DNA of 44,901 nt from Solidesulfovibrio fructosivorans JJ] (lineage in GTDB: Bacteria > Desulfobacterota > Desulfovibrionia > Desulfovibrionales > Desulfovibrionaceae): the NCBI RefSeq assembly GCF_000179555.1, contig NZ_AECZ01000033.1, positions 1 through 44,901 on the forward strand, given 5' to 3'. A model generated the notes under the pieces. It had not been told where the DNA came from. It worked only from the letters and a program-made list of their open reading frames with translations, and ran no database searches. Below, piece by piece: positions 1 to 44,901 of the stretch (position 1 is its first letter; every line of letters starts with the position of its first letter). The translations under genes were made by a program, and so were the position numbers.

Positions 1-40
1 GGGCGGGAACCCTTTTTTACCAAAAAAGGGTTCCCGCCCC
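1..40. repeat. Dispersed long-hairpin element, copy 1 (window edge)
   Basis: Perfect inverted repeat: arm GGGCGGGAACCCTTTTTT, a short loop, then its complement. It has the design of the other hairpins in this window: a G-rich outer stem, an AACCCTTTTT-like inner stem and a tiny A-rich loop. It lies just upstream of the aminotransferase gene and is followed by CCGGTTCCT, the bases that also follow the copy at 1779-1812. The preceding gene is outside the window, so I cannot tell whether this copy ends it. Confidence 0.8.
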
Positions 41-80
41 CCGGTTCCTCTCTCCGCTCCTCTCCTCACAAGGAACGACT

Positions 81-1193
81 ATGGCGGTCAATGTTTGGGG
101 ATATTTGAAGGAATATGAAGCGGAGCGGGAGGAGATCCTGGCCGCCGTTACCGCTGTTTTGGAGTCTGGCAAGCTGATTTTGGGGCCGCATGTGGCCGCC
201 TTTGAGGAGGCGTTTGCCGGCTATTGCGGGACGCGGTTCGGCGTGGGCTGCGACAACGGCACGAGCGCCGTGATGTTGGCGCTGCTGGCGGTGGGGATAC
301 AGCCCGGCGACGAGGTGATCACCGTCGCCAATACGGCCGTGCCCACGGTTTCGGCCATTGTCAGCGCCGGGGGAGTGCCGCGGTTCGTGGATATCGATCC
401 GGCCACGTATCTGATGGACGCGGGCAAGCTGGAAGCGGCCGTGACCCCGCGCACCAGGGCCATTTTGCCCGTGCATCTTTTCGGCCAGTGCGCGGCCATG
501 GAGGCTGTGCGGGAAGTGGCCGATCGCCACGGGCTACGCGTGGTGGAAGACTGCGCCCAGGCCCATGGCGCGGCGCGAAACGGGCGGGTGGCCGGCTCCA
601 TGTCCGACGCGGCCTCGTTTTCCTTTTACCCGACCAAGATTCTCGGCACTTACGGCGACGGCGGCATGGTGCTGACGGGAAGCGAAGAGACGGCGAAAAA
701 GCTCAAGCGCCTGCGTTTTTACGGCATGGAAAAGACCTATTACGCCCTGGAGCACGGCTACAATTCGCGCCTGGACGAGATCCATGCCGCGATTTTGCTC
801 GGCAAGCTCAAGCACCTGCCGGACTACATCGCCCGCCGGCGGCAGCTGGCCGCGCGTTACGACGCCGAGCTCGCCGACACGCCGCTGACCCTGCCGGCCG
901 TGGCCCCCGGCAACGAACACGCCTATTACCTGTACGTGGCGCGCCACGAAAAGCGCGACGCCGTGATCGCCGGGCTCAAGGAGCGGGGCGTCAACGTCAA
1001 CATCAGCTATCCCTGGCCCATCCACACCATGACGGGCTATACGTATCTGGGCTACAAGGAAGGCGACCTGCCCGAAACCGAGCGGGCGGCCAAGGAGATT
1101 TTTTCGTTGCCCATGTACCCGTCGCTCACGGACGCCGAGCAGGATACGGCCATCGCCGCCCTGCGCGACACCCTGGACGCGGTCGGGGCCTAA
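81..1193 (+). CDS. DegT/DnrJ/EryC1/StrS family PLP-dependent sugar aminotransferase
   Basis: A 370-residue protein with the full length and fold signature of the DegT/DnrJ/EryC1/StrS family. These cytoplasmic enzymes transaminate keto groups on nucleotide-activated sugars for lipopolysaccharide, capsule or glycoprotein glycans. The N-terminus (NVWGYLKEYEAE) resembles FdtB/QdtB enzymes that make 3-amino-3,6-dideoxyhexoses. VEDCAQAHGA near residue 155 is the usual cofactor aspartate region, and FYPTKILGTYGDGG near 180-193 holds the expected Schiff-base lysine. ATG at 81 follows AAGGAAC. The DUF1772 gene starts 17 bases downstream, probably cotranscribed. Partner sugar genes would lie to the left, outside the window. 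The family is certain; the exact sugar is inferred. Confidence 0.9.
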   Translation: MAVNVWGYLKEYEAEREEILAAVTAVLESGKLILGPHVAAFEEAFAGYCGTRFGVGCDNGTSAVMLALLAVGIQPGDEVITVANTAVPTVSAIVSAGGVPRFVDIDPATYLMDAGKLEAAVTPRTRAILPVHLFGQCAAMEAVREVADRHGLRVVEDCAQAHGAARNGRVAGSMSDAASFSFYPTKILGTYGDGGMVLTGSEETAKKLKRLRFYGMEKTYYALEHGYNSRLDEIHAAILLGKLKHLPDYIARRRQLAARYDAELADTPLTLPAVAPGNEHAYYLYVARHEKRDAVIAGLKERGVNVNISYPWPIHTMTGYTYLGYKEGDLPETERAAKEIFSLPMYPSLTDAEQDTAIAALRDTLDAVGA

Positions 1194-1210
1194 GCCCAAG
1201 GAGTTTCCCC

Positions 1211-1636
1211 GTGGAATTCGGCGCCATCGCTTTGGCCATTATGGCCGCTTTTACCGGCGCGGCCCTGTATATCAACATCGTCGAGCATCCCGCCCGGCGC
1301 GTTTTCCTGGATGCCGACATGCTGGCCCAGTGGCAGCGCAGCTACCCGAGAGCCAGGCGGATGCAGGAATACCTGGTCATGGCCGGCTTCTTTTTCGGCA
1401 TGGTCGGGCTTCTCTGGACGGGCAAGGGGCTGTATCTGACGGGCTCGCTTTTCACCTGCGCCATCTGGGTGGTGACGCGCAAGTGGATCATGCCCCTCAA
1501 TACCACGCTCATGGCGACGAACGCCGAGGACGCCGATGCCGGCATCCGGGCGCTTTTGGAAAAGTGGAACATTCTCCACGTCGTGCGCACGGGGCTCGGT
1601 TTCCTGGCCGTACTGAGTTTTTTTGCTGCGCTTTAG
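1211..1636 (+). CDS. DUF1772-like small integral membrane protein
   Basis: A 141-residue hydrophobic protein, probably of the DUF1772 (anthrone oxygenase-like) family. GTG at 1211 is chosen because AAGGAG at 1198-1203 lies seven bases upstream; the frame is open further upstream but without a better site. Predicted membrane segments are near residues 2-20, 55-75, 80-98 and 125-141. Family-like features are the early YINIVEHPAR segment and the central W(T)RKWIMPLN region. It follows the aminotransferase by 17 bases, so the two are probably cotranscribed, though no shared pathway is evident. A long hairpin at 1651-1691 ends the unit. Function unknown. Confidence 0.75.
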   Translation: MEFGAIALAIMAAFTGAALYINIVEHPARRVFLDADMLAQWQRSYPRARRMQEYLVMAGFFFGMVGLLWTGKGLYLTGSLFTCAIWVVTRKWIMPLNTTLMATNAEDADAGIRALLEKWNILHVVRTGLGFLAVLSFFAAL

Positions 1637-1650
1637 AGGGAGGGAAGATA

Positions 1651-1711
1651 GCGAGAGGGGAAACCCTTTAAAAAGGGTTCTCCCCTCTCGCGCTCTCCCC
1701 TTCCTAAAGTT
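1651..1711 (+). terminator. Long-hairpin terminator-like element, copy 2
   Basis: Palindromic core at 1651-1691 with outer arms GCGAGAGGGG / CCCCTCTCGC and inner A/T-rich stem AAACCCTTT / AAAGGGTT, followed by the 20-bp tail at 1692-1711. It begins 14 bases after the stop of the DUF1772 gene, as an intrinsic terminator would. All 61 bases are the exact reverse complement of 4021-4081, and nearly match the copy near 27402-27462. Termination is inferred from position and structure. Confidence 0.8.
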
Positions 1712-1778
1712 TATAATGGTTACGGGTGGGCTATGGGGAACATTTTGTTTCCATTAAAAGTCTTTGGAAAGGGGGTCC

Positions 1779-1812
1779 GGGGGGAAACCTTTCTCCAGAA
1801 AGGTTTCCCCCC
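1779..1812. repeat. Dispersed long-hairpin element, copy 3, abutting a start codon
   Basis: Inverted repeat with arms GGGGGGAAACCTTTCT and AGAAAGGTTTCCCCCC. The left flank (TTTGGAAAGGGGGTCC) is the conserved tail of this element family, so the copy points leftwards. It ends only seven bases before the preferred ATG (1820) of the molybdopterin oxidoreductase, leaving no room for a normal ribosome binding site. Unlike most copies it lies before, not after, a gene. Confidence 0.75.
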
Positions 1813-1819
1813 GGTTCCT

Positions 1820-3952
1820 ATGTCCTCTCTTGCCACTTCCCTTTGGCCTGACGGCGAGTTCCGGAGCGTCTGCCGTGTCTGTCACGGCGGTTGCGCGACC
1901 CGGGTGACGGTTGTCGGCGGACGGGTGACGCGGGTGCGACCCTGGCCGGGATCGCCCTTTAATTGCGGCCGCATGTGCGTCAAGGGCCTGTCCACGCCCG
2001 AGGCGATGTACCATCCGGACCGGCTGCGTTATCCGCTTAAGCGCGTGGGCGAACGGGGCGCGGGGAAATTCGTCCGCGTTTCCTGGGACGAGGCCCTGGC
2101 CGACATCGCCGCCCGCCTGGATACGTTTCGCCGGGAATCCGGCCCCGAGTCCGTGGCCCTGGGCCAGGGCACCGGCCGGCACCATTATTTCCACGTCATC
2201 CGCTTCGCCAACACCTTCGGCACGCCCAACTGGTACGAGCCGGGGCTGGCCAACTGTTTCATTCCGCGCATCACGGCCTGCAACCTGACCTATGGCGGCT
2301 TCGTGGCCGGGGACTATTACGGCGACGTGCCGCCGCGCACCATCCTTTTCTGGGGCCACAATCCGCTGGTCTCCGGTCCGGACGGCGAGCTGGCCTTTCC
2401 GATCAAAAAGGCCCTGGCCGGGGGAGCCTACGGCATCGCCGTCGACCCCAGGCGCAGCGAGACGGCCAGGCGTTGCGGCCTGTGGCTGCCGATCCGGCCC
2501 GGCACCGACGCGGCGCTGGCCATGGCCATGATCCGGGCCATCATTGAAGAGGGCTGGTACGACCGGGAGTTCGTTGAGGCCTACGGTTCCGGGTTCGAGG
2601 CGCTTCGAGAGCGGGTGGGGGAGGCCACGCCCGAGTGGGCCGAGGAGGTGACCGGCGTGCCGGCGGCCTCGCTTCTCGAGGCCGCCCGGCGCTACGCCCT
2701 GGACAAGCCGTCCATCCTCGAGTGGGGCGTGTCGTTGGAGCAGAACCCCAACAGCCTGCAAACCGTGCGGGCCGTGGCCATCCTGCGCGGGCTGACCGGC
2801 AATCTGGACATTCCGGGCGGGGATGTCTTTGGCCACGACCTGGTGGCCGCCTATCCGGTCATGCGCCAAGCCCTGCCGCCGGACGCCCTGGCCAAGCGCA
2901 TCGGGGCCGACCGGTTCAAGCTTCTGGGCGGGTTTCGGGCCTTCATGCCGGCGGCGCACATCCCCGGGCTTTTCGGGGCCATGCGCACGGGCGAGCCCTA
3001 CCGGGTGCGGGCGTTGCTCGTTTTCGGCAACAATCCCCTGGCCACCGTGGCCAACAGCCTGGGTGTACTGCGGTCCCTTCGCGCCCTGGACCTGCTCGTC
3101 GTGGCCGATCATTTCATGACCCCGACCGCCGCGTTGGCCGATTACGTGCTGCCTTCGGCCTATTGGCCCGAGATCGACCAGATCATCGAGCTGCCGCTGG
3201 TGGCCCCGCGCGCGGTCTTTGCCCATCGCAAGCTGGCGCATGTGGGCGAGTGTCGGCAAAACGAGCTGATTTTAAGCGACCTGGCCCGGCGTCTGGGACT
3301 TCCCGGGGCCGATGAGACGCTCCCCGACATTCTCGACCAGCGCTTGAAGCCCATCGGCCTGACCTTCGACGAGCTGGCCGACCGGTTCATGGTCATGGCC
3401 GAACCCGTCTATCGGCGGTTTGCGGAAAAGGGCTTTCGCACGCCGAGTCGCAAGGTGGAATTATCCTGCAAGGCGCTGGCCCGGCTGGGCTACGATCCGT
3501 TGCCGTCCTTTGCCGAACCGCCGGAAAGTCCGGTGTCCGCGCCGGAGGTGGCGCGCGAATTCCCGCTGGTTCTGACCACCGGGGCGCGGCGGCTGGAATT
3601 TTTCCACAGCGACGGCCGGCAGGTGGCCGGGCTTCGCAAGAGGCGTCCCGATCCCCTGGCCGAGCTTGGGCCGGCCACGGCCGCCCGCTTCGGCATCGTC
3701 GACGGCGACTGGATGCGGGTCAAAAGCCCGCGCGGGGCCATCCGCATGCGGGCCAAGGTCACGGCCGACATCCGGGAAGGGGTGGTCAGCGTCGACCACG
3801 GCTGGTGGTTTCCCGAGCGCGGCGGGTTCGATTTCGGGGCTTTCGAGTCCAACGCCAACGTCCTGACCAATGACGGCCCGCCCTATGATCCGGCTTTCGG
3901 CTCGTACCAGCTGCGCGGACTTCTCTGCGCCGTGGAAAAGGAGCCGGGCTAG
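1820..3952 (+). CDS. Molybdopterin oxidoreductase (DMSO reductase superfamily), orphan catalytic subunit
   Basis: A 710-residue molybdo- or tungsto-bis-pterin enzyme. Residues 18-25 (CRVCHGGC) and the cysteine of GRMCVKG near residue 53 form the N-terminal 4Fe-4S site. The large pterin-binding domains follow, with the C-terminal dinucleotide-binding domain from about residue 575. Cys146 (GLANCFIPR) is a plausible metal ligand. No twin-arginine signal or membrane segment is seen, so it is probably cytoplasmic. The frame opens at 1733, but the extra 29 residues would be read through the hairpin at 1779-1812; ATG 1820 immediately precedes the family homology, though it lacks a good ribosome site. 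No iron-sulphur or membrane subunit is adjacent, so substrate and partner are unknown. Confidence 0.88.
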   Translation: MSSLATSLWPDGEFRSVCRVCHGGCATRVTVVGGRVTRVRPWPGSPFNCGRMCVKGLSTPEAMYHPDRLRYPLKRVGERGAGKFVRVSWDEALADIAARLDTFRRESGPESVALGQGTGRHHYFHVIRFANTFGTPNWYEPGLANCFIPRITACNLTYGGFVAGDYYGDVPPRTILFWGHNPLVSGPDGELAFPIKKALAGGAYGIAVDPRRSETARRCGLWLPIRPGTDAALAMAMIRAIIEEGWYDREFVEAYGSGFEALRERVGEATPEWAEEVTGVPAASLLEAARRYALDKPSILEWGVSLEQNPNSLQTVRAVAILRGLTGNLDIPGGDVFGHDLVAAYPVMRQALPPDALAKRIGADRFKLLGGFRAFMPAAHIPGLFGAMRTGEPYRVRALLVFGNNPLATVANSLGVLRSLRALDLLVVADHFMTPTAALADYVLPSAYWPEIDQIIELPLVAPRAVFAHRKLAHVGECRQNELILSDLARRLGLPGADETLPDILDQRLKPIGLTFDELADRFMVMAEPVYRRFAEKGFRTPSRKVELSCKALARLGYDPLPSFAEPPESPVSAPEVAREFPLVLTTGARRLEFFHSDGRQVAGLRKRRPDPLAELGPATAARFGIVDGDWMRVKSPRGAIRMRAKVTADIREGVVSVDHGWWFPERGGFDFGAFESNANVLTNDGPPYDPAFGSYQLRGLLCAVEKEPG

Positions 3953-4020
3953 CCTCCGCCCAATCGGCTCCCTATCCTTCCCTCGAAAAACGTATTCTCT
4001 ATAACCAACTAAAAGATAAA

Positions 4021-4081
4021 AACTTTAGGAAGGGGAGAGCGCGAGAGGGGAGAACCCTTTTTAAAGGGTTTCCCCTCTCGC
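4021..4081 (-). terminator. Long-hairpin terminator-like element, copy 4
   Basis: Hairpin core 4041-4081 plus tail 4021-4040, identical base for base to the reverse complement of 1651-1711. It lies between two converging genes, 23 bases past the stop of the DUF4434 gene on the minus strand and about 70 bases past the plus-strand oxidoreductase, so it could end both. Together with 1651-1711 it encloses the oxidoreductase gene in inverted orientation. Confidence 0.8.
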
Positions 4082-4103
4082 ATTCTCTTCTCCCCTCTTC
4101 CTG

Positions 4104-5120
4104 TCAGTGGATGAAGGCGCTTTTGTACTGCGCGTAGAGCGCCGCCGCGGCCGGGCCAGCGAAGGGCGAGCAGTATTCAGGCAGGCTGAAGGCGACGATG
4201 CCGTCGTGGGGCAGGCGTCCGGCCGTGTCGAGCTGCTTTTTCAGGCGCTCGAGGGGCGCGGGAATGGCCTGGAACGGCTTGTCGTTGATCGGCGGTCCGG
4301 CGACCTGGGTGAAGGTTTCGACGACCGGGGTGAAGGCCCGGCCGGTCTCCTGGGCGGCCTGGGAAACCGCCGTCAGGAAGATGCCGGTTTCGCCGTGGAG
4401 CAGCTTGGCCACGCCCACGCCGTCCTGGAAGAGCACCCGGTCGATGCCGCTTGCGCCGAGAATCCGCGTCCAGAGCCGGCGCAGCACGAGGGGCTCGGCA
4501 AAGGCGTTGGAAAATCCGGACACGGCCACGGGCAGGCCCGGCGCGATCTGGCGCAGGCCTTCCCGCAAATCGGTCAGGTATTCCACCAGCACGTCCTGGC
4601 GATCGGGTTCGAGCCAGCTGCGGTCGTCGATTTCCTGGGGAATGTAATAACCGACGACGGTCGGATCTTCCGCCGTAAGCGCGGCAAGCTCCTTGGCGGC
4701 GGCCAAGCTTTCGAGGAGCAGCCGGCGGAAATAGACGCGTACGAGCTTGGGGTCCCGCTTGATTTTCTCCCAGTAGGCCGAATCGTGCACGAGCCCCAGC
4801 ATGAGGCGCATGCCGCTTGCCCTGGCCGCCTGGAGCACGGCCGGCAAGGCGATGTTCGGCGGGGCGGTGAAGTGCTCGCTTTGGTAGGTGGGAGCCTTAT
4901 CGTTGACGCTCCACTGCACCACCACTTCATCCACGCCGATGGCGCGCAGGGCGGTGAAAAGCGCCTGCCAACGGTTGGCGTCCCAGGAATCATGGTCGGC
5001 CAGGAGCTGGAGAAAGGTGCCGGTGAAACCCGGCGTCTCGGCGGCCGCCGGCCGTGTGGGGCCGAGCAGCGCAAGGAGGCACAGCAGTGCCGGGACGATG
5101 CGGCGAAAAGCGCTTGCCAT
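4104..5120 (-). CDS. Secreted DUF4434 protein, predicted periplasmic glycan-active enzyme of the nfr operon
   Basis: A 338-residue protein with an N-terminal signal peptide (hydrophobic core LLCLLALLG, cleavage likely after AAA near 27). The mature protein starts with GFTGTFLQLLADHDSW, typical of DUF4434, a family with a TIM-barrel glycosidase-like look. Conserved-looking acidic positions include VDEVVVQWS near 65 and YIPQEIDD near 165, where a catalytic acid might lie. It starts 12 bases after the nfrA stop behind a strong GGAGGGGG site, so it is the last gene of wecB-nfrB-nfrA. This placement suggests trimming or modification of the exported polysaccharide; that role is inference. A long hairpin follows the stop. 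Confidence 0.8.
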   Translation of the reverse strand: MASAFRRIVPALLCLLALLGPTRPAAAETPGFTGTFLQLLADHDSWDANRWQALFTALRAIGVDEVVVQWSVNDKAPTYQSEHFTAPPNIALPAVLQAARASGMRLMLGLVHDSAYWEKIKRDPKLVRVYFRRLLLESLAAAKELAALTAEDPTVVGYYIPQEIDDRSWLEPDRQDVLVEYLTDLREGLRQIAPGLPVAVSGFSNAFAEPLVLRRLWTRILGASGIDRVLFQDGVGVAKLLHGETGIFLTAVSQAAQETGRAFTPVVETFTQVAGPPINDKPFQAIPAPLERLKKQLDTAGRLPHDGIVAFSLPEYCSPFAGPAAAALYAQYKSAFIH

Positions 5121-5132
5121 GGCCCCCTCCGA

Positions 5133-8100
5133 TCAGAATTTGAGAATGGTGGTCAGAAACAGGGCGTTGATGACGTTTTCCCTGTCCGTGACCTTGGTTT
5201 TGTTGAAAAGCGTCCCGTACTTGTATTGCAGCAGGAATTCCAGGGACGAGCGTTCCACCTCGTAGTCGGCGCGGTTGAAGAGGTATTTGAATGACAACCC
5301 GCCGCCGCCTTCCACGTAGGACGACTCGTTGAGGTCCGGCGACCAGACCCGCACGTCGGCCACCACGTGGGGCGTGATGAGGAAGCGGTCGCGGACGTTG
5401 AACGAGATGCCCTGCCGGCCTTCGGCGTAAAACATGCTGCGCGGGTCGTTTTCGGTGTAGTAGTCGTATTCACCGTAGAAGTATGAATAATTCCAGTATT
5501 TTTCTTTCGGTTTGACGTCGTAGCCGTCGGTCAGGGAATACATGGCCCGCAGCAGCCAGTTGTCCTCGGCCGCCTTGCCGAGTTTGAACAGCCGCTCGAC
5601 GCCGACGTTGAGGTTCTGGGTCTTGAAGGGCTTGTAGCGCAGTCCCGCCGCGCCCTGCCAGGACTTGTCGTCGATTTCCAGGCTGTCCTTGTTGAAGCTG
5701 GCCGTCACCCGGCCGATGACCTGGAGAATGCGGTCGTCGCGAAAGCCGACCTTGGGCGGAATCCAGGCGAACTCCGCGCCGGCCCCGGAGCGGATGGTGT
5801 CCATGGAGTCGCCCCCGGAGGAGGGCAGCGGCCCGGCGTCCCCGGCGATGTAGGACATGTAGGCCGTGGTGGTGAAGTGCGTCTCCAGCTTGGTTACTTC
5901 CTTGCGCATCCGGTAGACGTCCTTGTCCAGCTTTTCCCGGTCCGCCGGGCTGTCCACCGGGCGCAGCGGCGCGTTGTCGATGGCGCGCTTGAAGCGGTCC
6001 ACGGATTTGTTGTTTTCGCACTCGTGCATGTAGGCGTAGCCGAGGTCCTCCCACAGATGCAGGTAGTCCGGGTCGCGGTGGAGCACGGTCTCGAACACCT
6101 CGGCCGCCGCGGCGTACTGCTTGTCCTCGCTTAGGGCGTAGCCCAGGGCGGTCAGGTAGCGGTTGGCGTCGTCGAGCTTCACGGCCCGGCGGTAGGCCTC
6201 GATGGCTTCCTTCACGTGGTGGCTGTCGCGCAGCACGTTGCCCAGGCGAAATTCCGTGTCGGCGTCCGGGCGTATGGCCAGCGCCGCTTCGAGGAACTTG
6301 CGGGCCCTGTCGTAATCCTTGTCCGCCTCGGCCAGGCTGGCCAGCTCGGACAGGCGCATGATCTTGAGGTCCGGGGGAAGCGTTGCCGGGTCCACGGCTT
6401 CGAGGGTCTTTTTGGCTTCCTCGGGATGGCCGGCCAGCCGTTCCAGACGGCCGAGGCGCGTGGCCGTTTCCGGATCGTAGCCGAGTTCCAAGGTGGCCTT
6501 GAAGGCCTCGATGCCGGCCTCGTTGCGGGATTCCCCGGCGTAGAGGAATCCCTGGGCCCGGTAATAGGCGCGGCGATCCTGGGCCGAGAGAGAGGCGAGG
6601 TCCGGGGCGGCCTTGTCGTAATCGACCAGGGCCAGACCCGGCTTGCCGAGCTTTTCGTAGCACAGGGCCATGGCGATGCGGGTGGCCGGGTCGGGATTGA
6701 GGGCCAGGGACCTGGTGAAGTCGTCCAGGGCTTCCTGGTAGCGGCCGGTCTTGTAGGCGATCTGGCCCAGGGCGGAGAGCAGCCGCCAGTTGGGGCCGGA
6801 CAGGGCCAGGGCGCGGCGGAAGGCCTTTTCGGCGGCGGGCAGGTCGCCGGCCCCGGTCAGGGCGTAGCCGAGGTTTTCCTGGGAGGCGGCGACGTCGCTT
6901 CGAAGCGCCCCGGGCGCGGCGGCCGCCTGCCGCCAGAAGGCGATGGCTTTTTGACTGTTGCCCAACGTGCCGTAGGCCTGGGCCAGGGTCATGATGGCCT
7001 TGGCCTTGCGCGGGCCGTTATCGAGAAGCCCAAGGGCCCGGCTCAGGGGTTCGACGGCCTTGGCCGGCCGACCCGAAAGCGCGGCCGAGGTGCCGAGGCC
7101 CAGGGCGATTTCCGCCTGCTTGTCCCGGGGCAGGTTCGAGGCCAGGCGCGAGGCCTGCTCGAAGGCGTCATAGGCCTTGGCGGCATTTTTCCGGCCGGCG
7201 TAGACGTTGCCGAGGGCGAGCAGGGCCTCGGCCTTGTCGGCGGGGCTGATGTCCTGGCGGGTAAAGGCCTCGAGGCTGGCGATGGCGTCCTTGTCCATGT
7301 CGGCGGCGGCGAAGCTCTCGCCGGCCTGGCGCAGCAGGGCGGGTTGCCCGGCGGCGGCCAGTTCCTTGAAGATGGGGGCGGCCTCGGCGTTGCGGCCCAG
7401 GCGCGAAAGCAGGTTGGCCACGGCCAGGCGGTAGGCGTCGCGCTTTTGGGGGGTCGCGGCCTTCTCGACCAGGGTCTTGTAGATGCCAAGCGCCCGTTCG
7501 ACCTGCCCATCCCTGACGAGCGCTTCGGCCAGGGAGGCCTGGATATCCTGCCCCGCGCCGGCCGAGAGGGCCTGGGTGAAGGCGGCCACGGCCGCCGGGG
7601 CGTCGCCCAGGCGCAGGTTCGTCTCGCCAAGCTGGGTCAACAGCCGGGCCTTGTCCGCGCCCGGAGCCTGGAGCGCTTCCTCCAGGACCTTGCGAGCGGC
7701 GGCGTTGTCCCCGGTTTCGGCCAAAAGCGTGGCCTTCATGGCCAGGATATGGGAACGCTGTTGCGGGTCCTTGGCTTCGGCCAGGGCCTTGTCGAGATAG
7801 GTGATGGCGGCGGTATTCTTGTCGAGCTTGGTGAGCAGCGTGGCCAGTTCGAGCAGGGTGTTCGGGTCCGCGCCCATGCTCACGGCCTCGTGCAGCGCCT
7901 GGGCGGCTTCCTGGGTGCGCCCCGCGCGCTGTTCGGCCCGGGACAGCCGGATCAGGGCCAGGGGCTCGCGGCGCAGGTCCACGGCGGCGCGGAAATAGGC
8001 GGCCGCCTCGTCGGGCTTGTCCGCCTGCATGGCCAGCACGCCCAGACGCATGTTGAGGCGGTAGGCTTCCTTGGGTTTGGGCTTTTGGGCCAGAAGCGGC

Positions 8101-9059
8101 GTGAGTTCGGCGGCGGCGGCGTCGTAGCGCTTGAGCGAGGCCAGGACGTTGGCCAAAAAGAGCTTGTTTTCCAGGGTCGGGGCCAGCCGCGTCAGTTCCT
8201 GGCCCAGGCGGGCGGCCTCTTCGAACCGGCCGGCCTTGTTGGCCAGGACGGCCTGCTGGTGCAAAAGATCGGGATCCTTCGGAGCCAGGGCGCGGGCTTC
8301 GGTCAGATACGCGCCGGCCTTTCGCGCATCGCCCGTGTCCGCGCTGGCCACGGCCAGGGCGCGCAGTGTGGCGAGTTTTTCCTTGTCGTTTCCGGCGGCG
8401 GCCAGGGCCTTTTCAAAGGCCGATACCGCCTGGGCCGCGTCCCCCTTCTTGGCCCACAGCACCCCCTTGGCCTGATCGAGGGCGTAGTTGTCCGCGGTTT
8501 CGGGCAGGCCGGAGAGCAGGGACAGGGCTTGCTGGTAGCGCCCGAGCTTCGCCAGCACGTCGGCCGTGGCCAAAACGGCCACGCGGTGCGGTACGGGCTT
8601 GTCCTTGGTCAGGGCCACGGCCTGCTCCATGGGGGCGACGGCGGATTTGAGGTCGCCGGCGCGCATGAGGCAAAGGCCCGAGGTGAGCAGGGCGGCGGCG
8701 TTGTCGGGCTTGGCCGCCAGGATGCGATGGGCTTCGGCCATGGCCGCGTCGTAGCGGCCCAGGTCGTAGAGCAGGTCCATGTAATCGCCGCGCGCGGCAA
8801 GGTCGTCCGGCTGGAGCTTGAGATAGAGCTCGAATTCTTTTTGCGCGTCCTCGAGCCGGTTTTCCTTCATGCGGCGGTAAGCCATGTCCAGATGCGGATA
8901 GGCCTTGAAATGCGACAGCTGCCTGCCGATCCAGCTCTTGTCTTTGCCGTCGGTCGCGCCGACTTCGTGGGCATTCCCCGCGGCCAGGGCCTGTCCGCCC
9001 GCGAGGCAGAGGACCAGGAGGGGCAGGACGAAAATGATGCGGCAACGGGTGCTTTGCAT
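5133..9059 (-). CDS. nfrA: NfrA-like outer-membrane TPR protein with C-terminal beta-barrel
   Basis: About 1308 residues. A signal peptide (hydrophobic VLPLLVLCLAGG, cleavage near ALA-AG) is followed by tetratricopeptide repeats over roughly residues 50-1060, then by a C-terminal region of about 230 residues rich in alternating aromatic strands and ending in phenylalanine, as outer-membrane barrels do. This is the plan of E. coli NfrA, the outer-membrane receptor and probable export channel for phage N4, and more broadly of PgaA and BcsC. It lies 3' of nfrB and 5' of the DUF4434 gene. ATG 9059 gives a compact signal peptide; an in-frame GTG at 9071 is an alternative, and neither has a strong ribosome site. 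Export role is inferred from family and context. Confidence 0.85.
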   Translation of the reverse strand: MQSTRCRIIFVLPLLVLCLAGGQALAAGNAHEVGATDGKDKSWIGRQLSHFKAYPHLDMAYRRMKENRLEDAQKEFELYLKLQPDDLAARGDYMDLLYDLGRYDAAMAEAHRILAAKPDNAAALLTSGLCLMRAGDLKSAVAPMEQAVALTKDKPVPHRVAVLATADVLAKLGRYQQALSLLSGLPETADNYALDQAKGVLWAKKGDAAQAVSAFEKALAAAGNDKEKLATLRALAVASADTGDARKAGAYLTEARALAPKDPDLLHQQAVLANKAGRFEEAARLGQELTRLAPTLENKLFLANVLASLKRYDAAAAELTPLLAQKPKPKEAYRLNMRLGVLAMQADKPDEAAAYFRAAVDLRREPLALIRLSRAEQRAGRTQEAAQALHEAVSMGADPNTLLELATLLTKLDKNTAAITYLDKALAEAKDPQQRSHILAMKATLLAETGDNAAARKVLEEALQAPGADKARLLTQLGETNLRLGDAPAAVAAFTQALSAGAGQDIQASLAEALVRDGQVERALGIYKTLVEKAATPQKRDAYRLAVANLLSRLGRNAEAAPIFKELAAAGQPALLRQAGESFAAADMDKDAIASLEAFTRQDISPADKAEALLALGNVYAGRKNAAKAYDAFEQASRLASNLPRDKQAEIALGLGTSAALSGRPAKAVEPLSRALGLLDNGPRKAKAIMTLAQAYGTLGNSQKAIAFWRQAAAAPGALRSDVAASQENLGYALTGAGDLPAAEKAFRRALALSGPNWRLLSALGQIAYKTGRYQEALDDFTRSLALNPDPATRIAMALCYEKLGKPGLALVDYDKAAPDLASLSAQDRRAYYRAQGFLYAGESRNEAGIEAFKATLELGYDPETATRLGRLERLAGHPEEAKKTLEAVDPATLPPDLKIMRLSELASLAEADKDYDRARKFLEAALAIRPDADTEFRLGNVLRDSHHVKEAIEAYRRAVKLDDANRYLTALGYALSEDKQYAAAAEVFETVLHRDPDYLHLWEDLGYAYMHECENNKSVDRFKRAIDNAPLRPVDSPADREKLDKDVYRMRKEVTKLETHFTTTAYMSYIAGDAGPLPSSGGDSMDTIRSGAGAEFAWIPPKVGFRDDRILQVIGRVTASFNKDSLEIDDKSWQGAAGLRYKPFKTQNLNVGVERLFKLGKAAEDNWLLRAMYSLTDGYDVKPKEKYWNYSYFYGEYDYYTENDPRSMFYAEGRQGISFNVRDRFLITPHVVADVRVWSPDLNESSYVEGGGGLSFKYLFNRADYEVERSSLEFLLQYKYGTLFNKTKVTDRENVINALFLTTILKF

Positions 9060-9171
9060 GGTGTGGTCCACGTATGGCCTGGGTTGGTACAGCGGGGCCG
9101 CTTTCGCAAAAGCAAGAACCAGTCCAAAACCGCATGAATCGTATCTTGCAGAAAAAGAAGGGAAAATATTA

Positions 9172-9199
9172 CGGGAGGGTGGGTGCCGCGTCCCTCCCG
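9172..9199 (-). terminator. Intercistronic hairpin between nfrB and nfrA
   Basis: Arms CGGGAGGG and CCCTCCCG around a 12-base loop. On the minus strand the hairpin is followed by TAATATTTTCCC, a weak U-rich tail. It lies in the 161-174 bases between the nfrB stop and the nfrA start, the largest gap in this operon. It could attenuate readthrough or set the NfrB:NfrA ratio. Weak evidence. Confidence 0.4.
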
Positions 9200-9232
9200 T
9201 TTGTTTGATTCAATCTCCGCCCCGTGTTTGTT

Positions 9233-11524
9233 TTATTTTGTGACAGGGGCGGGCGACGCCGCATCCATCTCCCGGGCGGCGTCCGCCAACATGTCCGGTG
9301 TGGCGTAGCCGAGCTGACACAGCACCTCGCGCAGTGGCGGACAGGAGGTTTCCTGTTCGCGCAGGGCCTGGGCCAGTTGGTCGGTGGTGATGTAGCCCTG
9401 GCCGACCAGGAAATCGCCGAAGCGGCCCGTGGACTGGGCGCGGGAACGGAAGCGCGCCTCGGCTTCCTGGAGCCGCGCATAGTCGAGGACCTGCCCGCGC
9501 ACCAGGATGTCGCCGAGGCGCGTGTAGCAGGCGCGGCGCTTGCGGGCGGCGTCTTCGAATTGCTCCTCGGTCACCATCTGGCGGTCCTTGAGAAATTTCC
9601 CGACGGAGTGTTCCTCCGGCGTGGTGCTTTCGTCCAGCCGCTCGAAGCCCCGCCGGATGGCGAAGGCCAGATCGCTTTTGGCGGCCAAAAAGAGCTCGAT
9701 GGACCGGCCGGCGGCCTTTTCCATGTCCATGAGGGCCTGGGGTGAGGGCGGGCTCTCCACGGCCACGGCCAGTGAGCCGCTCGGCAGGATTTCCAGGGGA
9801 AAGACGCCGTTGGCCACGGCCACTTCGCGCGGCAGGGCGGCGATGGCGTCCAGGGGCACCAGATAGGGATCGATTTCCCGGGGTTCCAGACGGAATTGCT
9901 GCCCCAATACCTGGACCAGTTCGTGCTGGCTGGTCAGTCCCATGTCCAAAAGCACCTGCCCGAGGGGTTGGCCGGTCTCCTTCTGGCGTGCCAGGGCGGC
10001 GTCGAGTTGGGCCACGGTGACGAAGCGCCGGTCCAGCAGCAGGTCGCCCAGGCGGCGGCGGTAGCTCACCAGTTCCGCTTCCGAAGGATAGACATGGTCG
10101 GTCTTGTCCCAGGCGATGGTTTTCCCGGTGGCGAGGAAGCGGGCATAGAGCCTCAGCGCCCGCATGGTGGCCACGAAGTTGATGGTGTTGCCCCAGATGA
10201 GCCGGGGGACGGAGAGCAGCCCCTGCCAGAAGCCGTAGACGCGCCAGACGTAGAGCATGCGCATGCCCGCGCGCCAGAAAAAGAAGAAGATGTTGGCCAG
10301 AAGCAGATACCAGGGCCAGGTCCCGGCCTCGACGATGGGCGGATAATGGTAGGCGTCGGGGAAAAGGAGCTGGTAGAGCCAAAGCGCCGCGACCACCGGG
10401 ACGATGCAGTTGGCCAGCATGCTGATCTGGTTGGTGAGAAGGGCCTTGCGGTCGCGGTAGAGCATGTAGCGCGTCCAGAAGCCCCCCTGCCAGCCGAGGC
10501 TGGCCCAGCCTTGCAGGGCGATGCCCATGATCCAGCGGGATTTCTGGCGCACCGCCGCCCGGAAGGTGCGGGGAAAGTATTCGCGGATGACGATGAATTC
10601 CGGCTTGGTCACGGCGCGGGGCTTGCCGGTAAAACGGCTCTTGCGGCTGACCCGGCGGTGCAGCACCTGGCGTACGAACACCTGGCGCAGGCCGAATTTG
10701 TGCATGCGCAGGCCGAAATCGTAGTCCTCGGTCAGGGAATCGATGTTGAAAAGCTGGTTGTTGTTGGCCTCGGCCAGCATCTCCAGGGCCCGGCGGCTGT
10801 AGCCGCTGCCCACCCCGGCCGAGGGCACGGACTTGCTCAGGATTTCCCGCACCAGCATGTCCCGGGCGTGGTTTTCGGCGAATTCGTCGGCGTAATGGCC
10901 GGGCGTGAAGCGCCACCACTTGGGGATGAGCGGGAAGACCGGCAGCTGGATCATGTCCTTGCGGGGAATGAGGTAGTTGAAGAGCTTCAAATACAGGGGA
11001 TGGACCAGATCCTCGGAATCGTTCATCACGAAGATTTCGAAGGTGGTCCCGTGTTCCTTTTCGTAGTGCTTGATGCCGGCGTAGACCCAGTTGAGGCAGT
11101 CGGCCTTGTTGGTGGGGCCGTCTTTGGGGCACACGATGCGGTTGACGTTGCCGTACGCCTCCCGGGCCAGGTCCACTTCCCGTTGGGTCTTGGGGTCGTT
11201 GGGGTAGGTGCCGACGAAAATCTGGTAATTGGAATAGTTGAGGGTGCGGATGGTGTTGTCGAGCATGCGCCGGATGACGGCCGATTCGTCCCAACAGGGG
11301 ATCATGATGGCCACGGGCTTTTCCGGCGGGGCGAGCAGCTGCTCTTCGGTCAGGCGCGGGTGTTTGCGCCGGATGATCAGGTACCGGTAAGCTTGGCGCA
11401 GCATGTAGACGATATCGATGAAAAGTTCGTCGAAGCCGCTGAGCAGGAAAATGACGCCAAGTCCGATCAGCAACAGCTGGAGCCCGAGCAGGGCGTAGGG
11501 CATGATGAGTTCGAAGGTGGTCAT
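9233..11524 (-). CDS. nfrB: NfrB-like inner-membrane glycosyltransferase with C-terminal MshEN c-di-GMP-binding repeats
   Basis: A 763-residue processive family 2 glycosyltransferase. Membrane helices lie near 5-30 and between about 385 and 455. Catalytic signatures are PCWDESAVI near 77, FVMNDSEDLV (acidic metal-binding pair), LTEDYDFG (catalytic base region) and QKSRW (a QxxRW form). FVGTYPND and PTNKADCLNW are hallmark NfrB segments. From residue 489 the cytoplasmic tail carries the MshEN signature (RLGDLLL...QLDAALARQ...PLGQVLLDMG), then four more half-motifs. MshEN domains bind c-di-GMP, so the enzyme is probably allosterically switched on by it. Its ATG overlaps the wecB stop by four bases (ATGA), implying translational coupling. 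The polymer is probably ManNAc-containing because wecB supplies UDP-ManNAc (inference). Confidence 0.88.
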   Translation of the reverse strand: MTTFELIMPYALLGLQLLLIGLGVIFLLSGFDELFIDIVYMLRQAYRYLIIRRKHPRLTEEQLLAPPEKPVAIMIPCWDESAVIRRMLDNTIRTLNYSNYQIFVGTYPNDPKTQREVDLAREAYGNVNRIVCPKDGPTNKADCLNWVYAGIKHYEKEHGTTFEIFVMNDSEDLVHPLYLKLFNYLIPRKDMIQLPVFPLIPKWWRFTPGHYADEFAENHARDMLVREILSKSVPSAGVGSGYSRRALEMLAEANNNQLFNIDSLTEDYDFGLRMHKFGLRQVFVRQVLHRRVSRKSRFTGKPRAVTKPEFIVIREYFPRTFRAAVRQKSRWIMGIALQGWASLGWQGGFWTRYMLYRDRKALLTNQISMLANCIVPVVAALWLYQLLFPDAYHYPPIVEAGTWPWYLLLANIFFFFWRAGMRMLYVWRVYGFWQGLLSVPRLIWGNTINFVATMRALRLYARFLATGKTIAWDKTDHVYPSEAELVSYRRRLGDLLLDRRFVTVAQLDAALARQKETGQPLGQVLLDMGLTSQHELVQVLGQQFRLEPREIDPYLVPLDAIAALPREVAVANGVFPLEILPSGSLAVAVESPPSPQALMDMEKAAGRSIELFLAAKSDLAFAIRRGFERLDESTTPEEHSVGKFLKDRQMVTEEQFEDAARKRRACYTRLGDILVRGQVLDYARLQEAEARFRSRAQSTGRFGDFLVGQGYITTDQLAQALREQETSCPPLREVLCQLGYATPDMLADAAREMDAASPAPVTK

Positions 11525-12705
11525 GGCTGCGGGCCCTCCTGGTCTTGGAACTGTTGGTCGGTCGGAAGCACGGGCCGGTCGCCGGCGGCGAAGCGGCAGA
11601 TCGCTTCGGCGATGCGGTCGGCGGCCCTGCCGTCGCCGTAGGGATTGGGGCCGCGCCGCATGGCTTCACGGGCCGTTTCATCGGTCAACAGCCGCGTCGC
11701 CTCGGCCACGATGGTCGCCCGGTCCGTGCCGACCAGTTTGGCCAGCCCCAGGCGCGAGGCCTCGGGCCGTTCGGTGACCTGACGCAAGACCAGCACTGGG
11801 GTGCGAAAGGTCGGGGCCTCCTCCTGCACGCCGCCGGAATCGGTCAGGATGAGGGTCGCGTCGCGCATGAGCGGCACAAAGGACCGGTAATCGAGCGGAT
11901 CGGTCAGGAGCACGTTCGGGAGCCCGCCGAGGGTGGGGAAGGCCACCTCGCGCACATGGGGGTTGCGGTGCACCGGGTAGACGAAGGCCACGTCGGGAAA
12001 GGCCCGGGCCAGGTCGGCCACGGCGGCGCAGATGTGGCGCAACGCCTCGCCCCAGCTTTCGCGGCGGTGGGAGGTGACCAGCACGAACCGGCCGGCTTGG
12101 GGCGCGAGTTCCCGCAGCAGCGGGCAGCGCCCCGGCCCCAGGGTTTCGGATAGCCCGAGCAGGGCGTCGACCACGGTGTTGCCGGTGACGATGATGCGCG
12201 CCAGGTCGTGTCCCTCCCGCAGCAGTTCCTCCCTGGCCAGGGGGGTGGGAGCGAAGTGGAGCCCCGCCAATACGCTGGTCAGGCGTCTGTTGGCCTCTTC
12301 CGGAAAGGGATTGGCCATGTCGTGGCTGCGAAGCCCGGCCTCCACGTGCCCCACCGGGATGCCGCCATAAAAGGCGGCCAACGAGGCGGCGAACACGGTG
12401 GTGGTGTCGCCCTGGACCAGCAGCATGTCCGGTCGCAGCCGGGAGAGGCATTCCGTTAGTCCGCCGATGGCGGCCTGGGTCAGGCCGGACAGGCTCTGGT
12501 CCGGCGTCATGAGGGCCAGGTCCACATCGGGCTCGATGGAAAAAAGCGAAAGGGCCTGGGCCAGCATTTCCCGGTGCTGTCCGGTGGAGACGATGCTGCG
12601 GCGCAAGGTGTCGCCACGCGTGGCCAGGGCGTGTATCACCGGGGCCATTTTGATGCCTTCCGGCCGCGTGCCGACGATGACGGCGACATGGTATTTTTCG
12701 GACAT
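11521..12705 (-). CDS. wecB: UDP-N-acetylglucosamine 2-epimerase (non-hydrolysing)
   Basis: A 394-residue WecB-family enzyme interconverting UDP-GlcNAc and UDP-ManNAc in the cytoplasm. Family motifs are GTRPEGIKMAPV near the N-terminus, STGQHREML, VQGDTTTVFAASL, HVEAGLRSHD, a TSHRRESWGE segment, VHRNPHV, and LTDSGGVQEEAP near residue 290 for uracil/phosphate binding. ATG 12705 has AAGGAG upstream. It is the first gene of the nfr operon, and its TGA overlaps the nfrB ATG. In E. coli, phage N4 adsorption needs nfrA, nfrB and an unlinked wecB (nfrC); finding them in one operon supports UDP-ManNAc as the donor. The leader contains a spaced inverted repeat at 12724-12767. Confidence 0.93.
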   Translation of the reverse strand: MSEKYHVAVIVGTRPEGIKMAPVIHALATRGDTLRRSIVSTGQHREMLAQALSLFSIEPDVDLALMTPDQSLSGLTQAAIGGLTECLSRLRPDMLLVQGDTTTVFAASLAAFYGGIPVGHVEAGLRSHDMANPFPEEANRRLTSVLAGLHFAPTPLAREELLREGHDLARIIVTGNTVVDALLGLSETLGPGRCPLLRELAPQAGRFVLVTSHRRESWGEALRHICAAVADLARAFPDVAFVYPVHRNPHVREVAFPTLGGLPNVLLTDPLDYRSFVPLMRDATLILTDSGGVQEEAPTFRTPVLVLRQVTERPEASRLGLAKLVGTDRATIVAEATRLLTDETAREAMRRGPNPYGDGRAADRIAEAICRFAAGDRPVLPTDQQFQDQEGPQP

Positions 12706-12723
12706 GCCTGCTCCTTCCGGGAT

Positions 12724-12767
12724 CAGACCGTGGACATGGTTTCCTTATTTCGGATAAAAACGGTCTG
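12724..12767. promoter_or_regulatory. Spaced inverted repeat in the wecB leader
   Basis: CAGACCG and CGGTCTG, seven-base arms separated by 30 mostly A/T-rich bases, about 20-60 bases upstream of wecB. It could form a leader hairpin or a spaced operator for the nfr operon. The arms are short, so chance is possible. Confidence 0.25.
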
Positions 12768-12873
12768 AAATCAATCAATATAATAACCAAGCCCGGAGAG
12801 GACGCAAGGGGGCATGGCCGCATCGGGGCCCTACGTGCCGCCGGAGTGTGCGGAGGCAGGGGAAAGAGGAGAG

Positions 12874-13680
12874 CTAGATGGTCAGGTCCAGGACGGAGCC
12901 CTTGGCCAGGGAAGCCTGGACTCCGGGTAGGACGCCCGGATCGATGCCGGCGTCGTCGCCGTACTGGCCTTGCAGGTAGGCGTCGGCGGCGGACAGGGCC
13001 GTGCCGAGGCCCTTGCGGTCCGTACCGGTCGCTTCGAGGCTCGCGGTCAGGATGTCCGAGACGGCGTCGGCCGTGGCGTCTCCGAACCGCTTGGACACGT
13101 CGTCGATGGCCGAGGCCAGGGTGGACTGGATGGTATCCGTGGTCCCGGTGCCGTCCGAGGCGTAGAAAAGCTCGTTGTGGCCGTTTTGGAAATAGCCGTT
13201 GACCGCGTCGTTGAGCGCGCCGTTGAAGTTGGCGATGGCCGCGTCGCCGGCGGCGATGCCGAAATTGCGGTCGATGAACTTGAGCGAGGAGACAAGCGCG
13301 TTGCCCACGGCGTCCTCGCCGCCCGAGCCGTCGCCCACGCCCTTGACGATGATGCCCATGACCGCCGTGGCCGCGGCGTCGCCGTGCTTTTCCCGGATGG
13401 CGTCGATGGCCTCCGACAGCGAGGTTTGCAGGTCCCCGGCCGCGCCGCTGTCGATGAGCGCCCCGGCGTTGCTGGCGGATTGGGCGTCCTGGAGCCGGCG
13501 CAGGATTTCGGCGGCAAAGGTGTCCGAGGTCGTGCCGGAGGATTTGGCGGCCAGCACCGGCGTGGTCTCGGCCTGCTCGGAATAGCGGCCGAGTTTGAGC
13601 CCCCGGGCGTCCGCCTTGTCGGTTTGGGGGAGCAGACTGGAGAGACCGGACTGCTGGGTATGAAGGGCTGTAATCTCCAT
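12874..13680 (-). CDS. Uncharacterised cysteine-free protein with an internal duplication
   Basis: A 268-residue protein I do not recognise with confidence. ATG 13680 is chosen for the GAGGAA site eight bases upstream; a longer frame starts at 13701. Residues about 90-145 and 190-245 are related: each has LS/LASAID, a K/RxxGDA stretch, then A-DAV--I, and ends with a Gly-rich turn, giving two copies of an alpha-helical unit. It has no cysteine and no signal peptide, is rich in Ala, Gly, Asp and Ser, and ends in VLDLTI. Such composition is common in proteins exported by non-Sec routes such as type I or flagellar export, which is only a guess. It lies upstream of wecB on the same strand, 168 bases away. 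Confidence 0.7.
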   Translation of the reverse strand: MEITALHTQQSGLSSLLPQTDKADARGLKLGRYSEQAETTPVLAAKSSGTTSDTFAAEILRRLQDAQSASNAGALIDSGAAGDLQTSLSEAIDAIREKHGDAAATAVMGIIVKGVGDGSGGEDAVGNALVSSLKFIDRNFGIAAGDAAIANFNGALNDAVNGYFQNGHNELFYASDGTGTTDTIQSTLASAIDDVSKRFGDATADAVSDILTASLEATGTDRKGLGTALSAADAYLQGQYGDDAGIDPGVLPGVQASLAKGSVLDLTI

Positions 13681-13827
13681 GGACGTTCCTCGACGACGCA
13701 ATCCTTAATGAAGCCTATCGGCCGGTTCGGCCCGGGCTTTAGGCCGGCGGCCGCATTGCCTCGTGCATCCCCTTCTGGTAGGTCCCCTGCACAAAACCGC
13801 GCATCAACGAAAAGCAGGCCATCCCCG

Positions 13828-15501
13828 TTGCATCCGGAAATCCTCCATATTGACCTGACCGCCGCGACGTCGCGCCGCGTTCCTTGCGACGCGTCCGGCC
13901 TTGTCGGCGGCAGGGGGATGGCCGGACTGCTTTTGGACGAAAGCGCGCTCGATGCCGCCGTCTGTTTTGCGCCGGGCCGGCTGGCCGGGTTCGATCTGCC
14001 CGGGGCCGGACACGTTTCCCTGGCTTTTTTCTCCCCACGCACCGGCGGGGCGGCTGTCGCGACCCTTGGCGGCTCCCTGGGCCATGCCCTGGCCCGGGCG
14101 GGTCTTGCCGGCGTGGTCCTCACGGGCGGATCGGCCCGTCCGGTGGGGCTGGCCATCCGCGACGACGCTGTCCGCTTCGTCGACGCCGCCGGCTTGGCCG
14201 GCCGGACCACCACGGAAATTTTCGACAGCCTGCTTGGGGAATACGACGCGGCGGCGGTGACCGGCCCGGCGGCGCTTGCCGGCTCGCCCCTGGCCACGGT
14301 GGCGGCCGACCGCTGGCACGATGCCGGCGGCACGGGGGGCGGAGCGGCTCTGGCCGCGAAAAACGTCGTCTTTCTGGCCGCTTCCGGTACGGCCGAGATC
14401 CGTCCGGCCGACGCGGCCGGTCTGGCCGTGGCCCGCGCCGCCATGGAGCGCCTTATCGCCGCCGCCCCGGCGCTGGCCGGTCCGTGCGGCTTCGGCCGGT
14501 TCGGCACCGCCGCCCTGGTCGATCTGACCGCCGGGCGGCGCATGCAGCCGACGGACAATTTCCGGCGCACCTTTTTCCCCGAAGCCCCGGCCGTCAACGC
14601 GCCGCGCCTGGAGGCGCTTTTCCAGGGACACGGCGAAACCTGTCCGGGCTGTCCGGTCGGTTGCCGCCGGGTGGACGCTCGCGGCCGGCTTTTGCCCGAT
14701 GTGGACGCGCTGTCCCATTTCACGGCCCTGCTCGGGCTGGCCGATCCGGATCTGGCGGTTTTCGCCCGGCAATACTGCCTGGAGCAGGGCCTCGACGCGG
14801 CGGGCTGCGCGGTGGTCCTGGCCGCCGAGGCCGAACGGACCGGGGAGGCCGCGACGCCCGAAGGCGTGCGCCGGGGGGTCGCTTCGCTTGCGGCCATGGA
14901 CGCGGTCGGCCGGGCGCTCGTTGCCGCGCCGGCCCTGCGGGTGAGGGGCGTGGAGCTGCCCGCCTTCGATCCGCGCGGGGCCTATGGTCTGGCCCTGTCC
15001 CTGGCTGTCGGCGCTTCCGGTCCCGATCCCTGGCGGGCCGGCTGTCTGGCCCATGAACTGTTGCGCAAGCCCGTGGCCACGGACCGCTTCACCTTCGAAG
15101 GCAAGGCCCGGGCCGTCTTTCTGGGCGAGGCCGCCGTGGCCGCCGTCGCCTGTCTGGCCGGCTGTCCCTGGCTGGGGCTGGCCATAAGCCTGGAGGAATG
15201 GGCGCTGGCCCTGGCCGCCGTCACGGGCGAACCGGTCGCGGCCGGCGATCTGGCCGCTCTGGGCCAAACGGTCGTGGCCCGGGAGCGTGCCCGAAACGTC
15301 CGGTGCGGCCTGACCGCCGCCGATGACGACCTGCCGGAGCGTTTTTTCGTCGAACCCGGCTCGGGCGGGGACGGCATCGACGTGCCGCCGCTCGATCGCG
15401 CCGCCTTTCTGGCCGCCCGGGCGAAATATTACCGCTTGTGCGGCCTGTCCGCCGAGGGACTGCCGCTGGCGGCTCCCAGGGAAGCGCCATGGACGCGCTG
15501 A
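13828..15501 (+). CDS. Aldehyde:ferredoxin oxidoreductase-like tungsten/molybdenum enzyme
   Basis: A 557-residue member of the AOR family, which oxidises aldehydes to acids with ferredoxin as acceptor, using a bis-pterin tungsten or molybdenum centre. The N-terminus (EILHIDLTAATSRRV, then GGRGMAGLLL) is the classic AOR opening. CPGCPVGC at about 272-279 gives three 4Fe-4S ligands, and the fourth is likely within CLAGC at 442-446. The C-terminal GLTAADDDLPERFF is also typical. TTG 13828 is chosen because it lies exactly at the family start, nine bases after GCAGG; a longer frame upstream has no family similarity. The protein is shorter than the usual 600 or more residues. It overlaps the aldolase gene by 13 bases. 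Substrate unknown. Confidence 0.82.
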   Translation: MHPEILHIDLTAATSRRVPCDASGLVGGRGMAGLLLDESALDAAVCFAPGRLAGFDLPGAGHVSLAFFSPRTGGAAVATLGGSLGHALARAGLAGVVLTGGSARPVGLAIRDDAVRFVDAAGLAGRTTTEIFDSLLGEYDAAAVTGPAALAGSPLATVAADRWHDAGGTGGGAALAAKNVVFLAASGTAEIRPADAAGLAVARAAMERLIAAAPALAGPCGFGRFGTAALVDLTAGRRMQPTDNFRRTFFPEAPAVNAPRLEALFQGHGETCPGCPVGCRRVDARGRLLPDVDALSHFTALLGLADPDLAVFARQYCLEQGLDAAGCAVVLAAEAERTGEAATPEGVRRGVASLAAMDAVGRALVAAPALRVRGVELPAFDPRGAYGLALSLAVGASGPDPWRAGCLAHELLRKPVATDRFTFEGKARAVFLGEAAVAAVACLAGCPWLGLAISLEEWALALAAVTGEPVAAGDLAALGQTVVARERARNVRCGLTAADDDLPERFFVEPGSGGDGIDVPPLDRAAFLAARAKYYRLCGLSAEGLPLAAPREAPWTR

Positions 15502-16658
15502 CAAGCCTTTTCGCCGACCGGCTGGCCCGGGCCGGCCTGTGCGCGCCCGGCGCGGCGGCCATTGTCTGCTGCGACGACGCCGTGACCTTTTCCCGCGACG
15601 ACGCGCCGCAAAACGCGATGCTGGCCGCAGCCGCGACCCGCCTCGGCGCGGCCTGCCTCATGCTCGTGCCCCCGGCCGAGCCCTACCGCGCCATCCTGGA
15701 ATTCCTGGCCGCCCGCGAGGCCCCGGCCATCCGCCCCCGCGACTGCGAGACGCGCACCTTCTTCCACGATATCCCGGTCATCGAACGCCCGGACGCGGCG
15801 CTGGTCGCCGAGGCCCTGTCCCGGCGCAAGGGGGCCTACCTGCCCGGCCACGGCATCCTGGCCCACGGCGCGCTGTCGCCCGAGCAGGCCTTCATCACCG
15901 TGTCCTCGGTGGCCTTTGCCGGATTCGTGAAGTTTTTTTCCGATTATCTCACCGCCCGCCGCGCCGGCGTTCGCGATGCCGGGGCGGATCGCGCCTTCGA
16001 GACCGCCGTGGCCCACCTGCCGCCGCCGCCCGAACGCGTGCCGCCGCTTATGCCCGGCCCGTTCGCCGACCGCGAGGCCGCCCTGGCCGCCATGGCCCAG
16101 GCCGGACGCGCCACCGTGGACCTGGGGCTGGTCGATTCGGTCTTCGGCAACATCTCCTACAACCTGCGCGGCACGCTGGCCATCAGCCAGACCGGCAGCG
16201 CCCTGGACGCCCTCGAAGGGGCCATCGACCTGTGCCCCCTCGACGGTTCGTCCTGCGCCGGGCTCACCGCCTCGAGCGAACTCTCGGCCCACGCCGCCCT
16301 GGCTGAAAAAGACGGCCGCAAGGCCATCCTGCACGGCCATCCCAAATTCGCCGTCATCATGTCCATGGACTGCGACGAGCCCCATTGCCGCAACCGCGAC
16401 GCCTGCCACGTCGCCTGCGACAAATCCCGCTTTCTGGACGACATTCCCATCGTGCCGGGCGAGGTCGGCTGCGGCCCCCGGGGCCTCGTCCACACCATGC
16501 CCCCGGCGCTTGTCGGCCGGCGCGGCGTGGTCGTTCTCGGCCACGGCGTCTTCACCATGGGCCGCGACGACTTTAGTAAAGCCCTCGTTGCCCTGTGCGC
16601 CATCGAAACATCCTGCCGCGCCCGCTATTTCGAAACGCTTGCGCGCTACAAAGCCTGA
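15489..16658 (+). CDS. Tandem class II aldolase/adducin-family protein with a cysteine cluster
   Basis: A 389-residue protein. The C-terminal half (from about 200) is a class II aldolase/adducin domain: GNISYN, then LHGHP with the metal-binding histidines, then LGHGVFTMG with another. The N-terminal half also looks aldolase-like (FHDIPV, GHGILAHGALSPEQA) but seems degenerate, suggesting an ancient duplication. Residues about 294-309 carry CDEPHCRNRDACHVAC, an insertion with four cysteines next to the active-site strand that could bind zinc or an iron-sulphur cluster. Family members cleave sugar phosphates such as fuculose-1-phosphate to aldehydes. Overlap with the AOR gene suggests the released aldehyde is passed to it (inference). 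Confidence 0.78.
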   Translation: MDALTSLFADRLARAGLCAPGAAAIVCCDDAVTFSRDDAPQNAMLAAAATRLGAACLMLVPPAEPYRAILEFLAAREAPAIRPRDCETRTFFHDIPVIERPDAALVAEALSRRKGAYLPGHGILAHGALSPEQAFITVSSVAFAGFVKFFSDYLTARRAGVRDAGADRAFETAVAHLPPPPERVPPLMPGPFADREAALAAMAQAGRATVDLGLVDSVFGNISYNLRGTLAISQTGSALDALEGAIDLCPLDGSSCAGLTASSELSAHAALAEKDGRKAILHGHPKFAVIMSMDCDEPHCRNRDACHVACDKSRFLDDIPIVPGEVGCGPRGLVHTMPPALVGRRGVVVLGHGVFTMGRDDFSKALVALCAIETSCRARYFETLARYKA

Positions 16659-16671
16659 TACGGAGCCATCC

Positions 16672-17388
16672 ATGCACGAGCCGCACAACTCTTCCCCTCT
16701 GACCGTCAGCATCGTCATCCCGGTCTACAACGAGATGCAGACGCTCCCCGTCGTGCTGGCCAAGGTGCTGGCCCGGCCGGAAACCTGGGAAGTGGTCCTT
16801 GTGGACGACGCTTCCACCGATGGCAGCCGCCAGTACCTGCAAGGGCTTGACGGCTCGGACCGCATCCGCGTGCTGTTCCACGAGAAAAACCAGGGCAAGG
16901 CGGCCGCCCTGCGCACCGGATTCGCCGCCGCCGCCGGCGACGTGGTGCTCATCCAGGACGCGGACCTCGAATACGACCCCGAAGACTACCCCGTGCTGCT
17001 CGAACCCATCTTTTCCGGCAAAGCCGACGTCGTCTTCGGCTCCCGCTTCCTTGGTGGCCCCCACCGCGTGCTCTATTTCTGGCACTCCGTGGCCAACAGG
17101 CTGCTGACGCTTTTTTCCAACATGTTAAACGACATCAACCTCTCGGACATGGAAGTCTGCTACAAGGTCTTCCGCCGAGAGATCCTCCAGAAAATCCACA
17201 TCCAAAGCGACCGCTTCGGCGTCGAACCGGAGCTCACCGCCAAAGTGGCCAAGCTCCGGGCCCGCATCTACGAAGTGCCCGTCTCCTACTACGGCCGCAC
17301 CTACGAGGAAGGCAAAAAAATCGGCTGGCGCGACGGCATCGCCGCCTTCTGGTGGATCATCCGCTTCGGGCTGCTCCATCGCGGCTAG
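16672..17388 (+). CDS. Glycosyltransferase family 2, DPM1/polyprenyl-phosphate type
   Basis: A 238-residue cytosolic GT2 enzyme. SIVIPVYNE near 13, VVLVDDASTDGS near 42 and IQDADLEYDPEDYP near 90 (the DxD-type metal site) are signature segments, as are NQGKAAALRTG and GSRFLGG. It resembles dolichol- or undecaprenyl-phosphate mannosyl/glucosyl transferases and has no C-terminal membrane domain. It starts 13 bases after the aldolase stop behind GGAG, in one apparent operon with AOR and aldolase, although the metabolic link is not obvious. The next gene is on the opposite strand. Confidence 0.88.
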   Translation: MHEPHNSSPLTVSIVIPVYNEMQTLPVVLAKVLARPETWEVVLVDDASTDGSRQYLQGLDGSDRIRVLFHEKNQGKAAALRTGFAAAAGDVVLIQDADLEYDPEDYPVLLEPIFSGKADVVFGSRFLGGPHRVLYFWHSVANRLLTLFSNMLNDINLSDMEVCYKVFRREILQKIHIQSDRFGVEPELTAKVAKLRARIYEVPVSYYGRTYEEGKKIGWRDGIAAFWWIIRFGLLHRG

Positions 17389-17401
17389 GCCGGCGCGAGG
17401 A

Positions 17402-17890
17402 TCACGTCCGCCGGGTCGCCTTTTCCAGCGCCAGCAGCGCCTTTTTCCGATCGAGCCCGCCGGCGTAGCCGGTGAGTGCGCCGTTTGCGCCGATGACGCG
17501 GTGGCAGGGAATGAGGATCGAAAGGGGATTTCGCCCCACGGCCGCGCCCACGGCCCGCGCGCCGCTTGGCCGGCCGAGCCGCCGGGCCAGCTCCCCGTAG
17601 GTGGTCGTCTCGCCGTAAGGGATGGCGCGAAGCGCCTGCCAGACGGCCTTCTGGAACGGCGTGCCCCTGGGGGCAAGCGGGATGGCGAAGTCCATGCTTC
17701 GGCCGGCCAGATAGGCGTCGATCTGCGCCGCCGCCCGAAGGCATACGTCCCCCGGCGGTTCGGCTCCCGGCGTCGGCGCTGTGGCCGGAAAATGCTTTTG
17801 CCCCAAAAACCAGGCTCCGAGCAGCATATCGTCCTCGGCCACGAGCAGCATGGGTCCGAGTGTGGTGTCGTGACGGACAGCGGTTCGCAC
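17402..17890 (-). CDS. ogt: Methylated-DNA--[protein]-cysteine S-methyltransferase
   Basis: A 162-residue suicide repair protein that removes O6-alkyl groups from guanine. The acceptor cysteine is Cys129 in [20 protein letters not shown] near 91-102 is the DNA-binding helix-turn-helix, and an [11 protein letters not shown] segment lies between them. GTG 17890 is chosen because a perfect AAGGAGG lies six bases upstream; the frame is open upstream into alkA, but without similarity. It lies 11 bases after the Ada/AlkA fusion gene and is surely cotranscribed, giving a two-gene alkylation-repair unit. Confidence 0.93.
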
Positions 17891-17901
17891 GGCCAGCCTC
17901 C

Positions 17902-19335
17902 TTATAATGTGCGCCACAGGTGCATGACGGCATAGGCCCGCCATGGCCGCCAAACCTCGGCCCGTTGCAGCGCGCGTTTGGCATCGGCCTCGCCGAGGGC
18001 CTTTTTCACGCCATGGTCCGTGTGGGGAAAGGCGTCCGGCCAGCCCAGCGCCCGCATGGCGATGTACTGGGCCGTCCATTCCCCGATGCCGGGCAACGCC
18101 CGCAACGCCTCGAGGCTTGTTTCCGGGGCCGCCGCTGGCGACAGGACGAGTTCCCCGTCGCGCACGGCCCGGGCCAGCGCGAGAATCGCCCGGGCCCGCC
18201 CGGCGATCACGCCGAGCGAGGCGATGGCGTCCAGAGACAACGCCGCCACGCGCTCCGGGGCCGGAAATACCGTGGTCAACGCCCGAAAAGGCGTGTCCAA
18301 CGGTTCGCCGAAAGCCGCCGCGAACCGGCGGGCCAGGGTGCGGGCGGCGGCCACCGTCACCTGCTGGCCGAGAATGGCCCGCACCGCCACTTCGAAGCCG
18401 TCCATGGCCCCGGGCAGGCGCACGCCCTCATGCCCGGCGGCAAGGCCCGCAAGCCCGTCGGCAATGGCCCAAGGATCGCAATCCAGGTCGAAAAGATGGG
18501 ACACCCGGGCCAGGACCGGCGGCAGAACCGGCATGAGCCCGGCCGACACCGTGACCCGCAAGGCGTTTTTCCCCGCCGCCTGGCCCACGGCGATCCATCC
18601 CGCATGGTCCGCGCCGTGGCGCGAGAGCCGCACCGTGCGGCGGTAGATGCCGCCCTCCACCGCTTCGACGCCGTCAACGGCCCGCGCGCCCAGAAAAGCG
18701 AGCAGGCCCGCCAGATCGTAGGGCGGACGATAGCCGAGCTCCAGGCCCGGCGCATCCGTGGCCGGGGACTCGCCTGCGGCGCTGGCGCGCAAGCGCGTGG
18801 GCGGCATGCGGTAGCGACTGGCAAAAAGCGCGTTGAAGCGCCGCAGGCTGGAAAAACCGCTGGCAAAGGCCACGTCCGTCACCGGCAGCGACGTCTCCGT
18901 CAGCAGCTTTTTGGCCAAAAGCAGCCGTTGCGTCTGGGCGAAGGCCACGGGCGAAATCCCGAAGCGGCTTTTGAAGACGCGGCGCAAATGCCGGGCCGTC
19001 ACGCCAAGCCTGGCGCACAACCCTTCGATGCCGCCATCCTCCAGACACCCTTCGCCCATAAGCCGCACCGCCGCCTCGACCAGCCGCTGCCCGGACCGGA
19101 CCGTGGACAGCCCCGGCGCGCTCTCCGGCCGGCAGAGCAGGCACGGCCGAAAACCCGCCGCCTCGGCCGCCGCCGCGCTGGGGAAAAAACGACAATGCTT
19201 CGGTTTGGGCAGCCTGGCCGTGCAAACAGGCCGGCAATAGATCCCCGTCGAGGTCACGCCCACGAAGAAGCGGCCGTCGAATCGGGCGTCCCTGGCCTGG
19301 TAGGCACGGTAACAACTGGCGGCATCAAGCGACAT
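17902..19335 (-). CDS. alkA: Ada N-domain / AraC / AlkA fusion: alkylation regulator and DNA-3-methyladenine glycosylase
   Basis: A 477-residue multidomain repair protein. Residues 1-70 are the Ada metal-binding domain: Cys34, Cys38 (GIYCRPVC), Cys65 and Cys68 (CLLC) match the Zn ligands, including the methylphosphotriester acceptor. Residues about 85-185 form an AraC-type DNA-binding domain ([12 protein letters not shown], then [12 protein letters not shown]). From 195 there is an AlkA N-domain and from about 300 a HhH-GPD glycosylase ([18 protein letters not shown]) with the catalytic Asp in [11 protein letters not shown]. It probably senses methylated phosphate, activates its own operon and excises methylated bases. 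ogt follows 11 bases downstream, supplying the activity that the C-terminus of E. coli Ada would provide. Confidence 0.92.
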
Positions 19336-19409
19336 GCACCCAGGCTACCGCTTGCCCATGGACGTGGCTAGCCGTTTTCGGACATGGCTGTGGCTTGGCG
19401 GAAAGGGAG

Positions 19410-19449
19410 CCGGGGCGCTGCCCCGGACCCCGCCAGGGCGCTGCCCTGG
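19410..19449. repeat. Tandem twin hairpins, 23-bp period
   Basis: CCGGGGC-GCT-GCCCCGG followed 23 bases on by CCAGGGC-GCT-GCCCTGG. The two units differ at paired positions, so each stem stays perfect, and both have a GCT loop and an ACCC tail. A degenerate third unit may follow near 19465-19482. Confidence 0.7.
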
Positions 19450-19545
19450 ACCCGCCGGGAGGCCACGGGCCCCCCGGACCCCCCGATTCGGCTTTGGCCG
19501 GGCGGAGGCTTGGCTGGTTTGGCGGGAGGTCGGAGGGGAGAAGAT

Positions 19546-19614
19546 GGCGGCGGCATTTGCCGGGACGGTGCATGTCGCTTCGCGACAAGCTCGTCGCCGG
19601 CAAATGCCGCCGCC
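19546..19614. repeat. 18-bp perfect inverted repeat with nested hairpin
   Basis: Left arm GGCGGCGGCATTTGCCGG at 19546-19563, exact complement at 19597-19614, enclosing 33 bases with a second hairpin (TGTCG-CTTCG-CGACA). No coding frame inside. It looks like a REP- or MITE-like palindromic unit; identity unknown. Confidence 0.7.
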
Positions 19615-19702
19615 ACCACGCCGTCCGCCCCTTCGGGGCGAAAGGATAAGGAATTTTACTTTTGGAAGCCTTGGAAGAGGCTTTGTGATTGCCTACCCCT
19701 TT

Positions 19703-19773
19703 GAAAGTTTTTGGGGAGGGTGGGGGTCCGGGGGAGGGGACCCTTTTTTTCAAAAAAGGGTCCCCTCCCCCGG
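19703..19773 (-). terminator. Long-hairpin terminator-like element after htpG, copy 5
   Basis: Arms CCGGGGGAGGGGACCC and its complement with an inner T7/A6 stem (core 19728-19773), plus the conserved tail (AAAGTTTTTGGGGAGGGT) to its left. It lies ten bases past the htpG stop and points in the htpG direction, as expected of a terminator. The copy at 35522-35567 has the same outer arms. Confidence 0.8.
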
Positions 19774-19782
19774 GTGCCTTAT

Positions 19783-21678
19783 CTACTCCTTCACATGCAA
19801 CGCGCTGGCGTCGGCGAGGAGGTCGTTGATGCGGGCGACCATCTGGTGCGGGTCGGACAGGTAGCCGTCGAGGAGCAGGGCGGAGTCGTAGAGTTGTTCC
19901 ACGGCCTTGCCGAGAAACGGGTCGGCGGCGTCGTTGCGGTAGATGGCGAGCAGGTTACGGATGAGCGCGTGGTCGCGGTTGAGCTCCAGGGCTTTTTTCG
20001 GGACCGAGGTGTCCTTGGTGACCATGCGCATGATTTTCTGCATGCTCGAGGTCATGTGGTCGTCGGGGGAGACCAGGCAGGACGGGCTTTGGGTGAGCCG
20101 GGTGGACAGGCGCACCTCGGTGACGCGGTCGCCGAGAAGGTCCTTGATCTTTTTGAGGAAGTCGTCGAGGGAGCCTTCCTCGTCCTTGGACAGCTCCGGG
20201 GTTTCCTTTTTGGGGGCTTCGCCTTCGAAGGCGTCCAGTTCGCCGGCTTCGACCAGTTCGGCGGATTTGATGGTCAGGTCCTTGTAGGTGCGGATGGAGT
20301 CCATGATGAACTCGTCCACGGGCTCGTAGAGGTAGAGGACTTCGAGGCCCTTGGCCCGGAAGATTTCCAGGTGGGGGTTTAAGTCCAGGGCATCGCGGGA
20401 TGGGCCGGACAGGTAGTAGATGGATTTCTGGCCTTCCTTGGCGCGTTCGACGTAGGCGGCGAGCGAGGTGTCGTTGTCGGCGCGTTCGATGGCCGAGGAG
20501 TCGAAGCGCATGAGTTCGGCGAAGGTTTCGCGGTGGGCGAAGTCGCCGTAGCCGAGCTTGAGGGCTTGCCCGTGTTCCTTGAAGAAGGCGGCGTACTTGT
20601 CCGGGTCTTCCTTGGCCAGGCTTTTGAGCTTGTCGAGGATCTGCTTGACGATGACGGTCTGGATTTTGCGCAGCACCAGGTTTTCCTGGAGCGTTTCGCG
20701 CGAGAGGTTGAGCGGCAGGTCTTCGGTGTCGACCACGCCGCGTACGAAGCCCAGGTATTCGGGGATGAGTTCCTTGACTTCCTTGGAGATGAGCACCCGG
20801 CGCACGTAGAGGTCGAGGCCGTTGTGCAGGGCATCGCGGAAGGCCATGGGCCCGAGTCCCTTGGCCGGGACGAAGAGCAGGGCGGTGAACTGCACCGGCG
20901 CGTCGACGCTTATATGGATGGTGGCCAGGGGTTCTTCTTCGTCGTAGGTCAGGAACTTATAAAATTCCTTGTATTGTTCCGGGGTGACGCTGAATTTGGA
21001 CTCGCGCCACAGGGCGGGTAGGGTGTTGGTCTTTTCGCCGTCGACCAGGACGGGGAAGGAGATGAAGTTGGAGTGCTTGCGCAACACGTCCTTGACGCGC
21101 TGCGGATCGGCGTACTCCTTGGTGTCTTCCTTCAGCTCGATCTCGATGGTGGTGCCGCGCGGGGCGTCGCCCTCCACGTCCTCGACGGAGAAGCTGCCCG
21201 AGCCGTCGGAGATCCAGCGGGCCGGGGCGGCGTCGGGCTTAAAGGAGCGGGAGGTGACGGTGACCTTGTCGGCGACCATGAAGACCGAATAGAATCCCAC
21301 GCCGAACCGGCCGATGAGGTTCGAGGCGGCGTCCTTGTTTTCGGCCACGGACTTCATGAAGGCCTCGGTGCCGGATTTGGCGATGGTGCCGAGGTTTTCG
21401 ATGAGTTCGTTTTGCGTCATGCCGCAGCCGGTGTCGGCGATGGTGAGCCTGCCGCCGTCCTTGTCCGTGGTGATGCGGATTTCAAGGGGCGCTTCGGCGT
21501 CGGCGATGGTGGTTCCCTTGCTTATTTCGAAGCGCAGCTTGTCCAGGGCGTCGGAGGCGTTGGAGACGAGTTCGCGGAGAAATATTTCCCGATTGGTGTA
21601 GATGGAGTGGGTGATGATATCGAGGAGCTTACGGATTTCGGCTTTGAATTCGTGGGTTTCCCCGGAAGCGGCGGTCAT
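19783..21678 (-). CDS. htpG: Hsp90-family molecular chaperone HtpG
   Basis: A 631-residue bacterial Hsp90. The N-terminal GHKL ATPase domain shows [16 protein letters not shown] near 35-50 (ATP/Mg site), IADTGCGM near 84 and [17 protein letters not shown] near 128; the middle domain has the [17 protein letters not shown] segment; the C-terminal dimerisation domain ends near HVKE. Length is normal. ATG 21678 follows AAGGAG. It is divergent from two hsp20 genes, making a heat-shock locus. A candidate promoter is at 21802-21829; no CIRCE element is seen. A long hairpin follows the stop. Confidence 0.97.
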
Positions 21679-21801
21679 GGGTCACTCCTTGTTGCGTGGT
21701 TTGGCCGGCCGGCGGGCGGCCGCAAAAAAGGCTCGCACCCCTTGGACGGGTCGGGCCTGTGGGGGGATGCCCCAGCTCGGAGAAATAGAAATATAAGGAG
21801 G

Positions 21802-21829
21802 GAGATAAGCAGGGAAGGCGTTGTGTCAA
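21802..21829 (-). promoter_or_regulatory. Candidate htpG promoter
   Basis: On the minus strand TTGACA (21824-21829) and TATCTC (21802-21807) with a 16-base spacer, about 125 bases upstream of htpG. The -35 is preceded by C (CTTGAC), so a heat-shock sigma factor could also use it, though no CCCCAT-like -10 is evident. Confidence 0.4.
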
Positions 21830-21879
21830 GAGCGCGGCGGGACGTCGGGCGGAGACGTCGGGAAAGGAGGCGCGACCCA

Positions 21880-21907
21880 TTGACAGGCCGGGGCGGTTGT
21901 TTATTTT
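21880..21907 (+). promoter_or_regulatory. Candidate hsp20 operon promoter
   Basis: TTGACA (21880-21885), 16-base spacer and TATTTT (21902-21907), 37 bases before the first hsp20 ATG. This is a good housekeeping-type match on the correct strand. Confidence 0.5.
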
Positions 21908-21943
21908 CGGCTGTGAAGAGCAACCTTTGTCGGAGGTGCGTAT

Positions 21944-22357
21944 ATGGTTATTGATCTCAGTCCGTTTTATGGCGCCAACACGCCTTTTGACCGGCTGTTC
22001 GAATCCTTGTGGCCGGCCATGTCCATCAGCCAGCGCAGCATGGCGTATCCGCCGATCAATATCGGCGAGGACGACGACAATATTTACGTGCGCTGCGAGA
22101 TTCCGGGCATGGACATTGGCGATCTGGATCTGACGCTGACCGATTCGAGCCTGGTCATCAAAGGCGAGCGCAAGGCGGTCAAGGGCAAGTATTATCGCCA
22201 GGAGCGGCCCACGGGCTTTTTCCAGCGTGTGGTCAACATTCAAGCCGCCGTGGCCCGGGAGAAGGTGACGGCGTCCATGCGCGACGGGGTGTTGGAAGTC
22301 GTTTTGCCCAAGTCGGATGAGAGCAGGCCCAAGAAGATCAACATCGAAGCCGTGTAG
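21944..22357 (+). CDS. Small heat-shock protein, Hsp20/alpha-crystallin family
   Basis: A 137-residue small heat-shock protein, an ATP-independent holdase that keeps unfolding proteins soluble. The alpha-crystallin domain spans about residues 40-130: INIGEDDDNIYVRCEIPGM, LVIKGER, GFFQRVV and the C-terminal GVLEVVLPK (family A-x-x-x-n-GVL motif; here ASMRDGVL). ATG 21944 follows CGGAGG. A second hsp20 starts 33 bases downstream, and htpG is divergent, so the locus serves protein-folding stress. Confidence 0.95.
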   Translation: MVIDLSPFYGANTPFDRLFESLWPAMSISQRSMAYPPINIGEDDDNIYVRCEIPGMDIGDLDLTLTDSSLVIKGERKAVKGKYYRQERPTGFFQRVVNIQAAVAREKVTASMRDGVLEVVLPKSDESRPKKINIEAV

Positions 22358-22390
22358 ACGCGCCGGCGCAGTTGCCGCAGGAGGACGACC

Positions 22391-22759
22391 ATGACGGAGA
22401 CCGTTGCGAAGAACGAGGAGCGCCGGTTGCCCCGGGTGAAGCCGGCCACGGATATCATCGAAAAGGAAGACGGGTTTTATATTTACGTCGACATGCCGGG
22501 CGTGACCAAGGAGGATCTGGTCATCGACCTCAACGAGGACGAGCTCAAGGTTTCGGGCAAGGCGGAGTACGTGCTGCCCGAGGGACAAAAGCTCGCCCAC
22601 GTGGAGTTTGGCGGCGGCGAGTATTTCCGCAGTTTCACGGTGTCGCACATCGTGGACAAGGAACGGATCAAGGCCACGCTGAAGGATGGGGTGCTGGAAC
22701 TGCATTTGCCACGCCAGGAAAAGGCGCAGCCCCGCAAAATCGAGATCCAGGCCGGTTAA
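22391..22759 (+). CDS. Small heat-shock protein, Hsp20/alpha-crystallin family (second copy)
   Basis: A 122-residue small heat-shock protein. The alpha-crystallin domain covers about residues 18-112 (FYIYVDMPGVTKEDL, LKVSGKAEY, FGGGEYFRSFTV, TLKDGVLELHLP). It differs clearly from the upstream copy, so the pair may form mixed oligomers, as two-gene hsp20 operons do in several bacteria (inference). The start follows AGGAGGACGACC. A strong hairpin at 22777-22806 ends the operon. Confidence 0.95.
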   Translation: MTETVAKNEERRLPRVKPATDIIEKEDGFYIYVDMPGVTKEDLVIDLNEDELKVSGKAEYVLPEGQKLAHVEFGGGEYFRSFTVSHIVDKERIKATLKDGVLELHLPRQEKAQPRKIEIQAG

Positions 22760-22776
22760 AAGCCGTACAGGCAGGG

Positions 22777-22806
22777 CCGGGATGCGGAAAACCGCATCCC
22801 GGTTTT
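22777..22806 (+). terminator. Intrinsic terminator after the hsp20 pair
   Basis: CCGGGATGCGG-AAAA-CCGCATCCCGG followed by TTTTG, 17 bases past the second hsp20 stop. The 11-bp perfect stem and T-run are typical. Confidence 0.8.
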
Positions 22807-23026
22807 GTCGTTTGTGGGGGAGGAAAGGATTTGTCCTGCCTGTGAAGAGGAATAATTAAGATTTCAAAAATGTAATGTTTGGATGGCGTTGGATACTGCT
22901 TGGGATTTGAAATGTGAAAAAAAGGTACTAGTGGCATTTTGAAGCCTTCGTGTTGACAAGAAGGGAAAAGAGCAGCACTGTCCGTCGCCATTGCGGCATT
23001 TCGCAGGAATATCTCAAGGAGATGGT
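22807..23026. other. AT-rich upstream region of the MucR gene
   Basis: About 220 bases without a gene. From about 22840 to 22960 it is strikingly A/T-rich against the GC-rich surroundings, with many TpA steps, followed by a promoter-like pair at 22953-22981. MucR-type proteins bind AT-rich DNA and often their own promoters, so this may be an autoregulatory site (inference). Confidence 0.5.
22953..22981 (+). promoter_or_regulatory. Candidate promoter of the MucR gene
   Basis: TTGACA (22953-22958), 17-base spacer, CACTGT (22976-22981), 45 bases before ATG 23027. The -35 is perfect and the -10 weak. Confidence 0.4.
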
Positions 23027-23425
23027 ATGGAAGAGTATCTGAAAAGCGCTCTGGAGATCGTCAAGGCGCAGGCGTCCGTGCGCAACATGACCGACGAGGA
23101 GATCACCTCCATGGTTCGTCGGCTGGCCATCGGCATTCGTGACATCAGCGGCGAGGCTCCGGCCGAGGAAGCGCAGCAGGCCGTCGGCATGGATCCGAAG
23201 AAGGCGATCAAGGAAAAATCCGTCACCTGCCTGGAATGCGGCAAGTCGTTCAAGGTGATTACCAAAAAGCACCTCGCTTCCCATGGGCTGACTCCGGAAG
23301 AATACAAGGCCAAGCACGGCTATAAGAAGTCCATGCCGCTTGTTTGCAAGTCACTGCAACGGGATCGGCGCAAAAAGATGAAGGATATGCGGTTGTGGGA
23401 GAAGAAGGGAAAAGTTGTGGCCTAA
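23027..23425 (+). CDS. MucR/Ros family zinc-finger transcriptional regulator
   Basis: A 132-residue Ros/MucR regulator. The N-terminal helical part (MEEYLKSALEIVKAQ... TDEEITSMVRRLA) is the oligomerisation region, and Cys68-x2-Cys71 with His82 and His86 form the zinc finger (CLECGKSFK, HLASHGLTPEEYKAKHG). In alphaproteobacteria such proteins act like H-NS, binding AT-rich DNA to silence genes; in sulphate reducers the role is unproven. ATG 23027 is chosen for AAGGAG six bases upstream; an upstream in-frame ATG at 22991 lacks one. HU lies downstream on the same strand, so two nucleoid-type proteins are adjacent. Confidence 0.92.
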   Translation: MEEYLKSALEIVKAQASVRNMTDEEITSMVRRLAIGIRDISGEAPAEEAQQAVGMDPKKAIKEKSVTCLECGKSFKVITKKHLASHGLTPEEYKAKHGYKKSMPLVCKSLQRDRRKKMKDMRLWEKKGKVVA

Positions 23426-23433
23426 CGCGGGAC

Positions 23434-23462
23434 TTTCTGCTAACCGAAAATCCGAATATAGG
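23434..23462 (+). promoter_or_regulatory. Candidate HU gene promoter
   Basis: TTTCTG (23434-23439), 17-base spacer, TATAGG (23457-23462), about 90 bases before the HU start. Partial matches only. Confidence 0.3.
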
Positions 23463-23554
23463 ACTGGCCGCGCCGGACCATTCCCCCGCCGTCGTTTCCG
23501 GGGCGAAGGGTTTGGGGCGCAGCGGCAATCATACGAGAAGGAGATCGCACGCAC

Positions 23555-23830
23555 ATGGCTAAAACTGACATCATCGCCAAAATCCAGGCCAATGCCGGCA
23601 TCGCCACCAAGGCCGAGGCGGGGAAGGTTCTTGACGCCGTCCTGGCGGCCATCCAGGATTCCCTGGTTGCGGGCGAGGCGCTGACCCTGACGGGCTTCGG
23701 CACCTTCAAGGTGTCCGAGCGGGCGGCGCGTACCGGCCGCGATCCCCGCACCGGAAACGCCATCGACATTCCGGCTTCCAAGGCTGTCCGGTTCACCCCG
23801 GGCAAGACCCTCAAGGACGCCGTGAAGTAG
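23555..23830 (+). CDS. HU-family DNA-binding protein
   Basis: A 91-residue HU/IHF-family nucleoid protein. The family signature appears as TGFGTFKVSERAARTGRDP near residues 47-65, followed by PASKAVRFTPGKTLKDAVK. The GRDPRTG arm includes the proline that intercalates into DNA, and HU proteins bend DNA non-specifically as dimers. ATG 23555 follows GAAGGAG at a rather long spacing. A near-perfect intrinsic terminator follows. Confidence 0.95.
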   Translation: MAKTDIIAKIQANAGIATKAEAGKVLDAVLAAIQDSLVAGEALTLTGFGTFKVSERAARTGRDPRTGNAIDIPASKAVRFTPGKTLKDAVK

Positions 23831-23853
23831 TTTTCTTTTGCCCTTTGGGCAGC

Positions 23854-23883
23854 AAAGGCCGCGGGAAACCGCGGCCTTTTTTT
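23854..23883 (+). terminator. Intrinsic terminator after the HU gene
   Basis: AAAGGCCGCGG-GAAA-CCGCGGCCTTT then TTTT, an 11-bp stem with a GAAA tetraloop. It lies between converging genes and could act in both directions. Confidence 0.9.
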
Positions 23884-23893
23884 ATGGGGTCCC

Positions 23894-24346
23894 TTACAGC
23901 GGCGCCCAGCCGAGCAGCGAAAATCCCGTTTCCGGGTCCTTGGACCGGGCCAGGTCCGTGCCGAGTATCTCGATCACCACCACCTCGAAAATCTTCCACA
24001 CGTCGAGCCCCGGCCGCACGCAGCCGGCCCGCGTCTCCTCGCCGCGCCCGAGCACGCCGTGCATGTGCAGCATCGGCTTGCCGCCGATGGCGGAGGGAAA
24101 AAGCGTGCCCACGGCAGCGGCCTCGTGCACGCGGGAGATGGCCGCGAACATGGCCGTCGGCGGCATGACCGTGCCGTCCTTGGGACCGACCACCAGCTTT
24201 CCCTTTCCCAGCCCGCCAAGGGCCAGCACCACGGCCGAGGTCACTTCCCGCTCGGCGGCGAACGCCTCGATGGCGTCCGGAATACGGTCGCCGTCGCCGA
24301 GGCGCAGCACGAACACGCGGCCGATGCGGCCTTCGGATACGATCAT
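23894..24346 (-). CDS. PPC/DUF296-domain protein
   Basis: A 150-residue single-domain PPC (DUF296, PD1-like) protein. The pattern is typical: EGRIGRVFVLRLGDGDRIPDAIEAFA at the N-terminus, a Gly-rich core (VLALGGLGKGKLVVG), and LHMHGVLGRG near 92-101 with histidines that bind metal in some members. In plants the domain accompanies AT-hooks; bacterial versions stand alone and have no proven role. ATG 24346 follows GGAGAG. It converges with the HU gene and shares no obvious operon. Confidence 0.88.
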   Translation of the reverse strand: MIVSEGRIGRVFVLRLGDGDRIPDAIEAFAAEREVTSAVVLALGGLGKGKLVVGPKDGTVMPPTAMFAAISRVHEAAAVGTLFPSAIGGKPMLHMHGVLGRGEETRAGCVRPGLDVWKIFEVVVIEILGTDLARSKDPETGFSLLGWAPL

Positions 24347-24718
24347 GCCATTCTCTCCGGTTGTTCCTGGTTTCGAAAGCGTCGTACACGGCGGATACGC
24401 CGGGCCGCGCCACGGATGTGGCCGGGGGCCTGTCCTTCTCGCCGCCGCGTTTTCCGGTCGGGCGACGCGGCGCGTTCACCGCGACCTTCCCGACATGCGG
24501 CATTTGCATGTGCGGACCAAAAGGGGCTGGGAATTGTCCCGGCGGGGGCGGTCAAGGCGTCGCGCTCGCGACGCTTCTTTTCGACGGCCCCCACCCAGCG
24601 GACATCCGCGCGCATCGCCGGGGATGGCGCGCAATTCTGCGGAAAGGGCCGCGCCAACCGGCGCGGCATGGACCGGCTCGTGTCGTTTCCTCGAGGCGGA
24701 GTTACCCGTGAGGGGACA
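24347..24718. other. 372-bp interval with no supported gene
   Basis: Between the PPC gene start and the rubredoxin stop. A 116-residue frame is open on the plus strand (24361-24711), but it has no ribosome site and a frame-shadow composition. An 8-bp hairpin at 24648-24667 (GCCGCGCC-AACC-GGCGCGGC) lies about 50 bases past the rubredoxin stop, but has only CCCTTT after it on the minus strand. Confidence 0.5.
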
Positions 24719-24877
24719 CTAGACCTTGTTGAATTCGCTTTTCGGGGCGCCGCAGACCGGGCAGACCCAATCCTCGGGGATGTCTTCGAACTTGGTGCCG
24801 GGAGCCACGCCATTGTCGGGATCGCCGGCGGCGGGATCATACACATAGCCACAGATGCTGCATTCGTATTTGTCCAT
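24719..24877 (-). CDS. rub: Rubredoxin
   Basis: A 52-residue rubredoxin, a cytoplasmic one-iron electron carrier, common in Desulfovibrio for oxygen and superoxide detoxification. Both knuckles are present: CSICGY at residues 6-11 and CPVCGAP at 39-45; the four cysteines bind iron. The aromatic and acidic core ([24 protein letters not shown]) is also typical. ATG 24877 follows AAAGGAG. No rbo, roo or rbr partner is adjacent; the preceding gene on this strand is the heme chemoreceptor, 250 bases upstream and separated by a hairpin. Confidence 0.96.
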
Positions 24878-24989
24878 GAAAAAGCTCCTTTGGGGTTGAG
24901 CCGGATGGCATTCCTTATTTGCCCGCAGCGCCGGGGCCGCAATGGCTCCCTTGCCTGCGCGGCAACAAGGTTATTGGTCGATGGGGCGC

Positions 24990-25029
24990 CGAAAAGGCAT
25001 CCGTATGCGCCTGCCGCATCGCCGGATGC
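24990..25029 (-). terminator. Branched hairpin after the chemoreceptor gene
   Basis: Outer arms GCATCCG (24997-25003) and CGGATGC (25023-25029) enclose an inner ATGCG/CGCAT stem. On the minus strand it is followed by CTTTTC. It lies about 100 bases past the chemoreceptor stop and before rubredoxin, so it may separate the two transcripts or act in the rubredoxin leader. Confidence 0.45.
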
Positions 25030-25080
25030 GTCCCCACCGACAGTCCATGCGACTGTAGATAGCGATCACGCCGGCCCAAG

Positions 25081-25110
25081 TCTATCCTTTAGTTCGCACC
25101 AAATTGTCAA
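25081..25110 (-). promoter_or_regulatory. Weak candidate rubredoxin promoter
   Basis: On the minus strand TTGACA (25105-25110), 18-base spacer, GATAGA (25081-25086), just past the chemoreceptor stop. The implied leader of about 200 bases would contain the hairpin at 24997-25029, which makes this assignment uncertain. Confidence 0.25.
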
Positions 25111-25129
25111 GAGTGGCCAGCATCCTGGT

Positions 25130-27142
25130 CTACTCCTGCCGGAACTGTTCCACCAGCTCGGCCAGATGATGGGCCATGGAGCGCACCTCGCCGATGCGGG
25201 TGTTGGCGTCGCCGATCTGGCGGGCGATGTCCTTGGACAGTTCGTTGATGTGGCTCACGCTGCCGTTGACTTCCTCGCTGGTGGCGGACTGTTGCTCCGA
25301 AGCGGCGGCGATGTTGCGCACCATGTCGGCGATGCGGTTGGATTGCTCGACGATGCCCGTGAGCACGAAGCCGGACTTTTCGGCCATGCCCGCCGTCTGT
25401 TCCACCTTGGACTTGGTGTCGTTCATGCCGGCCACGACCAGGCGCGTGCTGTCCTGGATGTCGGTTATGGCCGTGGCCACCTCGGCGGTCGCGGTCATGG
25501 TCTTTTCGGCCAGTTTGCGGACCTCGTCGGCGACGACCGCGAATCCGCGCCCGGCATCGCCGGCCCTGGCCGCCTCGATGGCGGCGTTTAAGGCCAGCAG
25601 GTTCGTCTGGTCGGCGATGTCGCCGATGACGGACAGCACCTGGCCGATGTTGACGGCCCTGGTCTCGAGGTTGGCCAGGGACCCGGCCAGCTCGGCGGTC
25701 TTGACCGAGACCTGCTTGGTCTCGTCCACGGTGCGGGCCACCTCCTGGCCGCCGTCGATGGCGGCCCTGGTGGCCACGTCCGAGGCCTGGGCCGTGTCGC
25801 CGGCGTTTTGGGCCACCTCGATCACGGTGGCGTTCATCTCCTCCATGGCCGTGGCCACGCGCTCGGTCTCGCGGGCGGTGTTTTCCACGCCGCCGGTCAG
25901 CTCGTCCATGCTGGCGGTCAGGATGTCCGAGGCGTCGGACAGGTTCTTGGCCACGGCGGTGACCTCGTCGGCCACGACCAGGAGTTTCTCGCGCTGGGAG
26001 CGGATGCGGTCCTTGTCCTTTTCCTCCTGGGTCAGGTCGATGAGCACGCCGATGACGCCGACCACGTCGCCCGAGGCGTTTTTGAGCGGGGAAATCTCGT
26101 AGTGCAGGGGAAAGACCTGGCCGTCGGTTCGGGTGAACCGGGTGAACCCGCTGGCGCACTCCCCGGAATCGAGCACTCCGGCGCAGCCCGAGCGTCCGTC
26201 CTCGCGCTTGAAACTGTCGGCCACGAGTGCGCCCAGCATTTCGGCGTCGGTCTTGCCGAGGATATGCTGGAGGGGGATGTTGACAAATTCGAAGCGGCGG
26301 TTCTTATCGGCCACGAAAATGGGAATGATGACGCCGTTTAAGATGCCCTTGTTGTATTCGAGCTGGTCCTTGATGGTGCGCACCATGGCCGAGAGGTTGA
26401 CGGCGAGCTGGGCGATCTCGTCCTTGCCCGGCACATCGAAGGAAAGGTCGAGGGAACCGTGGCTTATGGCCTCGGACAGGCCGGCCAGCTTTTTTACCCG
26501 GCCGACCACGGAATGCTTCATGAAGAGCAGCAGGGCGACGAGCAGGGCGGCCATGCCGCCAAGGGACAGGCCGGCGCTTTTTATCTGGTCGTCCCGCAGC
26601 CGGGTCACTTCCGGGGTGATGTCCTGGACCACGACCATGGCCCCGAGGATGGGCTTGGACGCCCCGTGGCAGTGGTGGCAGGCCGGTTCGTTGCGCACGG
26701 AGCTTACGGCCACGAAGGACCTGGTTCCGGCCCAGGGCAGGATGTCGCCGCCGTGGAAGTCGTCGGCCAGGGCTTTCCCCACCAGTCCGGTGACGGCCGC
26801 GTCCGGGGACAGGGCGGTGAAATCCCGGCGCACGGCGGCGGTGTCCGTGGAGTAGGTCACGTTGCCCTGGAAGTCGGTCAGAAAGACCCGGATGTCGGTG
26901 TGGGCCGCGGCCACCTTGGTGAACTGGGCCGCGGTTTCGGCATTCTTGCCGAGGCGCATGGGCTCTTCGATGGCCATGCGCAGGATGTCGCTTATGCGCC
27001 GGGCGGTGTGGTCGATCTGGGCCACGGAGCCCTGGCGCTGCCAGTGGGCGTTGGCCAGGAAAAGGCCGGTGAAGGCGAGGATGGTCAGGCCCGAAACGAG
27101 CAGGAGCACCTTGAGTCCAAGCGAGCGTGAAACGACTCCCAT
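25130..27142 (-). CDS. Methyl-accepting chemotaxis protein with periplasmic c-type heme site, DcrA-like
   Basis: A 670-residue membrane chemoreceptor. The first transmembrane helix is near residues 9-29; a periplasmic sensor of about 160 residues contains CHHCH at 155-159, a covalent c-heme attachment site; the second helix is near 190-209. Then come HAMP (210-262), a PAS domain (about 264-390) and the long signalling domain with the tip hairpin GDIADQTNLLALNAAIEAARAGDAGRGFAVVADEVRKLAE. Length and heme motif match DcrA of Desulfovibrio vulgaris, a receptor for oxygen and redox potential. The signal is therefore probably oxygen or redox (inference). The tetraheme cytochrome gene lies upstream on the same strand. 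Confidence 0.92.
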   Translation of the reverse strand: MGVVSRSLGLKVLLLVSGLTILAFTGLFLANAHWQRQGSVAQIDHTARRISDILRMAIEEPMRLGKNAETAAQFTKVAAAHTDIRVFLTDFQGNVTYSTDTAAVRRDFTALSPDAAVTGLVGKALADDFHGGDILPWAGTRSFVAVSSVRNEPACHHCHGASKPILGAMVVVQDITPEVTRLRDDQIKSAGLSLGGMAALLVALLLFMKHSVVGRVKKLAGLSEAISHGSLDLSFDVPGKDEIAQLAVNLSAMVRTIKDQLEYNKGILNGVIIPIFVADKNRRFEFVNIPLQHILGKTDAEMLGALVADSFKREDGRSGCAGVLDSGECASGFTRFTRTDGQVFPLHYEISPLKNASGDVVGVIGVLIDLTQEEKDKDRIRSQREKLLVVADEVTAVAKNLSDASDILTASMDELTGGVENTARETERVATAMEEMNATVIEVAQNAGDTAQASDVATRAAIDGGQEVARTVDETKQVSVKTAELAGSLANLETRAVNIGQVLSVIGDIADQTNLLALNAAIEAARAGDAGRGFAVVADEVRKLAEKTMTATAEVATAITDIQDSTRLVVAGMNDTKSKVEQTAGMAEKSGFVLTGIVEQSNRIADMVRNIAAASEQQSATSEEVNGSVSHINELSKDIARQIGDANTRIGEVRSMAHHLAELVEQFRQE

Positions 27143-27481
27143 CCCTTCCCCCCTGGTGGCTGTCCGCGAAAGGCGTTGGCGCGCGTTTCACGGGCAGCAC
27201 ATGTATTTTTAGATACCCGTGTGCAACCCTTGTCTGTGGCTGTTTAAAAGATTGTGGTTGGCTGGCCGGCGTCTGGGGATGACGGGCGCTCGCGTCATAT
27301 TTGGGCACACATCCCTGCTTTTGGCCTCGCCGGCTTCTCTCCGATTCCTTTCGAACCCCGGGAAAGTTTTTCCCCCGGTTTCCCCATGCTACACCTTTAA
27401 AAGATTTAGGAAGGGGAGAGCGCGAGAGGGGAGAACCCTTTTTAAAGGGTTTCCCCTCTCGCATCCTCTTCTCCCCAAACA
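27143..27481. other. 339-bp interval between cytochrome and chemoreceptor genes
   Basis: Holds the hairpin element at 27402-27462 near the cytochrome stop and, presumably, the chemoreceptor promoter. A loose dyad (CACGGG near 27188, CCCGTG near 27216) surrounds an A/T-rich core that could be a regulatory site. No coding frame is convincing. Confidence 0.5.
27402..27462 (-). terminator. Long-hairpin terminator-like element after the tetraheme cytochrome, copy 6
   Basis: The 41-bp core (27422-27462) is identical to 4041-4081 and to the reverse complement of 1651-1691; the 20-bp tail differs by a base or two. It starts 20 bases past the cytochrome stop and points in the direction of that gene. 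Confidence 0.8.
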
Positions 27482-27985
27482 CTAATGCGCTCCGGCGAAG
27501 AGCATGGGCTTGAAGTTGAAGTTGCGCACGCGTTCGGCGTTGTGGCAGCGCTCGCACTCGGACATGGCCAGCTTCGATTTGATGAGGGACGGGTCGCCGC
27601 CGGAAGCGACATGGGCCGAGCCCGGGCCGTGGCAGACCTCGCAGCCGGCATTGGCCAGTTCGGGCGTTTTTTCGAAGCTCACGAAGCCGCCGGGCTGGCC
27701 GTAGCCGGTGGTATGGCAGGCGAAGCAGCCGCGCAGTTCCTCGGGCGTGAGCTTTTTGGCCATGATCTTGACCGATTGGGAGGAGTGGGCTTTTTTCGAG
27801 TACTTGGAATACGATTCGTATTCCTTGGCGTGACATTCCTGGCAGGCTTTGGAGCCGACGTAGACGGCGGGGTTGGCGGGCGCGGACGGGGCTTGGCCGT
27901 TTTGTTGGGCAAAGGCGGGGAGGGGAGAGGAGAGCAGGGCCGCCGCGAGCAAAGCCATACAAAAAGACCGCAGCCGGACTGACAT
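27482..27985 (-). CDS. Periplasmic tetraheme c-type cytochrome, c554-like
   Basis: A 167-residue secreted cytochrome. Residues 1-26 are a signal peptide (cleavage near AFA-QQ). Four CxxCH motifs (CQECH 48, CFACH 87, CEVCH 115, CERCH 144) predict four c-hemes. YVGSKACQECHAKEYESY and the A-HSSQSV segment resemble the cytochrome c554 family; spacing excludes the compact Desulfovibrio cytochrome c3 fold. ATG 27985 follows AGGAGC. It probably shuttles electrons in the periplasm. The chemoreceptor downstream also has a periplasmic heme, so direct redox contact is conceivable but unproven. Confidence 0.92.
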   Translation of the reverse strand: MSVRLRSFCMALLAAALLSSPLPAFAQQNGQAPSAPANPAVYVGSKACQECHAKEYESYSKYSKKAHSSQSVKIMAKKLTPEELRGCFACHTTGYGQPGGFVSFEKTPELANAGCEVCHGPGSAHVASGGDPSLIKSKLAMSECERCHNAERVRNFNFKPMLFAGAH

Positions 27986-28087
27986 GATATGCTCCTGGGC
28001 TCGGGTGGAAAATCAAAATTACATTAGCCTATTTCCAAAGCCCAATCAATACGGTTTGGCCGATGGCAGTGATGAATCACGACGAAA

Positions 28088-28108
28088 CCGCCGTCCTTCG
28101 GACGGCGG
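28088..28108 (-). terminator. Possible purL terminator hairpin
   Basis: CCGCCGTCC-TTC-GGACGGCGG, a 9-bp perfect stem about 105 bases past the purL stop. On the minus strand it is followed by TTTCG only, so it is a weak terminator candidate. Confidence 0.4.
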
Positions 28109-28213
28109 CGGAAACGGGGAAGAGCGAGGAAACGCGCGTTGATGGACCCGCCGGGGAAACTCCGGGGAAATCTCCCCGACGGACCAGGGGCGGGGAATCC
28201 CGCCCGAAAGGAT

Positions 28214-31210
28214 CTACCAGTCGAGGGTGGCCTTGAAGGCTTCGGCCAGCTCGTCGGCGGTTTCGGCGCAGAAGATGACCGATCCCCGGCGCAGGATCAA
28301 ATCCGGGGCGTCGGTGACCACGCCGATGCGGCCAAGGGCCTCTCCGGCGAAAAGCGCCTCGAAGGCGTCCCGGTTTGCCGGGGCGACCGTCACCACCAGC
28401 CGGCTTTGCGACTCGGCGTAGAGCAGCTCCAGGTCGGTGAGCCCCGGAACGGCCGGGACCAAGGCCAGATCCAGGTCCGCGCCGAGCCGGCCGCCAAGCG
28501 CCATCTCGGCCAGGGCCACGGCCAAGCCGCCGTCGGAGCAGTCGTGGCAGGCGGAAACCAGTCCCCGGCGCATGGCCGCGTGCAGGGCGCTGTAGCGCCG
28601 CGCGGCCGGGGTGGCGTCGACCTGGGGCACGTCGGGCGAGGAAAAGCCCAGTTCGTCGGCAAGCTCCGAAGCGCCCAGTTCCGGGCGCGTGACGCCGAGG
28701 ACGTAGACTAGGTCGTCGGCCCGCTTGAAATCGGACGTCACCACCCGGGCGACGTCGGGCACGAATCCCATGACCGAAAAGAGCACCGTGGGCGGGATGG
28801 AGATCTTGGCTCCGCCGCCGGAGTAGTCGTTTTTCATGGAATCCTTGCCCGAAACGCAGGGCACGCGGTAGGCCCGGCAGAAATGGGCCAGGGCCCGGTT
28901 GGCGCGTACGAGCTGGGCCAGCTTGTAGCGGCCGTCCGGGGTCTTTTCCGATTCCACCGGGTCGCACCAGCAGAAGTTGTCCACCCCGGCCAGGCGCGCG
29001 GGATCCGCGCCCACGGCCACCGCGCCGCGCACGGCCTCGTCGATGGCCGCGGCCATCATCCAGTAGGTGTCGATGTCGGAGTAGCGCGGGCAGATGCCGT
29101 GGGAGAGGGCCACGCCCTCGGGCCGCGACAGGTCCGGGCGCAGCACGCCGCCGTCGGACGGGCCGTCGCGCCGCGCGCCGCACAGGGGCTTGACCGCCGA
29201 GCCGCCTTTGACCTCGTGGTCGTACTGGCGCACCACGTATTCCTTGCTGCAGATATTGAGCCGGCCGAGCATGCGCTTTAAGAGCTTGCCGTGTCCGCCG
29301 CCGGGCATGACGGGCTCGGTGCGGGGGATTTCCGGGCGTTTCCACGCGGCGGCGAGATGCATGCGCGGCGCGCCTCCGTGCAGGAACTCCATGTCGATGT
29401 AGGCGATGACGCGCTTGCCGTAATGGACGCGCAGGAACCCGGAGTCGGTGAAGTTGCCGAGTTCGGTGGACTCCACGCCCATTTCGCGGGAAAGCTTCAG
29501 GAAGGCCGGGAGATGGTTGGGCGGCACGGCCAGGGTCATGCGCTCCTGGGCTTCGGAGGTGAAAATCTCCCAGGGGACCAGACCGTCGTATTTGAGCGGC
29601 ACCCGGTCGAGGTAGAGCTCGCAGCCGCCGCTGTCCTGGGCCATCTCGCCCACGGAGCTCGACAGCCCGCCCGCGCCGTTGTCGGTGATGGCGTGGTAGA
29701 GCCCCAGGTCGCGGGCGCGCATGAGGAAGTCGTACATGCGGCGCTGGGTGATGGGGTCGCCGATCTGCACGGCCGTGGCCGGCGAGCCCTCGTGCAGCTC
29801 TTCGGAGGAGAAGGTCGCGCCGTGGATGCCGTCCTTGCCGACCCGGCCGCCGACCATGACGATGTAGTCCCCGGACATGGCCTTTTTGACGTAGCTCGGC
29901 TTGCCGCCAAGGGCTGCGGGCAGGGTGCCGACCGTGCCGCAAAAAACCAGCGGCTTGCCGAGGTAGCGCTCGTCGAAGACGATGGAGCCGTTGACGGTCG
30001 GGATGCCGGACTTGTTGCCGCCGTGCTCCACGCCCTCGCGCACGCCTTCGAGCACCCGGCGGGGATGGAGCAGGCGCGGGGGAAGCTGGCCTTCCCAAAA
30101 CGGCGAGGCGAAGCAGAAGACGTCGGTGTTGCACAAAAGGTTCGCCCCCATGCCGGTGCCCATGGGGTCGCGGTTGACGCCGACGATGCCGGTCAGCGCG
30201 CCGCCGTAGGGATCGAGGGCCGAGGGGCTGTTGTGGGTCTCCACCTTGATGCAGATGTGCAGCTCGTCGGTAAAGCGCACCACGCCGGCGTTGTCGGAAA
30301 AAACAGACAAGCAGAAGTCGTTTTCGCCAAGAGCCTTGCGGATGTCGCGGGTCGATCCCTGGACGTAGGTCTTGTACAGGCTCTCGATGACCTCGACCTC
30401 GCCGGTTTCCTCGTCCACGTAGTCGATGACGGCGTTGAAGATCTTGTGCTTGCAGTGCTCGGACCAGGTCTGGGCGATGCACTCGAGCTCCACGTCGGTG
30501 GGGTTGTGCACAAGGCCGAAGACCGAGCGGCGCATCTTGAAGCCCGGCCGGCCGAAGTAGGCGCGGATGGCCCACCACTCGGGCAACGACAGGGCCAGGG
30601 TGCGCGCGCGCCCGAATTCCAGCATGTCCGCTTCGAGCATGTTGAACAGGTCCGGGGCCTCGACCTTGGCGCTGGCCTGTCCGGTCACCCTGGCGGCGCG
30701 GGCGGGAAAGCCCGGCTCGGCGCGCCACTCGTCGCCGGACTTGATGTCGTGGCGCTGGAGCAGGTCGTTGGCGAGCAGGTCCACGGCCACGCGCTCGGCC
30801 GCGGCCCGGTCGGACAGGCCCTCGATGTGGTACTGGGCGGCGGTGTAGACGGCGAGCGACGCCTTGCGGTCCTCGGGCAGGGAAAGCGCCAGGGCGATGG
30901 TGTCCCGGGCGGTCCTGGCCTCGTTGTCGGTCACGCCCGGGCGAAAGCCGATCTCGATGACCCAGTCCGTGGCTTCCGGGGCCGGGGAGATGGGATCGAG
31001 GGAAGCTTCCTGCACCACCGGGTCGTGCAGCACGCCGGCGGCGGCGACTTCGGCCGCTTCGGCCTCGGTCAGGCCGTCGATGGTAAAGATTTTGACGAGG
31101 CGAACGGCCGTGACGGGCAGGCGCAGTTCGTTTCCGATCTTGGCGGCCACCCGATGGCCGAGGACGTCCGTAACGCTTGGGCGCAGGCCCACGGCGACGC
31201 GACTGAGCAT
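28214..31210 (-). CDS. purL: Phosphoribosylformylglycinamidine synthase, PurS-PurL fusion form
   Basis: A 998-residue enzyme of purine synthesis that converts FGAR to FGAM with ATP and ammonia. The first ~200 residues contain a PurS-like segment (RPSVTDVLGHRVAAKIG; later IEIGFRPGVTDNEARTA), followed by the PurL core with WSEHCKHKIFNAVIDY, VKVETHNSPSALDPYGGA and NGAGGLSSSVGEMA. There is no C-terminal glutaminase domain as in the 1300-residue enterobacterial enzyme, so a separate PurQ is needed. ATG 31210 follows AAAGGA. It ends a tight five-gene run with menaquinone genes upstream (gap 55 bases), an unusual mix of purine and quinone synthesis. Confidence 0.95.
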   Translation of the reverse strand: MLSRVAVGLRPSVTDVLGHRVAAKIGNELRLPVTAVRLVKIFTIDGLTEAEAAEVAAAGVLHDPVVQEASLDPISPAPEATDWVIEIGFRPGVTDNEARTARDTIALALSLPEDRKASLAVYTAAQYHIEGLSDRAAAERVAVDLLANDLLQRHDIKSGDEWRAEPGFPARAARVTGQASAKVEAPDLFNMLEADMLEFGRARTLALSLPEWWAIRAYFGRPGFKMRRSVFGLVHNPTDVELECIAQTWSEHCKHKIFNAVIDYVDEETGEVEVIESLYKTYVQGSTRDIRKALGENDFCLSVFSDNAGVVRFTDELHICIKVETHNSPSALDPYGGALTGIVGVNRDPMGTGMGANLLCNTDVFCFASPFWEGQLPPRLLHPRRVLEGVREGVEHGGNKSGIPTVNGSIVFDERYLGKPLVFCGTVGTLPAALGGKPSYVKKAMSGDYIVMVGGRVGKDGIHGATFSSEELHEGSPATAVQIGDPITQRRMYDFLMRARDLGLYHAITDNGAGGLSSSVGEMAQDSGGCELYLDRVPLKYDGLVPWEIFTSEAQERMTLAVPPNHLPAFLKLSREMGVESTELGNFTDSGFLRVHYGKRVIAYIDMEFLHGGAPRMHLAAAWKRPEIPRTEPVMPGGGHGKLLKRMLGRLNICSKEYVVRQYDHEVKGGSAVKPLCGARRDGPSDGGVLRPDLSRPEGVALSHGICPRYSDIDTYWMMAAAIDEAVRGAVAVGADPARLAGVDNFCWCDPVESEKTPDGRYKLAQLVRANRALAHFCRAYRVPCVSGKDSMKNDYSGGGAKISIPPTVLFSVMGFVPDVARVVTSDFKRADDLVYVLGVTRPELGASELADELGFSSPDVPQVDATPAARRYSALHAAMRRGLVSACHDCSDGGLAVALAEMALGGRLGADLDLALVPAVPGLTDLELLYAESQSRLVVTVAPANRDAFEALFAGEALGRIGVVTDAPDLILRRGSVIFCAETADELAEAFKATLDW

Positions 31211-31265
31211 GGCGTTCCTTTCCTGATGGGCCGATGCGCGCCGGCAGCCGCCGGCCGGGCCCGGT

Positions 31266-32234
31266 CTATTTGTCCCGGGCGAGCATGGGCGCCAGCACCT
31301 GGCCGATGAGGTCGGCTTCCGGCGAGGGAGGGAAGACGGCCAGGGCGGCCTGGGCTTTTTCCAGGTAGGCGGCGGCCATTTCCCGGGTTTTTTCGGCGTG
31401 TCCGCCGGCGACGATGTTGCCGCGCAAGTATTCGATGTCCTCGCCGGAAAGCTGGTCCTGGCGGAAATCCTCGGCCAGGCGGCGACGCGCCTCGAAGGGC
31501 TGGGCGGCGAGGTAGAGGATCAGGGGCAGCGTGACCTTGCCTTCCTTGAGGTCCCCGCCCGTGGGTTTGCCGGAAACCGCGGCCGGAGAGGTATAGTCCA
31601 GGGCGTCGTCCACGAGCTGGAAGGCGATGCCGCAGTTGACGCCGAGGGTCTTGGCCGCCTCGCACAGGTTGGCGTCGACTCCGGCCAGCACCGCGCCGCA
31701 GTGGCAGGCGGCCTGGAGCAGGTGGGCCGTTTTGCCCGTGATGATGGAAAGATAGGTGTCGAGCGGCAGGTCGGTGTCTCGCAGATGGGCGATTTCCAAG
31801 ATCTCGCCCGTGGCGGTCTGGAGCAGGGCCTCGGAGAGGATGCGGGTCAGCTCCGGGTCGTCGTATTCGGCCACGGTCCGGTTGGCCAGGGCCAAAAGCA
31901 CGTCGCCGGCCAGGATGGTGTGGGTGGCGCCGAAACGGGTATGAGCCGAGGGTCGGCCGCGCCTAAGCGTCGCCCCGTCCACGATGTCGTCGTGGAGGAG
32001 TGTGGCCGAATGGAGGAACTCCAGGGAGCAGGCCAGGGGATAGACGTCGTCTTCCTGGTGCCCCAGCGCCCTGGCCACCAAAATGGCGAGCAGCGGACGC
32101 AGGCGTTTGCCTCCGGCCAAAAGCACATGGCGCACCACCGGCTGCACCAGAGGACTCAACGACGCCGTGGCGTCCTCCAGGTGCCGGTTTATGGCCGGAA
32201 CTTCCCGAGATAATATGTCCGCGAAATCGCTCAT
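31266..32234 (-). CDS. Trans-polyprenyl diphosphate synthase
   Basis: A 322-residue polyprenyl diphosphate synthase. The first aspartate-rich motif is DDIVDG near residue 82 and the second VDDALD near 215; GGKRLRPLL near 43 and the GATLRRGRPSAHTRFG segment bind diphosphate. Such enzymes make the long isoprenoid tail of quinones. Context supports menaquinone: it starts ten bases after mqnD. ATG 32234 (MSDFADIL) is chosen because upstream residues overlap mqnD and lack similarity; the ribosome site is weak. It could also make a shorter chain, since chain length cannot be read directly. Confidence 0.92.
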   Translation of the reverse strand: MSDFADILSREVPAINRHLEDATASLSPLVQPVVRHVLLAGGKRLRPLLAILVARALGHQEDDVYPLACSLEFLHSATLLHDDIVDGATLRRGRPSAHTRFGATHTILAGDVLLALANRTVAEYDDPELTRILSEALLQTATGEILEIAHLRDTDLPLDTYLSIITGKTAHLLQAACHCGAVLAGVDANLCEAAKTLGVNCGIAFQLVDDALDYTSPAAVSGKPTGGDLKEGKVTLPLILYLAAQPFEARRRLAEDFRQDQLSGEDIEYLRGNIVAGGHAEKTREMAAAYLEKAQAALAVFPPSPEADLIGQVLAPMLARDK

Positions 32235-32244
32235 CCGCTGGCGT

Positions 32245-33117
32245 TTAACAGGATTGGTCCGGGGCTGGCAAGGGGGAACCGGCCGGCAAATGGCGTTCTT
32301 TGGCCATTTGCGCGATCTCGCAAAGCCGGGCAAGCGCCCTGGTTCCGGTTGCGCCCATGGCCAGACTCAGCTCGCCCACATAGGCCTCGATGTGGGCCCG
32401 GATGACGGCCTCGTTTTTTTCCCGGGCCAGCAGCCGGGCCAGCGGAGCCACCAGTTCCGGCTCCTCCCGGGCGGCCAGGAGGCTTCGGCGCAAAAGCTCC
32501 CCAAGCGCGGTCAACCGCGCCTGGCCCAGGCTTTTTTTTGCCAGGATCACGCCCAGCGGCACGGGCACATCCGGCAGGCGCGCCTCCCACCACCGGCCGA
32601 GGTCGAGGACCAGGCGCAGGCCGTGGTCGGCGGCGGCCAGGGCGGTTTCGTGGATGAGCAGGCCCGCCTCGGTCCGGCCGGAGCGCACCGCGTCGACGAT
32701 GGCGTCGTAGCGCACCGGGACAAACGCGGCGTCCGGGGGCGGCAGGGCCGGGTCGTCGTCGGCCAGGGCGGCCCGCAAAAGCGTCGCCGCCGTGGTGCGC
32801 AGCCCCGGCACGGCCACGGTCTTCGGCCGGCCGGTAAAGCCGGCGTCGCACACGAGCTTGGGGCCGGCCCCGAAGCCGAAAGCCGCGCCCGAGGGCAGCA
32901 CGGCGTAACGGTCGGCCAGGGGCGCGGCCATGGCCGCCGAAACCTTGACCACGTCGTAGGTCCCGGCCAGGGCGGCTTCGTTTAGGGTTTCCACATCCTC
33001 GAAAGCGAAGGTCGCCCGGGCGTCCGGCAGGCCCACCCGGCCGAGAATCCAGGCCCCGAAGATGACCACGTCGTTGGGACAGGGGGAAATGGCGACGGAA
33101 ACGGCATCGCTTGGCAC
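32245..33117 (-). CDS. mqnD: 1,4-dihydroxy-6-naphthoate synthase (futalosine menaquinone pathway)
   Basis: A 290-residue MqnD. AISPCPNDVVIFGAW at the N-terminus is diagnostic; later segments are VVKVSAAM, GFGAGPKLV, VPGLRTTA and GLLIHETAL. The fold is periplasmic-binding-protein-like but cytoplasmic here, and it converts cyclic dehypoxanthine futalosine to dihydroxynaphthoate. GTG 33117 is chosen: it follows GAGG, lies 14 bases after the mqnB stop and gives the family N-terminus; the frame stays open upstream without similarity. With mqnB it shows that this organism makes menaquinone by the futalosine route. mqnA, mqnC and mqnE are not in the window. Confidence 0.94.
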   Translation of the reverse strand: MPSDAVSVAISPCPNDVVIFGAWILGRVGLPDARATFAFEDVETLNEAALAGTYDVVKVSAAMAAPLADRYAVLPSGAAFGFGAGPKLVCDAGFTGRPKTVAVPGLRTTAATLLRAALADDDPALPPPDAAFVPVRYDAIVDAVRSGRTEAGLLIHETALAAADHGLRLVLDLGRWWEARLPDVPVPLGVILAKKSLGQARLTALGELLRRSLLAAREEPELVAPLARLLAREKNEAVIRAHIEAYVGELSLAMGATGTRALARLCEIAQMAKERHLPAGSPLPAPDQSC

Positions 33118-33131
33118 GGGGACCTCGATGA

Positions 33132-33863
33132 TCAGGAAAGAAGCCGGTCGGCGGCGCGGCCCAGGGCGGCCAGGGCCCCGGACAGGTCCCAGTCTTCCGG
33201 CGGGCGCGAGCCGACCTTGTTGGAGACGGCGCGCAGTTCCAGAAACGGCACGCCGGCCATGGACGCGGCCATGGCCACGGCAAAACCCTCCATGGACTCG
33301 GTCGCGGCCTTGTATTTGCGGGAAAGGATCGCGGCCCGGTCCGGCTCGCCGGAAACCCCGGCCACGGTGACGGCGGTTTCCAGGACGCAGCTTTCGGGGA
33401 GGGCGAGACCCATGGCCGCCGCGTCGGCTTCCGGGGCAAGGGGCAGGTGGTCGTAGACCGGGACCCCGGCGAGGGTGAGCTGGGGAAAGCCCAGGCCCTG
33501 GGTATCCACCCCGGCCTTGGCCCGCAGCCCGTATTCGGGGAACGCCTCGGCCGTGGCCGCGACGAGCGCGCCAAGGGGCGCGGCCGCGAAGTCGAAACTC
33601 CCGGCCAGGCCCAGGTTGACCACGCCCGAAACGGACGGCCCCAGCCGGCCAAGGGCCAGGCCCAGGCTCGCGGCGGCGGCCACCGGGCCGACCCCGGTGA
33701 CGCACACCAGGTGCTCGCGCCCGCCGCGCCGCCAGATAACGTTCCCCCCCGGCTCCGGAGCGGCCGGCGCGCCGAGCGGCGACAGCGCCGCCTTGTACTC
33801 CTTGGCCGTGGCCAGGACGATGACCAGGGGGGAGCAGGTCTGTTGTGCTTGCGCCATGACCAT
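33132..33863 (-). CDS. mqnB: Futalosine hydrolase
   Basis: A 243-residue nucleosidase of the purine nucleoside phosphorylase fold that removes the base from futalosine. Features are LVIVLATAKEYKAAL near 12, VCVTGVGPVAAAASLG near 51, NLGLAGSFD near 85 and ESMEGFAVAMAA near 190, the nucleoside-binding MEG motif. ATG 33863 begins four bases after the nucleotide-sugar dehydrogenase stop; a second ATG two codons later is possible. mqnD follows at 14 bases. The identification rests on similarity plus the mqnD neighbour, which excludes a general MTA/SAH nucleosidase. Confidence 0.92.
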   Translation of the reverse strand: MVMAQAQQTCSPLVIVLATAKEYKAALSPLGAPAAPEPGGNVIWRRGGREHLVCVTGVGPVAAAASLGLALGRLGPSVSGVVNLGLAGSFDFAAAPLGALVAATAEAFPEYGLRAKAGVDTQGLGFPQLTLAGVPVYDHLPLAPEADAAAMGLALPESCVLETAVTVAGVSGEPDRAAILSRKYKAATESMEGFAVAMAASMAGVPFLELRAVSNKVGSRPPEDWDLSGALAALGRAADRLLS

Positions 33864-33867
33864 CGGA

Positions 33868-35181
33868 TTACAGACGCCAGTAGCGGAAGCCGGCGGCCTC
33901 TCCGGCGGCGCGGTCGAAAATGCCCTTGACGTCCACCAGGATGGGCTCGACGCTCGCCCGGAACCAGCCGGCGAGATCGGTCAGGGAGAGGCCCTTGAAG
34001 GCGTCGTGGCCCACGGCGATGATGAGGGCGTCCAGGTCGCGCAACTCCTCCATGGGCACAAGCGTCAGACCGTATTCCTCCCGGGCCTCCTCGGGCGAGG
34101 CCATGGGGTCGTGGACGAGCACGTGCATGCGGAACTCGCAAAGCTCGCGCACGATGTCCACGACCTTGGTGTTGCGAAGATCCGGCACGTTTTCCTTGAA
34201 GGTGAGCCCGAGCACGCCGATGCGCGGCGTGGCCGCGCGGCATTCCGCGCGAATGATGAGCTTCATCGTGGCCTCGGCCACGTGCTTGCCCATGGAATCG
34301 TTGATGCGCCGCCCGGCCGGAATGACCTCGGGGTGCAGGTTCAGGCTCTGGGCCTTGTAGAGCAGGTAGTAGGGGTCCACGCCGATGCAGTGGCCGCCGA
34401 CGAGGCCGGGACGGAACGGCAGGAAGTTCCATTTGCTCCCGGCGGCTTCGAGCACGTCGGTGGTGTCGATGTCCAGCCGTTCGCAGATAAGCGACAGCTC
34501 GTTCATGAGCGCGATGTTGATGTCGCGCTGGGTGTTCTCGATGACCTTGGCCGCCTCGGCCACCTTGATGCTCGGGGCCTTGTGGATGCCGGCCGTGACC
34601 ACCGCGCCGTAGACGTCGGCCAGGAGGTCGGTCACCTTCGGGGTCTGGCCGGAGACGATCTTCACCACGGTTTTCAAGGTGTGGACCCTGTCCCCGGGGT
34701 TGATGCGCTCGGGCGAGTAGCCGATGAAAAAGTCCTTGCCGGCGGCAAGCCCGCTGCCTTTTTCCAGGAGCGGTTGGCAGATCTCCTCGGTGAGCCCGGG
34801 GTAGACCGTGGATTCGTAGACCACCACCGAGCCGGCGGTGAGGCGCTTGCCCAGCAGTTCGGACGCCCCGACAAGGGGGCCGAGTTCCGGCACCCGGTTG
34901 GCGTTTATGGGCGTGGGCACGGCCACGATGAAAAATTTGCAGGCGGAAAGGTCGGCCGGATCGCTGGTGTAGCGGACGGTCGCGGCGGCCAGGTCGGCCG
35001 GTTCGACCTCCAGCGTGCTGTCCTGGCCGTTTTCAAGCTCCGCGACGCGGGCGGCCTTGATGTCGAAACCGACCACGTCGAAATGCCGGGACAGGGCCAC
35101 GGCCAGCGGCAGGCCGACATAGCCGAGGCCGATGACGGCAATGGAAGCGTTCTTCTCGCGGATGTCCTGGAAAGTGATCAA
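33868..35181 (-). CDS. Nucleotide-sugar dehydrogenase, TviB/VipA-like (UDP-HexNAc to uronate)
   Basis: A 437-residue UDP-sugar 6-dehydrogenase. IAVIGLGYVGLPLAVAL is the NAD-binding Rossmann motif; VAVPTPI, VVVYESTVYPG and the catalytic cysteine in LVGGHCIGVDPYYL follow; LGLTFKENVPDLRNTK closes the UDP-binding domain. It is closest in style to TviB/WbpO enzymes that oxidise UDP-GlcNAc or UDP-GalNAc. TTG 35181 is chosen because AAGGAG lies nine bases upstream and ITFQDIR is the usual family start; an ATG at 35199 has no ribosome site and would put the AAGGAG inside the gene. It heads a run into mqnB, mqnD, polyprenyl synthase and purL. The polysaccharide it serves is not evident. Confidence 0.9.
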   Translation of the reverse strand: MITFQDIREKNASIAVIGLGYVGLPLAVALSRHFDVVGFDIKAARVAELENGQDSTLEVEPADLAAATVRYTSDPADLSACKFFIVAVPTPINANRVPELGPLVGASELLGKRLTAGSVVVYESTVYPGLTEEICQPLLEKGSGLAAGKDFFIGYSPERINPGDRVHTLKTVVKIVSGQTPKVTDLLADVYGAVVTAGIHKAPSIKVAEAAKVIENTQRDINIALMNELSLICERLDIDTTDVLEAAGSKWNFLPFRPGLVGGHCIGVDPYYLLYKAQSLNLHPEVIPAGRRINDSMGKHVAEATMKLIIRAECRAATPRIGVLGLTFKENVPDLRNTKVVDIVRELCEFRMHVLVHDPMASPEEAREEYGLTLVPMEELRDLDALIIAVGHDAFKGLSLTDLAGWFRASVEPILVDVKGIFDRAAGEAAGFRYWRL

Positions 35182-35303
35182 TGTCGCGTGCTCCTTCATA
35201 AGGGGATAGCCGAGAAGCGGTTTCGGGCCGGATAGCCCAAAGTCGGGCAGGGGGCAAGGTGGACATATTTACTTGTCCCGGCCGAAACCGTACTCTCCTC
35301 GCC

Positions 35304-35507
35304 ATGCATTTTGAATGGAAACTCTTTCTGACGGCCCTGGGCCTGGCGTTTATTCTCGAAGGCCTGCCCTATTTTCTGGCGGCCGAAAAAATGCCCGAGG
35401 TGCTGCGCGCGCTTTCCGAACGCAAGCCCCGCGAACTGCGCATGCTCGGCATGACCGCCATGCTGGTCGGGCTGCTGCTCATTATCGTGCTGCGCGGAGC
35501 GGGCTGA
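35304..35507 (+). CDS. DUF2065 small inner-membrane protein
   Basis: A 67-residue protein of the DUF2065 (YjeT) family, with two membrane helices (about 5-20 and 47-64) joined by a charged loop. WKLFLTALGLAFILEGLPYFLAAEKMPEVL matches the family pattern LGLAxxxEGLxxxxxP. ATG 35304 has no strong ribosome site, but earlier in-frame residues lack similarity. In E. coli relatives sit beside the HflK/HflC protease regulators; no such genes are here. A long hairpin follows. Confidence 0.85.
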   Translation: MHFEWKLFLTALGLAFILEGLPYFLAAEKMPEVLRALSERKPRELRMLGMTAMLVGLLLIIVLRGAG

Positions 35508-35521
35508 GGCTGCGTGATCGA

Positions 35522-35595
35522 CCGGGGGAGGGAACCCCTTTTTGCAAAAAGGGGTTCCCTCCCCCGGACCCCCACCCTCCCCAAAAATTCTTTAC
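35522..35595 (+). terminator. Long-hairpin terminator-like element after the DUF2065 gene, copy 7
   Basis: Core 35522-35567 with arms CCGGGGGAGGGAACCCC and complement, a GC loop and an inner T5/A5 stem, then the conserved tail (ACCCCCACCCTCCCCAAAAA). Same subfamily as 19728-19773 but inverted. It lies 14 bases past the DUF2065 stop and points in its direction. Confidence 0.8.
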
Positions 35596-35666
35596 GGGGT
35601 TGGTGGCGGAAGAACTTCGATGATCTTGTCCCGGTCGTTTTCCTGCCTGCAAGGATACCCCGTGAG

Positions 35667-35719
35667 AAGTTTTTGAAGGGGGTCCAGGGGGAAACTTTTT
35701 TCAAAAAGTTTCCCCCTGG
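35667..35719 (-). terminator. Long-hairpin terminator-like element after the O-methyltransferase, copy 8
   Basis: Core 35684-35719, arms CCAGGGGGAAACTTTTT and complement, with tail AAGTTTTTGAAGGGGGT on the left. The 53 bases are the exact reverse complement of 42275-42327. It ends two bases before the stop of the minus-strand methyltransferase and points in its direction. With copy 7 it gives each of two converging genes its own hairpin. Confidence 0.8.
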
Positions 35720-35721
35720 TC

Positions 35722-36738
35722 TTATCCTCTTTTCCGTCCGGCCAGGATCAAGCCGCCGCCGAGGGGCGGGGTGGGCGCATCGGCCCGGAAGTCATCCAGG
35801 CCGGCGGCGCGCATGGCCGTTTCCAGGCTTTGTTGGGACAGGAAATGGGTGGGGTAGCCCGCCAGCCGGGTCATGAACTCGTGGGCGGCCTCGATACCGG
35901 CGTCCCGCTCGCCGGGGGCGAAATGGTGGCTTATGAGCCAGCCTCCGGGCCTGAGCCCGGTCGCCAGGCGGCGGGTGGCCGCTTCCAGGTCGTCGGCCAC
36001 GCCGTAAAGAACATGCGAGGTCACGATCAGGTCGAAGCCTTCCCGCGGCAGGCCGTCGGTCCGCAGATCGAACGCCTCGGCCCGGATGCGCTCCCCATAC
36101 CCGCGTTCCCGACAACGCTCGTTGGTGAAGGGGACGACGTGGGGCAGGTCGAGAACCGTTCCGGTCAGATCGGAATTTTCATCCAGCAGGGCCATGGTGT
36201 AGGCGCCATGGTTGCCGCCCACATCGCACAGCGTGCGCATGGCGGCGAATCCCGGTAGTTCGGCCGCAAAGCGCGTCACCCGGAAAAGCGCCCCGGTCAG
36301 GGCATGGCCCAGGGTGCCTTCCATGATGGTCTCCATCCCCCAACCCTTGTCCGAGCCCTGTCGCGCGTCGTCCTCGTGGCGCAGCCTCTCCGCCAGATTG
36401 CCCTGGAGCGAGTCGGCGAAATGGGACAAGAGCATCATGGCCGGCCCCTGGTACAGCGGCTTGCCCGGCACCAGATACTCCGAAGCGGCCGGCGTGGCGG
36501 CATAGTCGACGCCTTCCCGGGTAAGGATGCCCTGCGCCGTGAGCCCCTCCAGCAGCGGTTCCAGCCGAAGGGGCAGGGTTCCCGTGCGGGCGGCCAGCTT
36601 TGCCAGTGGCAGCTGCCCCGCCTCCAGGGCGGAGAAAAGGTCGATCTCCAGCGCGGTGATGAGCATCCGGGCCGCAACCGCGCCGTAAAAAACATCCTCG
36701 ATAGGGGCGAAGGCATTTTGGGGTCGCGTGGGCGTCAT
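35722..36738 (-). CDS. SAM-dependent O-methyltransferase with N-terminal winged-helix dimerisation domain
   Basis: A 338-residue class I methyltransferase of the acetylserotonin/plant-COMT-like family. Residues 1-100 form the helical dimerisation domain (ARMLITALEIDLFSALEAG, ARTGTLPLRLEPLLEGL); the SAM-binding motif I is TLCDVGGNHGAYT near 170, motif II GTVLDLPHVV, and a later VTSHVLYGV. It probably methylates a small hydroxylated aromatic, quinone or polyketide-like molecule. ATG 36738 follows CAGGAG. A palindrome (36760-36774) just upstream is shared with the MarR gene, so expression is probably controlled by that regulator. Confidence 0.88.
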   Translation of the reverse strand: MTPTRPQNAFAPIEDVFYGAVAARMLITALEIDLFSALEAGQLPLAKLAARTGTLPLRLEPLLEGLTAQGILTREGVDYAATPAASEYLVPGKPLYQGPAMMLLSHFADSLQGNLAERLRHEDDARQGSDKGWGMETIMEGTLGHALTGALFRVTRFAAELPGFAAMRTLCDVGGNHGAYTMALLDENSDLTGTVLDLPHVVPFTNERCRERGYGERIRAEAFDLRTDGLPREGFDLIVTSHVLYGVADDLEAATRRLATGLRPGGWLISHHFAPGERDAGIEAAHEFMTRLAGYPTHFLSQQSLETAMRAAGLDDFRADAPTPPLGGGLILAGRKRG

Positions 36739-36759
36739 GGCGGTCTCCTGTCGGATAAG

Positions 36760-36774
36760 GTTTAGTTCCTAAAC
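36760..36774. promoter_or_regulatory. MarR-type operator upstream of the O-methyltransferase
   Basis: Perfect palindrome GTTTAG-TTC-CTAAAC 22 bases before the methyltransferase start. The same half-sites recur at 37251-37265 upstream of the marR gene. Two identical palindromes in front of a regulator and its neighbour are strong circumstantial evidence for a shared operator. Confidence 0.75.
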
Positions 36775-36790
36775 ACCGGGCCGAAAAAAA

Positions 36791-37243
36791 TTATCTCGGA
36801 TAGCGCTCCATCCACATCTTCAAGTGGCGGCAAAACTCCAGACAGGTGGCGAAATCTTCGTCCGGCAGCTTCCGCAGATACGTCAGAAAGTCCCGGTCGT
36901 GCTCGCGGTGAAAGGCCATGTGGGCCTGGCAGGCCTGTCGGCCACGCGGCGTCAGGCCCACGCCGCCGCGCCCGCCCGGGCCGTCGCGCTGAATGAGGCT
37001 TTTGGCTTCGAGGCGTTTGAGTGTCTGGGAAACCGCGCCCTTGGTGACGCCGCAGGCGGTGGCCACGGCCGTCACCGTGGTTGGTGCGTCGAGCATTTCG
37101 ATGGTGGAGAGCATGTGCACCTCGGCCGGGAAAAGCGTTGGCCCGATGCCGAAATCCACGGGTGTGCGCTCGATGGAGGCGAACTTGGTCAGCACCGCGC
37201 CGAGCAGCTGGAAAAGGGGCATGACCTCTTTTTCGTTTCGCAT
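36791..37243 (-). CDS. MarR-family transcriptional regulator
   Basis: A 150-residue winged-helix regulator. The recognition region is TVTAVATACGVTKGAVSQTLKRLEAKSLIQRD near residues 56-87, followed by the wing GGRGGVGLTPRG. MarR proteins are dimeric repressors released by small aromatic ligands. ATG 37243 has no ribosome site; an in-frame ATG at 37222 (MPLFQLL) follows AGAGG at close spacing and is an alternative start. The palindrome at 37251-37265 lies just upstream, suggesting autorepression, and its twin precedes the methyltransferase, the likely target. Confidence 0.9.
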   Translation of the reverse strand: MRNEKEVMPLFQLLGAVLTKFASIERTPVDFGIGPTLFPAEVHMLSTIEMLDAPTTVTAVATACGVTKGAVSQTLKRLEAKSLIQRDGPGGRGGVGLTPRGRQACQAHMAFHREHDRDFLTYLRKLPDEDFATCLEFCRHLKMWMERYPR

Positions 37244-37250
37244 GGGCGGT

Positions 37251-37265
37251 GTTTAGCAGCTAAAC
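37251..37265. promoter_or_regulatory. MarR-type operator upstream of marR
   Basis: GTTTAG-CAG-CTAAAC, a perfect palindrome seven bases before ATG 37243. It shares both 6-bp half-sites with 36760-36774 and has a different 3-base centre. A TTGTCA 17 bases before CTAAAC on the minus strand suggests that the site overlaps the -10 region. Confidence 0.75.
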
Positions 37266-37275
37266 AGATGGGCTG

Positions 37276-37302
37276 ACAAGAAGAAATCCCGGGGTGCCGG
37301 GA
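37276..37302 (-). terminator. Intrinsic terminator after ubiE
   Basis: On the minus strand TCCCGG-CACC-CCGGGA followed by TTTCTTCTTG, about 40 bases past the ubiE stop. It insulates the downstream marR gene from ubiE transcription. Confidence 0.6.
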
Positions 37303-37342
37303 AATGCCGTAGCGTCCGGGAATCGGGGGTCCGGGCGGGCGA

Positions 37343-38068
37343 TCAGTCGGCGGCCGCCTTGACCCCCGCGTGCAGGAAGACGATGCCGCCGGTCATGGCC
37401 CGGTAGGACACTTCGGCGAAGCCCGCCTGGCGTATCTGTTCGGCCAGCGCCGCCTCGTCCGGGAATTCGCGGATCGTTTCGGCGAGGTACAGGTAGGCCT
37501 CGTCGTCGCCGGAAACAAGTTTGCCGATTTTCGGCAGCACCCGGCGCAGATAGAAATTGTAGCAGCCGCCCCACAGCCGGCGCTTGCCCGTGCCGAATTC
37601 CAGCACCATGAGCCGCCCGCCGGGCCGCAGCACCCGGGCCAGTTCCCGGAAGGCGTCCTCCCGGGGACGGATGTTGCGGATGCCAAACGCGATGGTCGCC
37701 CCGGCCACGGACGCGTCCGGAAGCGGCAGGGCCAGTCCGTCCCCGAGCACCGGATGCACGCGGCGGACAAGGCGCGGCGGGATCTTGGTCTTGCCCCGCG
37801 CCAGCATGGGCAGGCAGGGATCCACGGCCACGACCGGCCGGTCGCACTGTCCGGCCAGCATGAGGGAAACGTCGAGGGTGCCGGCGGCCAGGTCCAGGAT
37901 GGGGCCGGCCGGGAGTCCCGGAGCGGCCAGCGCCCGCACCATGGCCCGCCTCCAGGCGATGTCGCAGCCGGCCGAAAGCAGGTGGTTGAGCAGGTCGTAG
38001 GAGCCGGCCACGCGGCCGAACATGCCGGCCACGCGCCGCGCGTCGCCGGGCGTTGGCAGATCAGCCAT
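37343..38068 (-). CDS. ubiE: Demethylmenaquinone methyltransferase, UbiE/MenG family
   Basis: A 241-residue class I SAM methyltransferase that performs the last step of menaquinone synthesis. VAGMFGRVAGSYDLLNHLLSAG at the N-terminus is the UbiE signature start; motif I is ILDLAAGTLDVSLML, followed by AFGIRNIRPREDAFRELARVLRPGG and LVSGDDEAYLYLAETI. MenG-type use is expected because the window has mqnB and mqnD and no ubiquinone genes. Its ATG overlaps the end of a small upstream gene by eight bases, suggesting coupled translation. Confidence 0.93.
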   Translation of the reverse strand: MADLPTPGDARRVAGMFGRVAGSYDLLNHLLSAGCDIAWRRAMVRALAAPGLPAGPILDLAAGTLDVSLMLAGQCDRPVVAVDPCLPMLARGKTKIPPRLVRRVHPVLGDGLALPLPDASVAGATIAFGIRNIRPREDAFRELARVLRPGGRLMVLEFGTGKRRLWGGCYNFYLRRVLPKIGKLVSGDDEAYLYLAETIREFPDEAALAEQIRQAGFAEVSYRAMTGGIVFLHAGVKAAAD

Positions 38069-38246
38069 CGTCGCGTCCGTCCTTGGCCGAGCCGGCCGGC
38101 TCGGGCCGGCTGATCACCCGCAGCACTTCCTCGTATATCGGGCCGAAATGCTCGGTGAAGTTCCCGGGCGAGATGCGCCCCGTTTCCACGAACTTGACCA
38201 CGATTTCCTTGGTCACCTGCAAGGCCAGGTTTTCCCGTTTGTCCAA
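38061..38246 (-). CDS. Small conserved-looking protein overlapping ubiE
   Basis: A 61-residue protein starting at TTG 38246, chosen because a strong GGAGGTG lies five bases upstream; the longer frame to 38348 starts inside poor sequence. The body (KRENLALQVTKEIVVKFVE, then FTEHFGPIYEEVLRVI) is amphipathic alpha-helical and without cysteine. No family recognised. The TGA lies inside the ubiE start, so ubiE translation is probably coupled to it. It may be a cofactor or a regulator of ubiE; the function is unknown. Confidence 0.72.
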   Translation of the reverse strand: MDKRENLALQVTKEIVVKFVETGRISPGNFTEHFGPIYEEVLRVISRPEPAGSAKDGRDDG

Positions 38247-38540
38247 GCGTTCACCTCCAGGAAGAAAAACCCGCCCGGTTGGGGAAATGGCCTTGGACCG
38301 TCCAAGGGCAAGGGCCGGGCGGGAAAAGGGAAAAACCAGGGGAGGCACTCCCCTTTTTTGCGCCGGCCTAGCATGGCTCGGCCCGGACGTCGAGGGTGGG
38401 CCGGAGGGAGGCGCGTGGCGGTTTTGCGGGCGCTGTTGTTGTGCGGCGCGGCCTGATCACGTAAGGTTCGGCAAAATAGCCGGTCCCGCAAGCGACCGCC
38501 CGGTCCGTTAGGCCGCGCGCGGGCAAGGAGCTTTGTTGTC
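38247..38540. other. 294-bp divergent intergenic region
   Basis: Between the small ubiE-linked gene and the bd-like operon. It holds a hairpin at 38338-38354 (AGGGGAG-GCA-CTCCCCT) followed by T-runs on both strands. Ribosome site AAGGAG for the bd-like gene is at its right end. No promoter is convincing and no reading frame is supported. Confidence 0.5.
38338..38359. terminator. Terminator-like hairpin between divergent genes
   Basis: A 7-bp stem with GCA loop and T5 on the plus strand; on the minus strand GGTTTTT follows. No gene on either strand ends nearby, so it may be a leader attenuator of the minus-strand ubiE unit or end an unseen RNA. Confidence 0.35.
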
Positions 38541-39590
38541 ATGCATCCTTCTCTCGCCGCCCCTCCCGGTCTGGCCCTGCCGTCGCCCTGGGGACTTTTC
38601 GAAATTCTGCTGCTGGTCACCTTCGCGGCCCATCTGCTGGTCATGAACGTGGCCCTGGGCGGCACGCTGCTGCTCCTTTTCGCGCCGGGGCCGGAGCGGG
38701 GCGCGGCCGTGACCCTGGGCAAAAGCCTGCCGGCCTCCGTGGCCATCACCGTCAACCTCGGCATCGCGCCGCTTTTATTCGCCTCCGTGCTCTACGGCCA
38801 TTTCCTCTACACCGCCGCCGTGCTCTCGGCCTCGGTCTGGTTGTCGCTTTTCATGGTGGTCATGGTCGCCTATGCGCTCCTCTACCGGGCCCAGCCCCGG
38901 CTGGCCGGGAGAGGCTCGAACGCGATCGTCGTCCCGGCCGCCTGTCTGCTGCTGGCGGCGAGCCTCATTTTGGTCAACGTGTCCACGCTGTCCCAACGCC
39001 CGGACGTGTGGAAGGCCTATTTCGACCATCCCGGGGGCACGATCGTCAATTTGACCGATCCGACGTTTATCCCGCGCTGGCTCCATTTCGTCACCGCCTC
39101 CCTGGCCGTGGCCGGGCTTTTCCTGGCGCTTGTCAGCCGCAAGGCGGCCGGCCGGGGGGATCAGGCGGCTTCCTGGCGGCTGCGCGCGGGGCTTACATGG
39201 TTCACCCGGGGGACCATGGTCCAGTTCGCGGTGGGCATCTGGTTTCTGCTGGCCCTGCCCCAGGCGGTGATGCTGCGCTTTCTCGGCGCCAGCGGACTGG
39301 CCACCTTCACGCTGCTTTTCGGCATTGCCCTGGGCGCGGCCTCGCTTTGGGCCGGGCTCAAGGAAAAGGTCGGGGCGGCGGTCTGGCTGACAGCGGCCAC
39401 GGTCCTGGCCATGGCCTGTGTGCGCGAACTTGTCCGACAGGCCTATCTGGCCCCGGATTTCAGCCCGTCCGCGCTGCCGACGCTCGCCCAGTGGGGCCCG
39501 TTTTTCATGTTTCTGGCCAGCGCCGTTTTTGCCGGCGGCGTCACCGTCTGGATGGTGGCCGCCTATCGCCGCCAGGCGGGGAGGGGCTAG
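38541..39590 (+). CDS. Cytochrome bd-like polytopic membrane protein (CydA-related), first subunit
   Basis: A 349-residue protein with about eight or nine membrane helices. Segments such as ILLLVTFAAHLLVMNVALGGTLLLL near 25-50 and RWLHFVTASLAVAGLFLAL near 180-198 recall helices of the cytochrome bd subunit CydA, where histidines bind heme b. His in FAAHLLVMN, LYGHFLYTA and WLHFVTAS are candidate ligands. The CydA GRQPW quinol loop is not seen. ATG 38541 follows AAGGAG. The next gene starts three bases after the stop and has a related membrane domain with eight c-hemes, so the two probably form one complex. Family placement is tentative. Confidence 0.72.
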   Translation: MHPSLAAPPGLALPSPWGLFEILLLVTFAAHLLVMNVALGGTLLLLFAPGPERGAAVTLGKSLPASVAITVNLGIAPLLFASVLYGHFLYTAAVLSASVWLSLFMVVMVAYALLYRAQPRLAGRGSNAIVVPAACLLLAASLILVNVSTLSQRPDVWKAYFDHPGGTIVNLTDPTFIPRWLHFVTASLAVAGLFLALVSRKAAGRGDQAASWRLRAGLTWFTRGTMVQFAVGIWFLLALPQAVMLRFLGASGLATFTLLFGIALGAASLWAGLKEKVGAAVWLTAATVLAMACVRELVRQAYLAPDFSPSALPTLAQWGPFFMFLASAVFAGGVTVWMVAAYRRQAGRG

Positions 39591-39593
39591 GCC

Positions 39594-42239
39594 ATGGAGT
39601 ATCCCGTCTGGCATCTGGCCGCGTTCGGCGGCGGTTTCTGGATCATCCTCATCGCCGTGCTCCACGTGTTCGTGGCCCATTTCGCCGTGGGCGGCGGACT
39701 GTTTCTGGTCCTGACCGAGGCCAGGGCGCGCCGGCTCGGCTCCGCGCCCCTGCTGGAATATCTCCACCGCCACACTCGGTTTTTCCTGCTTCTCACCATG
39801 GTCTTCGGCGGGCTTTCCGGCGTGGGCATCTGGCTGACGATCACCACGCTCGCCCCCCAGGCCACCCTCGTGCTGGTGCGCACCTTCGCCTGGGGCTGGG
39901 CCACGGAATGGGCGTTTTTCGCCGGCGAGATCGGAGCCCTGCTCGTCTATTATTACGGCTTCGACCGGCTCGACGCCAAGACCCACATGCGGGTGGGCTT
40001 TTTCTATTTTCTCTTCGCCTTCCTGTCGCTTTTCGCCATCAACGGCATCATCGGCTTCATGCTTACCCCGGGGAAATGGCCGGTGACGCTCGATTTCTGG
40101 GACGGCTTTTTCAATCCCACCTTCTGGCCGTCCCTGGTTCTGCGCTCGGCCCTGGCTCTGCTTCTGGCCGGGCTGTTCGGGTTCGCCACGGCCCTTGGCA
40201 TCCGCGACGAAACGGCCCGGGAGATCATGCTGCGCATGTCCTGCCGCTGGGTGGTCGCGGCCGCGCCGGTGCTCCTCCTTTCCGGCTGGTGGTACGTGGG
40301 CGTATTGCCGGACGCGGTGCGCGCCTTCGTGCTGCACCGTTCCCAGGAGATCGCCTCCTACCGGGCGGCCTATCCCGCGCTGCTCGTGGCCCTGGCCGCC
40401 GGGGCGCTGGCCTTGGTGACGCGGCTGCCGCTGCCGCTGCGGCGCGTGTTCGCCGTTGTGCTGCTCCTTTTGGGCCTTGGCTTGGTCGGGACCTTCGAGA
40501 CCATCCGCGAGGCGGCCAGAAAGCCCTGGCTCGTCTACGGCCAGCTTTGGGCCACGGACATCCGGCCCACGAGCGTCGCGCCCTACGACGCGCCGTTTCT
40601 GCCCCGGACCAAGTGGGCCAAGATCAAGCGGGTGACCCCGGAAAACCGCTTGGCCGCCGGCAAGGAACTCTACGACCTGCAGTGCCTGGCCTGCCATTCC
40701 GTGGGCGGGCCGTTCAAGGACATCCGGGACTACACCGGCCATATCGGCGCGGCCGGCGTGGCCGCCTACCTGACCGGGCAGGGCAAGCTCTTCACCCAGA
40801 TGCCGCCCTTTCTCGGCGACAAAGACGAGCGCGACGCCCTGGCCGCCTATATCGCGGAAGGCATCAACGGGAAAAAGCCGGTAAAGCCAAAACCCGTGTC
40901 CATCGAACCGGTAACGGTCGATCTTCCGGCCTTTGACGCCGCATCCTCGCCGTATCTCCTGATCGGGTTCAACAGCCTGGGCGTGGTGGCCACGGCCGGC
41001 TGCGACGGTTCGTTTTCGCTGTCCGTGCCGGGCAACACGCTCGAGGCGGTGCTTATAAGGCGCGATGTCATGCCCGAGGTGGTGACCAAGGACGTGACCC
41101 TGGCCTACGCCGCGCCGGAGGGTTTCAAGCACCCGGCGGCCCGGTCGGATTTCTGGAAGTACTCCAAGGCGCTTGTCGGCAAAGAACTTGCGCCCGACGT
41201 GTCGCTGACGGGACTCAGGCCGGACGGCGAGATGAAGGCCGGAGACAAGCTCTTTGCCGCCGCCGGCATCCCGGTCACGCCCTATCCCGAAAAGGGCGGC
41301 GTGAACCCCTATCCGGTTTTCACCCTGACGGCCAGGGACGCCAAGACCGGCGAGGTGCTGGCCGCGACCAAGGCCGTGGCTCCCGCCTCCACGGAAATGC
41401 GCTGCCACACCTGCCATGGCGGCGCTCCCGGCGTGGACGGCGTCACCGGCGTGTCCACGGAGACCGCCAAAGGCATTCTGGCCGTGCACGACCGGCGAAA
41501 CGGCACGGACCTGTCCGCCCGGGCCGCCGCCGGCAATCCCGTGGCTTGCCAGAGCTGCCATCCCGACGCCGGGCCCAATGCCGGCGTTTCGGCCAAGGAC
41601 GGCAAGGCGCTGCTGTCGCTTTCCGCCGCCATCCACGGCTTCCACGCCTCCTACCTCGCCGGCGGCGACGCCAAGGTCTGCGCCAACTGTCACCCCACGG
41701 CCCCGGACGGCGTGACCCAGGCCCAGCGCGACAACCACAGCGCGGCCGGGGTTACCTGCGTCAACTGCCACGGCTACATGGAGGACCACGCCTTGTCGCT
41801 GCTGCGCCATGAGCGCATGGTCGGCAAGAAGGCGGCGGATTGGCTCATGAAGCCGCTTACGCCGCGAAGCGTGGCCGCCGTGTCCGACGTGAAGCCCCGG
41901 GCCGCCTGGATGCAGGAGCCGGACTGCCTGACCTGCCACAAGGACTTCATGCTGCCGGGCACGCACGCCACGGCCTTTAACACCTGGACGGCCAACGCCA
42001 CGCAGCTTTTCCGCAACCGCAAGGAATACACCGGCAACGTGCCCTGCGCGGCCTGCCACGGCAGCCCCCACGCCACCTTTGTCGCGGTCAACGACTACGG
42101 CGTCGACATCAATAACATCCCCGGCATGCAGTACATGGGCGTGCCCGGCGTGGTCGGCTCGGGCAAGCGCTGCGACGTCTGCCATACCGTGGAGATGGAA
42201 GGCGGCGAGGTCCACCACCCGAATATGGTGAAGGAGTAG
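39594..42239 (+). CDS. bd-like membrane domain fused to an octaheme cytochrome c region
   Basis: An 881-residue fusion. Residues 1-340 have about eight membrane helices with CydA-like features: VLHVFVAHFAVGGGLFLVLTEARA, WATEWAFFAGEIGALLVYYYG and LFAINGIIGFMLTPG (compare CydA NxWMQxPxG). A mono-heme class I cytochrome c follows (CLACH 364, with a Met in TQMPPFLG as likely axial ligand). Beyond a 170-residue spacer, seven CxxCH motifs start at 604, 652, 696, 722, 778, 818 and 860. The tail should be periplasmic. It probably moves electrons between membrane quinol or heme b and periplasmic cytochromes, or reduces a terminal acceptor; the direction and substrate are unknown. ATG 39594 follows GGGGAGGGG. 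Confidence 0.82.
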   Translation: MEYPVWHLAAFGGGFWIILIAVLHVFVAHFAVGGGLFLVLTEARARRLGSAPLLEYLHRHTRFFLLLTMVFGGLSGVGIWLTITTLAPQATLVLVRTFAWGWATEWAFFAGEIGALLVYYYGFDRLDAKTHMRVGFFYFLFAFLSLFAINGIIGFMLTPGKWPVTLDFWDGFFNPTFWPSLVLRSALALLLAGLFGFATALGIRDETAREIMLRMSCRWVVAAAPVLLLSGWWYVGVLPDAVRAFVLHRSQEIASYRAAYPALLVALAAGALALVTRLPLPLRRVFAVVLLLLGLGLVGTFETIREAARKPWLVYGQLWATDIRPTSVAPYDAPFLPRTKWAKIKRVTPENRLAAGKELYDLQCLACHSVGGPFKDIRDYTGHIGAAGVAAYLTGQGKLFTQMPPFLGDKDERDALAAYIAEGINGKKPVKPKPVSIEPVTVDLPAFDAASSPYLLIGFNSLGVVATAGCDGSFSLSVPGNTLEAVLIRRDVMPEVVTKDVTLAYAAPEGFKHPAARSDFWKYSKALVGKELAPDVSLTGLRPDGEMKAGDKLFAAAGIPVTPYPEKGGVNPYPVFTLTARDAKTGEVLAATKAVAPASTEMRCHTCHGGAPGVDGVTGVSTETAKGILAVHDRRNGTDLSARAAAGNPVACQSCHPDAGPNAGVSAKDGKALLSLSAAIHGFHASYLAGGDAKVCANCHPTAPDGVTQAQRDNHSAAGVTCVNCHGYMEDHALSLLRHERMVGKKAADWLMKPLTPRSVAAVSDVKPRAAWMQEPDCLTCHKDFMLPGTHATAFNTWTANATQLFRNRKEYTGNVPCAACHGSPHATFVAVNDYGVDINNIPGMQYMGVPGVVGSGKRCDVCHTVEMEGGEVHHPNMVKE

Positions 42240-42274
42240 GGGGGTGGGAGAAGTTGGGAAGATGCCTCCGGCGG

Positions 42275-42327
42275 CCAGGGGGAAACTTTTTGAAAAAAGT
42301 TTCCCCCTGGACCCCCTTCAAAAACTT
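42275..42327 (+). terminator. Long-hairpin terminator-like element after the octaheme gene, copy 9
   Basis: Core 42275-42310 with arms CCAGGGGGAAACTTTTT and complement, plus tail ACCCCCTTCAAAAACTT. All 53 bases are the exact reverse complement of 35667-35719. It starts 35 bases past the octaheme gene stop and points in its direction, just before the small secreted protein gene. Confidence 0.8.
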
Positions 42328-42396
42328 TTCAAGGGGTGTATGTGGGGGAAAGAATGGCAAAAAGGCCTTTCGGCTTTTTGTCGGGGAGGGAACCCT

Positions 42397-42732
42397 GTGA
42401 AATCGATGGTGATACTGCTTTTGTTGGTTGTGGTCCCGACGGTCGCCCTGGCGGCGGGCCGGCGGGTCACCCCGGAGATGCGCGAGGCCCTGACCCGCAA
42501 GCTGACCGCCCAGTGCCTGCAACAGGAGGCCGCCTTCGCCCAGAAGGGCTACACCAGGGCCCAGACCGTGGCCATCTGCAAATGCGCCATGCAGCAGACC
42601 GGCGCGCTGCTCAATTCCCGGACCGTGGACTACATCCTGCGCCACGGCGTCATGCCGGAAGACATGCAGCGCAAGGCGGCCTCGGCCACCGAAGGCTGCA
42701 TCCGCTCCATCACCATGCACCGGAAGCCGTAA
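42397..42732 (+). CDS. Small secreted four-cysteine protein
   Basis: A 111-residue protein. GTG 42397 is chosen: GGGGAGGG lies six bases upstream and the frame then gives a clean signal peptide (MKSMVILLLLVVVPTVALAAG). The in-frame stretch before it is read through the hairpin at 42275-42310 and is spurious. The mature part (about 90 residues) is helical with four cysteines (TAQCLQQE, AICKCAMQ, EGCIRS), which could form disulphides; no CxxCH heme motif is present. No family recognised. It lies 157 bases after the octaheme gene on the same strand, so it may be an accessory factor of that complex; the intervening hairpin argues for at least partial separate expression. Confidence 0.72.
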   Translation: MKSMVILLLLVVVPTVALAAGRRVTPEMREALTRKLTAQCLQQEAAFAQKGYTRAQTVAICKCAMQQTGALLNSRTVDYILRHGVMPEDMQRKAASATEGCIRSITMHRKP

Positions 42733-42759
42733 AAAAAGCCCGTCGCGAACGCGGCGGGC
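42731..42759 (-). terminator. Bidirectional intrinsic terminator
   Basis: A stem of about ten base pairs (GCCCGTCGCG / CGCGGCGGGC with one G-T pair) and an AA loop. On the minus strand it is followed by T7, ideal for ending the DUF362 gene; the plus side reads CTTGTCGTTT after the small secreted protein gene. Confidence 0.75.
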
Positions 42760-42784
42760 CTTGTCGTTTCGAGGCAGTGATGCG

Positions 42785-43915
42785 TCAGACGACCTTGATC
42801 AGTTCGTATTCCGGGGTGCCGAGTCCCATGGCCGCGCCATGGGTGAAGGTCACGTCGCCGCGCGTCCACTTCCAAAGCGCCGTGAACTTGTCGTCGCCGA
42901 CGCCGAGCCCGTGCTCGAGCTGGCAGTCCGGGCAGGCCGCCTGCTCGTTGACGAGGTCCAGGCAGGCCTTGTCCAGCGCCACCGGGTCGCTGGAGGCCAG
43001 AAAGCCGATGTCCGGCACGATGGGCGCGTCCGACCAGGGCACGCAGTCGCAGTCCGGGGTGACGTTGGTCAGAAAGTTGAAAAAGCCCGCCTTTCCCTGT
43101 TTCCCGGCCACCGCGCCGTAGGCGTATTCCACCAGCCGCTCCATGAAGGGCACGATCTCGGTGTGCCAGTCGATGCGCATGGCCTTTTTCGGGCACACGG
43201 TCAGGCATTCGCCGCAGCCGATGCAGATCGCCTTTTCGATGAAGGCTTTTTTGTCCTGCATGGTGGCCGCCCCGGCCGGGCAGACCGCGACGCACTGGCC
43301 ACAACCGATGCATTTTTTCGGCTCCACGACGAAGCGCACGCAGTGCTGGTCCTGCTTGCCGGCGCGCGGGGCGCAGCCCATGCCCAGGTTCTTGACCGCG
43401 CCGCCGAAGCCGGCCAGCTCGTGGCCCTTGAAATGGGACAGCACGATCAGGGCGTCGGCACGGGCGATGTCGCCGGCAATCTTCACCTTGTCGAAGTGCT
43501 TGCCCGGGATTTCCACCTCCACGATGTTGGTGCTGTCCAGGCCGTCGGCGATGATGACCGGCGCGCCGAGCACCGCGTAGTCGAAGCCGTGCTCCACGGC
43601 CGTGGCGATGTGGTCCACGGAATTGTGGCGCGAGCCGGAGTAGAGGGTGTTGGTGTCGGTGACGAAGGGCCGGCCGCCGCAGGCCTTGATCCGTTCGACC
43701 ACGGTCCGGGCGTGGGTGGGGCTTATGTGGGTGTCGCAGCCGCGTTCCCCAAAATGGGCCTTGACGGCGGTCAGGTCGCCCCTGGCGATGATGTTGTCGA
43801 ATCCCGCCGCCTCGAACAGTTTTTTGATCTTGGCCGTGCGGTTCTTGTTGGCGGCGCGGGCCCGCAGATCGGCGAAATAGACCTTGGCCGGCTCACGCGG
43901 CGCGGCATCACTCAT
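42785..43915 (-). CDS. DUF362-domain protein with a 2x[4Fe-4S] ferredoxin domain
   Basis: A 376-residue protein. Residues 1-185 and the C-terminal part form the DUF362 domain (VKAHFGERGCDTHISP, GAPVIIADGL, LSHFKGHELAGFGGAVKNLGMG, FLASSDPVALDKACLDLV). Between them are two cluster-binding motifs, CIGCGQCVAVCP near 204 and CIGCGECLTVCP near 234. Such proteins are common in anaerobes as presumed iron-sulphur electron carriers or cluster-dependent enzymes; no substrate is known to me. ATG 43915 follows GAGAGGA; the frame opens further upstream without similarity. Gene order gives no partner. Confidence 0.88.
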   Translation of the reverse strand: MSDAAPREPAKVYFADLRARAANKNRTAKIKKLFEAAGFDNIIARGDLTAVKAHFGERGCDTHISPTHARTVVERIKACGGRPFVTDTNTLYSGSRHNSVDHIATAVEHGFDYAVLGAPVIIADGLDSTNIVEVEIPGKHFDKVKIAGDIARADALIVLSHFKGHELAGFGGAVKNLGMGCAPRAGKQDQHCVRFVVEPKKCIGCGQCVAVCPAGAATMQDKKAFIEKAICIGCGECLTVCPKKAMRIDWHTEIVPFMERLVEYAYGAVAGKQGKAGFFNFLTNVTPDCDCVPWSDAPIVPDIGFLASSDPVALDKACLDLVNEQAACPDCQLEHGLGVGDDKFTALWKWTRGDVTFTHGAAMGLGTPEYELIKVV

Positions 43916-44076
43916 GGGGCGTATCCTCTCTTTTTCCGGCGGGGCGGCATGGCACGTTTGATACGGGCTTGGCGCAGCCCTGTCCATGGCCGGCGGTTTA
44001 AGCGGGCGGCGCGGGAGGGGAATGCTCGTTGGAACGGCCCGTATTTCCCCCCGGCCGCGTGGAGGGTGGAGAGCTC

Positions 44077-44829
44077 CTAGTCCGCTTGATCCTTTTTGCC
44101 GCCCGAACCGAGCGCCCACTTGATCTGGCGGCACACGCCCATCAGCAGGCTGTATTCCTGGCGTTTGAGGCCCACGCGGTCGATGAAGCGCCGCACCGGC
44201 AGCATCCAGTAATCCGGATTGTCGGGCTTGATGAAGTCGATGGACAGAAGGGTCCGGCGAAGCGCCGCGAAAAGCGCTTCCCGCTCGGCATGGGTGACCG
44301 TGCGCGCCGGCGTCGGGCCGGCCGGTTCGCCAACGTGCCCTGTTGCGGCCTTGAACATCTCATAGCACATGACGAGCACGGCCTGGGCCAGGTTGAGCGA
44401 GGTGGCCGCGTCCGAGGTGGGGATGTTGACCAGCCGGCCGCACAGCTGGGTTTCGTGGTTGGAAAGCCCCGCGTCCTCGGGGCCGAACACCACGGCCACC
44501 TTGCCGCCGGCCGCCAGCGTGGGACAGGCCGAGGCCGCGGCCTGCTCCGGGGTTATGATCCCCGTGCGCCAGCCGCCAAGCCGCGCCGTGGTGCCGAAAA
44601 CCAGCTCCGCCCCGGCCACGGCCTCGGCCAGCGTCGGATAAAATTCCAGCTTCTCCAGCAACAGGCCGCCCTTGCTCGTGGCCATGGGGCGCGCCCGGTC
44701 GAGGTCAAACGCCGACGGCTCGACCAAAAGCAAACGCGAAACGCCCATGTTGGCGCAGGCCCTGGCCGCCGCGCCGACGTTCTCGGAGAACTTGGGCCGG
44801 AAAAGGACGATGGAGAGATTTTCGAGCAT
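44077..44829 (-). CDS. trmJ: tRNA (cytidine/uridine-2'-O-)-methyltransferase TrmJ-like
   Basis: A 250-residue SPOUT (TrmH-family) RNA methyltransferase. SIVLFRPKFSENVGAAARACANMGVSRLLLVEP at the N-terminus has the catalytic asparagine and arginine of this family; VAVVFGPEDAGLSNHE near 130 and IPTSDAATSLNLAQAVLVMCYEMF near 156-180 form the trefoil-knot SAM site. TrmJ methylates the 2'-O of residue 32 in the tRNA anticodon loop. The C-terminal extension (residues 190-250) is typical of the TrmJ subfamily rather than TrmL. Its ATG lies 25 bases from the hairpin at the window edge, with no clear ribosome site. Confidence 0.88.
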   Translation of the reverse strand: MLENLSIVLFRPKFSENVGAAARACANMGVSRLLLVEPSAFDLDRARPMATSKGGLLLEKLEFYPTLAEAVAGAELVFGTTARLGGWRTGIITPEQAAASACPTLAAGGKVAVVFGPEDAGLSNHETQLCGRLVNIPTSDAATSLNLAQAVLVMCYEMFKAATGHVGEPAGPTPARTVTHAEREALFAALRRTLLSIDFIKPDNPDYWMLPVRRFIDRVGLKRQEYSLLMGVCRQIKWALGSGGKKDQAD

Positions 44830-44853
44830 GGCGGTGGTTTGGTGGTTGCGGAT

Positions 44854-44901
44854 TGTGGGGAGGGAGGCCCCTTTTTGAAAAAAGGGGCCTCCCTCCCCAC
44901 A
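44854..44901. repeat. Dispersed long-hairpin element, copy 10 (window edge)
   Basis: Perfect arms TGTGGGGAGGGAGGCCCC and complement around a T5/A6 inner stem. Same architecture as the other copies but with GGGAGGCCCC outer arms. It lies upstream of trmJ, probably at the 3' end of a neighbouring operon beyond the window. Confidence 0.75.

Follow-up and report, generated by a model that had tools for sequence, protein, structure and literature searches.

The gene pair

The window, that is the whole stretch of DNA that was analysed (44,901 nucleotides of contig NZ_AECZ01000033.1 from Solidesulfovibrio fructosivorans JJ), contains two adjoining membrane protein genes on the forward strand. P1 (38541..39590) starts with an ATG at 38541, stops at 39588-39590 and encodes 349 amino acids. 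P2 (39594..42239), with its ATG at 39594 and its stop at 42237-42239, encodes 881 amino acids that form a bd-like membrane domain, a class I cytochrome c, a beta domain and a heptaheme region. The first-pass annotation had described two membrane open reading frames three bases apart, and these coordinates confirm it. Shine-Dalgarno-like GGAG stretches were observed ahead of both starts. Alignment with relatives shows conservation of both frames (P1, n = 27, identity to the window protein down to 31%; P2, n = 26, down to 44%), which excludes that they are open by chance. Just 3' of P2 lies an 80-nt palindromic repeat (42275..42354, no strand assigned), a terminator-like hairpin that is not part of the enzyme and of which an inverted copy is found at 35640-35719. 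A search of a viral fold library gave no match at E <= 0.001.

P1, a membrane protein with a bd-subunit fold

P1 is a nine-helix membrane protein. Its AF2 model has a pLDDT of 91.9, and in a Foldseek search against the PDB ranks 1 to 18 were all occupied by cytochrome bd chains with a probability of 1.00, just 2 of the 18 reaching E <= 0.001. The menaquinone-binding protein PsrC (2vpw_C) came at rank 19 with a probability of 1.00, an E-value of 0.056 and a TM-score of 0.60 by target length. By sequence, none of 66 P1 members matched the Pfam bd families, no bd chain came up when the PDB was searched with the P1 profile, and direct global profile comparison with CydA gave a probability of 0.1%. 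The possibility that P1 belongs to an unrelated membrane family, raised by the missing Pfam match, was ruled out by the fold search and by comparison of the P1 and P2 profiles, which were homologous with a probability of 96%.

The highest TM-score of P1, 0.70, was to 9r2g_D, a 330-residue chain of CydB size, and the model suggests that P1 may stand in the place of CydB. The earlier statement that no CydB-like gene is present is therefore correct as to sequence, since no CydB match to P1 was found, but not as to fold, the one respect in which P1 is CydB-like.

Candidate heme ligands H31, H182 and M291 are invariant in 98 P1 rows (70 from the loci, 26 from further relatives, one from the window and one from the contig-14 paralogue), the counts for H31 leaving out 4 rows gapped at that position; these rows, like those of P2 below, are not independent events because near-identical ones were kept (L040 and L014 are apparently the same contig). 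H182 aligns with E. coli H186 by way of P2. Equivalents of E99 and E107 are missing from P1, and no conserved Met was found in its TM7 among the 98 rows.

The membrane domain of P2

Residues 1-345 of P2 (39594..40628, forward strand) form a CydA-like domain of eight helices. The Pfam model Cyt_bd_oxida_I (PF01654) scored 24.1 bits on the P2 protein, just below the cut-off of 26.2, and 27 bits at P2 in a six-frame scan of the genome, just above it, while full-length orthologues score up to 51 bits. The P2 profile matched 5doq_A with an E-value of 6.9e-7, and profile comparison gave 96.9% for its alignment with CydA. The best 20 Foldseek matches in the PDB were all bd chains with a probability of 1.00, 16 of them with E <= 0.001; the alternative complex III subunit 6btm_F appeared at rank 43 and no PsrC-type chain was among the best 50. 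Both proteins had been called CydA-like, and this description stands, for P2 through PF01654 near its cut-off and for P1 through the P2 profile and the bd fold.

In sequence alignment, from which the ligand roles are assigned, H24, E105, E112 and E306 of P2 correspond to E. coli H19, E99, E107 and E445 and are present in 107 of 107 rows (80 loci, 25 further relatives, the window and the contig-14 paralogue). The hemes of P2 are presumably bound at these invariant active-site residues. E302, which is likewise invariant, was considered as the E445 equivalent and dropped: E. coli E445 is the glutamate in AEYGRQPW and aligns with E306. Neither of the b558 ligands H186 and M393 is kept; F/L183 and R184 are found in this place, R184 next to the position of the lost H186. 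The TM6-TM7 linkers of the P1 and P2 models count 13-14 residues, and E. coli residues 237-265, including K252 and E257, as well as about 311-388, fall in alignment gaps of P2, which bears out the reported lack of the CydA quinol loop. A K+R bias (mean 4.5 vs 9.1) places the P2 C-terminus in the periplasm, as attachment of c-type hemes needs.

The c-heme arm of P2

Of the eight CxxCH motifs of P2, one belongs to a class I cytochrome c and the other seven lie between residues 604 and 864, in agreement with the 1+7 arrangement first annotated. The cytochrome c (residues 348-425; 40635..40868, forward) has its CLACH motif at 364-368 and Met403 as the likely second axial ligand. Pfam CBB3 scored 26.2 bits on residues 352-420, just below its cut-off of 27, and C364, C367, H368 and M403 are present in 107 of 107 rows. 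It is followed by a beta-rich domain (residues 441-600; 40914..41393, forward) defined by DSSP on the AF2 model, and then by the heptaheme region (residues 601-881; 41394..42236, forward) with CxxCH motifs at 604, 652, 696, 722, 778, 818 and 860. Pfam Cytochrome_C7 scored 37.8 bits on this region and the MtrC/MtrF-like model came just below its cut-off. Candidate distal histidines are found at 632, 681, 684, 715, 826, 874 and 875, five of them in 62 of 62 rows and two in 61 of 62, and a CxxCK motif is absent in all 62. Seven extra histidines for seven hemes, together with the missing CxxCK, point to an arm that conducts electrons and not to a further heme with a catalytic role.

Distribution and gene order

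The full 1+7 form was found in 61 of the best 80 relatives. P1 is missing beside P2 in 10 of the 80 loci; in six of these, P2 starts at most 310 bases from the end of the sequence. The other four (L051, L056, L061, L073) have at least 1 kb upstream of P2 without P1, and P1 is encoded elsewhere in the genome in all four. This retention of an unlinked P1 supports a partnership of the two proteins. Approximate gene clustering of the 80 loci, with open reading frames picked roughly in GC-rich DNA, gave no further operon gene conserved in more than 10 loci; one apparent family beyond P1 and P2 was an antisense artefact over P2.

The pair had been taken as a property of sulphate reducers, and this limit does not hold: to judge by record titles, it also occurs among Geobacter relatives and in three MAGs, two of Bacteroidota and one of Calditrichota. 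In a P2 tree built by a quick method and rooted, unsurely, on the very long branch of the contig-14 paralogue, a three-heme Geobacterales-type form makes up one clade with support 100. A split form (L093, L096, L101) nests in mostly eight-heme Desulfovibrionaceae, beside Halodesulfovibrio, whose P2 has 7 counted CxxCH motifs.

The split form and the FdhM cluster

In these Nitratidesulfovibrio-type loci, a gene of its own encodes the heptaheme part, as a fusion with a tetraheme cytochrome c3, and formate dehydrogenase genes follow. The order in L093 and L096 is P1, P2, heptaheme-c3 protein, fdhA and fdhB; the sequence of L101 begins at P2. In L096, residues 64-519 of the heptaheme protein match the P2 heptaheme part (43%) and residues 525-629 match a stand-alone c3 of the window genome (44%). 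Such a fusion acts as a Rosetta stone and counts for the oxygen-reductase reading set out below.

P2 has a calculated size of 48.3-48.5 kDa in these loci and the heptaheme protein 66.4-67.4 kDa. The excerpts of PMC10920352 give 47.7 kDa for CfdD (DVU2484) and 61.9 kDa for CfdE (DVU2483) of N. vulgaris Hildenborough and report peptides of DVU2481-2484. By gene order and approximate size, the split loci appear to be the FdhM (Cfd) cluster; membrane pair and heptaheme module were compared with those of the window in these close relatives, where they are the same. DVU2485, which is not named in the open-licence papers searched, would then be the P1 gene. The published names for the membrane parts of this cluster are "cytochrome c oxidase" and, for the other, "unidentified membrane protein". 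The pair had been proposed as a possibly new enzyme from a functionally obscure branch; with this split version it is not wholly without precedent. The FdhM-type loci differ from the window, where the heptaheme region is fused to P2 and no c3 domain or fdh gene was seen by eye among the adjoining open reading frames.

Relation to other bd-superfamily systems

To our knowledge, characterised bd enzymes draw their electrons from quinol. CydAB quinol oxidases (qOR) share the fold of both subunits with P1 and P2, and P2 has the H19, E99, E107 and E445 equivalents. P2 differs by its lost Q-loop and H186/M393 pair, which is not found in one subunit here, and by its added c-hemes, and its partner is not CydB by sequence. 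The OR-C family of the bd superfamily (Murali 2021) reportedly has a c-type heme as its mark; by this definition it resembles P2 in being a bd subunit that carries such a heme and lacks the quinol site. Archaeal CydAA' is a pair of bd-superfamily paralogues presumed to act jointly. The two paralogues of OR-N, a family proposed to oxidise cytochrome c (PMC10839748), are likewise presumed to cooperate, as P1 and P2 would. The present pair differs from both in keeping the E99/E107 equivalents in P2 alone and in its fused multiheme arm. No paper describing the 1+7 fusion was found in the open-licence literature, a scope outside which Murali 2021 and Pereira 2011 lie, nor is the fusion described in the accessible parts of PMC4215793, PMC4287179, PMC5492636, PMC9040806, PMC11451228, PMC11707229 and PMC13189123.

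The pair had been assigned to a branch of the bd superfamily without quinol site and with c-hemes. The structural matches, the profile comparisons and the retained histidines and glutamates support the bd superfamily and not an unrelated family, and the candidate heme b histidines are conserved.

A putative oxygen reductase and its alternatives

Taken as a whole, the pair is probably a cytochrome c-fed oxygen reductase of anaerobic bacteria that passes electrons from c3, at the outer face of the cell membrane, directly to O2. P1 and P2 would form a membrane heterodimer of two bd-superfamily subunits, with a di-heme active site in P2 near the periplasmic side. The electron entry of CydA (b558 and the quinol site) would be replaced in P2 by the periplasmic class I cytochrome c, and the bis-histidine heptaheme arm would be fed by the tetraheme cytochrome c3 of the periplasm, to which hydrogenases or formate dehydrogenases supply the electrons. 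The route might thus run from c3 through the heptaheme and the monoheme c, perhaps by a heme b of P1, to the active-site hemes and O2. Protons would presumably come from the cytoplasm, making the reaction charge-separating. The system would give these anaerobes one more oxygen reductase, independent of quinone, and a route of O2 defence. We infer that the most likely function is that of a periplasmic cytochrome c3:O2 oxidoreductase. Between the two activities first proposed, quinol:cytochrome c and cytochrome c:acceptor oxidoreductase, the latter is favoured, with O2 as the presumed acceptor.

The fold, CydA profile and invariant active-site residues of P2, without b558 ligands or Q-loop, count for oxygen reduction. 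The failed P1-CydA profile comparison and the two significant fold matches of P1 out of 18 count against it, and so does the fact that most named carriers belong to groups of anaerobes. The fdhAB context in 3 of 80 loci counts for it: according to PMC13397495, FdhM uses high-potential acceptors for the aerobic oxidation of formate, and no CO2 reduction was detected. FdhM can also by itself hand electrons to O2, yielding H2O2, without these membrane subunits (PMC13397495), which weighs against an oxygen-reducing role of the pair. In PMC4383621, a D. vulgaris mutant without both known membrane oxygen reductases, kept at 0.02% O2, was close to wild type in several traits, by a balancing mechanism left unexplained there, and this counts for the reading. 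After exposure to air or to 0.1% O2 the double mutant was less viable than the single mutants, a point against it.

The main rival, which we regard as unlikely, is a cytochrome c:menaquinone oxidoreductase in which the c-hemes and the bd-like subunits relay electrons from c3 to a quinone site that P1 may provide, or carry them the other way, from quinol to cytochrome c, comparable to Qrc with its NrfD-like subunit. Menaquinone and anaerobic acceptors belong to the metabolism of sulphate reducers, and the P1 ligand set, free of the O2-site glutamates, could serve a quinone site. PsrC is the 19th fold match of P1, but 18 bd chains stand above it and P2 has no such chain in its best 50; moreover, of the features of a bd quinol enzyme, neither the Q-loop and K252/E257 region nor a set of b558 ligands within a single subunit is present, and the O2-site glutamates of P2 are invariant. 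It is less probable still that nitric oxide, peroxide or some other small molecule is the substrate reduced at the bd-like site, or that the heptaheme is itself a reductase of the nitrite or tetrathionate type. The matches to NrfH-, NrfB- and octaheme-type models that would suggest this are weak and far under cut-off, and the full histidine complement leaves no obvious open heme, nor is there a CxxCK. An eight-heme gene does lie downstream in three Geobacteraceae loci, the one scanned belonging to the tetrathionate reductase family, and a related pair in the window genome follows a SoxA/TsdA-type diheme gene. A membrane anchor and relay without catalytic site, for example docking a formate dehydrogenase, seems very improbable: such genes adjoin the pair in the Nitratidesulfovibrio-type loci, with fdhAB 3' of it in 3 of 80 loci, but none was seen in the other 77 (just 32 of the 80 loci reach at least 15 kb), and invariant H24, E105, E112 and E306 would be superfluous for an anchor.

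The oxygen-reductase reading can be extended, more tentatively and with some doubt, to a widespread quinone-independent enzyme in which the CydA heme ligands are divided, the O2 site in P2 and a b-heme set in P1, and an eight-heme wire from c3 carries electrons derived from H2 or formate; the D. vulgaris FdhM cluster might then encode the missing third membrane oxygen reductase behind the resilience of the double mutant. An enzyme of bd type fed by periplasmic cytochrome c3 would provide sulphate reducers and their relatives with a direct path from H2 or formate to O2. It is a concrete candidate to account for how the D. vulgaris double oxidase mutant behaves and supplies a candidate function for the membrane genes of the FdhM cluster, and the divided ligand sets would lend themselves to a natural test of the heme requirement of the bd reaction.

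Gene organization and membership of the cytochrome bd superfamily

P1 (38541-39590, 349 aa) and P2 (39594-42239, 881 aa) are encoded head to tail in the same orientation, P1 ending three bases before P2. The N-terminal domain of P2 is CydA-like (PF01654, 24.1 bits in the protein scan and 27 bits in the genome scan, for a cut-off of 26.2) and is followed by one class I cytochrome c and then by seven more CxxCH motifs. No Pfam family was found above cut-off in P1.

The AlphaFold models were of high quality for both P1 (pLDDT 91.9) and P2 (pLDDT 91.1, pTM 0.86), with 9 and 8 membrane helices, respectively, assigned from helix length and order. In fold searches against the PDB, all of ranks 1-18 for P1 and 1-20 for P2 were cytochrome bd subunits with a probability of 1.00, 2 and 16 of them reaching E <= 0.001, and the probability for P2 was down to 0.82 at rank 21. 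CydA chains head the P2 list (9r2g_A, E 5.8e-8), while P1 matched CydA-sized and CydB-sized chains alike, with the highest TM-score (0.70) for the 330-residue 9r2g_D. At the sequence level, the P2 profile retrieved Geobacillus subunit I (5doq_A, E 6.9e-7) and matched the CydA alignment at 96.9%. Direct profile comparison of P1 with the CydA alignment gave no match; the P1 and P2 profiles aligned at 96%. Membership of the pair in the bd superfamily is well supported.

Two copies of an 80-nt interspersed palindromic element (88%) lie in inverted orientation at 35640-35719 and 42275-42354 of the window. With up to 2 mismatches, the core hairpin GGGGGAAACTTTTTNNAAAAAGTTTCCCCC occurs 76 times per strand in the genome, which for a palindrome means 76 places (control, 0), and the element looks like a dispersed, terminator-like repeat.

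Distribution and partnership

P2 matches were observed in 28 of 40 related genomes, and the membrane-plus-cytochrome profile matched 45 of 197 genomes sampled from the phylum, the own genome being counted in both; many of these 45 score lower and have open frames of roughly 440-480 aa, which marks them as more distant relatives. A genome_contigs scan of 84,980 species, one genome each, yielded at least 540 confirmed relatives, of which the best 80 were taken on. The closest among the matches listed was a Solidesulfovibrio MAG with 81% identity over P2 residues 1-425. By record title and NCBI lineage, the best 80 are mostly of Desulfobacterota type including Geobacteraceae; the outliers (two Bacteroidota, one Calditrichota and one CSSED10-310) may reflect MAG contamination.

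Among these best 80, 61 encode a P2 longer than 800 aa with eight CxxCH motifs. The other 19 comprise contig-end cuts, broken frames, one-heme forms, a count of seven, and a six-locus clade with three tandem class I cytochromes (two at one locus) and the order P2 then P1. In three of these six, from Geobacteraceae, an eight-heme gene lies downstream (L107:8866-10344, L109:10976-12430 and L118:7545-9125); that of L109, the sole one scanned, belongs to the tetrathionate reductase octaheme family. Two eight-heme P2 genes appear broken into two or three frames (L042:1169-3656 and L103:295-2969), through sequencing error or gene decay.

P1 accompanies P2 at 70 of the best 80 loci, and at six of the ten others no more than 310 bases separate P2 from the end of the available sequence. 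At the remaining four (L051, L056, L061 and L073) P1 does not adjoin P2 despite at least 1 kb of upstream sequence; each of these genomes has one P1 match at another place. On the complete chromosome of Desulfonema magnum (L061), the record coordinates put P1 and P2 about 5 Mb apart. That unlinked P1 and P2 genes still occur in the same genome is good evidence for joint action of their products. P1-P2 is a genuine, conserved and widespread system, of which no prior description was found in the open-licence literature.

The 4.67-Mb genome of S. fructosivorans also contains two canonical CydA genes and, on contig 14, a second, divergent pair of this kind (L008:124-3971). Its P2-type protein (450 aa) has one heme and its P1-type protein (516 aa) two cytochrome c domains. 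A SoxA/TsdA-type diheme cytochrome gene precedes this pair, so that a terminal enzyme of the P1-P2 kind may also serve thiosulphate oxidation.

Candidate heme ligands and topology

In E. coli CydA, whose residue numbers were checked, H19 and E445 are ligands of the two active-site hemes, and H186 and M393 are the b558 ligands. In the 5doq_A and CydA alignments, P2 residues H24, E105, E112 and E306 align with E. coli H19, E99, E107 and E445 and are invariant in all 107 P2 rows. The same holds for R184, F301, E302, R305, R309, P311 and M403 and for the cytochrome c motif. At the H186 position, adjoining R184, P2 has phenylalanine in 90 rows and leucine in 17; the Q-loop is absent from P2. In P1 this position is H182 (98/98 rows). 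P1 further conserves H31 in helix 1 (94/94 rows with a residue there) and M291 in helix 8 (98/98), and no other histidine or methionine column reached 90% in the 98 rows, the start methionine aside. From these differing conserved residues, P1 and P2 hold different portions of the CydA ligand set, and both sets are kept in the divergent contig-14 pair. Hemes would bind at these candidate residues.

Mean K+R counts were 4.5 in the N-terminus-side loops of P2 versus 9.1 on the opposite side, and 4.6 versus 12.5 in P1, which places the P2 C-terminus in the periplasm. Its seven-heme region has seven extra conserved histidines (H632, H681, H684, H715 and H826 in 62/62 rows; H874 and H875 in 61/62) and an eighth, near-invariant one, H732 (58/62). 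With no CxxCK motif in any of the 62 P2 rows, the hemes fit the bis-histidine, electron-conducting type.

Relation to cytochrome c3 and a possible tie to the FdhM cluster

At three loci, Desulfovibrio/Nitratidesulfovibrio by title (L093, L096 and L101), P2 is 435 aa long and stops after cytochrome c. The gene that comes next specifies a heptaheme protein with 10 CxxCH and one CX4CH, what looks by eye like an N-terminal membrane anchor, and a C-terminal class III cytochrome c domain (Pfam 58.9 bits, L096). The genes fdhA and fdhB follow; fdhA of L096 is split by TGA into two in-register frames, as expected of a selenocysteine enzyme. Against the S. fructosivorans genome, one half of the L096 heptaheme protein matched P2 (43%) and the other a stand-alone tetraheme c3 (44%), a Rosetta-stone link between the heptaheme arm and cytochrome c3.

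In the FdhM cluster of N. vulgaris Hildenborough, DVU2481 is CfdB, DVU2482 CfdA, DVU2483 CfdE (61.9 kDa) and DVU2484 CfdD (47.7 kDa) (PMC10920352). The calculated mass of P2 at the Nitratidesulfovibrio-type loci (48.3-48.5 kDa) is close to CfdD, whereas that of the heptaheme protein (66.4-67.4 kDa) is 5 kDa above CfdE. Gene order and approximate size suggest that these loci are the FdhM cluster. DVU2485, which is not named in the open-licence literature found, would be its P1 gene.

Proposed function

The pair could be a cytochrome c:menaquinone oxidoreductase. Below its bd chains, the fold matches of P1 continue at rank 19 with the menaquinone-binding, NrfD-type PsrC (probability 1.00, E 0.056), after which the probability falls to 0.60, and a UbiE/COQ5-family methyltransferase gene (37343-38068, minus strand; Pfam 171 bits), by family name acting in menaquinone or ubiquinone methylation, lies just upstream of P1, a proximity that could be meaningful or fortuitous. 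This alternative is considered unlikely.

P1-P2 is likely to work as a c3-fed oxygen reductase. Computation shows the fold, the topology, the invariant active-site residues, the lack of a quinol site, the c-heme arm and its relation to c3. Cytochrome c3 would reduce the heptaheme arm of P2, and the class I cytochrome would relay electrons from there to the active-site hemes in P2; these would reduce O2 with protons taken from the cytoplasm. Bd relatives of the OR-N family were earlier proposed to oxidise cytochrome c (PMC10839748). A D. vulgaris double mutant that lacks both bd and cox is reported to be similar to wild type at 0.02% O2 in traits that include final biomass and lactate yield, through a balancing mechanism that its authors termed unknown (PMC4383621). 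This resilience provides supporting context for reading P1-P2 as an O2 reductase.
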